Assembly (NCBI GenBank): GCA_030430845.1
Contig: JAUIKE010000011.1
Location: 1-64,000, forward strand
DNA: 64,000 bases
DNA from: Bacteroidia bacterium
GTDB lineage: Bacteria; Bacteroidota; Bacteroidia; Chitinophagales; Saprospiraceae
Direction: 5' to 3'
The notes under the pieces were generated by a model that saw only the letters and a list, made by a program, of their open reading frames with translations, was not told the DNA's origin and did not search any database. Position 1 is the first letter of the stretch. Each line of letters starts with the position of its first letter. A program made the position numbers and the translations under genes. This document shows positions 1 to 64,000 of the stretch, one piece after another.

Positions 1-170
1 GATTCTCTCAAGGGCTGTGCCTGGAGAAAGGAAAGGCCTACAAACGTAAATAATATGGAGAGTAAACATCCGCGTTTCATAGCGTCTGATTTTAATTTTG
101 TATTTGGATTTGTACTAGAGTAACGTAAAGTTCCCGGTTTTTTTCATAAGAAGATGTTAAAAACTGTTAT

Positions 171-1199
171 TTAAAACTCGGGACAGATAACAGCCTGTGT
201 TACGTTGGGCTTTTGGTACAGCTTAATGATATAATAAGCGCCCAATTCAAAGCCTCCTAGTGTGTTGGAAGCCTTGCTGAGAGAGGAGATGTTAAAGTCA
301 TAGGCCAACCCGACCCTCAGGTCATTGATCTGAGCTCCAACCATGATCTCAAAGGCGTCCCCTAATCTGTAACCAGGCCCGGCCAGTAATTCGATGTCTT
401 CATTGATCTGGTATCCAGCCAGGGCCTGAACACCAATTTCCCAGGTTCCCTTGGTTGTTTGACCAATAAAAGAAGGCGTCACACTCCATTGATCATTCAC
501 CTGGCGCTTCCAGCGGCCGTGTGCTCTGATGGTCATTGGGCGCTTGTTGTCATCCTGTCCGGCACCGGCAGTAATCAAGTTATACTCCGACTGCGGAATG
601 TGGCCTACTGTCAAGCCTACCTCCACATTGTTTTTTTCATCCACCGCCGCACGCAGCAACAAACCTGCGTTGATATCCAGGTAAGATTTCTTTTCGGCCA
701 AATCGCTATCCTGGGAAGGGTTATTGCGATCGAGAGTAAGCGGATCAAATTCGTCGGAGAAAATCAATCTTTGCTGATCCAGCCGACGAGTCATAGAGCC
801 TGCCTGTACGCCAAGCGTCAGCACATTTTTTCCGGCTTTATCCAAAGAAGCGTGATAAGCTGCTGTTAAAAGTGAGCCTTGCGTACGAAGACGGGACGTT
901 CCTGCTTTGTCATTAATCGTGACGATCCCGATCCCGACCCAGTCATTTTTGCGGAATCCCCGAACGATGGGGGCATCTATGAAGAAAGCCGGCGTCGTAT
1001 ATTGATTAGGCAAAAAACTGGCCCATTGATCCCGGTATATTCCACCAACCCGCGCCGTACCGTAATAGGCCCCCGCCAAGGCAGGATTGAGGGTGAGCGG
1101 AGACATATTATACATTGTAAAGTGTATGTCCTGCGCTTTTAGCCCGCCTAAACTCAATACCAGGAATAGAGAAAAAAACAGTGGTCTAAGTATCTTCAT
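171..1199 (-). CDS. PorP/SprF family type IX secretion system membrane protein
   Basis: Signal peptide, then 'QDIHFTMYNMSPLTLNPALAGAYYGTARVGGIYRDQWASF', typical of PorP/SprF. Confidence 0.9.
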   Translation of the reverse strand: MKILRPLFFSLFLVLSLGGLKAQDIHFTMYNMSPLTLNPALAGAYYGTARVGGIYRDQWASFLPNQYTTPAFFIDAPIVRGFRKNDWVGIGIVTINDKAGTSRLRTQGSLLTAAYHASLDKAGKNVLTLGVQAGSMTRRLDQQRLIFSDEFDPLTLDRNNPSQDSDLAEKKSYLDINAGLLLRAAVDEKNNVEVGLTVGHIPQSEYNLITAGAGQDDNKRPMTIRAHGRWKRQVNDQWSVTPSFIGQTTKGTWEIGVQALAGYQINEDIELLAGPGYRLGDAFEIMVGAQINDLRVGLAYDFNISSLSKASNTLGGFELGAYYIIKLYQKPNVTQAVICPEF

Positions 1200-1362
1200 T
1201 CGCCTACTTTTTTATATTTAGGATGTGCTGCTCGCCAAAATATAGCTTTTTTTCAAAAGTTAATAAGTTTTCTTATGGGTGCCTCTAACTGCTCATGTGG
1301 AAACCTGATTTTACTTGCCCTTCTACATTCTACTTTCTACCCAAATTGTGTTGCCCCCCAAA

Positions 1363-2385
1363 TTACTTCACACCTTTAACAACTTTTACAATTTCATCCT
1401 CCTCAATATCCATCATACACTTAAAATGCTTTTTGGGGCATTTTTTGTGTCCGATCTTTGAACAAGGCCTGCATTTCAAGCCCTTCACTTCAATACTCGT
1501 ATTGCGTTCAACACCTTCTGGATAATAAGGATACATGCCAAACTCGGGAATGGTATTTCCCCAAACCGATATAATATCTTTCCCAAAAGCTGCTGCCATA
1601 TGCATTAAGCCGGTATCATGGGCGATCACCTTTTCAGCTTGTCGAACAAGCGAAGCAGATCCATTGAGTGTCAACTGACCGCAGGCATTAACTACATGAG
1701 GCCCGGCGTTTTGGACAATTTCATCCCCTTTTTCTGCTTCATCCGGCCCTCCAAGTAATACGATCGGCTTCTTTAATTTTTTACAAACATCAATGATCTT
1801 GGAGACCGGTAATCGTTTGGTCGCATGTGCCGCCCCGGTTACAAAAGCAATATAAGGAATTTCTTTTCCCTCCTGGACATCCAAATATGGCATTATGGTT
1901 GGGAACCGACCAAAAAAAGTGGGAATATTGATTTCTTCCTCGGGTGGAATAAAATAATCCAGTCCTTTACCATCATTTTGTACCCCTACTGGAGCCAAGA
2001 TTTCGAGATTACGATCAACAATGTGCTTGTCGGGCAGCCGGTTGATCTTGAAATTGACCATCAGCCATTTTTCGAAGTTAATCTTGTCAAAAGCCAGGCT
2101 TTTTACTTTTAAGGCTCTTTTAACCTGAAATGAACGAATGTTCTTGTGCAGGTCGATAATCAGGTCGAAGCCTTCCGCTTTCAAGGCCGGTAATACCTCT
2201 GCAACCTTCTTTTCTATAAGGTGCAATTGATCAATATAAGGATTAGCCTTCAAAACCGCTCCAAACCTCTTTTTTGCCAAAAAATGTACTTCTGCTCCCA
2301 ATTGCTGCTTGACTACCCGGATCACGGGGGTTGTTAAAATAATATCTCCAATGGATGAGAATCGAATGATGAGTATTTTTTTCAT
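1363..2385 (-). CDS. Glycosyltransferase family 9 (heptosyltransferase-like)
   Basis: 'MKKILIIRFSSIGDIILTTPVIRVVKQQ' start and 'VIAHDTGLMHMAAAFGKDIISVWGNT' motif. Confidence 0.88.
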   Translation of the reverse strand: MKKILIIRFSSIGDIILTTPVIRVVKQQLGAEVHFLAKKRFGAVLKANPYIDQLHLIEKKVAEVLPALKAEGFDLIIDLHKNIRSFQVKRALKVKSLAFDKINFEKWLMVNFKINRLPDKHIVDRNLEILAPVGVQNDGKGLDYFIPPEEEINIPTFFGRFPTIMPYLDVQEGKEIPYIAFVTGAAHATKRLPVSKIIDVCKKLKKPIVLLGGPDEAEKGDEIVQNAGPHVVNACGQLTLNGSASLVRQAEKVIAHDTGLMHMAAAFGKDIISVWGNTIPEFGMYPYYPEGVERNTSIEVKGLKCRPCSKIGHKKCPKKHFKCMMDIEEDEIVKVVKGVK

Positions 2386-2412
2386 TAATTTCTACTTGCA
2401 AAAAAATAAACA

Positions 2413-2606
2413 TGAGCCATCCCCTATTTTTCAAACGAGGATTTAGAAAAAACGACCATTCAACTAAACTTTGATTTTCAATTCGTTGTCCGTTGTTCGT
2501 TGTTCGTTTAATCGCGAGCAACGAGCAACCAACAACGAGCAACAAAAGCTAAATAATTGAAAAGCCAGGCTTTATAAGTTGCTTCAAAAATTCGGGATGA
2601 CTCCTG
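2413..2606. repeat. Intergenic repeat, MITE-like, with imperfect terminal inverted repeats and an internal hairpin; second partial copy at 39154-39278
   Basis: TGAGCCATCCCCTATTTTTCAAACGAGG...TTTGATTTTCAATTCGTTGTCCGTTG...CGAGCAACGAGCAAC matches the reverse complement of 39154-39278. The right end TTGCTTCAAAAATTCGGGATGACTCCTG resembles the inverted left end. Confidence 0.6.
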
Positions 2607-2610
2607 TTTG

Positions 2611-3411
2611 TTAGTTTAAAACCTCTACCTGAATATTCTCTGAATCGATTCGCGACACTTCCGTCATTTTTCCAGCCTCAAAAAGACTGTCAAATTCGGC
2701 TACTTCGCGAGCGTCATCTTCTGGTTTATAATTAATGTAATCTGCAAAGCGAATTCCTTCCACCATTCTTATATTATAGGCCTCCCGAAAACGAGCTCCG
2801 CCTCCATCTGTTAAATAATTATAGGCCAGGTATCCAATCGTATAATTATCGCGATGGATCCAGTATACAAATTCATCTTCAAAGTCCTTTCCGCCACCTT
2901 CCTGTGCAAAGGTGACCTTCACTTCGTGATAGGGTTCGCCTTTGATAGTCGTTTCTCCCAGGTAGGTTCGGTTAACAGCCGGATCTAAAAGAAAATAAGG
3001 AAGTTGTACAAAATACAGGACTGAATTAACCGAATTGGAATAAGCGCTGGAGTCTTTAGCGGATAGGGCAACTCTTTCCCCATTAATTTCCCGATGAAAA
3101 CCTCCATTGCTCAAAACATCGCGAATGTTATTGCCTTCTTCGGTAAAAATTCGCTCGTAGGTAAATCCCCCATTATTCCGCCTGGAGGTATAATGACGAT
3201 CTCTGAAGTCAAACTCGATGAAAGCATGATCGTACAGATCACCTCCATGCTGCTCAATAGCCTGTCTGATGAGGCTGGTAGCCTGATCTTCTTCTATCGG
3301 AGGCGTTTCTACCACTTCAGGCTCAGATGATTCGCCGGCATCTTCAGTTGCGGAGCTACATGCCAGTAAAAAGAAACTTAGAAAAAGAAAATAAGAGATA
3401 CGGATTTTCAT
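2611..3411 (-). CDS. Lipoprotein, DUF6503-like
   Basis: Lipobox 'FFLLACSS'. Start placed at MKIRISY; the longer ORF start runs into a palindromic repeat. Confidence 0.6.
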   Translation of the reverse strand: MKIRISYFLFLSFFLLACSSATEDAGESSEPEVVETPPIEEDQATSLIRQAIEQHGGDLYDHAFIEFDFRDRHYTSRRNNGGFTYERIFTEEGNNIRDVLSNGGFHREINGERVALSAKDSSAYSNSVNSVLYFVQLPYFLLDPAVNRTYLGETTIKGEPYHEVKVTFAQEGGGKDFEDEFVYWIHRDNYTIGYLAYNYLTDGGGARFREAYNIRMVEGIRFADYINYKPEDDAREVAEFDSLFEAGKMTEVSRIDSENIQVEVLN

Positions 3412-3474
3412 GTGTGTCATTTTTTGGTTTGGCTCAAACATCTCAAAAATAAGAAAGGGATTTGGTCCTGGCCA

Positions 3475-3599
3475 AGACATGTCATGTCTAGACATGACAT
3501 GTCCTACCAAACAGAGGTTAAACATTTGTTAATCAATCCTATAAATGACATGACATGTCCTTCCTGGGCAGATATGTCATATCTAAACATGACATGTCT
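3475..3599. repeat. Cluster of GACATGTCATGTC palindromic repeats
   Basis: Perfect 28-bp palindrome GACATGTCATGTCTAGACATGACATGTC (3476-3503), half copy TGACATGACATGTCC (3546-3560), degenerate copy AGATATGTCATATCTAAACATGACATGTC (3570-3598). Confidence 0.85.
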
Positions 3600-3603
3600 T
3601 TGG

Positions 3604-4290
3604 TCACCTCCTCACCACTTCATCCATAAAATCAAATACCACTAGCAAACTCTCTCCCATATAGTGAATTCCTTCCTGCAAACGCTTCCAGTGAAGATCC
3701 ATCAACTCCTTGTCTCGCTGCATGAGCTTATACACCGTCCGGCAAATCTTCACAAAACGCGGAAAATCATTGGTTACCGGCAAATTGGGGACGCCCATTT
3801 TTTCCAAAAAAGAATAAAATCTTTGATAACTATATAAGGTGTATGCCTCCGGGAATCGAAAAGCCAGATACAGAGAGATCATCTGATAACCATCATCGTG
3901 ATAATGATTGTTCTCTATCCTGTGAGGGTACTTATCACGGTATTCCTGCAACAACTGATTACAATAGAAGACAAAACGGTCGACCCGCCCTTCGATACTC
4001 TTTTCTTCATTAAACAGATCCGCGAACATTTGGAGGAAGTAATCTTCCGACAAAGCTATAAACTTAAGCATAACATCCTTGGGCTCATAGGACTCCCGGC
4101 GCCACATTCGCCTGGTTTGGCTGTTTTGCAAACTTTGATCGTACATCTGCGCCAGGTCCCTTGCTTCGAGATTCCAGTTTTCCTGAAAGATGCGTTGAGA
4201 TTCCCAGATGTATAGATTGCGTTCTGCTTGAGGAGATTGTAAATATCCTTTATATTCTTCGAATGCCTGGTTTAGTAGCTTTACCTGCAT
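3604..4290 (-). CDS. Stand-alone protein resembling the N-terminal region of McrB-like AAA ATPases
   Basis: 'YIWESQRIFQENWNLEARDLAQMYDQSL', 'EGRVDRFVFYCNQLL', 'HYHDDGYQMISLYLAFRFPEAYTLYSYQRFYSFLEKMG' recall McrB-type N-terminal regions; no AAA domain. Confidence 0.4.
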   Translation of the reverse strand: MQVKLLNQAFEEYKGYLQSPQAERNLYIWESQRIFQENWNLEARDLAQMYDQSLQNSQTRRMWRRESYEPKDVMLKFIALSEDYFLQMFADLFNEEKSIEGRVDRFVFYCNQLLQEYRDKYPHRIENNHYHDDGYQMISLYLAFRFPEAYTLYSYQRFYSFLEKMGVPNLPVTNDFPRFVKICRTVYKLMQRDKELMDLHWKRLQEGIHYMGESLLVVFDFMDEVVRR

Positions 4291-4356
4291 GTCTAATTAG
4301 TTTTAAGGATGTGATGAGTTGCGGCTGCAACCCATCACATCCTTGATCATATCCTT

Positions 4357-5397
4357 TTATGGTGCCGGATTTGGCATATCCTCATGCACCTCCTCTATTT
4401 CTTTTAGTACTTCTGAAGATAGTTCCACATAAATACTATCGACGTTCTCTTTGAGTTGATCCAAGTTGGTAGCGCCGATAATGGTACTTGTCACAAAAGG
4501 TCGGGAATTAACAAAGGCCAGGGCCATCTGAGCCATGTCCAGGTGATGCCTCTCAGCAATTTCCAAATATCGGAAAGCTGCCTGACGAGTATTTTTCCCA
4601 TTGTAGCGCGACATTCGCTTATATTTATTGAGCCGGGAAGTTTCTTCATCCAAGCCTTTATGGTACTTCCCGGATAACAGGCCGAAGGCCATGGGAGAGT
4701 ATGCCAACAGGCCTGCCTGCTCCCGCATGCAAATTTCGGCCAGGCCTACTTCAAAGGTCCTATTGAGCAAACTGTAAGGATTCTGGATACTGACACATCG
4801 AGGCAATTGATGCTGCTCGGCGACTTTCAAAAAATGCATAAGTCCCCAGGGTGTTTCATTGGATATGCCGAAATAGCGGATCTTCCCGGCCTTTACCAAA
4901 TCCTGCATACACTCAAGGATTTCGTGGAAATTATCTTCCCATTGGTCGTTAGGATCATATACATATCCTCTTTTTCCAAAAAAATTAACTTTGCGCTCCG
5001 GCCAGTGCAATTGATATAGGTCCACGTAATCGGTTTGAAGCCTTTTTAGGCTGCCTTCGATGGCCTGCATAATTTGCTCCCGGTTAAATTTCAGAGGGTC
5101 TCTAACGTATTTGAGGTTAGCAGAAGGGCCGGTAATCTTGGTTGCCAAAACCACCTGCTCTCTTTTCCCCCGGGCCTTGAACCAACTGCCGATGATGTCC
5201 TCCGTTTTCCCGTTATTCTCTTCTGAAGAAGGAACGGCATACATCTCAGCGGTATCAAAAAAATTGATGCCCTGATCGATGGCATAATCCATCTGCTGAT
5301 GGCCTTCAGTTTTGGTGTTTTGCTCACCGAAAGTCATGGTTCCCAGGCAAATCTTGCTTACTTTTATATTTGTATGTCCTAGCTTTGTATATTCCAT
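4357..5397 (-). CDS. Aldo/keto reductase, Tas-like
   Basis: 'MEYTKLGHTNIKVSKICLGTMTFGEQNT', 'INFFDTAEMYAVPSSEENNGKTEDIIGSW', 'YVDLYQLHWPER'. Confidence 0.92.
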   Translation of the reverse strand: MEYTKLGHTNIKVSKICLGTMTFGEQNTKTEGHQQMDYAIDQGINFFDTAEMYAVPSSEENNGKTEDIIGSWFKARGKREQVVLATKITGPSANLKYVRDPLKFNREQIMQAIEGSLKRLQTDYVDLYQLHWPERKVNFFGKRGYVYDPNDQWEDNFHEILECMQDLVKAGKIRYFGISNETPWGLMHFLKVAEQHQLPRCVSIQNPYSLLNRTFEVGLAEICMREQAGLLAYSPMAFGLLSGKYHKGLDEETSRLNKYKRMSRYNGKNTRQAAFRYLEIAERHHLDMAQMALAFVNSRPFVTSTIIGATNLDQLKENVDSIYVELSSEVLKEIEEVHEDMPNPAP

Positions 5398-5605
5398 AAT
5401 ATTTTTTTTGCGGAAGCGAAAATAGTTCATATTTTCATTCTTACCTTCATTGTATACCTGCTTAAAAAGAAAAAAAGACGAAAAGTTTATTCTTTTCGTC
5501 TATGATTTTGGGTTTACAGAAGTGCAAACTTGCATTCAAATATTTTTTTTTATATCCTTTGCTTAATGATGTTGTTTAAACTTCAATATAAAAACCAATA
5601 AAACG

Positions 5606-6646
5606 ATGGGATTTTTTAATGAAATAAAGAAAGTACTGTTTGGCGCCAAAGCAGTCACTAAAAATGCTGCGAGAAAAGCAGCCCAGGCAGGAAAAGAAGC
5701 CGGCGAAGAGCTGGTGGAGAAATCATCCGATTTTTTTGAACAAGCTAAAGATAAAGCCGAAGATGTCGGGGATGTCGTCCGCGACAAAGCCGAAAAGCTT
5801 TATCATCAAGCCAAAGAAAAAGGGGAAGATTTGATGGACAAAGCAGAGGATGCTTTTGAAAAAACAAAAGATAAAACAGAAGATCTGGTGGAGGATATCT
5901 GGGATAATGTCAAAAAAGACAGAGAGGACCCTATTGTTGAAATAGAAGATGCCGGCCCTAATAAATTCGCCGCCACCAATGAGGAAGATGACATTGAAGA
6001 TATTCCGTTTGATCCGCCAAAAGAGAAAAAAGAAAAAGCGGAAAAAAAGCCGAAGGAAAAAAGTAAACTACGCGAATTTGGCGAAGATGTAGCTGAAAAA
6101 GGCGGCGCCCTGGCCGAGGAAGTAGGTAAAAAAGTATTGGATACCTCTGAAAAAGTTGGGGATAAATTTTGGGATGCTGCCGAAAAAGTAGGCGGTAAAG
6201 TAATGGACGTAGGGGGCAAAGCCTTTGAAAAAGCAAAAGACTTCACCGAAAAGTTAATGGACGAAGCGGACGAAGCCGCCGCTAAAGCCAGAGAAGAAGC
6301 GGACAAGGAGGATATGGATAGTATCATCGACAAAGCCCGCGAAATGGGCGAAAAAATCGAAGAAAAAGCCAAAGATAAAGATCGTCAGTTCACCGATTCG
6401 GTCAAAGAAGCCAAAGAAAGCAGTTTGCTCGATGGTTCCGACGATTTCTTCGAACGGGCCCAGCGCTTTGCCGAAGGCGATTATCACAATGAAGGCGACA
6501 AACCTCGCATCCAGAAAGATCCCGACTACGAAATAAAACCAAAATCCGAAGGGACCGTAGCCGGGTTCGAAGACCTCGACGGCGACGGCGACGAAATTAT
6601 CGACGATGCCATCATTGACTACGATAGCGATGACGACGACAAATAG
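5606..6646 (+). CDS. Low-complexity amphipathic LEA/apolipoprotein-like protein with acidic C-terminus
   Basis: Repeated K/E/A/D segments ('EQAKDKAEDVGDVVRDKAEKLYHQAKEKGEDLMDKAEDAFEKTKDKTEDL') and tail 'DLDGDGDEIIDDAIIDYDSDDDDK'. Confidence 0.75.
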   Translation: MGFFNEIKKVLFGAKAVTKNAARKAAQAGKEAGEELVEKSSDFFEQAKDKAEDVGDVVRDKAEKLYHQAKEKGEDLMDKAEDAFEKTKDKTEDLVEDIWDNVKKDREDPIVEIEDAGPNKFAATNEEDDIEDIPFDPPKEKKEKAEKKPKEKSKLREFGEDVAEKGGALAEEVGKKVLDTSEKVGDKFWDAAEKVGGKVMDVGGKAFEKAKDFTEKLMDEADEAAAKAREEADKEDMDSIIDKAREMGEKIEEKAKDKDRQFTDSVKEAKESSLLDGSDDFFERAQRFAEGDYHNEGDKPRIQKDPDYEIKPKSEGTVAGFEDLDGDGDEIIDDAIIDYDSDDDDK

Positions 6647-6647
6647 T

Positions 6648-6678
6648 AAAAAAGGACGGCCGCTAGCCGTCCTTTTTT
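6648..6678. terminator. Intrinsic terminator
   Basis: AAAAAAGGACGGC-CGCTA-GCCGTCCTTTTTT just after the stop at 6646. Confidence 0.85.
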
Positions 6679-6691
6679 ATTGAAGTTGTTT

Positions 6692-6811
6692 AAAGAGATT
6701 GTCCGAATGGACAATCTCTTTCTCTTTAAATAAAAAGAGGGCTGGGGGATCGGCCCCAGCCCTCAAAAACCATCTTTCACCATTTATTTTTTTTTAACGG
6801 GCCTCAGCCCG
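6692..6811. other. Three further consecutive hairpins in the intergenic region
   Basis: AAAGAGATTGTCC-GAAT-GGACAATCTCTTT (6692-6721); GAGGGCTGGGG-GATCGG-CCCCAGCCCTC (6737-6764); CGGGC-CTCA-GCCCG then T-run (6798-6811). Confidence 0.8.
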
Positions 6812-7141
6812 CTTTTTTAGCTCTTTTCGAAGGGAACTTGTAACGCTCATTTTGCATAGTCTCTCAAAGCATGTGCCCGCTCCTCTAATAAAAGTCTCTC
6901 ATAGTATGTCCCCTTCTTATTGGGTTGGTAGTGGATTATATTTATTAATGGCTCATATGGCTGTTTTTTGGAGTTAATTTGAATGCTTGGATGTTCGTGG
7001 AATGATAATTTTTAATGGCTCATGATAAATTGTTTAGTGTGTTTGTTAAATACATCCTTTTGACGGGCCTATTTTAACGGGGTCACTTTTTTCTTAAATG
7101 TTTTTTCATATTTTATTTTTTTTCATGTCAATAAAGAAAAA

Positions 7142-7177
7142 AAAAGGTGTTGCTGCCCGTAGGCAGCAACACCTTTT
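7142..7177. terminator. Hairpin/terminator upstream of the NUDIX gene
   Basis: AAAAGGTGTTGCTGCC-CGTA-GGCAGCAACACCTTTT. Confidence 0.75.
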
Positions 7178-7203
7178 AAGTATATTTAAGCAAAAACTTC
7201 CTC

Positions 7204-7761
7204 ATGCCTATAGCTAAGAAAGAATGGAAATGTGTTCGCACAGAACCGGGGCCAGATTTAAAACTATTCACAACTCGTTTCGACTACATGAAAAACCCGA
7301 GGAATGATCAAACAGATAAGATGATCATTATCGAATCAGAGGATTCAGCCAATGTGATTGCCCTGACACCGGAGAAGCAGATCCTGTTTGTCCGGCAATT
7401 TCGTTTTGGCATTCGGGATTTCACCGTAGAACTTCCAGGTGGTTTAGTAGAGTCTGGTGAAGAACAAGCCATTGCCGTGCAAAGAGAATTGGAAGAAGAA
7501 ACTGGATATACCTCACAGAAATGGCATCCACTGGGTAAAATCCCTTCCAATCCGGTTTTTATGAATAGCTTTATTCACCACTGGGTCGCCACAGAGGCCA
7601 TTAAAACCAGCGAGGTCCAATGGGATGAAAGTGAAGACATAGAACTCCTGTTGATTCCTTTGGAAGAAGCCCGTGAACGTCTTTACCAAGGTTTTTTCCA
7701 ACACCCCCACACCAGTAATGCCCTGATCCTGTTTTTTAAATGGTTGGATGACTTAAAATAA
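7204..7761 (+). CDS. NUDIX hydrolase (ADP-ribose pyrophosphatase-like)
   Basis: Nudix box 'GGLVESGEEQAIAVQRELEEETGY'. Confidence 0.9.
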   Translation: MPIAKKEWKCVRTEPGPDLKLFTTRFDYMKNPRNDQTDKMIIIESEDSANVIALTPEKQILFVRQFRFGIRDFTVELPGGLVESGEEQAIAVQRELEEETGYTSQKWHPLGKIPSNPVFMNSFIHHWVATEAIKTSEVQWDESEDIELLLIPLEEARERLYQGFFQHPHTSNALILFFKWLDDLK

Positions 7762-8444
7762 TGCATATGCCTTTACCTCTTGTTAAAGCCATTGTTTTTG
7801 ATGCATACGGTACCTTGCTGGATATCCGGACAATTGATCAACTTCTGCGAGAACTATTCGGTGAAAAAGCAGGAAACATTGCAGCTGTCTGGCGTCAAAA
7901 ACAGCTCGAATACACCTGGCTGCGTACCCTGATGGGGCGCTATAAAAACTTTGAGGCTGTTACCAGGGATGGACTTGTGTTTGCCTGTAAAGTCGCACAG
8001 GCTGAATTAACAGACGCTCATATCCTTCAGCTCATGGAAGCTTACGACCGGCTATTAGTGTACGAGGATGTCAGGCCTGCCCTGGATCGTCTCAAAAATA
8101 AATATCGATTGGCGGTACTTTCCAATGCCAACCCGAGGATGCTGGAAAGTGCACTGGCCTATAATGAGGTAGCTGAAAAAATGGAGCTTATCCTAAGTGC
8201 GGATGAAGCCAAACTCTTCAAGCCTCGGCCAGAGGTGTATCAATTGGCCGTGCAAAAACTTAATCTTTCCCCGGAGGAAATTCTGTTTATTTCTTCCAAC
8301 ACCTGGGATGTGGCCGGGGCTAAGTCATTTGGTTTGAAAGTAGCCTGGGCCAATCGCTTTGATGGTTATATAGAAGAGTTGGGGTTTGAACCGGACCTTA
8401 TTATCGAAAACCTGGAGGCACTTGCCGGCAAATTAGATGGCTAA
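7761..8444 (+). CDS. HAD hydrolase, haloacid dehalogenase type II
   Basis: 'VFDAYGTLLDIRTI', 'LAVLSNANPRML', 'FISSNTWDVAGAKSFGLKVAWANR'. Confidence 0.92.
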   Translation: MHMPLPLVKAIVFDAYGTLLDIRTIDQLLRELFGEKAGNIAAVWRQKQLEYTWLRTLMGRYKNFEAVTRDGLVFACKVAQAELTDAHILQLMEAYDRLLVYEDVRPALDRLKNKYRLAVLSNANPRMLESALAYNEVAEKMELILSADEAKLFKPRPEVYQLAVQKLNLSPEEILFISSNTWDVAGAKSFGLKVAWANRFDGYIEELGFEPDLIIENLEALAGKLDG

Positions 8445-8555
8445 AAGAGTGTAAAAGCTCAGCCTGAGTTTTCCTCTTTAATTCCAATTTGCAACAATTT
8501 TCGATATTTTTACTTACCTATTCATCGCACAAACCTTATTTAACAACGACATCAC

Positions 8556-10406
8556 ATGAAGAAGCAACATTTAATTTTAGTACTATCCTTTTTATTACTT
8601 GCCGGCGGCTTATTTGCCCAGCCTACCCAAAAGCCGGTTATTCACGGACGGCACTGGGTCGCTATAACAGGGAAACCACTGGCCGCTACTGCCGGAGCAG
8701 CCATTTTCCAGCAAGGAGGAAATGCCGTTGACGCTGCCTGTGCCATGTTGGCCGCGACCAGTACCATGTGGGACGTTCTGAGCTGGGGCGGAGAAACACA
8801 AGCGCTGATTTACAATCCCAATACCAAGAAGGTAATCGGCATCAATGCGCTTGGAGTAGCCCCTACAGGAGCAACACCCGAGTTTTTCAAAGGAAAAGAT
8901 ATGAAGTATCCGCCCCAATTCGGTCCCTTGGCAGCCGTCACACCCGGCACACCCGGTGGACTCCTGACCATGCTGGCCGAGTATGGAACGATGAGCCTGG
9001 CCCAGGTGCTGGCTCCATCCATTCAAATGGCAGAAGGATATCCGATAGAAGCACAAACCGCTAATAGTATTGAGCGGTCGAAGGATAGGATCAAAGAATG
9101 GCCTTACTCCAAAAAGATTTTCCTACCCCATTTGGGAGAAGATCGGGAAGCGCCACATGCAGGTGAGATTTTCGTACAGGAAGACCTGAAAAAGACTTTA
9201 GAGAAATTAGTGGAAGCGGAGAAAAAAGCTCTGGCGGCCGGTAAGTCTCGCAAAGATGCCATTTATGCAGCCTATGATCGCTTTTATAAAGGAGACATAG
9301 CGCAAGAATTCGTCCGCGGTTGCCAGGAACAAGGCGGCCTGATCACCCTGGAAGACCTGGCCAATTGGAAGGTTTATCTCGAAGAGCCTGAAAAGACTAA
9401 TTATAAAGGCATCGATGTCTATAAACTTACCTCCTGGGTACAAGGGCCTGTTATGCTACAGGCGTTGAATATGCTCGAGAACTTCGACCTGAAGAGCATG
9501 GGCTACAACTCTACCCGGTACATCCATACCTTATATCAGGTGATGAACCTGACCTTTGCCGACCGCGACTTCTATTACGGCGACCCCTACTTCCCACCAA
9601 AAGAACCTATGAAAGGCCTGTTGTCAAAGGAATATGCCAAAGAGCGCGTCAAGCAGATCAACTGGGAAAAAAATGATGCCGAAGCCGGCCCCGGCAACCC
9701 CTACCCTTTCCAGGGAACGGAAGTTAATCCATTTCTAGATCTACTGGAAAAATGGGGTAAAACAGCCGACCTGGATCGCCCTAAGAATATGGACCTCGAA
9801 CAATTTACAGATGAAAATTATCTGGCCGGCACAACTTCCATTCAAGCGGTTGACAAAGACGGCTGGGTAGTCAGTGTAACGCCTAGTGGCGGCTGGGTCC
9901 CTGCTGTAATTGCCGGTAATACAGGCGTAGGTATGAGTCAGCGTATGCAAAGCTTTGTGCTGGATGCATCTGAAAACCCCTACAATGTGGTAGAACCCGG
10001 CAAACGCCCCAGAGCTACCCTGACGCCAAGTATGGCGCTAAAAGATGGAAAACCCCATATTTCATTCGCTGTACAGGCCGGTGACACACAAGACCAAAAT
10101 CTACTTCAGTTTTTCCTAAACATGGTGGAGTTTGACATGAACGTTCAGGAAGCCTGCGAGGCCGCCAACATCACCAGCTATCAGATGCGCGGCTCCTTCG
10201 GCGAGCATAAGACCGAGCCGGGCCGATTAGTACTTAACGACGATACCCCCGACTGGACTCGCAAGGAGTTAAGAAAAATGGGCTACCGCCTGGAATTCCA
10301 GCGCCGCACCTCCGGCCCGCTGAATGCCGTTTATTTTGATTGGAAAAATGGCAGCTTCTGGGGAGGTTCAAGTAATTATGGAGAGGATTATGGGATAGGA
10401 TGGTAG
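8556..10406 (+). CDS. Gamma-glutamyltransferase family protein, secreted
   Basis: Signal peptide; 'AATAGAAIFQQGGNAVDAACAMLAATS'; 'NYLAGTTSIQAVDKDGWVVSVTPSGG'. Confidence 0.9.
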   Translation: MKKQHLILVLSFLLLAGGLFAQPTQKPVIHGRHWVAITGKPLAATAGAAIFQQGGNAVDAACAMLAATSTMWDVLSWGGETQALIYNPNTKKVIGINALGVAPTGATPEFFKGKDMKYPPQFGPLAAVTPGTPGGLLTMLAEYGTMSLAQVLAPSIQMAEGYPIEAQTANSIERSKDRIKEWPYSKKIFLPHLGEDREAPHAGEIFVQEDLKKTLEKLVEAEKKALAAGKSRKDAIYAAYDRFYKGDIAQEFVRGCQEQGGLITLEDLANWKVYLEEPEKTNYKGIDVYKLTSWVQGPVMLQALNMLENFDLKSMGYNSTRYIHTLYQVMNLTFADRDFYYGDPYFPPKEPMKGLLSKEYAKERVKQINWEKNDAEAGPGNPYPFQGTEVNPFLDLLEKWGKTADLDRPKNMDLEQFTDENYLAGTTSIQAVDKDGWVVSVTPSGGWVPAVIAGNTGVGMSQRMQSFVLDASENPYNVVEPGKRPRATLTPSMALKDGKPHISFAVQAGDTQDQNLLQFFLNMVEFDMNVQEACEAANITSYQMRGSFGEHKTEPGRLVLNDDTPDWTRKELRKMGYRLEFQRRTSGPLNAVYFDWKNGSFWGGSSNYGEDYGIGW

Positions 10407-10416
10407 AGCTTAAATT

Positions 10417-10449
10417 AAAAAAGGAGCGGCCGTTGGCCGCTCCTTTTTT
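10417..10449. terminator. Bidirectional intrinsic terminator
   Basis: AAAAAAGGAGCGGCC-GTT-GGCCGCTCCTTTTTT between convergent genes. Confidence 0.88.
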
Positions 10450-10470
10450 GAATATTTTTTGAGCCAGCTT

Positions 10471-11526
10471 CTATTTTGGATACATGGCATTGACCGTTTT
10501 AATATCTATTTCGCTCAGCTCATCGCGTTGTCCCATTTTACCCAGCTCGATCCAGAACTTAAAAGGAATCCACCATTCTACTTTGGGTAGCAAAGAATAG
10601 GATGCTCCGTCAATAGTAAACCCAGAAGGGCCGTAGTGCATAATAGAGCCATAATCATAATCAAAAATATCAACGGCATCTGTACAACTCTTATCGAAAT
10701 TATGTCTTTTATCTAACTTAACATTGTTTTCAAGATAATAAACGTAATTATCTCTATCGCAGCGTGTATGCTCATGCTCCATTCCGGCCGTGTGTAAGAT
10801 CTCATGCATGACGTTGCCTATTACGGCTCCCTCTTTAACGTTGATGTCTTGTTTTCCTCCTTGTTTACCTACAGATGCACTTAAAGCATCGGTAATGGGA
10901 AAATAAGCATAGTCTGCCTCATTAGTTCGTGCTACAAGCGTTAGGTTCGTCTTGGTATTTACCATGATAATAGCTGTAATAATATCCAGGAGTTCTGGAT
11001 GTCCAGGCTCAATTTCGAAAGGAATAACACCATTTGGCCAGCGTTCATTCAAAATAGTGGTCACAACACCGCGGCTGTCGGCTCTGCTTAGTTGCCTTCT
11101 GTATTCTTCTTCACTGGCTATCAGGATATCTCCTTCCACCATTAAATTTCCATCTATTACTTGTGCTACATACTCATTTTCCTCACCAGTGGCTGGGTCA
11201 GTGATCCGGACTATTTCCTCCCCTGTGATGATGGCATTCGGTCCGGGTATTTCATTTAGATAATCAGTATGAAGATTTGCGGTTCTGGCCTGCTCCTGCA
11301 GAAAATCCAAGGTGTCTTGTAAGGAGGTAAAGTATTTCATCTTTTCAAAACCATGTGCGGATTCTTCCTGAGTTTGAGGTATCAACTCGCTTTCATCTTG
11401 GTTACAACTAGTGGTTAAAACAAGCGCCAAAACAAGCATTAAAGAAAAGAAATTGAAAGGAACGGTGTTTTTTACATTGGCGAAAATTGGGTTGTTCCGT
11501 AATTGGATGAAATTAATAGTTTGCAT
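10471..11526 (-). CDS. Astacin-like (M12A) metallopeptidase
   Basis: Zinc motif 'HEILHTAGMEHEHTR' (HExxHxxGxxHExxR) and Met-turn 'SIMHYG'. Start placed at MQTINF. Confidence 0.9.
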   Translation of the reverse strand: MQTINFIQLRNNPIFANVKNTVPFNFFSLMLVLALVLTTSCNQDESELIPQTQEESAHGFEKMKYFTSLQDTLDFLQEQARTANLHTDYLNEIPGPNAIITGEEIVRITDPATGEENEYVAQVIDGNLMVEGDILIASEEEYRRQLSRADSRGVVTTILNERWPNGVIPFEIEPGHPELLDIITAIIMVNTKTNLTLVARTNEADYAYFPITDALSASVGKQGGKQDINVKEGAVIGNVMHEILHTAGMEHEHTRCDRDNYVYYLENNVKLDKRHNFDKSCTDAVDIFDYDYGSIMHYGPSGFTIDGASYSLLPKVEWWIPFKFWIELGKMGQRDELSEIDIKTVNAMYPK

Positions 11527-11743
11527 GATTTTTTTGTTTAAATAATTCTTTTCTGTTTTTACAGAGAAAGTTTTTTGGGTTTGAAAATTTAGTATTGAAG
11601 TTGTTGAAAATGTATGTGCGATAAAATGTGAGGTGCGATTTTTCATGACTGATTGATCTTTTTAATTGTTTCAAATAAAGATTCAGCCATTTATACCGCC
11701 ATCGGGGAATGGTTATCAGTTTGTAGAAAAAAAAACTTTTTTA

Positions 11744-14700
11744 CTATTCTACCAGAACGAAACCCGCCCAAACAAATGGATCGGGATAGCGCTCGCGCAT
11801 AGCCTTTTGAGTAAGTCTAAATGCTTCGGGAATAGCCTGTTTATCCCTCAGCCATTTTTGGTAAAAAGTAGTCATGAATTCCATTGTTTCTCGGTCCGGA
11901 ATCTGCCAAAGAGACATGATGAGATAATGGGCGCCGGCCACCTTAAAGGCCCGTTGCAAGCCGTAAACCCCTTCATTGCCCTCAATATCTCCAAGGCCCG
12001 TTTCGCAAGCGGATAATACGACTAATTCAGTGTCAGACAAATCCATTTGACTGATCTCATAGGCCGTTAAAATACCATCACTACCTCCAACAGAAGGTGA
12101 CTTACCTAACCAGGTATCGTTACCACCGGCAATTACCAGGCCGGAACGGATCATGGGATGAAGACTTTGTTGAAAAACGGGAGCAGAGGTATTGAGACTG
12201 TCCTCCCTACTGCTTCCCTGCCTGGGGTCAGGAAAGAAAAAGCCATGCGTTGCCAAATGCAGGATGGTAGGAGATGGAGGACGAAAAGCCATTTCACGGA
12301 AAGCATCTTCGGAGGCTTCAGAGCCTTTGAGTAAAGTGGATTGAAAATTGTTTTGGCTTAACAAAGAATCAATAAGCGTCACTTCCCGATCTGTCCAAAA
12401 GAGGTACTGCCAGCTGTTATTGCGCAGGTTTCGGTCCGCGACCTGAAAGTTCATTCCATTTCCGGCGGCCAGAAGAGGTGGGGCGGCTTCGGTCTGTTCT
12501 ATATCGGGGATCGTAGAAGAATTGCCATCGTATTGGATGCCTCCCATCAGGAAGGCCGTTGCATGGTTCCGGCTTTTACGATCAGCGAAGACCAATTGAC
12601 GAGTCGAATTCAATTGAACAAGACGGTAGCGGTCCGCCAAAGTCTCTTTGTCGTTAATAGGAACTGCGGCGAAATTTATGCGATGCAATAAGCCTGAAGG
12701 GGCGTAATAGATGGTATGAATACCTTGCAACTCTGCCAACAGGGCCTGCCAGTCCAAGGCTTTCAATCCGGTTGTGGTGCGTTTTTTAGGTTTGACGCCC
12801 CGGCTGGGCTGGCCGTACAGACGGTTTACATTGCCGGCCTGATCTCCCTGCTGATTGTCTACCATTTTAGACAGGTCTCGGGATTCGAACAAGGGCACAA
12901 AGGCCGGCGAGTCTTTTCCGGGCCTCAGGATTAAGGCTGCATACATAACGCTATCGGTCACCTCAGGATGTACAAAATCGTAATGAACAAATTCAACAGC
13001 TGCTTCTCCCGGTTTGAGATGCTCCAGGATCTCACCGGCACTAGTTTGCCGGAGAGCCTCGTCGGCACCGGCCACTTGCCGAGCCAGTACCCTTTCCAGG
13101 CTATCGCATGCTCCTTTCAGTTTTGAAATATTACTCTGCCATTCCAGGGGATAGCTGTACTGTTCTGCCAGTCGCCGCCGTTGCTTTTGCAATTGGGTGA
13201 ATAACTCCATAGAAGTAGAGTCTGCTTCGGAGAGCTTGCGAATTTGACTAGCAGCATTAAGCAGAAAGCCCTTATAGAACAAGGCACTTTCGTAGGAGGC
13301 CGTTTTACCGTCCTGAGATAAGTTGGGATAGGTTAGGGCCAGAGAGTAAATACGGTTGAGGTTTCCTTTAAACCGCTGAATGTAAGCTTCCAGTTCATTT
13401 TCGGAAGTAAAACGGCTGGCATTAATTAAAAAAGAGCGCTCCAGGGGTATCGAAATGCTCAATAGGGAATCTGTTTCCCTTAAGTCTCCTGTACTCCAGT
13501 AAAAATCGGATAGCTCATTGAGCCCGGCAGCATAGGCTGGGTGGTTTTTTCCAAGAACTTGAGTCCGAATCTCGTGGGCCTTCAGGAAGTATTGTTCTGC
13601 CTCCTCATATGCGCCCAGTCGTTGTTTGATAGAACCTAATCCACTAAGCGAAACAGCATAGTCTGGGTGGTTGGTGCCTAGTACTTCGCGCCGGATGTCT
13701 TCAGCTTCGTGAAAATAGGCTTCGGCTTCTGACAATTTACCTTGTTCTTCATACAGCGAGGCGATATTCCAGAGGTTAGAAGCTACGTCTGGATGTCGTT
13801 TCCCAAGGATTTTCTCCCGGATCTCTTTGGCTTCCATATAAAGCGCTTCCGCTTTTTCTAATTGCCTTACTCGAACATACATCACTGCAAGGTTATTCAG
13901 GCTTTGAGCATATTCCGGATTTTCCCTTCCTTTCAATTTTTTCTCCACTTCAGCGGCCGATTCATAAAGATCGATGGCCTCTTGATAGTTATTTAAGTTG
14001 ACATACAATATGGCCAGGTTTTGTTGAGCAATGGCTACATTCAGGCTTTCCGGTCCTTGTATCCGGCGATAAAGGTCCAATACCTGGCGATACAATTGTT
14101 CTGCTTCCTCGTAACGCCCTTGATCGGCATACAGGTTGGCCAGGTCTGTTATAGTGTTGGCATAATCAACATTGTCACCTCCCTGCACTCGGAATTGCAC
14201 TTCCTTGGCCTCTTCCAGATAAGGTTCAGCCTTTTCATAATCGCCGGCATAATAATACAGGCTGCCCAGGTTGGATAATGTTAGGGCATAGGCTATCGAT
14301 TCTTTCCCTGCCATTTTTCCTTGTAGGTCTTTCACTTCCATATAAAAAGCTTCGGCTTTTATGTAATCGCCTAGATAATAATCATAGAGGTTGGCTAAAT
14401 TATTAGCGCTTTGGATGTAAGCCTGGTTTTCTTTCCCATGAGCTTCTTTACGGAGTCGCAAGGCTTCGAGGTGGAATTGTTCAGATTTTTCCAGTTGCCC
14501 CATAAACTTGTACAACTGACCTAGATTGTTAAGACTGCTAGTGTGATCAGGGTGTTGCTCACCGACCATCTTCGCACGGATGGCTTTTACTTCTAAGTGT
14601 AAAGTTTCTGATTCTTCATATCTCCGTGTAGAGATATAAACATTAGCCAGATTATTGACCGCATTAGCATAGTCCAGGTTTTCGGTTCCCAGAATCACTT

Positions 14701-15013
14701 TTCGGATGGCCATTACCTCTTTATAGAGTTGCTCGGCCTTATCGAAGTCACCTTTTAGCTGAAAGCTGAGTGCCTGATAAAAAACAGCACTGGCAAATGA
14801 AGTGTCCTGTTTCCCAAAAGCCGCTTCAGCTTTCCCTTTTGCCAATTCAATCACCTCTAATGCCTGCTCATACTGTCGCTGGTCGGCCAACTGCTTGTTA
14901 ACCTTAATCAGGCTATCGATCTCGGCACGTACAGTTGCTTGTGAGGAATTACGCTGACTTTGGAGAACGAATGGAAATAACACAAATGATAAAAGTATAC
15001 TGTACAGCCTCAT
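11744..15013 (-). CDS. Exported tetratricopeptide repeat protein with C-terminal CHAT protease domain
   Basis: Signal peptide; many kinesin-light-chain-type TPRs ('YANTITDLANLYADQGRYEEAEQLYRQVLDLYRR'); CHAT His 'TILHLATHGFFFPDP' and Cys 'ELVVLSACETGLGDIEGNEGVYGLQRAF'. Confidence 0.95.
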   Translation of the reverse strand: MRLYSILLSFVLFPFVLQSQRNSSQATVRAEIDSLIKVNKQLADQRQYEQALEVIELAKGKAEAAFGKQDTSFASAVFYQALSFQLKGDFDKAEQLYKEVMAIRKVILGTENLDYANAVNNLANVYISTRRYEESETLHLEVKAIRAKMVGEQHPDHTSSLNNLGQLYKFMGQLEKSEQFHLEALRLRKEAHGKENQAYIQSANNLANLYDYYLGDYIKAEAFYMEVKDLQGKMAGKESIAYALTLSNLGSLYYYAGDYEKAEPYLEEAKEVQFRVQGGDNVDYANTITDLANLYADQGRYEEAEQLYRQVLDLYRRIQGPESLNVAIAQQNLAILYVNLNNYQEAIDLYESAAEVEKKLKGRENPEYAQSLNNLAVMYVRVRQLEKAEALYMEAKEIREKILGKRHPDVASNLWNIASLYEEQGKLSEAEAYFHEAEDIRREVLGTNHPDYAVSLSGLGSIKQRLGAYEEAEQYFLKAHEIRTQVLGKNHPAYAAGLNELSDFYWSTGDLRETDSLLSISIPLERSFLINASRFTSENELEAYIQRFKGNLNRIYSLALTYPNLSQDGKTASYESALFYKGFLLNAASQIRKLSEADSTSMELFTQLQKQRRRLAEQYSYPLEWQSNISKLKGACDSLERVLARQVAGADEALRQTSAGEILEHLKPGEAAVEFVHYDFVHPEVTDSVMYAALILRPGKDSPAFVPLFESRDLSKMVDNQQGDQAGNVNRLYGQPSRGVKPKKRTTTGLKALDWQALLAELQGIHTIYYAPSGLLHRINFAAVPINDKETLADRYRLVQLNSTRQLVFADRKSRNHATAFLMGGIQYDGNSSTIPDIEQTEAAPPLLAAGNGMNFQVADRNLRNNSWQYLFWTDREVTLIDSLLSQNNFQSTLLKGSEASEDAFREMAFRPPSPTILHLATHGFFFPDPRQGSSREDSLNTSAPVFQQSLHPMIRSGLVIAGGNDTWLGKSPSVGGSDGILTAYEISQMDLSDTELVVLSACETGLGDIEGNEGVYGLQRAFKVAGAHYLIMSLWQIPDRETMEFMTTFYQKWLRDKQAIPEAFRLTQKAMRERYPDPFVWAGFVLVE

Positions 15014-15024
15014 GGTTTTAGGTT

Positions 15025-17025
15025 TTAGTGTTTAGTGATCTGGAATACAAGCGTGTGAATGTGAGCAGAAAAAGGGGGGATACCTGGCGTAGCAGCACGT
15101 TTGCCATAGTCTTTGAAGGTAGATTTAAAAAGCTGGACAAAGGGGTTGTTTTCGACTTTACTTTCACTTTGCCCTCTCAGTTCAATCATCTTTTGTAGAT
15201 CAATGGGTTGCTCGGTGGCAATAAGTTTCAACATTTCATTTCCATAAGGGGGATATACTTGAATGATGCAATCCTCTAATAATTGGGTTTCTCCGGGACG
15301 GATGAAATAATCTCCGGCTTTGGAGGAACATTCGGCATTGGGGATCAGGCCGTAAATCTGATTATCTGCCCAAATGTCGATAACGTTGTAATAGGCTGGT
15401 TTCGAGCCTTTATTTGTAATTTCAAGAATAAAAGCATCGCCTTCCGCCAGGTTAAGGCTAGAGTTAGGGCCAAGTTTTTCTTCGATCGGGATTTTTCGCT
15501 CCACTTTTGGTTGTCCATTTTCTGTATTGCTCACAACCGGAACGAGGTTCATTTCTACCTTTAAATGGGGGTTTTCGATCTCAAGCTTTCTAAGAAAGGT
15601 AGCTTGTACATAACTAGACATTCGACGAAGGACCTTACGAATCAATGCTTCTTCTTCCCCTTGAAGAAGAGGTTCTTCCAGCAAGAGGTAATCGTCATTT
15701 GATCGCAGCACCAGCAAATTATCCGCTTCCAGGTTTAGTACCACATCCGGCTTGTCCTTCCCAGGTATGATGAATGGATAATTTTGAATCAAATCCAAAA
15801 AGCTTTCCCGGAGAGAACCATCAGGCAACATACAATCCACCTGGAGGCTGATATTTCCATAATTTCGATCAAAGATAAAGGCCTTGGCATTCATGGCAAC
15901 TTTACTGTCTATTGGCCGATCTAAAGTCAGTTCTGAGAGTAGCGGCATAACATGGGTTACGGTGCCTCTGGCTAAAGTATCTTGCCCTCGAGGGGCTTTA
16001 GTATCAGATGGAAAAAGATCTACTTTAGTGCCGGGGTGGATGCCCGCCAAGCTGCCTTGATCTAATATTACTGTTTGGGAACCGTAAGCTCTCACAACGG
16101 ACAAATACCCTCTGTGGTGACTGAGGGCGTTGCCAAAGAGGATGCGATCCGTTTGCCCTTCCACTTGTGGATTTTGCCTTGGAGCAATGGCCACCATTTC
16201 CATTTTGATATGTTCGAAAAGATCGCGGTAGGAAGTAGAGGGCTGTACATTCTGAAGGCTTTTACTGAAAGCATAACTCAAAGAACCGTAATATTCACCA
16301 CTTGCATCCCGGTATTCATAGTTGAGTTGTTGGGCGCTGGATGCCGAAATAGCAACTAACGGGGCCAGATCTGCTTCCTGGACAGTTTCCATAAAACGAT
16401 CAACTGTGTTACTTTTTTTTTCGGTGGTCACCTTTCGGCCGGAGGCAGCCATGACTGTTTCGCTTCCTCTACAGGGTGCATACCCCCGCGTGGCTGTACC
16501 CGAATGACAGGCGTCCAAAACAACCAGTACCTGACCTGTATTACCAAGCCTTTGCCGCAGTTTGAGCAACCATTGATTTAGCTCGTCGTCGCGGATCAAT
16601 CGTTCTCCTTCGTAAATACCTGCTTGAAAATGCTGTGGTGAGTCATATGGAACCAGTGCTTCGTCATAACCATCTTTTTCATCCCCGTTATTATCTGCTA
16701 CCTGCTGGCCGTGTCCGGAAAAATGAAAAAAAGCAATGTCTCCCGGCCTTGCCTGATCGATAAGATGTTCTTTAAACCGGCGGGTAATTGTTTCCTTATC
16801 GGCCTGTGCATCTTGCAGTACTAAAATATCCTTTTCGAGAAAACCTTGCGATTGCAGGCTTGCAGCAATCAGTTCCACATCATTACCTGAATGCAGGGAA
16901 TTCCAGCCGGTATTCGAAGCATACTCGCCAAGGGCGATGATCAGAGCCCTCTTCTGAGGTTCCTGGGCCGACAGACTACTCGCCCCCAATAAATAGCTTA
17001 GAATGATGAGTAAGGGTTTTATCAT
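15025..17025 (-). CDS. Caspase family protein (C14) with C-terminal DUF4384-like domain, exported
   Basis: Signal peptide at MIKPLLIILSYLLGASSLSAQ; His 'FFHFSGHGQQVADNNGDEKDGYDEALVPYD'; Cys 'VVLDACHSGTATRG'; C-terminus 'GDAFILEITNKGSKPAYYNVIDIWADNQIYGLIPN...PPYGNEMLKLIATEQPIDL'. Confidence 0.93.
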   Translation of the reverse strand: MIKPLLIILSYLLGASSLSAQEPQKRALIIALGEYASNTGWNSLHSGNDVELIAASLQSQGFLEKDILVLQDAQADKETITRRFKEHLIDQARPGDIAFFHFSGHGQQVADNNGDEKDGYDEALVPYDSPQHFQAGIYEGERLIRDDELNQWLLKLRQRLGNTGQVLVVLDACHSGTATRGYAPCRGSETVMAASGRKVTTEKKSNTVDRFMETVQEADLAPLVAISASSAQQLNYEYRDASGEYYGSLSYAFSKSLQNVQPSTSYRDLFEHIKMEMVAIAPRQNPQVEGQTDRILFGNALSHHRGYLSVVRAYGSQTVILDQGSLAGIHPGTKVDLFPSDTKAPRGQDTLARGTVTHVMPLLSELTLDRPIDSKVAMNAKAFIFDRNYGNISLQVDCMLPDGSLRESFLDLIQNYPFIIPGKDKPDVVLNLEADNLLVLRSNDDYLLLEEPLLQGEEEALIRKVLRRMSSYVQATFLRKLEIENPHLKVEMNLVPVVSNTENGQPKVERKIPIEEKLGPNSSLNLAEGDAFILEITNKGSKPAYYNVIDIWADNQIYGLIPNAECSSKAGDYFIRPGETQLLEDCIIQVYPPYGNEMLKLIATEQPIDLQKMIELRGQSESKVENNPFVQLFKSTFKDYGKRAATPGIPPFSAHIHTLVFQITKH

Positions 17026-17825
17026 TCTGTGACGTTTAGATCTTTCAATAGAAGTGCAGCCTGGCTGGAAAGGGGACCGGACTCTCCGGCGATCTGCTCC
17101 AAAAGTTGGATGGCCTTTTCTTGCCCAGCCTTCATTTGTAGCCAAGACAAGGCCTGGAACCACCGGGCATCCTCATGGTATTTGCTTTCGGTATCGGTTT
17201 CTATAGGAGCAAAAACGCGGATGGCTTCTTCAAAGGATTTAATTTGCATTAAGCTCAAGCCCAGGAAATAGGTGGCTATCTCGTCCTGCGGGTAGATATT
17301 TAAGTGCTCTGTCAGCGCTGTGACGGCCTCATGATACTGCTCTGTTTGAACCAGTTCAAGGCTCGATTTAAGCTGGTCGCGTCGTTCGCGGTCAGCCATG
17401 CCCATTCCGATAAGGGAAAGCTCTTCTAATTCATTTTCCAGTGCCGGCTGGTCCATTTGAAAATAATTGGCGTATAAGCGGCCAGGCTGATCAGTTGGCC
17501 GGAGTAGAAAATAGCCCGCTACAATCAAAATCAGAAAAGAGGCCGCAATAGCCATATTTCTTACACTGAAAAGAACAATTCTGCGGGGCTTTGGCTGCTT
17601 AGGCAAGGACTCCTTCTTGTTCATGTTGTGTTGTGCCTGCTGAATATTTTCCCGCAATTGTTGGTCTCCAAACAACTCGATGCCTTTCAACAGATCACTT
17701 TGCAGGGCAACAGCATCCGAAAGTGTTTCGTCCACTTTCAGCTTTTGTTCAAAATCCTGTAGTTCTTCAGTCGACATTTTTCCCTCAATGTAACGGTCTA
17801 TTTTATCGTAGTCTAAGTCATTCAT
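17022..17825 (-). CDS. Anti-sigma-like single-pass membrane protein with C-terminal TPR
   Basis: Short N-terminal 'DRYIEGKMSTEELQDFEQKLKVDETLSDAVAL', TM helix 'MAIAASFLILIVAGYFLL', helical repeats; directly downstream of the ECF sigma gene; ATGA overlap with the caspase gene. Confidence 0.75.
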   Translation of the reverse strand: MNDLDYDKIDRYIEGKMSTEELQDFEQKLKVDETLSDAVALQSDLLKGIELFGDQQLRENIQQAQHNMNKKESLPKQPKPRRIVLFSVRNMAIAASFLILIVAGYFLLRPTDQPGRLYANYFQMDQPALENELEELSLIGMGMADRERRDQLKSSLELVQTEQYHEAVTALTEHLNIYPQDEIATYFLGLSLMQIKSFEEAIRVFAPIETDTESKYHEDARWFQALSWLQMKAGQEKAIQLLEQIAGESGPLSSQAALLLKDLNVTE

Positions 17826-17859
17826 CGGCTTGCTTTTAGTAATTAAGGATTAGTGAGGT

Positions 17860-18447
17860 TCAACTTTTCTTCAAAGATTGGATTTCAGGCTGTTCGCGCA
17901 CCATTTTCCGTAAACTTTCCATACAGCGATGGAGCTTTACTCTTACAAATTTGACTGCATATCCCAGCTTTTCGGCAATTTCAGCATGGGGCTGTTTTTC
18001 ATAATAAGAGGCCAGGATGATCTGTCGGCATTCTACTTTAAGCTTAGCCATGGTCTGAGCAATCAATTCGTGTTTTCGTTCCATTTCCTGTTTGACCTCT
18101 ATATCGCTTTCATTTAAAGGGATGGTTTCAAGTTGATTATCCTGCTCTACCAGTTGATAATGCCCCCTTTGGCGTAATCGTTTAAGCCATAAATGCCGAA
18201 CTATGGAGAAGGTGTAAGTACTCAGTTTTGCTGTCAGTTGGAAGTCTGGCTGCCGCAGCTTTTTGACTAAAACGAACAAAGTTTCCTGAAAAATATCTTT
18301 GGTATCCTCACCGCTTCCTCCATTATTCTGGACGAAGGAGGCGGCCATTTTAAAATATCGAGTATACAATTCTTCGAATGCCTGCACCTTTCCCTGCTTA
18401 AGCTCCAGGAGTAATTTCTTATCGAGTTCTAAATGTACTTCGCTCAT
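17860..18447 (-). CDS. ECF-type RNA polymerase sigma factor
   Basis: Region 2 'EELYTRYFKMAASFVQNNGGSGEDTKDIFQETLFVLVKKL' and region 4 'CRQIILASYYEKQPHAEIAEKLGYAVKFVRVKLHRCMESLR'. Confidence 0.9.
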   Translation of the reverse strand: MSEVHLELDKKLLLELKQGKVQAFEELYTRYFKMAASFVQNNGGSGEDTKDIFQETLFVLVKKLRQPDFQLTAKLSTYTFSIVRHLWLKRLRQRGHYQLVEQDNQLETIPLNESDIEVKQEMERKHELIAQTMAKLKVECRQIILASYYEKQPHAEIAEKLGYAVKFVRVKLHRCMESLRKMVREQPEIQSLKKS

Positions 18448-18497
18448 ATATGTCCCAATTTACAAATGGTTATCAGTTGTGTCAGAGGATTTAGTGG

Positions 18498-20075
18498 TCA
18501 ATCCAGGTATTTGGCCCATTCTTTTATTTTGCCGTTCGGGCCAACCAGAATGATCAATCTGCATTCGCGGAAGTGTAAAAAATATTTTTCTCCAGCCCCT
18601 ATTGTTGTATAGTTTAGGTTATTATAGCCTCTAAGGAGTTCATTGATATCTTGGCCAAGCCTGAAACTTTGTGAAGCAGATACACCTGGTTTAACTACCC
18701 GCTGCAATGGAAAAGCGGTCCCCTTATGTCGAATTACCTGAGCAATCGAATGCGGCCGTTCTTCCCAAAAGAATTCTGTTTGTTCTTCGCTGTCGATGAA
18801 AGGACCTCGCTTACTCAACAATGAAAATAGAGATAGGCCGTCAAAATTACCTCCGCTTGAAAGGCTGGGTGGACAAGCTCCCGACTGAGGCAGACTTGGC
18901 TTCTTACCATTGAGTATACTTTTATTGGCGACGGCTAAACTTCGAACCCGCTCGTTTGGATCCAGAGCAAGTTTATCAAAAATGGCTACTGCGGTACGGA
19001 GGTGCGCATTATTGGTTTGGCCGGAAAGTGCATAGGCGATGCCCGCAATCATATGGAGGTCGGCGACTGCATAAGAGCCTGATACGGAAAAGTCAGATCC
19101 AGCAAAGAGGGTTCTGGATTCGTATGCTTCGATCACCCTTTGAAATCGGTCGAGTTGAATACTTACACACAATACATTGATCTTGGCCGGCAAATATCCG
19201 GGGGCCAGACCAAGCGCCTTGTTGAAGTAGGCATGTGCAGCCAGTAAATAACGTGTTCGTATTCGTTTTTCTTCAGTAGAAAGCTCCTCCGCCCGGGCCT
19301 TACTGAGGCGGCTTTCGGTTTCAATCTCGAAAGGGAAAATGAAGGGATCACTATTTTTTCCGCTAAAGTGCATAGCCAATTTGGCGTATTGCAGCCCGAG
19401 GTTATTGTAAATTTCTTTCCCTATATAGTGCTGAAGGATGTATTCATAAGCGGAAATGGCCATTTGGTTTTGCTCCAGGACGTTCAGGTAATTGGCTGTT
19501 TGGTAAAGGTGCCATAGTTCATTCGCTTTTTGGGTTACTTCACGCGCGGTGGCCTGTCTATCCTCTAAGGAGGGATACCCCACCGCGTCACTGCTAGTCA
19601 GTTCATAGGCATCATACAGTCGATCCAGCAGGGTTGGAATAACAGGACGTATATCAAAGCCTGCTAAAATAGCCCCCATGGCTCCCTGCAAATCTGCTGA
19701 TTTCTCTAAATGTACGGAGGAATGTTCCTGATGATCATAAGAAATGAAATTGGTGGCCCAGCCCACTTGTTGAAAAGCATGACTGAGTTCATGGCTCAGC
19801 AAAAAGGCTACTGCTTTGTCAGAATCTTTTCCAAAAGAGCGGCAAACATGGAGTGCCGTTTCTTCCAGGTAAATGATGTTTCGACTGGGTGAATAGGCGG
19901 CCATAAACTCTTTGGAGTTCCGGATTTGAACCTCAGGTAGTTCGATACTGAAGTTACCGGTCTGGATATAGATTTCCTTTAAGATATGAGTAGCCCAGTC
20001 AGATCCGTTTGAAGCAGTTAGCGTTGTAAGACACCCAAGAAAGTAAATTAATATCGAATACTGTTTCAAAGACAT
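18498..20075 (-). CDS. Exported M48-like metallopeptidase with helical repeats
   Basis: Signal peptide; 'AVAFLLSHELSHAFQQVGW' (HEXXH) and 'LEKSADLQGAMGAILAGF' (ExxAD). Confidence 0.8.
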   Translation of the reverse strand: MSLKQYSILIYFLGCLTTLTASNGSDWATHILKEIYIQTGNFSIELPEVQIRNSKEFMAAYSPSRNIIYLEETALHVCRSFGKDSDKAVAFLLSHELSHAFQQVGWATNFISYDHQEHSSVHLEKSADLQGAMGAILAGFDIRPVIPTLLDRLYDAYELTSSDAVGYPSLEDRQATAREVTQKANELWHLYQTANYLNVLEQNQMAISAYEYILQHYIGKEIYNNLGLQYAKLAMHFSGKNSDPFIFPFEIETESRLSKARAEELSTEEKRIRTRYLLAAHAYFNKALGLAPGYLPAKINVLCVSIQLDRFQRVIEAYESRTLFAGSDFSVSGSYAVADLHMIAGIAYALSGQTNNAHLRTAVAIFDKLALDPNERVRSLAVANKSILNGKKPSLPQSGACPPSLSSGGNFDGLSLFSLLSKRGPFIDSEEQTEFFWEERPHSIAQVIRHKGTAFPLQRVVKPGVSASQSFRLGQDINELLRGYNNLNYTTIGAGEKYFLHFRECRLIILVGPNGKIKEWAKYLD

Positions 20076-20214
20076 GGAAAGAGATATTGATTAATCTAAG
20101 TTGAGATCAGCATTGCAACTTAATTACCTTCCTAACGAATTTACTAAAAATTTTCTTCTTTAAAAAGCCCTGCCTTAGCGAGTGCCGGGACTTGAAGAAT
20201 GTAAAATTATCCAA

Positions 20215-20637
20215 CTAAACTTCCCACTCCTTGCTCTTCCGATAAACCGTTCCATTAAATGAAGCGACCAATTCCTCATCCTGATTCCTTACTTTGACAG
20301 TATATACCCCAAGTTTATGGTTTTTATGATCTTCCTCTGCCGTGGCGACTATGACGTCCCCCGCTTTCAAAGCAGTGGTATGTTTAATGGATGCATGTAC
20401 CGATACGGCATGTTGTCCCCGGGAGTTAGAGGCAAAGGCAAAGGCACTATCTGCCAATGAAAAGGTAATGCCTCCATGAGCAATGTAAAAGCCATTGAGC
20501 ATTTCCTTACGAATGGACATTTGAAGCCGGCAAAAACCCGGGCCAATGTCTAATAGTTCTACCCCCAACCAGCGGCTAAAGGCATCATGCTCCAGCATTT
20601 TTTGAGTAATTTGGTACGCTTTACTGTTTTTATCCAT
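20215..20637 (-). CDS. PaaI family thioesterase (hotdog fold)
   Basis: 'LGVELLDIGPGFCRLQMSIRKEMLNGFYIAHGGITFSLADSAFAFASNSRG'. Start MDKNSK; the longer start lies in a palindrome. Confidence 0.92.
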   Translation of the reverse strand: MDKNSKAYQITQKMLEHDAFSRWLGVELLDIGPGFCRLQMSIRKEMLNGFYIAHGGITFSLADSAFAFASNSRGQHAVSVHASIKHTTALKAGDVIVATAEEDHKNHKLGVYTVKVRNQDEELVASFNGTVYRKSKEWEV

Positions 20638-20683
20638 ATCTATTCCAATTTTGTATGGCTTAAAGTCGTTGTTAATCGTGGAA

Positions 20684-20733
20684 TGCCTGTGGGAATAATT
20701 TTTGACGGCCGTCAAAAATTATTCCCACAGGCA
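20684..20733. promoter_or_regulatory. Perfect 50-bp palindrome in the divergent PaaI / ECF sigma intergenic region
   Basis: TGCCTGTGGGAATAATTTTTGACGG|CCGTCAAAAATTATTCCCACAGGCA. Confidence 0.85.
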
Positions 20734-20788
20734 AATATGTCCTATATTCGATAAAAAATTTCATTATATTGTATTAATTTTACGGCAA

Positions 20789-21325
20789 GTGACGGAGAGA
20801 GAGCTCATAAATGGCTGTTTGCGCGAAAATAAAAAGTGCCAGATGGAACTTTTTAAGCGCTATTCCGGAAAGATGATGGCCATTTGTATGCGCTACGGAC
20901 GTCACCGGATGGAGGCTGAAGATTTGCTTCAGGATGCCTTCATCAAGGTGTTCGATAATTTGTCGAAATTTAAATACAAAGGATCACTCGAAGGTTGGAT
21001 CCGCCGGATAGTGATCAATACGGCCCTTAAGGCCTACGGTAAAAAGAGCTTCCAAAACGAACAGATCGGCATAGAAGTACACAATGATACGCCCGTCGAT
21101 CCTTCCGTTTTGTCTTCCCTGAATGAAGCTGCATTACTTCAATTGGTGTCTCGTCTTCCCGATGGTTACCGCATCGTGTTCAACCTCTATGCTATTGAAG
21201 GTTATTCCCATAAGGAAATAGCCGATTTAATGGGTATTCAGGAGAGTACTTCGCGTTCTCAACTGGTGAAAGCCCGGAAAATGTTGCAAACTCAGATTGA
21301 GCAGTTAAAAAAGATAGCCGTATGA
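20789..21325 (+). CDS. ECF-type RNA polymerase sigma factor (GTG start proposed)
   Basis: 'VTERELINGCLRENKKCQMELFKRYSGKMMAICMRYGRHRMEAEDLLQDAFIKVFDNL...YSHKEIADLMGIQESTSRSQLVKARKML'. Confidence 0.9.
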   Translation: MTERELINGCLRENKKCQMELFKRYSGKMMAICMRYGRHRMEAEDLLQDAFIKVFDNLSKFKYKGSLEGWIRRIVINTALKAYGKKSFQNEQIGIEVHNDTPVDPSVLSSLNEAALLQLVSRLPDGYRIVFNLYAIEGYSHKEIADLMGIQESTSRSQLVKARKMLQTQIEQLKKIAV

Positions 21326-22695
21326 ACGAATCGCATCCAATAGACGAGTTGTTTCGGGGCAAGTTGAAGGAGTACGAAATGTCTCCTCCAATGCAGCTAT
21401 GGGACGCGATCGACCAAAGGCGGCGACGGCCCAAACCTGCTTTCTGGTGGTTCCAAAAAAATGGCCTCCTGCTTGGGGCAAGTCTCTTTTTGATCGTTAT
21501 TGCCGGCCTGTTTTTATTGAAGAAATCCGGAGCAGAGGCTCCAAGTTTACAATACTTCCCTGTTTATCTGGACCAGCAAGCTACTACAGCCGACCATCAA
21601 AATCCACAGTTGGAGGATTCACAAAATTTAGCGATATTACCATCCCTTAATAAACAAGGCAGCTCTGAAGCTGTTACCCCTTCCCTCCCCTCTACAACCA
21701 ATGAAAGCGATGTTAGCATTACTAACTCAAATGATTATTCCACGAATGTTCTGGACGCTGCCCCGCAGGTAGCTTCTACCCCTTTCCCTTCATCCTCTGA
21801 ACCCGTTCCTTTAGCAGAAAAGGAGCTTGAAGAAGGTAATGAAAATAGCCTGCAAGAAGAAGTTGTCATTGCTGAGCGAGCCTTCTTACCAGCCGTTAAT
21901 GTACTGGAAGGGATAGCCTTCGCAGCGCTCGAAACAAATTCTTTCTCAGATGAGCAGGCTGATTGGCCGGTCTGGTCTATCAATAGAGGTAACGGCATTA
22001 CTCTTTTTATGGAAGCCTTTGGAAGTCCCGGCTTTGCCAGTCGAAGCATCAGCCCTATCAATGAAACTTTCTCTCTCCTGAGCGAAGAATGGAGTACTGC
22101 TCAGCAAGAGCAATCGGCCTTACAATTTGGCCTTCGTTTTGCAGCCGTCAACCGAAAAGGCTGGACACTCCGAACGGGCTTTCATTTTACTCAAATCAGA
22201 GAATCCTTTGATTTTGAACATCACATAGCTGAAATTGCCCAGGTCTATGATCCTGATGGAGGTTTTGTACGAGAGGATACGATCTTTGTGCCTTCTGGAT
22301 TAGCCGTGAATAGCCAGAATGAATATGCCTTGATTGACCTGCCCATTATTCTGGGTTATCAAAAAAGATTTCAACGTTGGACCGTTTCTGCTCAGGCAGG
22401 TCCCGTCATCAATCTCTCTTTCCAGCCTAAAGGCACCCTGATCAATCCGAACCGCCAATTAGTGGCTGTTCAAACTCCTGAAGCACAAACTGCTTTTCGT
22501 TCATCCCTCGGCATTAACTGGTATGCAGGCCTGGGCCTGCAATATGAGGTGCAGCCGGGGGTCCATCTAATGCTGGAGCCTCATCTGCGTTTTCAGCGTC
22601 GCTCGTTTATGGAGGACAATTTCCCTGTACAACAGAAGTTTTTGACAGGAGGGGTATCCGTGGGGGTACGTAAGCAGATCATTCACCAACCGTAA
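21322..22695 (+). CDS. Putative anti-sigma-like membrane anchor fused to an outer-membrane beta-barrel-like domain
   Basis: N-terminal 'HPIDELFRGKLKEYEMSPPMQLWDAIDQRRRR', TM 'NGLLLGASLFLIVIAGLFLL', beta-rich C-terminus; ATGA overlap with the sigma gene. Confidence 0.65.
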   Translation: MNESHPIDELFRGKLKEYEMSPPMQLWDAIDQRRRRPKPAFWWFQKNGLLLGASLFLIVIAGLFLLKKSGAEAPSLQYFPVYLDQQATTADHQNPQLEDSQNLAILPSLNKQGSSEAVTPSLPSTTNESDVSITNSNDYSTNVLDAAPQVASTPFPSSSEPVPLAEKELEEGNENSLQEEVVIAERAFLPAVNVLEGIAFAALETNSFSDEQADWPVWSINRGNGITLFMEAFGSPGFASRSISPINETFSLLSEEWSTAQQEQSALQFGLRFAAVNRKGWTLRTGFHFTQIRESFDFEHHIAEIAQVYDPDGGFVREDTIFVPSGLAVNSQNEYALIDLPIILGYQKRFQRWTVSAQAGPVINLSFQPKGTLINPNRQLVAVQTPEAQTAFRSSLGINWYAGLGLQYEVQPGVHLMLEPHLRFQRRSFMEDNFPVQQKFLTGGVSVGVRKQIIHQP

Positions 22696-22734
22696 AGAAA
22701 AAGGGTTTTGCCGACGGCAAAACCCTTTTTCTTT
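22694..22734. terminator. Intrinsic terminator
   Basis: AAAGAAAAAGGGTTTTGCC-GAC-GGCAAAACCCTTTTTCTTT. Confidence 0.88.
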
Positions 22735-22907
22735 ATTTTTTTTCACTCCCAGGCAACACATTTCAAACATAAGGTATCTACAAAACAGAGGAAATGACGA
22801 ACACCAATGTTTTCCTTCATTTTGGGAGAAAGAGGCACAACAGGATCATCGATAATGTGCCTCTTTTTTTATTTAAGGAGAGGTAGCTGGCACCAACTCT
22901 CTTTATA

Positions 22908-25067
22908 TTAGTCAGAAAGCATCTCCATTTCAATCTGCCGGGAAGCCAAATTGGTACTGATGATCCGGACCCGAACATCATCTCCCATTTTTAGGATTTC
23001 TCCGGAATACCTACCCCGGATCTGTAACCTGCCTTGCATAACCTCGAAAGGTTCAGGCATCAGATCGAAAGGCACCATGCCTTCACAACGATTGCCGTAT
23101 AATTCGACAAAAACTCCTTTATCGATGATACCGGAAATAGCGCCTTCAAACTCCTCGCCTATATGGTTTTGCATATACTCAACCTGCTTATATTTGACCG
23201 ATTCGCGCTCGGCATCCGTGGCCCGTCTTTCCTGAAGTGAAATATGCTTGCATTGCTCTTCCAGGCGCGCTTTATTCACCCGGAGGGTCTGTCCTTCCAG
23301 GTTGGCATGCAGTATCCGGTGAGCTAAAACATCAGAATATCTTCGGATGGGAGAGGTAAAATGCGAGTAATAGTCAAAGCCTAGTCCGTAATGGCCGATA
23401 TTTTCTGTACTGTACTCTGCCTTGGCCATAGTCCGGATTGCAATAGGTTCCAGAATTTTCAAATGGTGATCCTCCCGGGCTGCCTTCACCAGGCGATTGT
23501 AGGAACGGCCAATCTCTTTTGGATCTTTAATATTCAATTCAAAGCCCATCTCCCGGGCGAAGGCTGCGAATTCCATCACGCGGTCGGGATCCGGCTCATC
23601 GTGCACGCGGTAAACGAAGGGAATTTCCTGCTCTGCCCCTTTTTGGGATATATAAGAAGCCACTTCCTTATTAGCCAGCAACATGAAATCCTCGATCAGC
23701 ATATGGGCATCCTTGCGTTCTTTCACATACACATCGATCGGAACGCCGTTTTCGTCTAACTTGAATTTGACCTCTTCGGAGTCAAAATCGATGGAGCCTT
23801 CTTTAAAGCGTTGTTTGCGAAGTTTCTTAGCCAGTTGGTTGAGCTTTTTTAACTCGTCAGCATATTCACCTTCACCTGCTTCCAAAACTTCCTGAGCTTC
23901 ATTGTAGGTAAAACGGCGGTCGGAGTGGATGATCGTTTTTCCAAACCAGCGATCTATGATTTTATCATCCTTATCAAAAATAAAGATGGCCGAAAAACTA
24001 AGCCGATCTTCATGAGGTCGCAAAGAACACAAATCATTCGACAGGCGCTCAGGAAGCATAGGCAGCACCCTGTCTACCAGATAAACAGAAGTGGATCGTT
24101 CATAAGCTTCTTCGTCCAGTGCGGTATTCGGCTGCACATAATGAGTGACATCCGCAATATGTACGCCTATTTCAAGACTTCCATCTTCTAAATAGCGAAA
24201 TGATAGGGCATCGTCAAAGTCTTTGGCCGTATCAGGGTCGATGGTGAAGGTTGGGATATCACGTACATCTCTTCTTTGAGCAATCTCCTCATCTGTTGCC
24301 TTACCGGGCAAGGATTCGGATTCGGCTATTACTTTTGTTGGAAACTCCAGGTCAAAACCATTATTGATCAAAATAGCCTTCATTTCGATGTCGTTAGTGC
24401 CGGGTGCCCCCAACACAACTGTCACCTCTCCCTGGGGAGTGGGAAACTTTTCCTTAGTCCACCCAATGATTTTGAAAACCACTTTATCTCCATCGTTTGC
24501 CCCCATGATTTTGTCCAACTCAATGTGAACATCCATGGGCACATTTTTACTACCCGTGGTAACCGTAGCATATTTATGATGAATGGAGAGGTTGCCGATA
24601 TAACTATCGGACGCACGTTCGAGTACCTGCACGATCTCTCCTTCCGGGCGACGGCGGCCGGGCGGCGACCACACTCTGACCTTGACCTTATCCTTGTGTA
24701 AGGCCGTATTCATATTTTTTACGGCTACGAAAACATCGTCATCCAAATCTTTGACGAGAATATAAGCCGAACCCGTACGGGTCATATCTACGGTACCTTC
24801 ATAAAACTGGGAATCGCTGCTTTGGGGAGCAGTCCTCTTCACTTTGTATTTATAATTTTCAAGCTGGATAATTTCATTTCTTTCAGCAAGCTGATCCAGA
24901 GCATACTGTACTGCATCCTTATTATTTTCAACTTTCAGTTTTCCTATGATCTGTTTGGGGTTAAAACGTTTTTTGGGATGTCGTCGGAAAAGCTTCAATA
25001 CCTCGTACTGCAACTGCTTGCTGCTCAGCTTCTTTCCTTTAATTTTTCTTTTTTTATTTCTACTCAT
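22908..25067 (-). CDS. rnr: Ribonuclease R
   Basis: 'RRDVRDIPTFTIDPDTAKDFDDALSFRYLEDGSLEIGVHIADVTHYV', 'GLGFDYYSHFTSPIRRYSDVLAHRIL', C-terminal S1 domain. The ORF extends to 25136; MSRNKK is the likelier start. Confidence 0.95.
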   Translation of the reverse strand: MSRNKKRKIKGKKLSSKQLQYEVLKLFRRHPKKRFNPKQIIGKLKVENNKDAVQYALDQLAERNEIIQLENYKYKVKRTAPQSSDSQFYEGTVDMTRTGSAYILVKDLDDDVFVAVKNMNTALHKDKVKVRVWSPPGRRRPEGEIVQVLERASDSYIGNLSIHHKYATVTTGSKNVPMDVHIELDKIMGANDGDKVVFKIIGWTKEKFPTPQGEVTVVLGAPGTNDIEMKAILINNGFDLEFPTKVIAESESLPGKATDEEIAQRRDVRDIPTFTIDPDTAKDFDDALSFRYLEDGSLEIGVHIADVTHYVQPNTALDEEAYERSTSVYLVDRVLPMLPERLSNDLCSLRPHEDRLSFSAIFIFDKDDKIIDRWFGKTIIHSDRRFTYNEAQEVLEAGEGEYADELKKLNQLAKKLRKQRFKEGSIDFDSEEVKFKLDENGVPIDVYVKERKDAHMLIEDFMLLANKEVASYISQKGAEQEIPFVYRVHDEPDPDRVMEFAAFAREMGFELNIKDPKEIGRSYNRLVKAAREDHHLKILEPIAIRTMAKAEYSTENIGHYGLGFDYYSHFTSPIRRYSDVLAHRILHANLEGQTLRVNKARLEEQCKHISLQERRATDAERESVKYKQVEYMQNHIGEEFEGAISGIIDKGVFVELYGNRCEGMVPFDLMPEPFEVMQGRLQIRGRYSGEILKMGDDVRVRIISTNLASRQIEMEMLSD

Positions 25068-25164
25068 TGTTTTTTCGTTCGTTAGCGCCTTTTCAAATTT
25101 TGGCGCTTTAATTAAATACTCTTTTGACCGACTCATGTTGTCGGTTCATCTATCAAAAGTCAAC

Positions 25165-25683
25165 TTAGTCCAGGATTTTTATCTGGCCATCATCTAATAT
25201 GGCCATACGTTGAACGGAGCTGCTCGCCGCCTCGTATTCTTCTTGATCGGCCTCAGATTGGCCGGAAGCGACATAGATTTGTCTTTTTTCGTTGATCGTA
25301 GCTACTGATTGGGTTAACTGTATACCATCTGAAAAAGTTCCGGCAATGGTTTTTTTATCAATAAGCTCTTTTTCTTTGCTGATCGTAACCAGGATGTATT
25401 GATAATTCATCAATTCTGCTTTCCAATACACAATGGCATAAAAATCCTTAATGTCAGCTATTCGAAAACAGGGAACGACCTCCATCAGGTCATCAAAAAC
25501 CTGGTCTTCCAGGGGTTCGATAAAATCCCGGATGAGATCCTGGTGAAGGGGTTGGTTATTCCTGCTAAAGGTAATATGCGTATCCTCTCCCAGGGTAATC
25601 GGAAGGCTGATTGGTGGGAAAGATGCAATGAAATGATCAAAATCTGTTTTTTTCTTACTCATATTATGAAACTTCCAGAACAA
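25165..25683 (-). CDS. Hypothetical protein
   Basis: 172-aa ORF in a gap between flanking genes; family not recognised. Confidence 0.55.
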   Translation of the reverse strand: MFWKFHNMSKKKTDFDHFIASFPPISLPITLGEDTHITFSRNNQPLHQDLIRDFIEPLEDQVFDDLMEVVPCFRIADIKDFYAIVYWKAELMNYQYILVTISKEKELIDKKTIAGTFSDGIQLTQSVATINEKRQIYVASGQSEADQEEYEAASSSVQRMAILDDGQIKILD

Positions 25684-25902
25684 TGAAAATTGTTCAACCT
25701 GTTTAATATATCGAATTTAATTTTGAATCATTCTAAATAAAGTTGGAGTTCGGGGGAATCCCAAACATATATTGGGCGAATGATCTATTATAAAGTAGAT
25801 TTACGTAATCGAATGACTTAAGATAGAGATTTCGCATTTTCACCTCTAGCTTGTATATTCATTACAAAAATAACAAAACGCTAACCGTAAAAAACAAGAA
25901 AC

Positions 25903-26622
25903 ATGAGTTGGTTCAGTAATTTCTCAAACTCATCCATCGGGAACAAAGTTTTGGTCAGCCTGACGGGTTTATTTTTAAGCCTTTTTCTGGTTGTCCATTT
26001 GGCAGGTAATCTCCAGCTTCTGGTGGATGATGGTGGAGCAGCCTTTAATTCCTACTCTGAAGTAATGAGTTCGAACTTGCTTATCAAGATCGTTGCTTTA
26101 GGGCTTTATGCAGCCATCATTGCCCATGCCGTCAAAGGTATATTAATTTATGTCAAAAACCGAAGAGCGCGCGGAAACATTAAATACGCTGTTAAAACCG
26201 GCTCCAACAGTAGCTGGGCGAGCCGGAACATGGCATTTCTGGGGTCTCTGATCTTTATTTTCATTGCCATCCACATGGCTCAGTTTTGGTTTAAATTTAA
26301 ATTCGGGTATATGGAGAATCATCCCGATCTGACCCATTACGATGTGGTCGTAACTGGTTTTAAACAGACCTGGATCGTCGTTTTTTATGTTTTGGCACAG
26401 ATCGCTCTGGGTTATCACCTCTTACACGGCTTTCAATCTGCCTTCCAAACACTTGGGGTCCGTAAAGGAAAATATACCAAGCTTATTCAAAACATTGGGG
26501 TGGTATTTTCCATTATAGTACCACTAGCCTTTGCAGTCATTCCGGTTTTGGTCTATATGGATGTTTATCCTTTAGGTGCCTTCACCGTCATTCCCGGACA
26601 ACCACTTGAAGCATCGCATTGA
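25903..26622 (+). CDS. sdhC: Succinate dehydrogenase cytochrome b subunit
   Basis: 'SIGNKVLVSLTGLFLSLFLVVHLAGNLQLL...HGFQSAFQTLG', followed by sdhA and sdhB. Confidence 0.93.
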   Translation: MSWFSNFSNSSIGNKVLVSLTGLFLSLFLVVHLAGNLQLLVDDGGAAFNSYSEVMSSNLLIKIVALGLYAAIIAHAVKGILIYVKNRRARGNIKYAVKTGSNSSWASRNMAFLGSLIFIFIAIHMAQFWFKFKFGYMENHPDLTHYDVVVTGFKQTWIVVFYVLAQIALGYHLLHGFQSAFQTLGVRKGKYTKLIQNIGVVFSIIVPLAFAVIPVLVYMDVYPLGAFTVIPGQPLEASH

Positions 26623-26661
26623 TCGTTTTTTTCTCCAAACTAAATTCTAAAATAGAAGATT

Positions 26662-28668
26662 ATGAGTGTAAAACTCGATTCAAAAGTACCCGCAGGGCCA
26701 TTAGCAGAAAAGTGGACGCAGTATCGTTCCACCATGAATCTGGTGGCTCCCAATAATAAAAGAAGAATAGATATCATCGTTGTTGGAACCGGCCTGGCAG
26801 GAGCTTCTGCCGCCTCCACCCTTGGTGAATTAGGATATAATGTTAAATGTTTTACGTTCCACGATAGTCCCCGCCGGGCTCACAGTATTGCTGCCCAGGG
26901 AGGGATTAATGCGGCTAAAAACTATCAGAACGACGGAGATAGTGTATACCGTCTGTTCTATGATACGATTAAGGGAGGCGATTACCGCTCTCGGGAGTCT
27001 AATGTTCATCGCCTGGCAGAAGTTAGTCGGAATATTATCGACCAGGCGGTTGCTCAGGGTGTACCTTTTGCCCGTGAGTATGGCGGTTTGCTGGCTAACC
27101 GCTCATTCGGAGGGGTGCAGGTGAGTCGTACCTTTTATGCGCGTGGTCAAACGGGGCAACAACTGCTCTTAGGCGCCTATCAATCCCTCTCTCGTCAAAT
27201 CTCATTGGGTAGTGTGGAAATGTACAATCGCCATGAAATGCTTGACCTGGTCGTGGTAGACGGTAAAGCCCGTGGTATTATTGCGCGTAACTTACTAACC
27301 GGCGCTATTGAACGATTTGCAGCTCATGCAGTCGTTATCGCTACCGGAGGATACGGCAATGTTTTCTACCTATCTACCAATGCGATGAACTCCAATACTT
27401 CCGCAGCCTGGAGAACGGTCAGAAGAGGCGCCCTGATGGCAAATCCTTGCTTTACTCAGATCCACCCAACTTGTATTCCGGTATCCGGAGATTATCAATC
27501 TAAGCTGACTCTGATGTCCGAATCACTCAGGAACGACGGTCGGGTATGGGTTCCGAAAAATCAGGAGGATGCCAAAGCCATCCGCGAAGGAAGAAAAACA
27601 GCCAACGAAATTCCGGAAGGAGAAAGGGATTATTACCTGGAGCGCCGCTACCCTGCCTTTGGTAACCTCGTTCCCAGAGACGTAGCTTCTCGTGCCGCCA
27701 AGGTAGCTTGTGATGAAGGATTAGGCGTAGCACCGACCGGCCTGGCCGTATACCTTGATTTTGCTGCTGCCATCGAGCGCTACGGCAAATCGAGAGCTCA
27801 CTCCCTGGGATTGGAAAATCCGGATAAGGCGACCATCACTCAATTGGGTGAAAAAGTAGTAGAAGAAAAATACGGTAACCTCTTTGAGATGTATGAAAAG
27901 ATCACAGGAGAGGATCCATATAAAACGCCGATGAAGATCTATCCGGCCGTTCACTATACCATGGGGGGAATTTGGGTAGACTACAACCTGGAAACTAATA
28001 TTCCCGGGCTCTTTGCCTTAGGTGAATGTAATTTCTCTGATCACGGCGCCAACCGCCTGGGGGCTTCTGCTCTGATGCAAGGTTTGGCAGACGGCTATTT
28101 TGTGCTGCCGTACACCATCGGTCAGTTCCTATCTGGCGAGATCCGCACACCACACATCGAACCTACACTGCCTGAATTTGACCAGGCTGAAAAAGACGTT
28201 CGTGATCGCATCGATCAATTGATCAATAATGATGGCTCTCAGTCAGTCGAAAGCTTCCACCGTCGTCTTGGTAAAATCATGTGGGACTACTGCGGTATGT
28301 CTCGTAATGCAGAAGGATTGAAATCTGCACGTCAGATGATCGTCGAGCTGCGTAAGGAATTCTACAAAGATGTATTCGTGCCTGGCTCTGCCGAAGATTA
28401 CAACCCTGAGCTGGAAAAAGCGCTGAGAGTGGCTGATTTCTTCGAGCTGGGAGAAGTTATGGTACTGGATGCCTTAAACAGGAACGAGTCTTGTGGCGGT
28501 CACTTCCGCGAAGAATATCAAACGCCGGAAGGAGAAGCCCTTCGGGACGACGAAAACTACGCCTACGTAGCAGCCTGGCAATACACGGGCTGGGACGAAG
28601 AGCCTGTTTTACACAAAGAAGAACTGGTATTTGAGAATGTAGAATTGAAAACCAGATCGTATAAGTAA
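26662..28668 (+). CDS. sdhA: Succinate dehydrogenase/fumarate reductase flavoprotein subunit
   Basis: '[21 protein letters not shown]', '[18 protein letters not shown]', '[32 protein letters not shown]'. Confidence 0.97.
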
Positions 28669-28679
28669 AATTAGTTCAT

Positions 28680-28720
28680 GGGGTTGTGTGAAAAGGCCGA
28701 AGGACTTTTTACACAACCCC
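28680..28720. repeat. Intercistronic hairpin between sdhA and sdhB
   Basis: GGGGTTGTGTGAAAAG-GCCGAAGGA-CTTTTTACACAACCCC; related sequence at 33317-33352. Confidence 0.7.
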
Positions 28721-28740
28721 AAAAACATAATTCAAAAAAA

Positions 28741-29493
28741 ATGAAATTAAATCTAAAAATCTGGCGCGAAGGCGGCCAATATAAAAAAGGACAGTTTGTG
28801 AATTATCAGCTGGATAACGTATCCGAGCACATGTCCTTTCTCGAAATGTTAGATGTATTGAATGAGCAACTGATTGCAAAAAAAGAAGAGCCGGTTTCTT
28901 TTGAGCATGACTGCCGCGAGGGAATCTGTGGTACCTGTGACATGGTCATCAACGGCCATCCGCACGGCCCGAATGCCGGTACTACAGCCTGTCAGTTGCA
29001 CATGCGTTTCTTCAAAGACGGCGACACGGTTACCATTGAACCATTCCGCGCAAAAGCTTTTCCCGTGATCAAGGATTTGGTGGTGGATCGTTCTGCTTTT
29101 GATCGCATTATTCAGGCCGGTGGCTATATTTCTGTTAATACCGGCCAGGCACAAGATGGAAATGCCATACCCATCGAGAAGGGAACCGCTTCCCGTTCTA
29201 TGGATGCTGCCGCTTGTATCGGCTGTGGGGCCTGCGTAGCGGCTTGTCCGAATGCCTCTGCCATGTTGTTCGTCAGTGCCAAGGTAACCCATTTGGCTAC
29301 CCTACCTCAAGGAGAAGTGGAAGCCAAAAGACGGGCTCGTAATATGGTGAAACAGATGGATGAAGAAGGCTTTGGTTTCTGCTCTAATATTGGAGCCTGT
29401 GAAGCTGAATGCCCGAAGGAGATCTCCGTAGAAAACATCGCTATCCTGAACAGTGAGTACCTCTCTGCTGCTTTTACCGGAGGTAAAGAGTAA
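28741..29493 (+). CDS. sdhB: Succinate dehydrogenase/fumarate reductase iron-sulfur subunit
   Basis: '[21 protein letters not shown]', '[19 protein letters not shown]'. Start MKLNLKIW at 28741. Confidence 0.96.
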
Positions 29494-29614
29494 ACAGAAG
29501 AGCTCAAATCAGCGAAAAATCGCAATTTTAGCGGTATATAATTGCATATCGGTAAAACAGATGATATATTTACAAGATACAGTTGCCCTTCAGATATAAA
29601 TATATATCTAGTTG

Positions 29615-29639
29615 AACCCGGATTCAGAGAATCCGGGTT
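29615..29639. terminator. Terminator hairpin after sdhCAB
   Basis: AACCCGGATTC-AGA-GAATCCGGGTT then T-rich sequence. Confidence 0.8.
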
Positions 29640-29650
29640 TTTGATTTTTA

Positions 29651-29683
29651 GGAGAAGCAGGCCGCGATGCGGCCTGCTTCTCC
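29651..29683. other. Second strong hairpin (15-bp stem, 3-nt loop)
   Basis: GGAGAAGCAGGCCGC-GAT-GCGGCCTGCTTCTCC. Confidence 0.8.
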
Positions 29684-29776
29684 TATTTTACGATTAAAAT
29701 GTTAAGGTAAAATCCGTTTCAAAATCAGACGTTTCAAATGGGTAAGTTATCATTTCAACACTCAAATTAACCATCT

Positions 29777-30412
29777 ATGAAACGTGTATTATTTCTATTC
29801 CTTTTTACCCTCAGTGTCGCCACAGTCTCAGCTCAATTAAGTCTGGGTATCAAAGCAGGCGCTAATTTCGCAGATTTGACGACTCCGGACGTTTTTGCGG
29901 CGGCAGATCAGGATATTTCGGCCATCACGACCCACTGGCATGCCGGTATATCTACCAAACAAGCTATAAGTGATCGATTCCATGTAGGCGCAGAGTTGCT
30001 TTATTCCGTCAAAGGATTCCAGGAATCCGACGATTTTAATGTGATCGGAGATCCTTTGGCGACTCTTAGCCTTCATTATTTAAGCCTACCGCTTATGTTT
30101 TACTATGCGCCCAATGAAAAGATCAGCCTCGGTGCGGGTGTTAACCTCGGATATCTGATGGATGCGCAGATTAAAGTAGAAGATGAAAAAAATGACGCCG
30201 GCTTCATTTACGACCAGGAATTTGACCTGGGCCTGAACCTTGGTTTCCAATTCAATGTAACTCCTGCCCTCTTCCTGGATGCGCGCTATCAGTGGGGTCT
30301 GACTTCCGTAGCTGATTTGGTTTTTACTGACGAAAACGGCGCTCCCCTGGGTGATGGAAGCCTGAAAAACAGGGTATTACAGGTTTCTCTGGGCTATTTT
30401 ATTATTCGTTAA
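29777..30412 (+). CDS. Outer-membrane beta-barrel (PorT-like) protein
   Basis: Signal peptide; 'LGIKAGANFADL...VGAELLYSVKGFQ...LHYLSLPLMFYYAP'. Confidence 0.85.
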   Translation: MKRVLFLFLFTLSVATVSAQLSLGIKAGANFADLTTPDVFAAADQDISAITTHWHAGISTKQAISDRFHVGAELLYSVKGFQESDDFNVIGDPLATLSLHYLSLPLMFYYAPNEKISLGAGVNLGYLMDAQIKVEDEKNDAGFIYDQEFDLGLNLGFQFNVTPALFLDARYQWGLTSVADLVFTDENGAPLGDGSLKNRVLQVSLGYFIIR

Positions 30413-30582
30413 CACTTCTTGGCCTGAAATAATAATGTGTGTTAAATAAATAATGATCATTGTAACTTCAGTGTTTTTGGTGAGTCAAATGGAAAAAGCT
30501 CATAATTCGGAGTTCATAGTTTATAACTACCATGAACCAAAAACTATGAACCAGAAATTAAATAACCAAACCAACAACACAT

Positions 30583-31221
30583 ATGAAAAAGCAATGGTCA
30601 TTATTTATCACCAGTGTATTCATTTTATTATTGACAAGTATTCAAACAAAAGCTCAGACTTCTGTAGGAATCAAAGCAGGAGCGAATCTCTCTGATGTGA
30701 GAGTTCAAAACAACCTGCTCGATCTGATCGGAGCCAATAACATATTCGAGGTGACGCCTGGCTTTCAAGGCGGCTTGAGCCTGCATACGACTTTAGCGGA
30801 AGGCATTGAGTTTAGTTCTGATTTATTATACTCGCAAAAAGGCTTTAAGGCCACCGCTCCTTTTATTTCCGAAGCAAATGCCACTACTACCTTCCATTAT
30901 GTAGCTTTACCGGTGATGCTGTATTACGAGGCACTTGACAACATCAGTGTTGGCGCCGGTGCGGAAGTCGCCTATTTGGTAGAAGCCCGTTCCAAAGCCC
31001 TAGGTGCCTCTGTGGATATATCGAACGTATGGAAGGATGTTGATTTCGGGCTTAATTTCGGGATCAAATTCGACGCCACCGAAAACATATGGATCGAAGG
31101 CCGGTACAATCTGGGCCTAACCCCCTTGATGAACCTGGGCGTGGAGACCGGTCTGCCAATCGATTCGGCTTTGAAAATGACCAACCGGGTAGCGCAAGTG
31201 AGTGTTGGCTACCGCTTATGA
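30583..31221 (+). CDS. Outer-membrane beta-barrel (PorT-like) protein, paralogue of the preceding ORF
   Basis: 'VGIKAGANLSDVRV...FSSDLLYSQKGFKAT...FHYVALPVMLYYEALDNISVGAGAEVAYL'. Confidence 0.85.
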   Translation: MKKQWSLFITSVFILLLTSIQTKAQTSVGIKAGANLSDVRVQNNLLDLIGANNIFEVTPGFQGGLSLHTTLAEGIEFSSDLLYSQKGFKATAPFISEANATTTFHYVALPVMLYYEALDNISVGAGAEVAYLVEARSKALGASVDISNVWKDVDFGLNFGIKFDATENIWIEGRYNLGLTPLMNLGVETGLPIDSALKMTNRVAQVSVGYRL

Positions 31222-31260
31222 TAAAATGAGTGATGGGGCATGCCCCATCACTCATTTTAT
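31221..31260. terminator. Perfect 40-bp palindromic terminator
   Basis: ATAAAATGAGTGATGGGGCA|TGCCCCATCACTCATTTTAT, starting in the stop codon of the upstream CDS. Confidence 0.8.
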
Positions 31261-31301
31261 TTATTTTCTCCGTATCTTTTCGCTCAAATCAACCAAATTA
31301 T

Positions 31302-31964
31302 ATGGAGCTAACGAAAGCGGAAGAGGATTACTTAAAAACGCTGTTTCATCTAATCGTGGAGTCAGGTGAAGGGAAGGCCGGTACCAATCAATTGGCAGAG
31401 CATTTAGATGTATCCCCCGCATCGGTAAGCAGCATGCTGAAAAAGCTCAAAAAGAAAGGCTTTGTAGAGTACGAAAAATACGGAAAACTTGAATTATCTG
31501 ATAAAGGAGAAGCCATAGCCGTTCGACTCATTCGAAAACATCGCCTTTGGGAAACTTTCCTGCACGAGCATATGAACTTCAGCTGGGACGAAGTCCACGA
31601 CGTAGCCGAGCAGTTGGAACACATCCAATCCCCAAAACTCATCTTTGAACTGGATAAATTCCTTGGTTTTCCCAAGCGGGATCCACATGGGGCCATCATA
31701 CCCAATGAAAAGGGTGAATATGATCTCAAACCGAAAGTCACGCTGTCTTCCTTAAAAGTGGGCGACCGCTGCCGGCTGATTTCGGTCAAAGATAGTTCGG
31801 TGGCTTTCCTGCAGTATGTTTCCAAGATCGGCCTGGCCCTGAGCAGCGAATTGAAAGTGGAAGAAATCCAGGAGTTCGATCAATCGATGCAGATTTCGTA
31901 TGAAGGTAAGCAAGTCATGATTTCCAAAAAATTTGCAGACAATGTGTTTGTAGAAAAAATTTAA
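31302..31964 (+). CDS. DtxR/MntR family metal-dependent transcriptional regulator
   Basis: 'MELTKAEEDYLKTLFHLI...NQLAEHLDVSPASVSSMLKKLKKKGFVEYEKYGKLELSDKGEAIAVRLIRKHRLWETFLHEHMNFSWDEVHDVAEQLEH'. Confidence 0.95.
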   Translation: MELTKAEEDYLKTLFHLIVESGEGKAGTNQLAEHLDVSPASVSSMLKKLKKKGFVEYEKYGKLELSDKGEAIAVRLIRKHRLWETFLHEHMNFSWDEVHDVAEQLEHIQSPKLIFELDKFLGFPKRDPHGAIIPNEKGEYDLKPKVTLSSLKVGDRCRLISVKDSSVAFLQYVSKIGLALSSELKVEEIQEFDQSMQISYEGKQVMISKKFADNVFVEKI

Positions 31965-32013
31965 AAAAGGAAGAAGTTTTTTTCACCCGGCCGGGGGAAA
32001 ACACCTGCTTACT

Positions 32014-33255
32014 TTATCTTTCCTTTGCTTCCTGAGGTGTAAACCCAAATCGGTTGGAAATAGCCTCTGAAATACCATTCAAGGTGTTGACCTGTACATC
32101 CCAGAATCCATTAGGTCCATCGTTCAGCATATCTGTCAAAAAGCTATTGACTTCTACCCTTGAAAAATAAGGCCCGTTCGTAAACGGATCTCTGGTGAAA
32201 CGGAGGCTAAATATGGCGCCATAAGCTTTTGACAAATAGTGAAAGGCACTGCCATAATTCGGACTATCTGGGTTGATAGCTAATTTGCCTTGTTCGAGAA
32301 AGTGAACGGCATTGATGGCGATGACTTTTGAAAGTTCTTTCCTTATAATGGCGACTTGTTCATCTCGCAAATCGTAACGCCTGGCCACAATAGCGGCCCG
32401 GCCTCGTTTGAAGGCATTAAAAACGGTATCGGCTATACCCATAAAATCCGAATCGCGATTGACCTCTCCCAAGGCATGATTCAGGAACATATCATCTTCA
32501 CCAATATTCTGGTTTGGTTCTGCCACATTTTTTGACAAAGCATATACATAACCATAGCCTGCATCCCATTCTCGCTCCATATTTGTAAAGTTATTCCCGA
32601 CAATCAAAACCAGATTATCATTATCAACCCGACTATTGTCCAAATCGAGATGAGCAGCACTCAGGTATTTATTCAAGATTTGATCCAGCATTAAAGCCCC
32701 TACCAGGCTGTTCAGTACTAATTCTTTATATTCGATTCCGTTTCCGTTCACGTATCTGGGAAAGAGGCCGTCAGGAAGTACCCCTGCCTGGCCAGGTGTA
32801 GCTCTTCTATTGGCATAAGGGAACACAGCATCAGCCTGTGCCCCAATCCAATCTTCCAGTAATTGTCGAATACCATCCCCTTCAGCTATATTTTCCGAAA
32901 AATATTCCAGAGAGGCGGCTACTTTTTCTCTTATACTCCCGTCTGACCGATTGAGGTAATCAAATTGAAAGGGATCCGCATCCAGTCCCACCGCTGTTTT
33001 GTTGTTGTATAGCTCAAGCAAATGTTTCTTATCCGACTGTTCAAAATCCAGCATGGCATTGATCAGTTCGGTAGCCATGGCAATGCGGATGGTTTGACCG
33101 GGGAAGGTAACAGTCGTCAGGCCGTTTCTGGTAAAGGAATAGGTAGGAGGCACATCAATATCTTGTGGAGTAGGCTCCACTTCCGGGGGCACCATGGTAC
33201 ATGCGTACATGGCAAGTAATATTATTAGAATGATCAGACTACGGGAATACCTCAT
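32014..33255 (-). CDS. DUF4856-like lipoprotein
   Basis: Lipobox 'LLAMYACT'; 'VPPTYSFTRNGLTTVTFPGQTIRIAMATELINAM'. Confidence 0.75.
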   Translation of the reverse strand: MRYSRSLIILIILLAMYACTMVPPEVEPTPQDIDVPPTYSFTRNGLTTVTFPGQTIRIAMATELINAMLDFEQSDKKHLLELYNNKTAVGLDADPFQFDYLNRSDGSIREKVAASLEYFSENIAEGDGIRQLLEDWIGAQADAVFPYANRRATPGQAGVLPDGLFPRYVNGNGIEYKELVLNSLVGALMLDQILNKYLSAAHLDLDNSRVDNDNLVLIVGNNFTNMEREWDAGYGYVYALSKNVAEPNQNIGEDDMFLNHALGEVNRDSDFMGIADTVFNAFKRGRAAIVARRYDLRDEQVAIIRKELSKVIAINAVHFLEQGKLAINPDSPNYGSAFHYLSKAYGAIFSLRFTRDPFTNGPYFSRVEVNSFLTDMLNDGPNGFWDVQVNTLNGISEAISNRFGFTPQEAKER

Positions 33256-33480
33256 CGGTTTATGAGATTACATTATACATTAATACGTTTAAAATGCCAT
33301 ATCGTTGCATGGCCTCGTGAATGAAAAGTCCTTCGGATTTTCACATACCCCTACAAAATGGGCCGCCCGATTCAAATTTCAAACGCTTAATTTGTTAATT
33401 TAATCTAAAAATCAGGGCTGTTTGCAATCTTATTCTACTTATATCAATTAATTAATTTAGTAATTAATCCCCCAAAGGAA

Positions 33481-34404
33481 ATGCAACCTAATATCCTTGC
33501 CAATAAAATTAAACTGCTGGTAAGCCAGCATCATATTCTTAGAGCACTGAACCTGGCACATCTCAATGCGCCTTCTAGTGACTTACAAGACCAAGCCATT
33601 CAACTTCTCCAGCGTTGGCAAAGGTTAATGATAGAAAAAGGGAAGGGGGTTATTTCTCAGGAAGCAGCTGATTTGAATGCCAATAGAATTGCCGACGGCC
33701 TACTCACGCTTGCTTCGGCTATATCCAACTGCGAAAGCGCTCAAGAGGAAAATAAAGAAAAGCAACAGGATGCCGTTATCATTAATACTTTTTCTTTACT
33801 GATGCCTGTTCTGTTGAGTTCTGTTTTATATTTTTTGAGTTCAACCACCTATTTTAACGCCCCGGTGGAACTGAGCAAGGAATTTTTCTCGGCTTCCCGT
33901 CAAACAAAATCTCATTATCTACTCATTAGGAAAAACCCTGAATTATTCAGCCCCAAGAGAGAACTCAAGACTTATGAAGCGGAGGCCTTAATACGCCCTG
34001 GTCAAAGAGATACCTTTCAATTTATTCAAGTTGAAATCCAGCCGATACGAAACAGTATAGATGTAGGAAGCAGCGCCATTGATAATACCGAATCCGTTAA
34101 AATCAAGTCCTTCAAGAATGATAAAAACGGTGTTTTTAAGTTTCTGATAAAATATCGTTGTAAGTCGCCTGATGCTTGTCGGCCCTTAAGAAATAACAAC
34201 AGAGATATTTATACTTCCGTTAAGGTGAATACTGGTACAGGTTATAAAAAAGTTCCAAAAACTAATGCCTTCGATTACATTTATATCCGACCATTTGGAA
34301 CGCTCCTACCCTTTTCGATTTTGTTATACACCTTACTGTTTTTTAAAAAAAGAATAACACTGGAACTTTATGTTTTATGGTATCGGTTAAATACTCGCAC
34401 CTGA
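33481..34404 (+). CDS. Effector-associated domain 11 (EAD11)-like protein with two transmembrane helices
   Basis: N-terminus 'IKLLVSQHHILRALNLAHLNAPSSDLQDQAIQLLQRWQRLMIEKGKGVISQEAADLNANRIADGLLTLASAI'; TM 'TFSLLMPVLLSSVLYFLSSTTYF' and 'FGTLLPFSILLYTLLFF'. Confidence 0.6.
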   Translation: MQPNILANKIKLLVSQHHILRALNLAHLNAPSSDLQDQAIQLLQRWQRLMIEKGKGVISQEAADLNANRIADGLLTLASAISNCESAQEENKEKQQDAVIINTFSLLMPVLLSSVLYFLSSTTYFNAPVELSKEFFSASRQTKSHYLLIRKNPELFSPKRELKTYEAEALIRPGQRDTFQFIQVEIQPIRNSIDVGSSAIDNTESVKIKSFKNDKNGVFKFLIKYRCKSPDACRPLRNNNRDIYTSVKVNTGTGYKKVPKTNAFDYIYIRPFGTLLPFSILLYTLLFFKKRITLELYVLWYRLNTRT

Positions 34405-34414
34405 TGAACAACAT

Positions 34415-35167
34415 TTGAAGTCTTTATTCATTCATCCAAATCCCCTTTTTATGAAACATCCCAGATTATTTGCCTTATTCAGTATTTTGCTATTCTCTAC
34501 TCTTAGTACTGCCTTTGGAAAAAAGCTTAGAGTCACCCTTTGCGTAGGATATGAAGAAGATATTAGTATGAACACCTATCCTGCCGGAGAGAACATTAAA
34601 GTTTTTGTTGTCACCGACGAGCCTGCTAATGAAGATTTTGAAACGGTCAAAACCAAAGGGAAATATGAAGCCCAGGGCCAAACCCAAAAGCCTGGGATAT
34701 TAATCCTTTACCTCGAACCTGGTAAGTACATTGCGTATATGGAGGGGCGCGGTTTTCAGGTTTCACCACAAAAATTTATCGTTAGTGAACATGATAATTC
34801 CCTTCCAGATCTTAATGATTTTCAAAAAAGACTCAAGAAGCATAAAAAAATCATAGAAATATTTTCGCATCCAGATTCCCTAAACGGACTGACTTATCTT
34901 AAGATAGAACTTGACAACTATACAAAAACTATTCTGGATGATATTACACTCGATTATTTGCGACAGGCCTTAATCGACTACCAACCGGGTCGCCCTAACC
35001 CTCAATTTGACCAGTTTATGAATCAACTTTTTGAAAAGAACCCGGAAGTGATCAAGGATCCCAGATTTCAGAATATAGTCGGCGGCTTTATCGAAGAGAA
35101 CCCATTAATCAATAAGAATTTCCTCAAACCCTGGGGGCTGGACATTAAAGAACTAAATCGATATTAA
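34415..35167 (+). CDS. Hypothetical exported protein
   Basis: Signal peptide-like 'MKHPRLFALFSILLFSTLSTAFG'; starts 10 bp after the EAD11-like gene. Confidence 0.65.
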   Translation: MKSLFIHPNPLFMKHPRLFALFSILLFSTLSTAFGKKLRVTLCVGYEEDISMNTYPAGENIKVFVVTDEPANEDFETVKTKGKYEAQGQTQKPGILILYLEPGKYIAYMEGRGFQVSPQKFIVSEHDNSLPDLNDFQKRLKKHKKIIEIFSHPDSLNGLTYLKIELDNYTKTILDDITLDYLRQALIDYQPGRPNPQFDQFMNQLFEKNPEVIKDPRFQNIVGGFIEENPLINKNFLKPWGLDIKELNRY

Positions 35168-35212
35168 AAAAGAAGAGCCGGCGAATTCGCCGGCTCTTCT
35201 TTTTTAATATCG
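35159..35212. terminator. Perfect 54-bp palindromic bidirectional terminator overlapping both stop codons
   Basis: CGATATTAAAAAAGAAGAGCCGGCGAA|TTCGCCGGCTCTTCTTTTTTAATATCG. Confidence 0.9.
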
Positions 35213-36844
35213 GTTCCTTATCTCTCCCAAGCCCCTCGATAACTCCTTGATGATCCCTTTCTTCTTCGGATCATACACCCAGTTCGTATCAAAGTATTCC
35301 AAAATTTTAGAATTAGGATCATCAGAAAGCGTCAGGGAGTGGAACTGAGTGCCCTTATTTTGCTGGAAATATTTGACATCCTTCAGCACTTCTTTATCTA
35401 CCCGGTACATAATAAAATCAGATACGACCAGTACGTCCGCATCCTGATAATCGTTGGAGCGGAGTTGGTTTAAGGCTTCGTATAAGGGCAGGGAAATATC
35501 CGTACCTCCATGGAAAGACATCCGCAGGAAGTTGGCAATCTCGTCAATGGAATTGGCCACGTTATAAAGGTCAAAAGTTTTGATGCCGATAGAAAAGTTG
35601 ATCAGATAAGCCCTCCTGTTTTCCCGAACCGCCATTTTCAGAATGCCCAGACACAGCACCTTAGCGATCTGCTCCGGCCGGCCCATCATGGATTCACTGG
35701 TGTCCACACAGATAATAAACGGCCCCTTTTCTTTCATTTTAATCCGCTGAGCTACTTCTACAAACTTATCTTCGCTTTTCACCAATTTACGATCCTCATA
35801 ACGGAAGGTCATCAGGTTTTTCTCGGCAAATTTTTTCAAAAAGAGGGTTTCGGTATCCTCATCACCCAATAGTGCCGCCTCTGAGCTGAGCAAATTATTC
35901 AAATCATCGCTGTCATGCACCCCGACAATTTCCGCTTTGGAATGTTCATCGCTGACCCACTCTTGCCGGATAATCGTCTTTTCGTAGCTTTCCTCTTCCA
36001 TTTCGATCTCTGCTTCTCTCAATTGCCCCAACAGTTCCGACAATTCGCGGATCGAGGCTTCGTCCCTGAGCAGGTCGTCGTATTCCTTCAGTACATCAAA
36101 GGAAGTATCTTCCCAGAGCGAGCGCGACATATCCCAATAACTTCCCAAGTATTCGGTAAAAGGTTTTACCAGATCGGTTAGCTTGAGGTATTCATCTACT
36201 TTCGCCTCTACCGTTTCCGTAAAGGCTTCTTTTTCTTCCTCCAGTTTTTGAAGTTGATACTCCAGTATTTTAGCATTCAATAAGGCATCCCATTGGGCCA
36301 GCAGATCGGTCAGAAGCAGTTCTAATTTGTTACGGTTGGCCTCGTCCAGGTCTTTTATTTTACCGGTAGACAGGATATTCTTGAAGCGATTTTCGTAAAA
36401 ATCGATATCCAGTTGGTCTTTAGAATAATTTTTACGCAAAAAATTGATCAGGAAATGCCAGCGGTCCTCAAAAACATGCAGAGGCGTCACCGTCCAGCCT
36501 TCCAGTCGCTTTAATTCGCTGTCGTAAGGATTTTTGGAACGGGCTTTTTGGTAGGATTTACGCAACCAGTAGAGGGTGTCCAGAATGATCTGACGAGTGA
36601 TTTTCTGGTTGCCTTCCGTAATTTTCATCAAACCATCGATCTCAAACAAGTCATCCAAGGCTTTAGTAAAATACTGATAGTACTGATCATTGAGATCGGG
36701 AATCGTGAAGGCATCCGGCTCCAGTTTGTTTTGCAGGTAGCGGACCAGGTACTTTCTCGTTTGTCGGTCCAGCAATTCTCCAAATTCAATGAAGCGCTGA
36801 TACTCTTCTTCTATTTGTTGGTTGATGTCTTGTTGTGGATTCAT
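35204..36844 (-). CDS. VWA domain protein (ViaA-like, MoxR partner)
   Basis: 'GPFIICVDTSESMMGRPEQIAKVLCLGILKMAV', 'SFHGGTDISLPLYEAL', 'VLVVSDFIMYRVDKE'. Confidence 0.85.
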   Translation of the reverse strand: MNPQQDINQQIEEEYQRFIEFGELLDRQTRKYLVRYLQNKLEPDAFTIPDLNDQYYQYFTKALDDLFEIDGLMKITEGNQKITRQIILDTLYWLRKSYQKARSKNPYDSELKRLEGWTVTPLHVFEDRWHFLINFLRKNYSKDQLDIDFYENRFKNILSTGKIKDLDEANRNKLELLLTDLLAQWDALLNAKILEYQLQKLEEEKEAFTETVEAKVDEYLKLTDLVKPFTEYLGSYWDMSRSLWEDTSFDVLKEYDDLLRDEASIRELSELLGQLREAEIEMEEESYEKTIIRQEWVSDEHSKAEIVGVHDSDDLNNLLSSEAALLGDEDTETLFLKKFAEKNLMTFRYEDRKLVKSEDKFVEVAQRIKMKEKGPFIICVDTSESMMGRPEQIAKVLCLGILKMAVRENRRAYLINFSIGIKTFDLYNVANSIDEIANFLRMSFHGGTDISLPLYEALNQLRSNDYQDADVLVVSDFIMYRVDKEVLKDVKYFQQNKGTQFHSLTLSDDPNSKILEYFDTNWVYDPKKKGIIKELSRGLGEIRNRY

Positions 36845-37431
36845 GTAGTTTTTAACCAGTCTCCTATATTAATGGAAAAACCAGGTAGAAGTTCAACGTC
36901 TTTGGTCCAATCTCTAAGAATCCAGTCTTGCTCAGCTTGTGCTATTAGAATTTGCTGGGAGGAGGATAGTATCCAGATGATGGTTTCGGTACCCCAGGCG
37001 TGCATCTTTTTGTTCTTTCGATTGATATAATCTTCCCATTTCAATTCACTCAGATCTGCCTTGACATCCACCTCGATTAGGATATTGGGTGCCTGGTCGA
37101 AGTATTTTTCATCCATCACCATCTTTTCATAACGGTCTTTATGGTAAATGGCAATATCTCCGGCCAAATTATTACCGCGATTGATGTGCATACCAGGCTC
37201 GTTGGTGAAATACACATACTCTCCGTCCCCGATCTCTTTATACAGAAACTTAAGTATTAAATGAATAATGAGCGACTGTAACTTACTACTTCCCACGATA
37301 CCTTCTCTGGTTTTTCGGCCGGCCAATACTTCTTTATAGCCGGCATAATAGATCGGTTGCCCGTCTATTTCTTCATAGATCAATGATCGGGGAATGCTTG
37401 CTGTCTCCACTTTTTTACTTTCTGTATCCAT
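36841..37431 (-). CDS. Uma2/DUF820 family PD-(D/E)XK nuclease-like protein
   Basis: 'NNLAGDIAIYHKDR...APNILIEVDVKADLSELKWEDYINRKNKKMHAWGTETIIWI'; 4-bp overlap with the VWA gene. Confidence 0.8.
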   Translation of the reverse strand: MDTESKKVETASIPRSLIYEEIDGQPIYYAGYKEVLAGRKTREGIVGSSKLQSLIIHLILKFLYKEIGDGEYVYFTNEPGMHINRGNNLAGDIAIYHKDRYEKMVMDEKYFDQAPNILIEVDVKADLSELKWEDYINRKNKKMHAWGTETIIWILSSSQQILIAQAEQDWILRDWTKDVELLPGFSINIGDWLKTT

Positions 37432-37578
37432 TGATGATGGTTTGATTAATGGTCACAACCATTCAATTTAATCAAATTCCCTAATAATTGCAGATCCTTT
37501 TCGATCCCCTAACTTCTAAGTTTCCAGAAAATAGCCGTATAGTCAAATCAATGTCCGCTTTTGTCCGGATTTGTCCGC

Positions 37579-39141
37579 TTACAGGCTCGCATAGGCATAT
37601 TGGATTTTCTCCAAGCGAAGTTTCAACTGGCGCATGGCTTCCTTCACTTCTTCCATATTAGCCTTTACGATATCGCTTTTGGAGGGATCAACGAAGAGGT
37701 TGTTTTCCAGGTGTTGCAATTCTTCCGGTGAGTTTTCGAGGATATTTTTCTCCTGATCCTCGATGTAGCGCGTCAGGCGCCGGTAGCGTTCCTCCCAGTG
37801 CTCTTCAACTACAGGATGCGGCTTTTTAAAAATAGTATTCGATTTTTCCAGCTTTTGGGTTTTCATTGGATAACTGTACCTGACCGAATTATAAAACACT
37901 TCAATGGTATTTTCCTTTGGGCTTTTTTGTGCCTTGAGGCGGTTAACCAGCTTAGCATTTTCATCATAAAAATTAGTAACGGCCTCTTCGTTCAGCTTGA
38001 GTTGCTGAAATTGTTTGATCGGCACCAGGATGCCTTCAAATTTATTTTCATCCTTGATCAATTCGTAATAATCTTCCTGTATCGGCATAAGGTGTTCTTC
38101 CGTTATGGTGTACTTTACCCGGATTTCGTTGTTCACATCTTTTTCAAAGTCGGCGATCTCTCGCTTGAGCATATTCAAGTTGACCACCATTGAATAGCCA
38201 TGCTTTCTGATGGACTCACTGACAATCTCCCTAACAACTTCCAATTGTACAGGCTTGTTCCAAAGACAATCCACCATTAGAAAGCAATCCATCAGGTTGA
38301 CCTTATTTCTACTGTTCAAGAAGGCGGAAGTTCTCAATAAGCGAATGATCTTTTTCCAACGGCGATCATATAGTCTGATTATCTTATCCGCATTATTGGG
38401 GCGGGCATTAAATTCTTCGATCTTTACCTTTACTAATTGGATGGTGTTCAGCACTTCGGGAGGGACGTCTACCTCATCAATGGCCTTAGTCCATTTATCC
38501 AGCTCCGCCTCTGTAAATTTCAGTTCTGCTTCAATATTATCTTCATAGACATCCTCCGTATCCACGATCATGGAAAGGAAGTTATTGAACCGCTTGATAT
38601 TGTTGACCTGCAGACGGATCAGAAAGCGGTCCCAGATTGGGTCCAGGCTTTGGTTGGGCGGAGGCAGCTCATTAGAGGCGGTAATGATCCCGCGGATCTT
38701 CACGGGAATATCCTGATCGCCATTGCGATACACTTTTTCATTGAGGATGGTCAGTAGGGCATTCTGAATAGCGGGGCCGGCTTTCCAGATTTCGTCCAGG
38801 AATACAATATTTGCGCCAGGTAAATATCGATCGGTCAGTCGCTCGTATTTATCTTCCTCTTTTAGTTTCTTGATGGACACCGGGCCGAAGATCTCATCCG
38901 GCGTACTAAATTTACTCATCAGGTACTCAAATGACACGCCGTCTCGGAAAGCGAACTTCAACCGACGAGCGATCAGGCTTTTCCCTACTCCCGGAGGGCC
39001 CAGCAGAAATATACTTTCGCCTGCCACGGCACTGAGCAAAGCCAGTTGAATGGCATGCTCTCGTTCGTAGAGCCCACTACTGAGGACGTCGAGCAGTTTT
39101 TTTACCCTAATTTTTCGATCAATATCTGTGAGTAGCTTCAT
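37579..39141 (-). CDS. MoxR-family AAA ATPase (RavA-like)
   Basis: 'FLLGPPGVGKSLIARRLKFAF', 'FSTPDEIFGPVS', 'ANIVFLDEIWKAGPAIQNALLTILNEK'. Start at MKLLTDID. Confidence 0.9.
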   Translation of the reverse strand: MKLLTDIDRKIRVKKLLDVLSSGLYEREHAIQLALLSAVAGESIFLLGPPGVGKSLIARRLKFAFRDGVSFEYLMSKFSTPDEIFGPVSIKKLKEEDKYERLTDRYLPGANIVFLDEIWKAGPAIQNALLTILNEKVYRNGDQDIPVKIRGIITASNELPPPNQSLDPIWDRFLIRLQVNNIKRFNNFLSMIVDTEDVYEDNIEAELKFTEAELDKWTKAIDEVDVPPEVLNTIQLVKVKIEEFNARPNNADKIIRLYDRRWKKIIRLLRTSAFLNSRNKVNLMDCFLMVDCLWNKPVQLEVVREIVSESIRKHGYSMVVNLNMLKREIADFEKDVNNEIRVKYTITEEHLMPIQEDYYELIKDENKFEGILVPIKQFQQLKLNEEAVTNFYDENAKLVNRLKAQKSPKENTIEVFYNSVRYSYPMKTQKLEKSNTIFKKPHPVVEEHWEERYRRLTRYIEDQEKNILENSPEELQHLENNLFVDPSKSDIVKANMEEVKEAMRQLKLRLEKIQYAYASL

Positions 39142-39153
39142 TGTAGGATTTAT

Positions 39154-39278
39154 GTTGTCCGTTGCTCGTTGTCCGCGATTAAACGAGTACCGGATAACGA
39201 GCAACGGATTGAAAATCAAGGTTTAATTGAATAGTCTATTTTCTTAAACCCTCTTTTGAAAAATAGGGGATGACTCAT
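39154..39278. repeat. Second (inverted, partial) copy of the 2413-type intergenic repeat
   Basis: Reverse complement reads TGAGTCATCCCCTATTTTTCAAAAGAGGGTTTAAG...ACTATTCAATTAAACCTTGATTTTCAATCCGTTGCTCGTT...CGTTTAATCGCGGACAACGAGCAACGGACAAC. Confidence 0.75.
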
Positions 39279-39294
39279 ATTTTGTTCCGTGGTA

Positions 39295-39819
39295 CTAATT
39301 TTCTCCAAACCCAGGTCGATGGATGCCATCTTCCTGAATGTAGTGCTTGCGGATCAATTCATCCACCGTGGCTTCTCTAATATGCAGTACAACGCCTTTA
39401 AAGTGTAATTGTTTACCCGCCATGGCATGATTGAAGTCAACTTTGACGTGGGTATCGGAATAGGAAAGTATTTTACCCTGGTGAGATTCTCCGGTATCGT
39501 CAACCAGAGACACATAAGTGTTTTCAACAATCAGATTAGGTGGAATTGCCCCGTTTATCTCGAAGGCTTTGATAGGCACATCAATGATATTGCCTTTTTG
39601 GATTACGCCATAGGCTTCATCTGGCTGTAGTACAAATTCAAAAGTATCATCTTCGGAAAGGCCCCGCAAATTTTCTTCAAAGGCAGGTAAGAGCTTACCA
39701 CTACCAAACAGAAACTTGAAGGGCCAGTTGATATCCATTCGTTCCATCAACTCTCCATCCGGCCCTCCTTCACGCAACTCATAAGCGATGGTAACTATGT
39801 TATGTTCTTCAACTATCAT
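39295..39819 (-). CDS. FKBP-type peptidyl-prolyl isomerase (SlyD-like)
   Basis: 'PFKFLFGSGKLLPAFEENLRGLSEDDTFEFVLQPDEAYG', 'VDFNHAMAGKQLHFKGVVLHIREAT'. Confidence 0.92.
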   Translation of the reverse strand: MIVEEHNIVTIAYELREGGPDGELMERMDINWPFKFLFGSGKLLPAFEENLRGLSEDDTFEFVLQPDEAYGVIQKGNIIDVPIKAFEINGAIPPNLIVENTYVSLVDDTGESHQGKILSYSDTHVKVDFNHAMAGKQLHFKGVVLHIREATVDELIRKHYIQEDGIHRPGFGEN

Positions 39820-39947
39820 TTTTCACTAATTGTTTTGAAAATAAAACTACAGTGAATACTCAAATGTTTAGCAGAAGCCCCATATACTATCCACCTTCAT
39901 CCCTCGACCTTCGTCCTTCGTCCTTCTTTGACCTTCGTCCTTCCTAA

Positions 39948-40268
39948 TCAGTCTTCCGACTCAGGCGCTAATTTGACCACCATTCCATCTAATTCGTCGG
40001 TCAGTCTAAGCTGGCAGCCCAGGCGAGAATTATCCTCTACGAAAAATGCCTGATCCAGCATGTCTTCTTCCTCTTCAGACATCTCAGGTAATTCAGTTTC
40101 ACTCAGGATATACATGTGGCAGGAAGAGCAAAGTGCCATACCTCCACAGGTTCCTTTTACGGGAAGTTCGTAGGCTTTGCACAGCTCCATCATATTCATA
40201 TTCATATCGGTGGGTGCGTCCAGTTCATGCTTTCGTTCATGCCTGTCTATTACAGTTATCTTGACCAT
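39948..40268 (-). CDS. 2Fe-2S ferredoxin
   Basis: 'VKGTCGGMALCSSCHMYILSE...EEDMLDQAFFVEDNSRLGCQLRLTDELDG'. Confidence 0.93.
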   Translation of the reverse strand: MVKITVIDRHERKHELDAPTDMNMNMMELCKAYELPVKGTCGGMALCSSCHMYILSETELPEMSEEEEDMLDQAFFVEDNSRLGCQLRLTDELDGMVVKLAPESED

Positions 40269-40351
40269 TGCTGCTCGTTTAAGTTAGTTGATCGTTTAAA
40301 GGCCGAAAAATAAAAACTTTTGGTGGCTAAAATTGTGAACTATTAACTTTT

Positions 40352-40618
40352 TTATGGTACATCTGTAATAACTTGAGAGATTTCCTCCAATTCTTCTTCC
40401 AGCCAATCATCCAGGTGGTGGTACCAATCGAGATGGGGCGACCATTCCGAGCACCCTCCTGCGAAGGGAATACATTGAGTATTTTTCCACTGCTTTCCAC
40501 AGGAAGGGCATTTACCTCCTGTTTCGAAGGTATTCCAGCTATGTCCGCAAGAACAAGACCAATAGGGTGCTCCATCCGGCTCCCAGCCGCATTTCGGGCA
40601 GGCTATTTTTTCATTCAT
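40352..40618 (-). CDS. Small zinc-ribbon protein
   Basis: 'ACPKCGWEPDGAPYWSCSCGHSWNTFETGGKCPSCGKQW'. Confidence 0.75.
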   Translation of the reverse strand: MNEKIACPKCGWEPDGAPYWSCSCGHSWNTFETGGKCPSCGKQWKNTQCIPFAGGCSEWSPHLDWYHHLDDWLEEELEEISQVITDVP

Positions 40619-41109
40619 GATATTGACTCCTTTTTTACAAGTAGTCCAACGGCATCTCCCACTCGAATAGTTCCTCCCTGGATTACTTTTGCTAAAATTC
40701 CGCCATGACCTCTCATGGCGTTATAGCCACCAGGGCCCAGGTTTTCTTCCATTCGCGAACAAGGATAGCAAAAACCGGTCATTTCCAGGATCACTTCTCC
40801 GATCTGAAAATGCTGATCTTTCAAGGCAAGTAAATTAATACCGGATACGACGATATTACGGCGGGTCAGGCCGGGGTCAATGGTATCCGTTTGGAGTATT
40901 TTGGCAACAGTCTCCAGGTGCTCTGCCTGAATGAGCGTTACCTGGCGGTTGCCGCCGGCTTTGCCGTAATGATCACCAATGAGCCCTTGCTCCAGGTCCA
41001 CTTTGACATCCTTAACACTGCTAAGCTCCGCTCTTTTGGATGGGCGGAGGCCGATCCAGTCTACTTTGCCCTTTTGCGGCAAAATATTGGTTAATTCTTT
41101 TAAAGTCAT
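40615..41109 (-). CDS. MOSC domain protein
   Basis: 'GLIGDHYGKAGGNRQVTLIQAEHL', 'LTRRNIVVSGINLLALKDQHFQIGEVILEMTGFCYPCSRME'. Confidence 0.93.
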   Translation of the reverse strand: MTLKELTNILPQKGKVDWIGLRPSKRAELSSVKDVKVDLEQGLIGDHYGKAGGNRQVTLIQAEHLETVAKILQTDTIDPGLTRRNIVVSGINLLALKDQHFQIGEVILEMTGFCYPCSRMEENLGPGGYNAMRGHGGILAKVIQGGTIRVGDAVGLLVKKESIS

Positions 41110-41588
41110 GATTCAGAAATTTCTTTTACGAAAAGGACTAATTTTTCCATCTGATCTCTGCCCAGTTTTTTCCCAAAATTAGCAGAAAGATATACCAGGA
41201 TCAATACTACACTCAACAGAGGCAATAACCACAATATACCGGAAGATAATCCCAGATTATACCGAGAAAACCCGATAACTGCAACTACCATTAGGGTAAA
41301 ACCAAGAAAAAAATAAAAAAAGACGAACATTAACCAAACGGAAGGTTTAGGACCGATCAGTCCGTAGATCGTAGCCCCATCTTCTTTTTCTACTACATCC
41401 ATCGACAATTGTGGTGACCAGAAATGATCATCCACCAACGGAATTTTTAAAACTACATGCCAATCGGTAATGTAGCCCTTAAAATAGGCTTCTGGTTTTT
41501 TTAAGGCTTCATCCAAACGTCTTAATATTTCGTTCTTGTTCAATGGCGAGTTTAGTTCAAACCTGGGTCTGATTTCTAATGTTGACAT
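41106..41588 (-). CDS. Hypothetical membrane protein
   Basis: Two TM segments; ATGA overlap with the MOSC gene. Confidence 0.7.
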   Translation of the reverse strand: MSTLEIRPRFELNSPLNKNEILRRLDEALKKPEAYFKGYITDWHVVLKIPLVDDHFWSPQLSMDVVEKEDGATIYGLIGPKPSVWLMFVFFYFFLGFTLMVVAVIGFSRYNLGLSSGILWLLPLLSVVLILVYLSANFGKKLGRDQMEKLVLFVKEISES

Positions 41589-41673
41589 GGTGTGTTTATA
41601 GGAATTATTAATTTAAACAAGCGACTGTGTTTGGACGACTGCTTAAATTAATAATTCCTTTTCAAAAAAAGAA

Positions 41674-44082
41674 TCAGAATTGTATTCTGTACATAAAATC
41701 AGGGAAAAATCCAATTTGATTCACTTCATTCACCTCATTGGTAAGTCGGTTATACCTTCGTACAAATACATTTTCGTTATTGGTCACATTCTGAATATCG
41801 AAATAAAATTGGTGGGATAACTTTGCCTTTTTGCTATTGATCTGGAACCCCATTTTCAGATCCCATCTGAAATACGGATCAAAACGTTCGGAATAAGCCA
41901 AATCTTCAAATAAAATCTCTCTGCCCACATTTTGAGAAGCTTCCAGATCAACAGGAGTGTAGGGACGGCCACCGGCAAAGGTTACTTTTGTGTCCAGTGT
42001 AAGGGCATTGCGTTTGCTTTTGCCCACCTTAAATTCTTTTCCGGCCAGAACGTTCAAAACATATTGGTTGTTAAAAGCCGTGCTTCGTTCGATCCCATCA
42101 CTGCCTTCATATCGGGATTCAAATACCGATGCGGTGATCAGGCTGTAAAAACCCTGGCTGAAAAACTTTTCAATCGTTAGCTCTACTCCTGTATTATAAG
42201 CGGTTCCTTCATTTACCAAGCCATAACGATCATCGGGAAAAACAAAATCGGCTCCGGCATTTAAAAGAGAAAAACTGGATGGCCCTGGTTCGACCGGAGC
42301 ATTTTGGATCAGTTGGTAATAAGCTTCAAGCTTAGCTCGCCAGTCTTTTGCAAATTTCCAATCGTACCCCAGCACAAAATGATGACTGCGGGTGAAGTCC
42401 AAATCTTTATTGGTTTGCTCAAAGATGCCGGCACTGACTTCTTCCTCCAAAAGTAACACAGGCAGAGGTTGTTCCTGATGATGCAAACCATAGCCAAAGC
42501 TGAGCGACTGAGTGGGCTGAAAATTCCAATTTAGGGCTGCTCGCGGCTCAAGAGCAAAGGTGTTATTCAACCAAAGATACTGTAGGTGCAAACCTGTGTT
42601 GAGCACCCACCTCCGGCTCATCTTGTACTGACTTTGAGCATAAGCCTGCAGCATGGTTGAACTTCCGTTAAAGTCATAAATCGTGACCCAATCAGGCAAT
42701 CCGTCATCATTAAGATCAGGTCGGTCTTCCCGGTCATTTAGCTTGATATCATTCTGAAAGGTTTCGACCAGAACGCCTGCTCGGCCCGTGAATCTGGCAT
42801 TGAATTTTTTATTAATGTAGGAATTGAAAGAATAACGCTTAACCAAGTTATTTGATTCCACGATCCTGATCTTTCTTTCATCCGGTTGATGAAGGTTTAA
42901 ATACCGATCTTCGCTATACTCATTGCCTGAAATTGCGGCGGCAATGATCGTTCTTGCATAGGTTGTATTATTAATGAGGTAATTGTGTTTTAAACCTATT
43001 ACGCCAAAGAGAGATTTTGCGTAGGCATCTTCATCTTCGGCAGCGAACAGGTCATCCGCTTCCAACTCATCTCCCAAAAATTCAATATCACTTCTTCCAG
43101 CCATCCCAAAGAGCGTAAATTTTCCAGCCGGGCTGTTTCCAAAATCAATTTTAAACCCAATATCCTGATAATTGGGAGAAGCATTGGTACCAATCGGCAA
43201 GCCCAGGTCCGAAGCAATAGAAACAAACGAATAGCGGCCGGCAACCAAAAAAGATCCCTTGTGATTTTTATTTAAAGGTCCCTCAGCCATCGCTTCCACC
43301 CCGCTAACCGCCCCAACCTGGGCCATGTACTCATATTTATCTTTATTTCCGCTCCTAAAACTTAAATCAAACACTCCGGCCAGCGCATTGCCATATTCAG
43401 CGGGGAAAGCACTGGTTAAGAAATCTGAATTACGCAGTAAATTTGGATTTAGGGCACTTACAGGGCCGCCTGTAGTACCTAAGGTAGAAAAATGATTAGG
43501 ATTAGGAATGGGAATTCCCTCCAAACGCCAGAGTACCCCGGTAGGTGAATTTCCGCGAATGACAATATCATTGCGAGAATCGTCGGCCGTAGAAACCCCG
43601 GCAAAATTACCCGCCAGTCGGGCTACGTCACTCCGTCCGCCGGAAAAGCGATTAACTTCTTCCATGGAAAAAGTACGAGCTGAGATAGTGGCCATTTCGT
43701 TTTGGGCTTTGTCTTTGCCTACCGTTTCGCCGGCTTTGACAACCACTTCCTGTAATTGTTCGACCGTCTCTTCCAGCGCAATTCTCAAGATGACCTCTTT
43801 GCCGGCCGTTACGACTATATTGGGAATAGTAACAGGATCATAGCCGATATAACTAACCTTAATAGCCCGCCGGCCCAGGCTGACACCTTCCAGCCTGAAA
43901 TTACCGTCAATATCGCTGGTCGTTCCTCTCGCCTCTTCACCAAACAGTTCGATGGTGGCACCGATCAGAGGTGTTTCAGCTTGCTTATCCAGAATAATTC
44001 CTTTGATGACCTGGGATTGAGCAAGGAGAGTTGAAGAAAAACTGAGGCATAACAACAATAGAGTGAAAGTAAAGTTTTTCAT
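41674..44082 (-). CDS. TonB-dependent receptor with carboxypeptidase-regulatory-like N-terminus
   Basis: 'VIKGIILDKQAETPLIGATIELFGEEARGTTSDIDGNFRLEGVSLGRRAIKVSYIGYDP', plug domain and beta-barrel. Confidence 0.92.
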   Translation of the reverse strand: MKNFTFTLLLLCLSFSSTLLAQSQVIKGIILDKQAETPLIGATIELFGEEARGTTSDIDGNFRLEGVSLGRRAIKVSYIGYDPVTIPNIVVTAGKEVILRIALEETVEQLQEVVVKAGETVGKDKAQNEMATISARTFSMEEVNRFSGGRSDVARLAGNFAGVSTADDSRNDIVIRGNSPTGVLWRLEGIPIPNPNHFSTLGTTGGPVSALNPNLLRNSDFLTSAFPAEYGNALAGVFDLSFRSGNKDKYEYMAQVGAVSGVEAMAEGPLNKNHKGSFLVAGRYSFVSIASDLGLPIGTNASPNYQDIGFKIDFGNSPAGKFTLFGMAGRSDIEFLGDELEADDLFAAEDEDAYAKSLFGVIGLKHNYLINNTTYARTIIAAAISGNEYSEDRYLNLHQPDERKIRIVESNNLVKRYSFNSYINKKFNARFTGRAGVLVETFQNDIKLNDREDRPDLNDDGLPDWVTIYDFNGSSTMLQAYAQSQYKMSRRWVLNTGLHLQYLWLNNTFALEPRAALNWNFQPTQSLSFGYGLHHQEQPLPVLLLEEEVSAGIFEQTNKDLDFTRSHHFVLGYDWKFAKDWRAKLEAYYQLIQNAPVEPGPSSFSLLNAGADFVFPDDRYGLVNEGTAYNTGVELTIEKFFSQGFYSLITASVFESRYEGSDGIERSTAFNNQYVLNVLAGKEFKVGKSKRNALTLDTKVTFAGGRPYTPVDLEASQNVGREILFEDLAYSERFDPYFRWDLKMGFQINSKKAKLSHQFYFDIQNVTNNENVFVRRYNRLTNEVNEVNQIGFFPDFMYRIQF

Positions 44083-44202
44083 GACAATTCGTTTTTAGGG
44101 AATACAGAATAACTCGAATAATATGCTCCCAATGTTTTCTTTTTCTCACATTACTGCCATCCGGATCAATTGAACTGTCATTATTAAGGAATGAATTGTT
44201 GA

Positions 44203-44505
44203 ATGGGAAGAATAAAAAGAGATGTGATCATGGTAACGGCCTGGGAAGGCAAGTTTAATGCAGTTCGCCTTAAAGTAGAGAAATCGACCATCAATCTGCA
44301 TCGATTTGTCATTCATTACCGAAACGGAGACAAGCAAAATATTCAGGTTCGTAATAAGATAGGACCTGGTCAAACAACCAGAGTGATCAACCTCAAAGGG
44401 CAGGGCAGAAGAGTGATCAACCGGGTAGAGTTCTGGTATGACACCAAAGGCTTTGAAGATAAACGAGGGAAGATTGAGTTGTGGGGAAGACATTACGGGA
44501 ATTGA
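44203..44505 (+). CDS. Small beta-rich hypothetical protein (DUF2541-like)
   Basis: 'FVIHYRNGDKQNIQVRNKIGPGQTTRVINLKGQGRRVINRVEFWYDTKGFEDKRGKIELWGRH'. Confidence 0.65.
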   Translation: MGRIKRDVIMVTAWEGKFNAVRLKVEKSTINLHRFVIHYRNGDKQNIQVRNKIGPGQTTRVINLKGQGRRVINRVEFWYDTKGFEDKRGKIELWGRHYGN

Positions 44506-44543
44506 ATAAAAGAGGAGCGGCTGACAGCCGCTCCTCTTTTATT
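44505..44543. terminator. Intrinsic terminator
   Basis: AATAAAAGAGGAGCGGCT-GAC-AGCCGCTCCTCTTTTATT. Confidence 0.88.
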
Positions 44544-44694
44544 TTATAGAGACACTGGAATTAGAAAATAATTATCCATAACTTGCCCCTGGATTTAAAA
44601 GGAAGATAGATGTTGGCATATTTTGAAGGCCGAAAGAGGCCGATGCACCTTTAGATCCAATGCTGCATTTTTTTACTTATTTTATTTTTATACA

Positions 44695-45045
44695 ATGAAC
44701 ATTTTTGTAGCAAAGTTGAATTATGACACTGTGGAAGACGATCTGCGCGATCTCTTCGAACAGTACGGTGAAGTAGACACCGTAAAAATTATTAACGACC
44801 GGGAAACCGGCCGATCTAAAGGTTATGGCTTCGTAGAAATGCCTAACTCCGATGAGGGGAACAACGCAATTGAAAACTTAAACGAAGTTGAATTTGATGG
44901 ACGAACCATCGTAGTAAAAGAAGCTCGCCCGAAAGAAGATAGAAGAGGCGGCGGCGGCGGCGGTTACAACAGAAACCGCGGCGGTGGCGGCGGCGGGTAT
45001 AACAGAGGCGGTGGCGGCGGCTACCGCGACAACAACAGATGGTAA
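44695..45045 (+). CDS. RRM-type RNA-binding protein with Gly-rich tail
   Basis: 'MNIFVAKLNYDTVEDDLRDLFEQYGEVDTVKIINDRETGRSKGYGFVEM' and 'GGGGGGYNRNRGGGGGGYNRGGGGGYRDNNRW'. Confidence 0.96.
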   Translation: MNIFVAKLNYDTVEDDLRDLFEQYGEVDTVKIINDRETGRSKGYGFVEMPNSDEGNNAIENLNEVEFDGRTIVVKEARPKEDRRGGGGGGYNRNRGGGGGGYNRGGGGGYRDNNRW

Positions 45046-45075
45046 GAAGGTCTAATTACTGATTATAGACGAATT

Positions 45076-45109
45076 AACGAGTCAATCCAAATTACTGGGT
45101 TGGCTCGTT
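45076..45109. terminator. Terminator after the RRM gene
   Basis: AACGAGTCAATCC-N8-GGGTTGGCTCGTT followed by TTATTTTT. Confidence 0.75.
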
Positions 45110-45192
45110 TTATTTTTATCGCAGCAACTCAAAATCTTTCTCTAACTTGTTTTTGATGTTATTTGCAATGGAACTGATTTAAATAATGGGAA

Positions 45193-46827
45193 ATGAAACA
45201 AATCTGGCTAGTACTTTTTCTTTCCGGCATGTGGGCATGCTCCTCTCCTACACCCAACCAAAGTGCCGAACTTAAGCAGGGCATAGTATCTGTAGCTTCT
45301 CCGGAAGCAGCTCAGGCCGGGATGGATATTCTTGCTGCCGGAGGTAATGCCATTGACGCGGCCGTGGCCATCTCTTTTGCTCTCGGGGTTACCGAACCGG
45401 CGATGTCAGGTCTGGGTGGAGGATCTCAGGTCTTGTTTGCTGCTGCCGGCCGATCGCCCATTGTTATTAATGGCACCACACTTTCACCTGCCGCTACGCC
45501 AGTGGATGCTACCAAGGCCGACCTAAAGTATCACACGCGCAGCACCATTCCTTCTACCGTAAAAGTAATGGAATACATCTGGAAAAAATACGGCAGCGGA
45601 CAACTCAGCTGGGCCGAACTTTTGGCTCCTGCCATTCGATACGCGGAAGAAGGCTTCGAGCTAGGAATTTTCAGGCATATGGTGTATAAAAAATACGAGT
45701 CGGCACTTAAGGACAGCCCTTATTATTCCAGTGTGGTTCTCATGCCTGACGGCAATATTCCAGGGCCCGGAGATACCCTCCGACAAGCTTTGCTCGGCAA
45801 AACAATGCGCCGCCTGGCAGAAGCCGGAGCCGAAGACTTTTATTCCGGTGAAATTGCCCAAAAAATAGTCGATGATATGCAACAGAATGATGGCTGGATT
45901 AACCTGGAAGATCTGCAAAACTTTCCCGAACCAAAGGAATTAGTTCCGTTGAATATTGACTACCGGGGATATCAGGTTTTTTCCCAACCACCTCCCTGTG
46001 GTGGTTGGACAGCGCTGCTTATGCTCAACCTATTACAAAACAGCCATGCAGATCAGCTACAATACGGTACAGAAGAACGATTTTTCCGACTGGTCGATGC
46101 CCTGGCCCTGGCACATAATGATCGAAAAGAAAGCCCGATCACTGATCTTGTCAATTATGAAGCAGCAGCCCGTAAAAAACTTTCCATTTCCTATGCTCAG
46201 AACTTGTTAGCAGCTTCCTCTTCGACAGGAAAGTCAGAGCAGGTTGAAGGAGGCGAAACCACCCATTTTTCGGTAGTAGACCGAGCAGGCAATGCAGTGG
46301 CCGTAACCGCTAGCATCAATGCTTATTTCGGAGCTAAAGCGGCTTCTCCGGAGCTCGGTTTTTTATATAACACCTATATGGACGATTTCTTCCTGGGAGA
46401 GCCTGATCACCCTTTTGCCATTCGTCCGGGTGCCATGGCTTATTCATCCATGAGCCCTACGATCGTTCAAAAAGATGGTCAAACCGTACTGGTAATCGGC
46501 AGCCCAGGCTCTGCTCGGATTATTTCTGCGGTGGCTCAGCTCACACAGCTCTGGATAGATAATGAGCTCAGTATTGAGCAAATCGTTGCGCTTCCAAGGT
46601 TGCATAGTGTGAATGGACGTGTGTATATAGAAAATATGCCTTCCATTCCCCACGAGTGGATACAAAAACTAAGGGATCGAGGGTACGAAATCGCCTATCC
46701 AACTTATGACCTGATGAACGGGGATTTAAACCCTTACTTCGGTGGTATTCATGCAATAGCCAAAGAAAATGGCATATGGGCAGGAGGTGCCGACCCAAGA
46801 AGGGACGGGGTGGTGATGATTGAATAA
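45193..46827 (+). CDS. Gamma-glutamyltransferase
   Basis: 'SPEAAQAGMDILAAGGNAIDAAVAISFALGVTEPAMSGLGGGSQVLF', processing-site motif 'GGETTHFSVVDRAGNAVAVTAS'. Confidence 0.95.
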   Translation: MKQIWLVLFLSGMWACSSPTPNQSAELKQGIVSVASPEAAQAGMDILAAGGNAIDAAVAISFALGVTEPAMSGLGGGSQVLFAAAGRSPIVINGTTLSPAATPVDATKADLKYHTRSTIPSTVKVMEYIWKKYGSGQLSWAELLAPAIRYAEEGFELGIFRHMVYKKYESALKDSPYYSSVVLMPDGNIPGPGDTLRQALLGKTMRRLAEAGAEDFYSGEIAQKIVDDMQQNDGWINLEDLQNFPEPKELVPLNIDYRGYQVFSQPPPCGGWTALLMLNLLQNSHADQLQYGTEERFFRLVDALALAHNDRKESPITDLVNYEAAARKKLSISYAQNLLAASSSTGKSEQVEGGETTHFSVVDRAGNAVAVTASINAYFGAKAASPELGFLYNTYMDDFFLGEPDHPFAIRPGAMAYSSMSPTIVQKDGQTVLVIGSPGSARIISAVAQLTQLWIDNELSIEQIVALPRLHSVNGRVYIENMPSIPHEWIQKLRDRGYEIAYPTYDLMNGDLNPYFGGIHAIAKENGIWAGGADPRRDGVVMIE

Positions 46828-46876
46828 ATTCCCATGATTTTTGAGTAAATTTGAAAAAAACTGATTATTCCAGCAT

Positions 46877-47560
46877 ATGCTTAATAAAATATCGGTACTT
46901 CTAATCGTCTCCCTTTTCTTTACTTTTCCAATCTTCAGCCAACAAACAGGCAATAACGAAGTCTACGGACAGGTCCTCTTCTCCCAAAACACTTCAGGCC
47001 TGGTCAGAGGATCTGGCTACAATAAAGACGGCACCAAAGTCATGCACTCAAACGATCCAATGGCCAAGCCGGAGAAAAACATCATCGTCAGTTGCCATCC
47101 TTTGAGTTTTGAGGCTGAATTACCCCCCACTCCGAATGCCTATGTCACCCAAAAAGAACAAACTTTTATCCCCATGGTCCTTCCTGTTACAGTGGGCACC
47201 ACGGTTTATTTTGTGAACGAAGATCAGTTTTTTCACAATGTATACTCCAATACCCCTCGCTCCAGATTTAATATTGGGCGAAGGCCCCCTGGGAATTCTT
47301 ATGGCCAAAAAATAAAAAAAACCGGAGTTGTTCAGCTCTCCTGTGATATTCACAGTCATATGAGCGGCACTGTGCTAAGCCTTGACACTCCTTACTTCAC
47401 AAGAGCCGATGAGGAAGGAAGATTTAAGCTCTCCAATCTGCCGGACGGCCAATATCGACTAGAAATTTTTCACCCGCTCTATCCAAGCGGTTTTTCTGAG
47501 ATAATTGAACTAAAAGGAGGAAAAAGCCTGAATAAATCTATAAATTTAAACAAACCATAG
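46877..47560 (+). CDS. Exported cupredoxin-like / carboxypeptidase-regulatory-like protein
   Basis: 'VNEDQFFHNVYS...GVVQLSCDIHSHMSGTVL' (H/C/H/M copper-site-like) and 'ADEEGRFKLSNLPDGQYRLEIFHP'. Confidence 0.75.
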   Translation: MLNKISVLLIVSLFFTFPIFSQQTGNNEVYGQVLFSQNTSGLVRGSGYNKDGTKVMHSNDPMAKPEKNIIVSCHPLSFEAELPPTPNAYVTQKEQTFIPMVLPVTVGTTVYFVNEDQFFHNVYSNTPRSRFNIGRRPPGNSYGQKIKKTGVVQLSCDIHSHMSGTVLSLDTPYFTRADEEGRFKLSNLPDGQYRLEIFHPLYPSGFSEIIELKGGKSLNKSINLNKP

Positions 47561-47569
47561 ATCCGATAT

Positions 47570-48793
47570 TTGGCTATGCCACTTAAAATATACCCATTTT
47601 TTATTTTTCTTTTTCTTCCCTTTGCATCATATGCCCAACTGCAACTGGCCTGGAATGCCAATGTAGATATGGAATTAAGCAAAGCAGGAGATCTTTCTCA
47701 TTTTTACTACAATGAAATTCACAATGACCTGACCGACTGGCATTTTGACCTCACTCAAGCCAATGTAATGGGGCAATTGTTCTTGTCCGATCAGTTTAAA
47801 ATGAGTGCTCGCTTGTTAGTAAAACGTAAATGGGGCAAAGAATTTGGGCAGATAAGTATTCCTCAGCTTAATTTGCAATGGTTTCCCAAAGAAAAGAACT
47901 ATAGCCTCACCCTCGGGCGCTTTATCAACCCCTATGGTTCTTTTAATGAAAAACAATTATCCACCCAGCGCACTTTTATCAGTATTCCACTGGCCTACGG
48001 CTATTATCATGGTATTTCCCAACAAATAGGGTTGATGCTGGCACGTGGTCAGTACAATAAAATCAGCTTGAATGGAGAGGTCGACTGGGGAACCTCTACC
48101 GTTTATTATGGCGGATACGTCGGCGGGCTACAGTTCAGTTGGTGGACCGATTCTGCCAACCCAACGAGCTTAAAAGTGGCGCTGGTTAATGGAGCTTCCA
48201 ATATTCGGCAGGTCTTCGGCACTCCTTTAAATGTCGGTTTGGTAAGCCGGCTTAAGTTTCAACCGACCTATTTCTGGCAGCAGGGCGTTTCTATAAGTTT
48301 AGGGAGCTTCATGGAGCGTACCGAGAACAATGAGGTGCTCGACAATTTAAACCAATACTATCAGCTTCTGATAGGAACGGATTACAGTCTAGGAACCGGC
48401 TTTTTTTCCTTTTCGGGAGAAATTATGGCAGCTTTTTACCGCGTTCCTATTTACAGTCCGGAGGAGATGGATTTTCTCTCCGACTCCTCACCGCTCACTC
48501 AAACATTAAGTAATATTTCTTCCTATTTGGATATTAAATATGAACCTCCTTTCCTATCGGGTAGTTTTTTGGCCTATCGACTGGATGCCCTGGTTTTTGG
48601 AAAAATTGAAAATGACCGATATAATGATGAAATTTGGGATAATCATGTGCTGCGACACTCCATCGGTGTAGGCTATAAGCTCTTTCCATTCCTGCTGGTC
48701 AGGGGGATGGCCTCTACTCAGTCTACCCGAAACAAACCGGCCTGGAGTACCCAGCAACGAACGTTCAGACTGATGCTGACGCTGCATTATTAG
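47570..48793 (+). CDS. Outer-membrane porin-like protein
   Basis: Signal peptide; beta-rich sequence with aromatic C-terminal strand 'RTFRLMLTLHY'; 10 bp after the cupredoxin-like gene. Confidence 0.65.
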   Translation: MAMPLKIYPFFIFLFLPFASYAQLQLAWNANVDMELSKAGDLSHFYYNEIHNDLTDWHFDLTQANVMGQLFLSDQFKMSARLLVKRKWGKEFGQISIPQLNLQWFPKEKNYSLTLGRFINPYGSFNEKQLSTQRTFISIPLAYGYYHGISQQIGLMLARGQYNKISLNGEVDWGTSTVYYGGYVGGLQFSWWTDSANPTSLKVALVNGASNIRQVFGTPLNVGLVSRLKFQPTYFWQQGVSISLGSFMERTENNEVLDNLNQYYQLLIGTDYSLGTGFFSFSGEIMAAFYRVPIYSPEEMDFLSDSSPLTQTLSNISSYLDIKYEPPFLSGSFLAYRLDALVFGKIENDRYNDEIWDNHVLRHSIGVGYKLFPFLLVRGMASTQSTRNKPAWSTQQRTFRLMLTLHY

Positions 48794-48891
48794 TAGGGGC
48801 ACACCTTCGTCAAGACTTCGGGGGCTGGGGAAGGTCGAAGGTCGAGGGTCGAGGGGCACCACCTTCGTCAAGACTTCGGTGGGCGGGGAAG
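48794..48891. repeat. Direct repeat, two approximately 40-bp units 57 bp apart
   Basis: AGGGGCACACCTTCGTCAAGACTTCGGGGGCTGGGGAAGG and AGGGGCACCACCTTCGTCAAGACTTCGGTGGGCGGGGAAGG, with GGTCGAAGGTCGAGGGTCG between. Confidence 0.85.
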
Positions 48892-48937
48892 GAGAATGTC
48901 ATTTTTAGCTTAAAAAAAATCATCATAAAGATCTTTC

Positions 48938-51208
48938 ATGCACAAAAGATTTTGGTATGCTATATTGATCCTCTTTTTTCACAATCTGGCGCTATCTGCC
49001 CAGTCGGGAGTCTCCTATTTTTCTTCCCTTAATACCTTCCAGAAAAAAGCAGAACAATTCCTTTGGAACGACGAAATAGAGGAACTACAGGCCTACTGCC
49101 GGCCCTTCCTCGATGATGGCCAGGCAGCTCGAACCAAAGCTTATGCACACTTTTATGCGGGAGAAGGGATGTTATTGGAAAATGATTTAAATAAAGCGCA
49201 AGATCACTTTTTAGAATCCCTCAAACTCTTTGAAAACAGCCGTAATACGGAAGGTTTGGCGGCTGCTCATTTAAAACTGGGTAATATTGCTTTTTTTGAG
49301 GGAAACAATCAGGAAGCCGAACGGCATTACACTCCTGCTTTTGATCATGCACAGCAGATCAATGCCCATACGATTTTATATGAAGCCTGTCAGAACTGGG
49401 CGACTATATACAGTAACCGCCAAGAGTTTGAAAAGAGCATGCGCATGCTCAAAGAAGCCTTACAAGCTGCCCAGGCTCTTATTGACCCTAGAAAAGAAAC
49501 CGTCATTTTTAATCAGATTTCCACCAATTATCACTCAATTGGACAGCTGGATTCTGCCATTTATTATTTTAAAAAATTATTAGACCTAAAAAAAACAGAG
49601 GCAGACACCGCCGGCTTAGTTAGTGATTTAAGCACACTCGGCAACTTGTACAGTGAGTTGGGCAACCACGTTCAGGCCCAGAATTACCTGGTGGATGCCG
49701 TTTCCAAAGCAGAACAAATCCGGGATACTTTCTCGTTGATGTCCCTTTACACCGATATCAGCAAGGTATATTCCGCTCAGGGCATTTGGAGTAAAGCCGA
49801 GATCTATGCCCAAAAAGGCATCGAAATGGCTCGTGCGAAAGGGATACAGTTCATTGAAGCTCAAAATTTAAAAAACTACGGCTATATCTTAGAAGAAAAG
49901 GGAACTATTGAAGCGGCCCTGAACAAATACAAACAGGCATTAGTCCTTTTTCAAGCGCTCAATAATCCACTCAATATGGTGGACATTCAGATTCGGATCG
50001 GGAACCTATTACAAAGCCAGGAAGACTATTCTGAGGCCCGTCAATTCTTACAGGAAGCCTTGTCCATACGAACTCAGTATGATGATAAAATGGGGATTTT
50101 AGACTCCAAATTGCTGCTCGGGGAGCTCGATATTAGACAAAAAAACTACCAAAAAGCCATTCCTCTGCTGGAAACATGTATTTCTCCTGCCATCAACCTC
50201 AATAATCGCAATGCGCTGATGAAAACCTATAGGTTACTGGCAGAAGCTCATAAGGGAGTCAATCAATTTGAAACTGCGCTGGATTATTTTTCTCAATATA
50301 CTACAGTAAAAGATAGTCTTTTGCAAATCGACAGGATCCGGGAAGTCAATCGAATAGACGCACAATTCCAAACAGCCAAAAAAGACAAGGAAATTGCGCA
50401 GCAAAGGGCCGAATTGGAAAGACAGAAAGCCCAAATCCAACAACGCAATTATCAAAATGCCCTTCTGATAGCCGGTTTGATCATCTTCATGCTGCTGGCA
50501 GGATCCTTCTATTTTATTTACTTCAAAAACAAGCAACTAAATAAGAAGAAAATAGAAGTGCTGACTAAAGAACAGGAGACTCAACGGCTGAAATCTATTT
50601 TAGAAGGAGAAGAAAGAGAACGTCGCCGGATGGCTCGTGAACTCCATGACGGGCTGGGCGCCTCTCTGGCCACCGTAAAAATGCAGATCAGCGCCCTGTC
50701 AGATAAGTTTTTCGGGATACAGGAGCATAAGAGTTACCAGGCAGCAGAAAACCTAATTGACGATGCCTGCCAAAATGTTCGGGAAATTTCCCATAATTTG
50801 ATGCCAACTGTCCTGGAAGAACACGGTTTGGAATTTGCCCTGGCCAATGTTTGTGAACGCTTTGGCCATCAGCAAAAAATGGAGGTAGAGTTTATCCCGT
50901 ATGGATTGGATCAGGAACTGGAAGAAGTTATTCAGGTGGCTGTTTTCCGTTGTGTTCAGGAATTGTTAAAAAACATCGCACAACATGCTCAGTCTTCAGA
51001 AGTCATCGTTCAGATAACCGTCGAGGATAAGCAGCTGAACCTGGTGGTCGAAGATAATGGAAGCGGTTTTGATCCCGAAAAAATTAAGGAAAAGGAGGGC
51101 ATCGGTATTCGTAATATTCGCTCCAGAATTGAATATTTAAACGGACAATTAGATATATACAGCAAAAAAGGAGAAGGCAGCACCTTTACAATTGATATTC
51201 CACTATGA
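48938..51208 (+). CDS. TPR sensor histidine kinase (HisKA_3 type)
   Basis: N-terminal TPRs, TM 'ALLIAGLIIFMLLAGSFYFIYF', 'RRRMARELHDGLGASLATVKMQI', 'VVEDNGSGFDPEKIKEKEGIGIRNIRSRIEYLNG'. Confidence 0.95.
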   Translation: MHKRFWYAILILFFHNLALSAQSGVSYFSSLNTFQKKAEQFLWNDEIEELQAYCRPFLDDGQAARTKAYAHFYAGEGMLLENDLNKAQDHFLESLKLFENSRNTEGLAAAHLKLGNIAFFEGNNQEAERHYTPAFDHAQQINAHTILYEACQNWATIYSNRQEFEKSMRMLKEALQAAQALIDPRKETVIFNQISTNYHSIGQLDSAIYYFKKLLDLKKTEADTAGLVSDLSTLGNLYSELGNHVQAQNYLVDAVSKAEQIRDTFSLMSLYTDISKVYSAQGIWSKAEIYAQKGIEMARAKGIQFIEAQNLKNYGYILEEKGTIEAALNKYKQALVLFQALNNPLNMVDIQIRIGNLLQSQEDYSEARQFLQEALSIRTQYDDKMGILDSKLLLGELDIRQKNYQKAIPLLETCISPAINLNNRNALMKTYRLLAEAHKGVNQFETALDYFSQYTTVKDSLLQIDRIREVNRIDAQFQTAKKDKEIAQQRAELERQKAQIQQRNYQNALLIAGLIIFMLLAGSFYFIYFKNKQLNKKKIEVLTKEQETQRLKSILEGEERERRRMARELHDGLGASLATVKMQISALSDKFFGIQEHKSYQAAENLIDDACQNVREISHNLMPTVLEEHGLEFALANVCERFGHQQKMEVEFIPYGLDQELEEVIQVAVFRCVQELLKNIAQHAQSSEVIVQITVEDKQLNLVVEDNGSGFDPEKIKEKEGIGIRNIRSRIEYLNGQLDIYSKKGEGSTFTIDIPL

Positions 51209-51229
51209 AGTTGTTTAAAAAAATATAAC

Positions 51230-51871
51230 ATGCATATTCTTTTAGTAGACGACCACCAGATCGTTATTGACGGCTTAAAAACCTTGCTGGACGGTGAAAC
51301 AGATATAGAACAAATTTATGAAGCTCAAAATGGGGAAGCCACTTTGGACCTGGTAAAGAGTACTTCTGTTGACCTGATCCTACTAGACATAAACCTGCCT
51401 GATAAAAGCGGCTTCGAAATCTGTAAAGCCATAAAAAGCAAACAAGCTGAGATCAAGATCATTGCCCTGACCATGCACGATAATGCCGGTTATATATCCA
51501 GAATGATCAAATCCGGGGTGGATGGTTACATTCTTAAAAATACAGGCAAAGAGGAATTATTACAGGCTATCCGCACCGTGATGAAAGGCGATCGCTATTT
51601 CAGCGCAGAAGTGACGGACGCCCTCGTGTCGGGCACCCCCAAATCTCGCGAGCCCCGCACTGGCGACTTCATTCAAAAACTCACTCGCCGGGAAAAAGAA
51701 GTATTGCAACTCATCGTGGAAGAAATGACTACTGATGAAATTGCAGCCAAATTATTCATCTCAGCAACCACCGTAATTTCTCATCGCAAAAGTCTGCTCA
51801 GAAAGCTCAATGCCAAGAATACGGCCGGGCTGGTAAAGGCTGCTTTTGAGTTTGGATTGTTGGAATCTTAA
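51230..51871 (+). CDS. NarL/LuxR-family response regulator
   Basis: 'MHILLVDDHQIVIDGLKTLL', 'LILLDINLPDKSG', 'LTRREKEVLQLIVEEMTTDEIAAKLFISATTVISHRKSLLRKL'. Confidence 0.96.
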   Translation: MHILLVDDHQIVIDGLKTLLDGETDIEQIYEAQNGEATLDLVKSTSVDLILLDINLPDKSGFEICKAIKSKQAEIKIIALTMHDNAGYISRMIKSGVDGYILKNTGKEELLQAIRTVMKGDRYFSAEVTDALVSGTPKSREPRTGDFIQKLTRREKEVLQLIVEEMTTDEIAAKLFISATTVISHRKSLLRKLNAKNTAGLVKAAFEFGLLES

Positions 51872-51927
51872 ATTAAATAGGACTGTTACATCCGCCTGAG
51901 GCGGATGTAACAGTCCTATTTAATTTA
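51869..51927. terminator. Bidirectional terminator with 28-bp stem
   Basis: TAAATTAAATAGGACTGTTACATCCGCC-TGA-GGCGGATGTAACAGTCCTATTTAATTTA. Confidence 0.9.
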
Positions 51928-51942
51928 TTCGTTTATTTATTT

Positions 51943-52875
51943 TCACCATACCGGCTGCTTCTCCCACACATAGGTAATAAGACCTCCCCATCCTCCAAGA
52001 ACATACGTCATGGCAATCTGATCGGAAGGCCGATCGGGTACTCTAAAGGTGAAAGTTCTTTGAGCACGAGGGGTGATTATTCCAGTAGAACCTGAGCGAC
52101 CCACAAAAATACTGTTGTAATTAGTGACAGGAGGGTCGTATTCCGCATGGAAACCCCCAAAATCAATCCGAGGAGATATGCCGATATGATAGTTTTGTAA
52201 AGTGCCGCCGGCTTCTGCACTCAGATGCACCACAAACTCCTGGCCGGGAACTAGCTCATTCGGCGGTAACTGAGACCAGCGAACGGTGAAAAGCCAATCG
52301 TATTCAAGGTTACCATTGTCTAAATAAGCGTATGTCTGATGCGTACAGCCATTACCATATACATTGGTGAGCTCCCGGCCTTTACCATTCCTGGTAGACT
52401 TTTGCAATTGTTTGTTGTCGGGATTAACTTTGGGAAAACCTTGTTTAAGCACCCATCTGAACACGCTTCCGGAACTGCCCAATTCCCAGGCAGGCTTGCT
52501 ACCGTAGGGCAGCCACAGCCAACCTCCATTGATCATGTTCGGATCATGCCCATTGTCGTACTCCAGCGGGATAACCTGGCTGTAAAATACATTGTACATA
52601 CTCTGGCCGGTGTTGGGGTCATAGGAGACTCTCTCGATACGCATGACTTTTCGATATTGGACCCACCAGCCTTTGTAGGTCTTATCCTCCGACTGACCTA
52701 CATAAACACCTCCTAACTTTTGCAACTCCAAGGCTTTCGCCTCCGTAACCGTCCCGATCAGCGACTCCTTTAACTGGGCCTCTAATCGGTTGGCACTAAA
52801 AAGAAGTACGGCCAGGATTAGTAACAGATAAAGTAGAAACTCCAGAAACCTATTGGAAAGATGTATCGTTTTCAT
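51943..52875 (-). CDS. Hypothetical exported protein
   Basis: Signal-anchor 'FLEFLLYLLLILAVLLFSANRLEA'; no family recognised. Confidence 0.65.
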   Translation of the reverse strand: MKTIHLSNRFLEFLLYLLLILAVLLFSANRLEAQLKESLIGTVTEAKALELQKLGGVYVGQSEDKTYKGWWVQYRKVMRIERVSYDPNTGQSMYNVFYSQVIPLEYDNGHDPNMINGGWLWLPYGSKPAWELGSSGSVFRWVLKQGFPKVNPDNKQLQKSTRNGKGRELTNVYGNGCTHQTYAYLDNGNLEYDWLFTVRWSQLPPNELVPGQEFVVHLSAEAGGTLQNYHIGISPRIDFGGFHAEYDPPVTNYNSIFVGRSGSTGIITPRAQRTFTFRVPDRPSDQIAMTYVLGGWGGLITYVWEKQPVW

Positions 52876-53314
52876 GACCGATCATTTTTGGTGAGAATCG
52901 GGAGAGAGAGGGTCCAAACAATGTTCTTTTTTGGAGGTAGTGATGAATGAAAAGCTTCGTTTCCATCCATCACTACCTCCAGAGAAACAAAACGGCAAGG
53001 GACAGATTTTTCTTTCTTAGAATCTCTGTCAGGAATTTGAGAAAAGCAATGATAAAAGTCAGTTTTATACCTTGCTTCCCAGCGCATTCATTCCGGTTTG
53101 TCTATTTGTTTTTTATAAACAAAAAGTTGATAAAATATTTTATAAAAATACAATTTGTTGTATATTTGCAACAGATTAAACATTTAATGTTCTTTGATAG
53201 GATGCTGAATTATCCTATCCCATAAAGTTATTGCTTGAAATTCTGGGTATTTTGTATATTAGTAAATGACATAGATGCATTTTATTTACTTAAGACGATC
53301 AAAACCCAGTTCTT

Positions 53315-54490
53315 ATGGCACAAATCCCCCCCCAAGATTTGCCGAAGGCCGCTGTTGGTCATATAAGGGATATTGAGGGTTCAAAAACAGAGAAGGCAGC
53401 AGAACCTATCTCTACGAATCAAAAAAGCAAAACAAGCTTAGAAAGTATTTTATTAGTACCGGGTGTCATAAATTCATCTGGTTATCATACATCCATTTCC
53501 GAGGATATAAAGGAACTTGGTTTTTACCTTCTAGATCGACCACTTCAATTTCTTCATCCCTGGCCGACAAGTGTTTCAGGATTCAGAAAGGTGTTGGAAA
53601 AATTCCAACCAAAGATTGTTTATTTTGAATGTTTTGAGGAATTAGCCCACACTTCAGACCCAGGCTCTAAGCCTGTTAGAGCGTTGAAAATCACCGCAAA
53701 GGAGTTAAGAAAAATATTTCTTCCCGAACACACAGAAAAAACCGAGGCTGTTCTAATCAATGGTGCCTACACACGTGAGCAAGCTGTAGCCATTACCGGT
53801 GGTATTAAGTACCTGATTGGGATTCCCAACAACTTAGGAAAAGAGCATAGAAGAGATTTTTTAATCAATTTCTATCAAAAATTTTCTAAAATGGACCGAA
53901 TTGATCAAAGTTTTACTGGCTCTTCTCTTGAATTATTTCGAGAAACTGGAACTGAAAAAAATTTACCTGTTTTTGGCATTGTCCAGGAAGGAGAGTATGT
54001 TGAGTACCAAACACCTGAAGAAATTCAAAAACTTAAAGAAGAGTTTAAGGCACTACAGCAAGAAATCCAGGAAAGGGAAGGTCAATTCAAAGAGAGTCTA
54101 CCAGAAGAACTTTCCAAAAGGGAGCGCCTATTAAAAAAAGAAAACCCACATTCAGCTCTTTCAAATTGGGTTTATCATGAATCCGAGAGGTCAATTAATT
54201 CAATCTCTGCTGAATTATTAATAGATAAGTCCATAACTGAAATTGAACAATTTAAAAAAGAGTTAAAAAGAATACTTTTACTAATTGAAGGATGTCTTGT
54301 TACTAAAAGAGATCATTTAATTTCTTCGGAGAATCTGGAAAAATTCAACTTTTCGCAATCAATTAAATTGTACCAAAGAGCATTGGCATATCTCATCCTT
54401 GATATCCAAAAATTAAAATTTAAGCGTGCGTCTACTGAGTTTTTCCAAGATCTAGTCAATAAAGTTAATCAACGATTGCCTAGAGCTTGA
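53315..54490 (+). CDS. CHAT-fold pseudoprotease with coiled-coil C-terminal region
   Basis: 'FRKVLEKFQPKIVYFECFEE...KITAKELRKIFLPEHTEKTEAVLINGAYTREQAVAITGGIKYLIGIPNNLGKEHRRDFLINFYQKF' aligns by eye with small CHAT proteins ('..KPQIVHFSGHG...VLLNACYSE.QAEAIA..I.YVIGM...IGD.AAI.FA.GFY.AL'); His and Cys positions substituted. Confidence 0.65.
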   Translation: MAQIPPQDLPKAAVGHIRDIEGSKTEKAAEPISTNQKSKTSLESILLVPGVINSSGYHTSISEDIKELGFYLLDRPLQFLHPWPTSVSGFRKVLEKFQPKIVYFECFEELAHTSDPGSKPVRALKITAKELRKIFLPEHTEKTEAVLINGAYTREQAVAITGGIKYLIGIPNNLGKEHRRDFLINFYQKFSKMDRIDQSFTGSSLELFRETGTEKNLPVFGIVQEGEYVEYQTPEEIQKLKEEFKALQQEIQEREGQFKESLPEELSKRERLLKKENPHSALSNWVYHESERSINSISAELLIDKSITEIEQFKKELKRILLLIEGCLVTKRDHLISSENLEKFNFSQSIKLYQRALAYLILDIQKLKFKRASTEFFQDLVNKVNQRLPRA

Positions 54491-54715
54491 TTAGCCAATT
54501 TTTTCATCGATCGCTTCGATCGTTGCTTCGATTACTTTTATTTTTTCCTGTAGTTCTTCCGCTTCCATTTTTAGGGCTTCAAGATCTTGCTCTAAAAGCA
54601 ATCTTTTTAGCCGGAGTTCCTCAAAATCTTCTTCTTCAAGAAATGATAAATCAGGTTCTGAATTAGAAAGTTTTGAGGCTTCATCATCGTCATTTGGTAA
54701 GTTTTTAAAATCCAT
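54491..54715 (-). CDS. Small acidic coiled-coil protein
   Basis: 'EEEDFEELRLKRLLLEQDLEALKMEAEELQEKIKVIEATIEAIDEKIG'; stop abuts the stop of 53315-54490. Confidence 0.6.
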   Translation of the reverse strand: MDFKNLPNDDDEASKLSNSEPDLSFLEEEDFEELRLKRLLLEQDLEALKMEAEELQEKIKVIEATIEAIDEKIG

Positions 54716-54944
54716 AGCTTAATGATTTTTATATAACTGGAAAAAATCTGAGATCAATTCTAGTAAATTGAAAGCAGTAGATAGATTCTCGCACAAAGCT
54801 CTGTTGAAGAAAATTGAATTGTATTAAAGATTGGATTGGAAAGTAGGACGAAGAAAAATACTTATTTATTCTATACGAAATTTCCAAGCAAGTGTTTCAG
54901 CTTTCAAAGAAAATAAAAGAGTTGTTGATAATAGGAAAAAGCTA

Positions 54945-55382
54945 TCAAACCTCCAATAACTCCCACCTCTCTCTATATTGAAACGACCTTGGCTTACGCT
55001 GTCTTTTTTCAGACTCGACGAGATGGATTTCAGATCCATAAGAATTGAACACTTCTGAGGGCATGATGTAAAAAACATGAAGCTCCTGAAGGTAAAGAAT
55101 GGCGAAATCAAAATCATTATTGGTGTATGGATCTCTGAGCATTCTACGTCGATTTGTTTTTGTCCGCCGTACATCAACGACATAGTTTCCTTTTTTCTCG
55201 TCCCACCAGGCACTTTTGACTTGAATCCTGATAAACTTGTTATCAATCTGAAATACCAGGTCGTAAGGTAAGCGATCTCCTACTGGCTGTAATACTGCCC
55301 AATTTTTTTTCAAGGCTTCTAGAACAACTGCTTGCTCAGCGATATCTCCCTTCAATTTGGTGTCCATACCTTTTGACATCAA
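54945..55382 (-). CDS. PD-(D/E)XK endonuclease of the group I intron homing type (I-Ssp6803I / PDDEXK_5-like)
   Basis: 'MDTKLKGDIAEQAVVLEALKKNWAVLQPVGDRLPYDLVFQIDNKFIRIQVKSAWWDEKKGNYVVDVRRT': E, D and QVK motif; next to an intron-containing tRNA. Confidence 0.75.
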   Translation of the reverse strand: MMSKGMDTKLKGDIAEQAVVLEALKKNWAVLQPVGDRLPYDLVFQIDNKFIRIQVKSAWWDEKKGNYVVDVRRTKTNRRRMLRDPYTNNDFDFAILYLQELHVFYIMPSEVFNSYGSEIHLVESEKRQRKPRSFQYRERWELLEV

Positions 55383-55433
55383 ATTAGTTTAATTTTGACA
55401 ACAAAACAAGGAGCACACGGAGTTGAGAGAAAA

Positions 55434-55463
55434 AAAAAGATCGACTTTTCAGTCGATCTTTTT
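55434..55463 (-). terminator. Terminator after tRNA-fMet
   Basis: Minus strand: AAAAAGATCGACT-GAAA-AGTCGATCTTTTT, with further T's. Confidence 0.85.
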
Positions 55464-55469
55464 GTGTTG

Positions 55470-55867
55470 TAGCGGCGGCAGGACTTGAACCTACGACCTT
55501 CGGGTTATGCTTCTCACTACAGCTTTCGCTGCCTCAATTGCAAGAATAAGAGTTTGTGAGCTGGACTTTCTCTTCACCCTATTGAATAACTTCAACTTAG
55601 GTGTCTGCCATTAAGTCTCTACACCTTCTCTGTGCGCCGAAGCTCTTTAATGAGCAAAGGTGCATAAAGCTTGGCTCGGGATTACCACACTACAGGCTTC
55701 CCCGAATTTGACAGATGTTCACCAAAGCATTTCTGCTAAGGCAGCCCAAGCGATAACAAAGATAATTTGGCTTCCCAAATACTGATTTTAAGTAGTGAAC
55801 TTCAAATCATAATGTCTTTGCTTCGCAATTCTTGAGCCCGACGAGCTACCAACTGCTCCACGCCGCG
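55470..55867 (-). tRNA. Initiator tRNA-fMet (CAU) interrupted by a group I intron; exons 55835-55867 and 55470-55509
   Basis: Spliced: CGCGGCGTGGAGCAGTTGGTAGCTCGTCGGGCT|CATAACCCGAAGGTCGTAGGTTCAAGTCCTGCCGCCGCTA = 73 nt, full cloverleaf; GGG/CCC anticodon-stem pairs, A11:U24, unpaired 1:72. Confidence 0.95.
55510..55834 (-). ncRNA. Self-splicing group I intron (IC3-like), 325 nt, no internal ORF
   Basis: Core blocks CAAATTCGGGGAAGCCTG...GGTAATCCCGAGCCAAGC and AAGGTGTAGAGACTTAATGGCAGACACCTAAG match the conserved core of bacterial tRNA group I introns; preceding exon ends in U, intron ends in G. Confidence 0.92.
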
Positions 55868-56320
55868 ATTTCAATGGGTCACAAATATAAAGGGATTTTT
55901 GACAAAATACAATAGCTAACAATAAAAAACTTAGTCAACACCTGTAACTCAGACAAAACACCACTAACAAAATATTGGTTATCAAATAATTACATGCAAG
56001 CTTCGGTAAATTAAACATTTTTTTAGGCATTCTGTCCACCCCAAATTAATTAGCATACCAACAAATCTCTTATCTTTGCGGCCAACTAAATCGCACTTAA
56101 TAATGTAACTTTAATAGAATCAAAGTAAAAGATAAACCTTGTATCTGTAACGGATCATCACTTCACTTAAGGTGAACAATGGTCCGTTTTAGCAGATGCA
56201 CGAACCAAGTGGCTTGCGCAGCCGCAAAAGCTCTTATTCAAATGGTTTCATCTTTCTACTTTTCCTGACTGCCTCAGGCGGTTACCTTTTACCTTCTACC
56301 AATAAAACAACCAACTTATA

Positions 56321-57505
56321 ATGAAAGAAGTATTTATTGCAGCAGCAGTTAGAACACCCATTGGAAGCTTCGGCGGCGTCCTTTCCAGCCTTTCAGCCAC
56401 TCAATTAGGCAGCGCAGCCATCAAAGGAGCTTTGGAAAAAATCAATGTAGACCCCAAAGAAGTTCAGGAAGTCTTTATGGGCAATGTCGTATCCGCCAAT
56501 CTGGGCCAGGCCCCGGCCCGGCAGGCAGCATTGGGCGCCGGTATCGGCAATAATGTACCCTGTACAACCATCAATAAAGTTTGTTCATCCGGAATGAAAG
56601 CCGTCATGTTCGGTGCACAAAGCATTATGCTCGGTCATAACGAGCTCGTAGTGGCCGGTGGCATGGAGAGTATGAGTAACATTCCTTACTATGTGCCGAA
56701 AGCCCGCTGGGGAGCCAAGTACGGAAATGTAGAAATGATAGATGGTTTGGCAAAAGACGGATTGACCGATGCCTATGACCACATGGCCATGGGCGTTTGT
56801 GCAGATGCCACTGCTGAAAAATATAACATCTCCCGCGAAGCACAAGACGAATTTGCGATCCGCTCTTATAAATTATCCGCAGAAGCTACTGAAAAGGGCT
56901 ATTTCAAAGACGAAATTGTACCAGTGGAAGTTCCACAGCGGAAGGGAGCCCCTTTAGTTATTTCTGAGGATGAAGAATTTAAGCGTGTGAAGTTCGAGAA
57001 GATCCCACAGCTGAGAGGCGCCTTCTCTAAAGACGGAACCGTTACGGCAGCTAATGCTTCAACCATCAACGACGGTGCGGCAGCGGTTGTATTGGTTAGT
57101 AAAGAAAAAATGGAAGCACTCGGCCTTAAGCCGGTAGCTAAGATCGTAGCCTTTGCCGATGCAGCCCATGAACCTCAGTGGTTTACGACTGCTCCAACGA
57201 AGGCAGCTCCAAAAGCATTGGAAAGAGCCGGCCTGACTAAGGATGATATTGATTACTGGGAGGTGAATGAAGCTTTTGCAGTAGTACCTATGGCCTTTAA
57301 TCACGACCTGGGCATCGACCCTGGCAAAGTAAACGTCCATGGTGGTTCCGTATCCTTAGGACATCCACTTGGCGCTTCCGGTGCCAGAATCCTGGTAACC
57401 TTGAATGGTGTACTACAAAATAAGAATGCCAAACGTGGCCTGGCTACCTTGTGCAATGGCGGCGGTGGAGCTAGTGCGATTATCATAGAGGCAGTGCGGG
57501 ATTAA
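56321..57505 (+). CDS. Acetyl-CoA C-acetyltransferase (thiolase)
   Basis: 'AAAVRTPIGSFGG', 'TTINKVCSSGMKAVMFGAQSIMLG', 'NVHGGSVSLGHPLGASGARILVTL', 'LATLCNGGGGASAIIIE'. Confidence 0.96.
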   Translation: MKEVFIAAAVRTPIGSFGGVLSSLSATQLGSAAIKGALEKINVDPKEVQEVFMGNVVSANLGQAPARQAALGAGIGNNVPCTTINKVCSSGMKAVMFGAQSIMLGHNELVVAGGMESMSNIPYYVPKARWGAKYGNVEMIDGLAKDGLTDAYDHMAMGVCADATAEKYNISREAQDEFAIRSYKLSAEATEKGYFKDEIVPVEVPQRKGAPLVISEDEEFKRVKFEKIPQLRGAFSKDGTVTAANASTINDGAAAVVLVSKEKMEALGLKPVAKIVAFADAAHEPQWFTTAPTKAAPKALERAGLTKDDIDYWEVNEAFAVVPMAFNHDLGIDPGKVNVHGGSVSLGHPLGASGARILVTLNGVLQNKNAKRGLATLCNGGGGASAIIIEAVRD

Positions 57506-57523
57506 TCCCTAAAAGTTTTTTGT

Positions 57524-57559
57524 AAAAAACCACTGTTGCGGCCGCAGCAGTGGTTTTTT
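57524..57559. terminator. Intrinsic terminator
   Basis: AAAAAACCACTGTTGCGGCCGCAGCAGTGGTTTTTT. Confidence 0.85.
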
Positions 57560-57713
57560 TATTTAATAGTCTTTCCACAACCTTCTACCCCAGAAAATGT
57601 TAAAAAATTGTACCTTTGAGGCTGTTATTTTTCAGCCCTAATAATTTTTTTCTTTAAAAATTTACCAGAAGTTTCATTACCTTCTTTTGTGAAACTCTGA
57701 CATCATTAATACT

Positions 57714-60596
57714 ATGGATAAAACCAATTTTTTTGACCAGTTCGTCAATCGCCATATAGGCATTGGGGAAGATGAATTACAGGAAATGCTCACTGCGATT
57801 GGAGTAGATTCCCTAGATCAACTAATCGATGAGACCATTCCCGAAAATATTCGATTAAAAGATGAATTAGACCTTCCAAAAGCTTTGACCGAATTCGAAT
57901 ATCTTAAGATGGTCAAAGAAATCGCCGGTATGAATAAGGTATTCAAATCGTACATCGGCCTGGGTTATTATAACACCATCACCCCATCTGTGATAGCCAG
58001 GAATCTTTTTCAAAATCCTGGCTGGTATACTCAGTACACACCTTATCAGGCAGAAATCGCCCAAGGCCGTCTGGAAGCACTACTCAATTTCCAGACCATG
58101 GTAAGCGATTTGACCGGCTTGCCTATTGCCAATGCTTCCCTACTGGATGAAGGTACGGCAGCAGCAGAAGCGATGACGATGTTCTATGGCATGAAAAACA
58201 AAAGGAATAAGGGAGACGCGATTAATCAGTTCCTGGTTTCCAATAAAGTTTTTCCCCAAACTATTGATCTGCTGATCACCCGTGCCGAACCCATGGGGAT
58301 TGAAGTAATTGTAGAAGACGTCAACGACTTTAATTTTACGGATAAAACCTTCGGTATGCTGCTTCAATACCCGGCCGCAGATGGCAGTGCAGAAGACTAT
58401 CGCCCTCTCGTCGAAAAAGCAAATGCCGAAGAGATTTACGTGACCGTAGCAGCTGACATCCTGAGCCTTGCACTCCTGACGCCTCCAGGTGAATGGGGCG
58501 CAGATGCGGTAGTGGGTAACACCCAACGCTTTGGCGTTCCGATGGGATATGGCGGCCCTCACGCTGCATATTTTGCTACCAAAGAAGATTTCAAACGCCA
58601 AATCCCCGGTCGTATCATTGGTGTATCCGTTGACTCCAACGGTAATTATGCCCTGAGAATGGCCCTGCAAACCCGGGAGCAACACATCCGCAGGGAAAAA
58701 GCGACATCTAATATTTGTACGGCTCAGGCACTCCTGGCCATCATGGCCGGTATGTACGCCGCCTATCACGGCCCTAAAGGAATTAAGGCCATTGCCGAGC
58801 GGGTACATTACCTGACCAAATTACTCCACCGCAGACTCCTGCAAATGGGGTATACCCTCAAAAACGATAGTTTCTTTGATACCATTGCTATCCAGCTGGA
58901 TGAAGATTTTAAGGAAAAAATCAGAGCCCGTGCCCTGGAAGCTGAGATCAATTTCTATTATACAGAAGACGGCATTCAGCTAAGTCTGGATGAAACGACC
59001 TTGCTCTCAGATGTAGAACAGTTGTTTAACCTTTTTGCCGAAGCAAAAGACCTGAAAACTGACTGGAATCCGGAGGTGGCTGAAGGTTACCAGTTCAATG
59101 AAAAACTGGTAAGAGAGAGTGATTATCTCGAGCATCCCGTTTTCAATACTTATCATACGGAGTCTAAAATGATGCGTTATTTAAAACGCCTGGAAAACAA
59201 AGATCTCTCTTTGGCTCATTCCATGATTGCACTAGGCTCTTGTACCATGAAATTGAATGCCGCGACCGAGCTCATTCCTGTTAGCTGGCCGGAATTTGCA
59301 GATATTCATCCATTCGTACCCATGGATCAGGCGAAGGGATATCAGAAACTTTTTAAAGAACTGGAAAGGGACCTCTCCGAAATTACAGGCTTTACTGCCT
59401 GTTCTCTTCAACCTAATTCCGGGGCCCAGGGAGAATATTCAGGCTTGCTGACCATCAGGGCCTATCATTTGGACAATGGCCATACGGACCGGGATATCGT
59501 TCTCATCCCTTCTTCCGCTCACGGCACCAACCCTGCGAGTGGTGTGATGGCCGGAATGCAGGTGGTGGTCGTTAAATGTGACGATCATGGAAACATCGAT
59601 GTTGACGATCTCAAAGAAAAAGCTGAAAAGCACAGCGATCATCTGGCGGCCCTGATGGTGACCTATCCTTCTACTCATGGGGTTTTTGAGGCCAGAATCC
59701 ATGAAATTTGCGACATCATTCATCAAAATGGCGGAAAGGTGTATATGGATGGTGCCAATATGAATGCCCAGGTGGGCCTGACTAGCCCGGGTGCAATCGA
59801 TGCAGATGTTTGTCACCTAAACCTCCATAAAACCTTTGCCATCCCTCACGGAGGTGGAGGCCCGGGAATGGGGCCAATTTGCGTCAATGACAGCCTCAAA
59901 CCTTTCCTCCCTAAACACGTGTTGGTTGAAACTGGCGGATCTAAAGGTACTCATGCTGTATCTTCCGCTCCATGGGGAAGTGCCAGTATTTTGCTTATTT
60001 CCTATGGCTATATAAAAATGTTGGGTAAGGATGGGCTAACCAATGCCACCAAGTATGCTATTTTAAATGCAAACTATATTAAAGCCCGGCTGGAAGAGCA
60101 GTACGATGTGCTGTATGTCGGTGAAAAAGGACGCTCTGCGCACGAATTGATCGTCGACCTTCGTCCTTTCAAATCGCTGGTCAGTGCAGAGGACGTCGCT
60201 AAGCGCCTGATGGATTATGGTTTTCATGCCCCGACCCTTTCCTTCCCGGTAGCCGGAACGATCATGATCGAACCAACGGAAAGTGAAGACAAAGCAGAGC
60301 TTGACCGTTTCTGTGATGCCTTGCTCCAAATTCGTAAGGAAATCGATGAAATTGCACAAGGAGAGGCCGATTCCACCTCAAACGTTTTAACCAATGCACC
60401 CCACACGATCGGTCTGGTGAGTGCCAACGAGTGGGATCGCTCTTACAGCCGCGAAAAAGCAGCTCATCCCTTACCCTATCTAAAAGAAGGCTTTAAATTC
60501 TGGCCGTCGGTAGGTAGAGTGGATAATGCAAAAGGCGATCGAAATCTGATCTGTACCTGCCCTCCGATGGAGGCTTATGAAAATACAGAAGCTTAA
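57714..60596 (+). CDS. gcvP: Aminomethyl-transferring glycine dehydrogenase (P protein)
   Basis: '[17 protein letters not shown]', '[22 protein letters not shown]', length 960 aa. Confidence 0.98.
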
Positions 60597-60601
60597 AGTT
60601 T

Positions 60602-60654
60602 TAAAAAAGAGGCTGTCTCATCCGCCTGAGGCGGATGAGACAGCCTCTTTTTTA
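60602..60654. terminator. Terminator with 25-bp stem
   Basis: TAAAAAAGAGGCTGTCTCATCCGCC-TGA-GGCGGATGAGACAGCCTCTTTTTTA. Confidence 0.9.
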
Positions 60655-60670
60655 TTTTTATAAAAAAATT

Positions 60671-61648
60671 ATGATAGCAGTTACTGGAGCAGCCGGTTTT
60701 ATTGGAAGTTGCATGGTCAGAAAGCTCAATGATGAAGGCCATCAAGCACTTATTGTTGTGGATGAGTTCTCTCGTGCAGACAAAAACCGAAACCTGGAAA
60801 ACAAGGATTTTGCCCTGAAAATAGATCGAGCTGATTTTATTGACTGGCTCGAAAAAAACACTGATAAAGTCGACTTCATCTATCACCTGGGCGCCCGTAC
60901 CGACACCACCGAACAAGATGTAGCTATTTTTGATGAGCTCAACCTCAACTATTCCAAGGCTATCTGGAATATTTGCTCGGAAGCACAGATCCCATTAGTA
61001 TACGCCTCCAGTGCCGCCACCTACGGACTCGGAGAATTAGGCTATGATGACCGGCATGATATTATTGAGGATTTGAAGCCACTCAATCCGTACGGCCGCT
61101 CCAAAAACGATTTTGATATTTGGGCGCTGCAACAAAGCTCCAAGCCTCCCTTCTGGGCCGGCATGAAGTTTTTTAACGTGTACGGCCCCAATGAGTACCA
61201 CAAAGGTCGAATGGCTTCTGTCATTTTTCATACCGTTCGTCAGATTAAAGCCACGGGAGGGATGAAGCTCTTTCGCTCCCACAGGTCTGACTTTGAGGAT
61301 GGACAGCAAAGCCGCGACTTTGTTTATATTAAGGATGTCATAGAAGTACTTTACTTTTTCCAGCAGCAATTTGAAGCCGGCAAAAAAATTTCAGGGCTCT
61401 ACAACCTCGGCACCGGAACCGCCCGCTCTTTTTGGGATCTGGCCAGTAACACCTTTAAAGCTATGGACCTGGAACCCAATATTTCCTTCATCGACACCCC
61501 GGCCGATATTCGTGATACCTACCAGTATTTTACCGAAGCTAATATGGAAAAACTAAAGAAAGCAGGCTATCATAAGGGTTTTCACAGCCTGGAGGAAGGG
61601 ATTGATAATTATGTCCGGAATTATTTAAAAGAAGAAAAAATATTTTAA
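60671..61648 (+). CDS. hldD: ADP-glyceromanno-heptose 6-epimerase
   Basis: 'MIAVTGAAGFIGSCMVRKLNDEGH', 'LGARTDTTEQD', 'KFFNVYGPNEYHKGRMASVIFH'. Confidence 0.93.
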   Translation: MIAVTGAAGFIGSCMVRKLNDEGHQALIVVDEFSRADKNRNLENKDFALKIDRADFIDWLEKNTDKVDFIYHLGARTDTTEQDVAIFDELNLNYSKAIWNICSEAQIPLVYASSAATYGLGELGYDDRHDIIEDLKPLNPYGRSKNDFDIWALQQSSKPPFWAGMKFFNVYGPNEYHKGRMASVIFHTVRQIKATGGMKLFRSHRSDFEDGQQSRDFVYIKDVIEVLYFFQQQFEAGKKISGLYNLGTGTARSFWDLASNTFKAMDLEPNISFIDTPADIRDTYQYFTEANMEKLKKAGYHKGFHSLEEGIDNYVRNYLKEEKIF

Positions 61649-61692
61649 AAAAATAAAGGGAAGCGGCAAAAGCCGCTTCCCTTTATTTTTTT
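61647..61692. terminator. Bidirectional terminator
   Basis: AAAAAAATAAAGGGAAGCGGC-AAAA-GCCGCTTCCCTTTATTTTTTT between convergent genes. Confidence 0.88.
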
Positions 61693-62142
61693 TTAAAACC
61701 CTCCTTCAATATTAATCTTTGGCTTAGGTTTTAATCGATTGGAAGCTGCATAATAGATCAGGTACCAATCGTCGTCATATTTGGCAAACCGGCGAAGCAT
61801 ACCGTATGAACCGGTGTTGTGCTCTATCCGTTCGGCAATCAGATCGTCACTGTATCGGATAAATTGATGGGAGAATTCGCTATTTTCAAAATTGAACGGC
61901 TTATGACACACCCAACCTTCCTTTTTCCAGAAATATTTTTCATTATTCACGATCATGGAATCTGCTCCGGCGGGAATACCTTCCAGCGGAAAAATGATGT
62001 GCTCCAATTGAAAGACCGTGTCCTGATGAAAAGTTTCATAGAAAGCCTGAAAGTCTTTCATTACTTCATCTTCTTTTTCGCAAGAAGCGAAAGAAAGCAG
62101 CACCAAAATAAATAATGGAATAAGTCTTCTCATTTTACTCAT
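61693..62142 (-). CDS. Hypothetical lipoprotein
   Basis: Lipobox 'LLSFASCEKED'; 8-bp overlap with the upstream hemD. Confidence 0.7.
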   Translation of the reverse strand: MSKMRRLIPLFILVLLSFASCEKEDEVMKDFQAFYETFHQDTVFQLEHIIFPLEGIPAGADSMIVNNEKYFWKKEGWVCHKPFNFENSEFSHQFIRYSDDLIAERIEHNTGSYGMLRRFAKYDDDWYLIYYAASNRLKPKPKINIEGGF

Positions 62143-62830
62143 CTTTTTTTTCCAGATCTAGAATCAACCTGGCCAATGCCTCTTCAGAAGGTCGTTCGGG
62201 TATAAATACCTGCCCTGCTATCCACTGAGCGTATCGCATCGCAGTAGGTTGTCCAATAGCGATAAACACTTTTGCAGACCGGCCTGGCTGATTCTGAAAA
62301 TAAGCATCGACATTCATAGAACTAGTCAGGATCACATAATCTGTTTCGGGAATGTCGACATCCGTTTTTATTTCGTTTTTATAAACGGGTAAATCAATGA
62401 TATTGATATACGGAGCCAGCATATTTTGAACGCTCTTAGCTGAATGATAGGCCCTGGCAAACAAGACCTTCTGCCCCTCAGCTACTTTTAAAAATGCCCT
62501 GGCGCTTTCGTCCGGGTTACCGGATCCCACAAAATCGGGAGGCCTGGCAATATCCGCAAGGCTCGCAGCCGTTCCTTTACCGATGGCAGCCAAACGGGTA
62601 TGCTCCGGTAATTCAGCGCCCAGGCGTTCCAGTCTCTGAAAAAAGAAACGCACACCGTTTCGGCTATAGAAAAAGACCCAATCACAATCAGGCATGTCCT
62701 CGAAGGGCAATAAAGAAAAGCGGATCAGAGACTGACCGAACAAGCGAAACTGATCAGCCGGCAGCAAGGCAAGCAAGGGACTGTTCTCTTGAAGCGCTCT
62801 GGAGACAAATATGGTTCTGCGCTTTTCCAT
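62135..62830 (-). CDS. hemD: Uroporphyrinogen-III synthase
   Basis: 'DWVFFYSRNGVRFFFQRL', 'RLAAIGKGTAASL', 'VILTSSMNVDAYF'; next to hemC. Confidence 0.88.
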   Translation of the reverse strand: MEKRRTIFVSRALQENSPLLALLPADQFRLFGQSLIRFSLLPFEDMPDCDWVFFYSRNGVRFFFQRLERLGAELPEHTRLAAIGKGTAASLADIARPPDFVGSGNPDESARAFLKVAEGQKVLFARAYHSAKSVQNMLAPYINIIDLPVYKNEIKTDVDIPETDYVILTSSMNVDAYFQNQPGRSAKVFIAIGQPTAMRYAQWIAGQVFIPERPSEEALARLILDLEKKDE

Positions 62831-62834
62831 AATC

Positions 62835-63734
62835 TTAAGACCTGAGTGCTTCCACCACCTGTTCGGCCAGTTCGAAACTGGTGCTGGACGAGATGTTGAC
62901 CCTTTTTACGGGTTCGTTCCAGGCATTGGCTTTAGCCGCCCAAACATGGAAATTGCCCATATCATCTTTTTCACAATAAACGCCCAGCGGCATTTGACAG
63001 CCTCCGTCTAATAATCGAAGGACTGAGCGCTCGATGCGAATGATTTCGGCTACCTCCTTATTATGGATCTTATTTAAGATTCGGCGGGTTGGCAGGTCAT
63101 GCGTGCAGGTTTGGTAAACGAGTACGCCCTGAGCCGGCGCAGGTACCATTTCGCGCGGATCAAACCGAAAAATAAAATAATCCTCCAAATCTATTTCCAG
63201 GCGTTTCATACCGGCTGCTGCCAGAAGGATAGCATCAAACTGTCCTTCCTTCAGCTTACGCAGGCGGGTTGGGACATTGCCGCGAATATCACTGAGCTGG
63301 ATATCCTGCCTAAAATCCAGCATTTGCGCTTTACGACGCGCCGAAGAAGTGCCTACGACTGCCTTTGGGGGAAGTTTTAAAGGTCCGGGGCCGGTAGCTT
63401 TTTCTTTAGGCATAACCAACCAATCGGACGGATCCTCCCGGTACGATACGGCAGTCAAAACCAAGCCCTCCGGCTGGGTAGTCGGCATATCCTTCATGGA
63501 ATGTACCGCCATATCTACATCTCCCCTGAGTAAAGCATCCTCAATTTCTTTGGTAAAAAAGCCTTTTCCCTCCATTTTATCGAACGACAAATGCTGGATA
63601 CGGTCACCTTTCGTTTTGATGATTTTCAGTTCGGTCGGAATATCGTGATCAGACAGTTTTTCCTGGGTGAAGTAGGCTTGCCACAGCGCCAGTTTGCTTC
63701 CTCGTGTTCCAATTCTAATGGTTGAAGTGCTCAA
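62835..63734 (-). CDS. hemC: Hydroxymethylbilane synthase, TTG start proposed
   Basis: 'TIRIGTRGSKLALWQAYFTQEKL', 'VDMAVHSMKDMPTTQPEGLVL', 'LLDGGCQMPLGVY'. No in-frame ATG; AGGA lies 8 nt before the TTG at 63734. Confidence 0.92.
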   Translation of the reverse strand: MSTSTIRIGTRGSKLALWQAYFTQEKLSDHDIPTELKIIKTKGDRIQHLSFDKMEGKGFFTKEIEDALLRGDVDMAVHSMKDMPTTQPEGLVLTAVSYREDPSDWLVMPKEKATGPGPLKLPPKAVVGTSSARRKAQMLDFRQDIQLSDIRGNVPTRLRKLKEGQFDAILLAAAGMKRLEIDLEDYFIFRFDPREMVPAPAQGVLVYQTCTHDLPTRRILNKIHNKEVAEIIRIERSVLRLLDGGCQMPLGVYCEKDDMGNFHVWAAKANAWNEPVKRVNISSSTSFELAEQVVEALRS

Positions 63735-63746
63735 TTTTTTTTCCTG

Positions 63747-63754
63747 CAAATATA
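63747..63754 (-). promoter_or_regulatory. Candidate Bacteroidota -7 box for hemC
   Basis: TATATTTG on the minus strand matches TAnnTTTG. Confidence 0.45.
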
Positions 63755-63806
63755 CATGCTGCCCGTTACAGAATGCAAACTTCCATCTTTTTTTTACCTT
63801 TGTTCC

Positions 63807-64000
63807 ATGCGTGTAACAGCAAAAGAACTAGCAGTACTTTTAAATGGTACGATAGAAGGAGACCCAGATACCTGGGTTGATCGTCCAAGTAAAATCGAGG
63901 AAGGAGGCCCAGGCAGTATTTCCTTTTTGGGAAATGATAAATACGAGCCTTATGTATATAAAACGGATGCCTCTATTTTGTTAGTCCCTAAGCAGTGGCA
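63807..64000 (+). CDS. lpxD: UDP-3-O-acylglucosamine N-acyltransferase, 5' part, runs off the window
   Basis: Translated from sequence: MRVTAKELAVLLNGTIEGDPDTWVDRPSKIEEGGPGSISFLGNDKYEPYVYKTDASILLVPKQW. Confidence 0.88.
   Translation, partial: MRVTAKELAVLLNGTIEGDPDTWVDRPSKIEEGGPGSISFLGNDKYEPYVYKTDASILLVPKQW

Follow-up and report, generated by a model that had tools for sequence, protein, structure and literature searches.

A perfect 50-bp palindrome between divergent thioesterase and ECF sigma factor genes in a Saprospiraceae genome rich in intergenic palindromes

Bacterial genomes usually contain few long perfect palindromes. Template switching creates and homogenises perfect stems, and its products, including those of quasipalindrome correction, have been described in E. 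coli, yeast and eukaryotic RNA genes as perfect inverted repeats that are unrelated in sequence between places and whose arms are kept identical (PMC7202029, PMC8604942, PMC8794818). REP and BIME elements are abundant short intergenic palindromes, and REPs are multi-copy, conserved in sequence and marked by a tag such as GTAG (PMC3733652, PMC2817692). Bidirectional intrinsic terminators combine a GC-rich centre and AT-rich arms in a long stem. A survey of perfect inverted repeats in 118,019 genomes, which tallied arms of at least 10 bp, found perfect arms, short spacers and enrichment outside coding DNA (PMC13155455). Our literature search found no paper on palindromes in the intergenic DNA of Saprospiraceae.

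The DNA analysed here is a 64-kb stretch (the window) of a 9.1-Mb Saprospiraceae genome. The initial annotation had reported a perfect 50-bp palindrome with 25-bp arms and no spacer between divergent starts at 20637 and 20789; its sequence and coordinates proved exact, and both starts were right. The features of the locus are as follows.

20684-20733, no strand: perfect palindrome with 25-bp arms and zero spacer; RNA folding of 20670-20830 is far more stable than that of shuffles (z-score -5.4)
20703-20714, no strand: central core TGACGG/CCGTCA, found exactly also in the long palindromes C120, C203 and C315
20215-20637, minus strand: PaaI-like thioesterase (4HBT, PF03061), ATG at 20637, divergent neighbour
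20789-21325, plus strand: ECF sigma factor (Sigma70_r2/r4_2), GTG start, divergent neighbour
20775-20782, plus strand: TAATTTTA, a candidate -7 box of Bacteroidota type for the ECF gene, outside the palindrome; conserved in the sister genome G001 as TAACTTTA

The divergent gap measures 151 bp, and in it the two halves of the palindrome, TGCCTGTGGGAATAATTTTTGACGG and CCGTCAAAAATTATTCCCACAGGCA, precede both genes: they occupy the stretch 56-105 bp upstream of the ECF GTG and 47-96 bp upstream of the PaaI ATG. As had been noted, both automatic open reading frames open with the same false peptide, MTAVKNYSHR, which comes from TTG codons within the palindrome. The GTG at 20789 is followed by N-terminal coding sequence and preceded by upstream DNA that are conserved in G001, and the spacing of the -7 box to this GTG suggests that the ECF message is leaderless. 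No full TAnnTTTG promoter box was found inside the palindrome, and boxes with one mismatch were as frequent there as in the region at large. An ECF-type GGAAT..CGTC promoter within the palindrome was rejected by inspection, as its spacing of 12 bases is too short; known ECF promoters have longer spacing. No known RNA family matched at the site. An origin from phage or plasmid was dropped because the core 24-mer had no exact match in viral contigs and the region 20640-20800 had no match in plasmids. Elsewhere in the window, a full-length group I intron match (RF00028, 68 bits) was detected at 55543-55765 on the minus strand, and no tRNA genes were found in the 64 kb.

Compared with the described systems, the palindromes of this genome resemble the products of template switching in their perfection, in their unrelated sequences and in arms kept identical, and differ in that the genome-wide load within one bacterial species is high relative to relatives. 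They share with REP and BIME elements their abundance in intergenic DNA, and some families here form tandem hairpins. Unlike a REP, the focal palindrome is a single copy across the 9.1-Mb genome, longer and fully perfect, and shares with other sites its TGACGG/CCGTCA core alone. The GC-rich centre, AT-rich arms and long stem of bidirectional terminators are common in convergent-gap palindromes here, whereas the focal palindrome lies in a divergent gap, with a T-tract before its core and an A-tract after it.

Arms of 25 bp are practically impossible by chance in 64 kb, the expectation for a given arm being about 64000 x 4^-25. Perfect inverted repeats of at least 12 bp numbered 26 in the real window and 0 in first-order shuffles. 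The focal arm had no second copy at up to three mismatches in the window, and none in shuffles. The same 64 kb held 22 further inverted-repeat pairs, their arms 15-30 bp long, so that the focal palindrome is not exceptional in its own genome. Because the window thus contained 23 pairs with arms of at least 15 bp, the analysis was extended to 1.42 Mb of the genome, window included, and to 0.36 Mb of G001.

Perfect inverted repeats whose arms reach 16 bp or more, with a spacer of up to 4, numbered 186 in the 1.42 Mb (131/Mb) versus 16 in the 0.36 Mb of G001 (45/Mb); the 0.76 Mb surrounding ECF homologues, drawn from 80 other records, contained 4. When arms of 20 bp or longer were required, the density was 85/Mb here and 17/Mb in G001, and 2 were found in the 0.76 Mb around ECF homologues; the survey cited above counted from 10 bp upwards. 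Around the ECF homologues, which are a non-random sample of their genomes, the density of perfect inverted repeats was 0-8/Mb. Scaling the 1.42-Mb sample to the whole genome gives about 1,200 palindromes with arms of 16 bp or longer. Since 77 perfect palindromes in the sample matched or exceeded the focal arm length of 25 bp (zero spacer in 16, a divergent gap in 12), the focal palindrome is ordinary for its own genome in this respect as well.

The 98 singleton palindromes were assigned to gene contexts, approximately, from our own longest-ORF calls. Convergent gaps held 29 (15.6 kb; 1.86/kb), codirectional gaps 44 (79.1 kb; 0.56/kb) and divergent gaps 20 (40.2 kb; 0.50/kb), while contig edges accounted for 3 and the 1278 kb of coding DNA for only 2. 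Across the whole set the five central pairs were GC-rich and the outer arms AT-rich. Convergent-gap singletons were mostly A-rich in the 5' arm, a bias that those in divergent gaps lacked. Loss of the hairpin nuclease SbcCD was considered as a cause of the load and rejected: sbcD is apparently split over contigs C339 and C318, but these overlap, the sbcD frame is open throughout and an SbcC-like frame is adjacent. SbcCD is therefore present, and its loss is not the cause.

The central core recurs at other palindromes. The exact sequence TGACGG/CCGTCA (TGACGGCCGTCA) occurs seven times in the genome, not at all in G001 and nine times in 59 other genomes. Four of the seven sites centre zero-spacer palindromes with arms of 16-25 bp, versus arms of no more than 8 at the nine sites elsewhere, and the palindromes C179 and C208 bear a one-base variant. 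Among zero-spacer palindromes, ACGG abutted the centre in 5 versus 0.87 expected, a number reached in 0 of 2000 shuffles. Centres related to the focal core also occur among hairpins of a GGTTGWGTRAAAACC-armed family. The part of the focal arm outside the six-base core showed no significant likeness to the arms of this family (p 0.14-0.98).

The behaviour of arms over time was read from HP2, the largest repeated hairpin family (core AAAAAC-nnn-GTTTTT). Its 20 distinct copies vary at 19 of 25 arm positions, yet 497 of 500 cells were paired; 108 had changed on both sides, and 3 were unpaired versus 156 expected for independent arms. In a direct scan, able to detect moderately imperfect copies, 9 copies had at least one mismatch and 46 were perfect. 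Several further repeats were seen. Long hairpins at 51869-51927 and 60602-60654 of the window have a common ATCCGCCTgAGGCGGAT centre and differing, perfectly paired outer arms. A ACATGACATGTC-type palindromic repeat cluster occupies 3476-3640, and this motif is also palindromic at other places in the genome (L165, L189 and L220). At L126 (17175-17400 and 19050-19240; G000 contig C12), composite intergenic repeats carry three hairpins in a row; the arms of the middle hairpin covary almost perfectly between copies, and the outer ends AGGGGTTGTGTAAAAA...TTTTTACACAACCCC resemble terminal inverted repeats.

To examine conservation, ECF homologues were taken from 80 named contigs and from 30 genome loci. 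The decisive comparison was with G001, the only genome of the same genus compared, in which the ECF sigma factor is 92% identical, the PaaI-like gene is likewise divergent and the flanks align on both sides. The focal palindrome was absent from the syntenic G001 gap. That gap (L086) instead holds a longer stretch with different inverted-repeat ends, from G001's own GTAGAAAG repeat family; thus, the PaaI/ECF gap carries unrelated palindromic DNA in both species. A single-arm ancestral state was not found in G001, whose gap is too diverged for either arm to be recognised. Aligned blocks of the focal contig and G001 were about 66-83% identical, and almost none of the contig's palindromes had a counterpart there. 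Upstream of ECF homologues, no corresponding palindrome was found at 35 named and 30 genome loci, about half of the latter being reverse-oriented and scanned on the wrong side. By sequence comparison, the focal palindrome is most likely recent and lineage-specific.

These comparisons bear on the earlier suggestion of a symmetric operator or promoter element for the PaaI/ECF pair, which found no support. A DNA-binding dimer or tetramer, such as an ECF/PaaI regulator, that bound the palindrome and repressed both promoters would suit its full symmetry and its place upstream of both starts in a divergent gap. However, the palindrome is not conserved within the genus, comparable palindromes occur genome-wide, divergent gaps are not enriched in them, and mismatch-free symmetry of 25 bp per arm exceeds what binding needs. 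The proposed search for other copies or half-sites, made genome-wide, returned only two matches to the 20-base half at up to three mismatches, which is the control level. We regard such an operator as improbable, and a conserved operator or 5' leader was rejected because the palindrome is absent from the G001 gap and was not seen upstream of the other homologues scanned. It is also unlikely that the palindrome acts as a transcription barrier, its RNA hairpin or DNA cruciform blocking divergent or antisense transcripts between the two genes. The hairpin is predicted to be very stable, a cruciform is possible, and convergent-gap palindromes here, with A-rich 5' arms and T-rich 3' arms, look like bidirectional terminators; no gene, however, ends at the focal palindrome. 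The annotation's view that this is not an ordinary terminator was borne out. Along each strand T5 comes first, then the GC core and then A5, opposite to the layout of an intrinsic terminator, with AAAAATTATTCCC after the core and AATATGTCC (plus strand) and TTCCACGATT (minus strand) outside the palindrome. With this order and no T-run past either end, intrinsic termination is not expected. An assembly fold-back could be suspected in a draft of 396 contigs in which two contig ends overlap, but is very improbable, since the arm is just 25 bp, the flanks are not inverted and the orthologous G001 flanks continue on both sides; moreover, palindromes in this genome avoid coding DNA, which artefacts would not.

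Two origins remain to be weighed, and the comparison between them rests on two genomes, which do not separate them. The focal palindrome might be a minimal, diverged copy of a dispersed MITE- or REP-like element, inserted whole, from a hairpin family centred on CCTGAC..GTCAGG or TGACGG/CCGTCA. There were 27 GGTTGWGTRAAAACCTRACGG-family arms at up to three mismatches versus 0 in the control, composite tandem-hairpin repeats exist in the genome, and several other palindromes of the contig (29649, 61647 and 74436) resemble clean whole-unit insertions relative to G001, which fits small mobile hairpins better than template switching. Against this, the focal arm is unlike the family arms outside its six-base core, no target-site duplication is visible at the focal site, and over all palindromes the duplication signal was absent at 5 bp or more, with a weak excess at 3 bp. 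An excess of Y1 transposases (IS200/REP-associated) was sought and rejected, the five in the genome being ordinary among relatives. We consider a mobile origin possible but doubtful. The palindrome is one of a genome-wide intergenic population, and our preferred explanation, to which we give about an even chance, is template switching by fold-back at a short nucleus rich in GC. This process is consistent with nuclei that are shared, outer arms that are unrelated and arms that change in concert; the focal arms are perfect and yet differ from the arms of palindromes built on the same nucleus. A.C mismatches were overall as frequent as G.T. The concerted arms come from the HP2 family, the focal palindrome having no second copy. 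Selection for RNA pairing could likewise hold arms in step, as the excess of G.T (15) over A.C (8) on the sense strand in codirectional cases might indicate.

Under template switching, the palindrome would have begun as a short self-complementary nucleus, here TGACGG/CCGTCA. At replication, the nascent strand would fold back on this nucleus and be copied against itself, as in quasipalindrome correction. Such copying would yield the second arm in a single event and thereafter hold both arms to the same sequence. We propose that its position, upstream of the core promoters of both genes, is why the palindrome is tolerated. We infer, rather than observe, both that copying by fold-back took place and that the palindrome has no specific regulatory role.

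As a single promoter element, the palindrome is of little weight; the genome-wide excess is the interesting part. Palindrome density is many times that of the sampled relatives, the palindromes are intergenic, and in at least one family the arms evolve in concert. We tentatively suggest that this lineage has an unusually active process that makes and perfects long intergenic palindromes, with about a thousand in each genome and their two arms changing together, of which the focal palindrome would be one product, and that the cause may be a trait of replication or repair other than SbcCD loss. If confirmed, this would offer a natural system in which to ask whether template switching creates and maintains bacterial hairpins.
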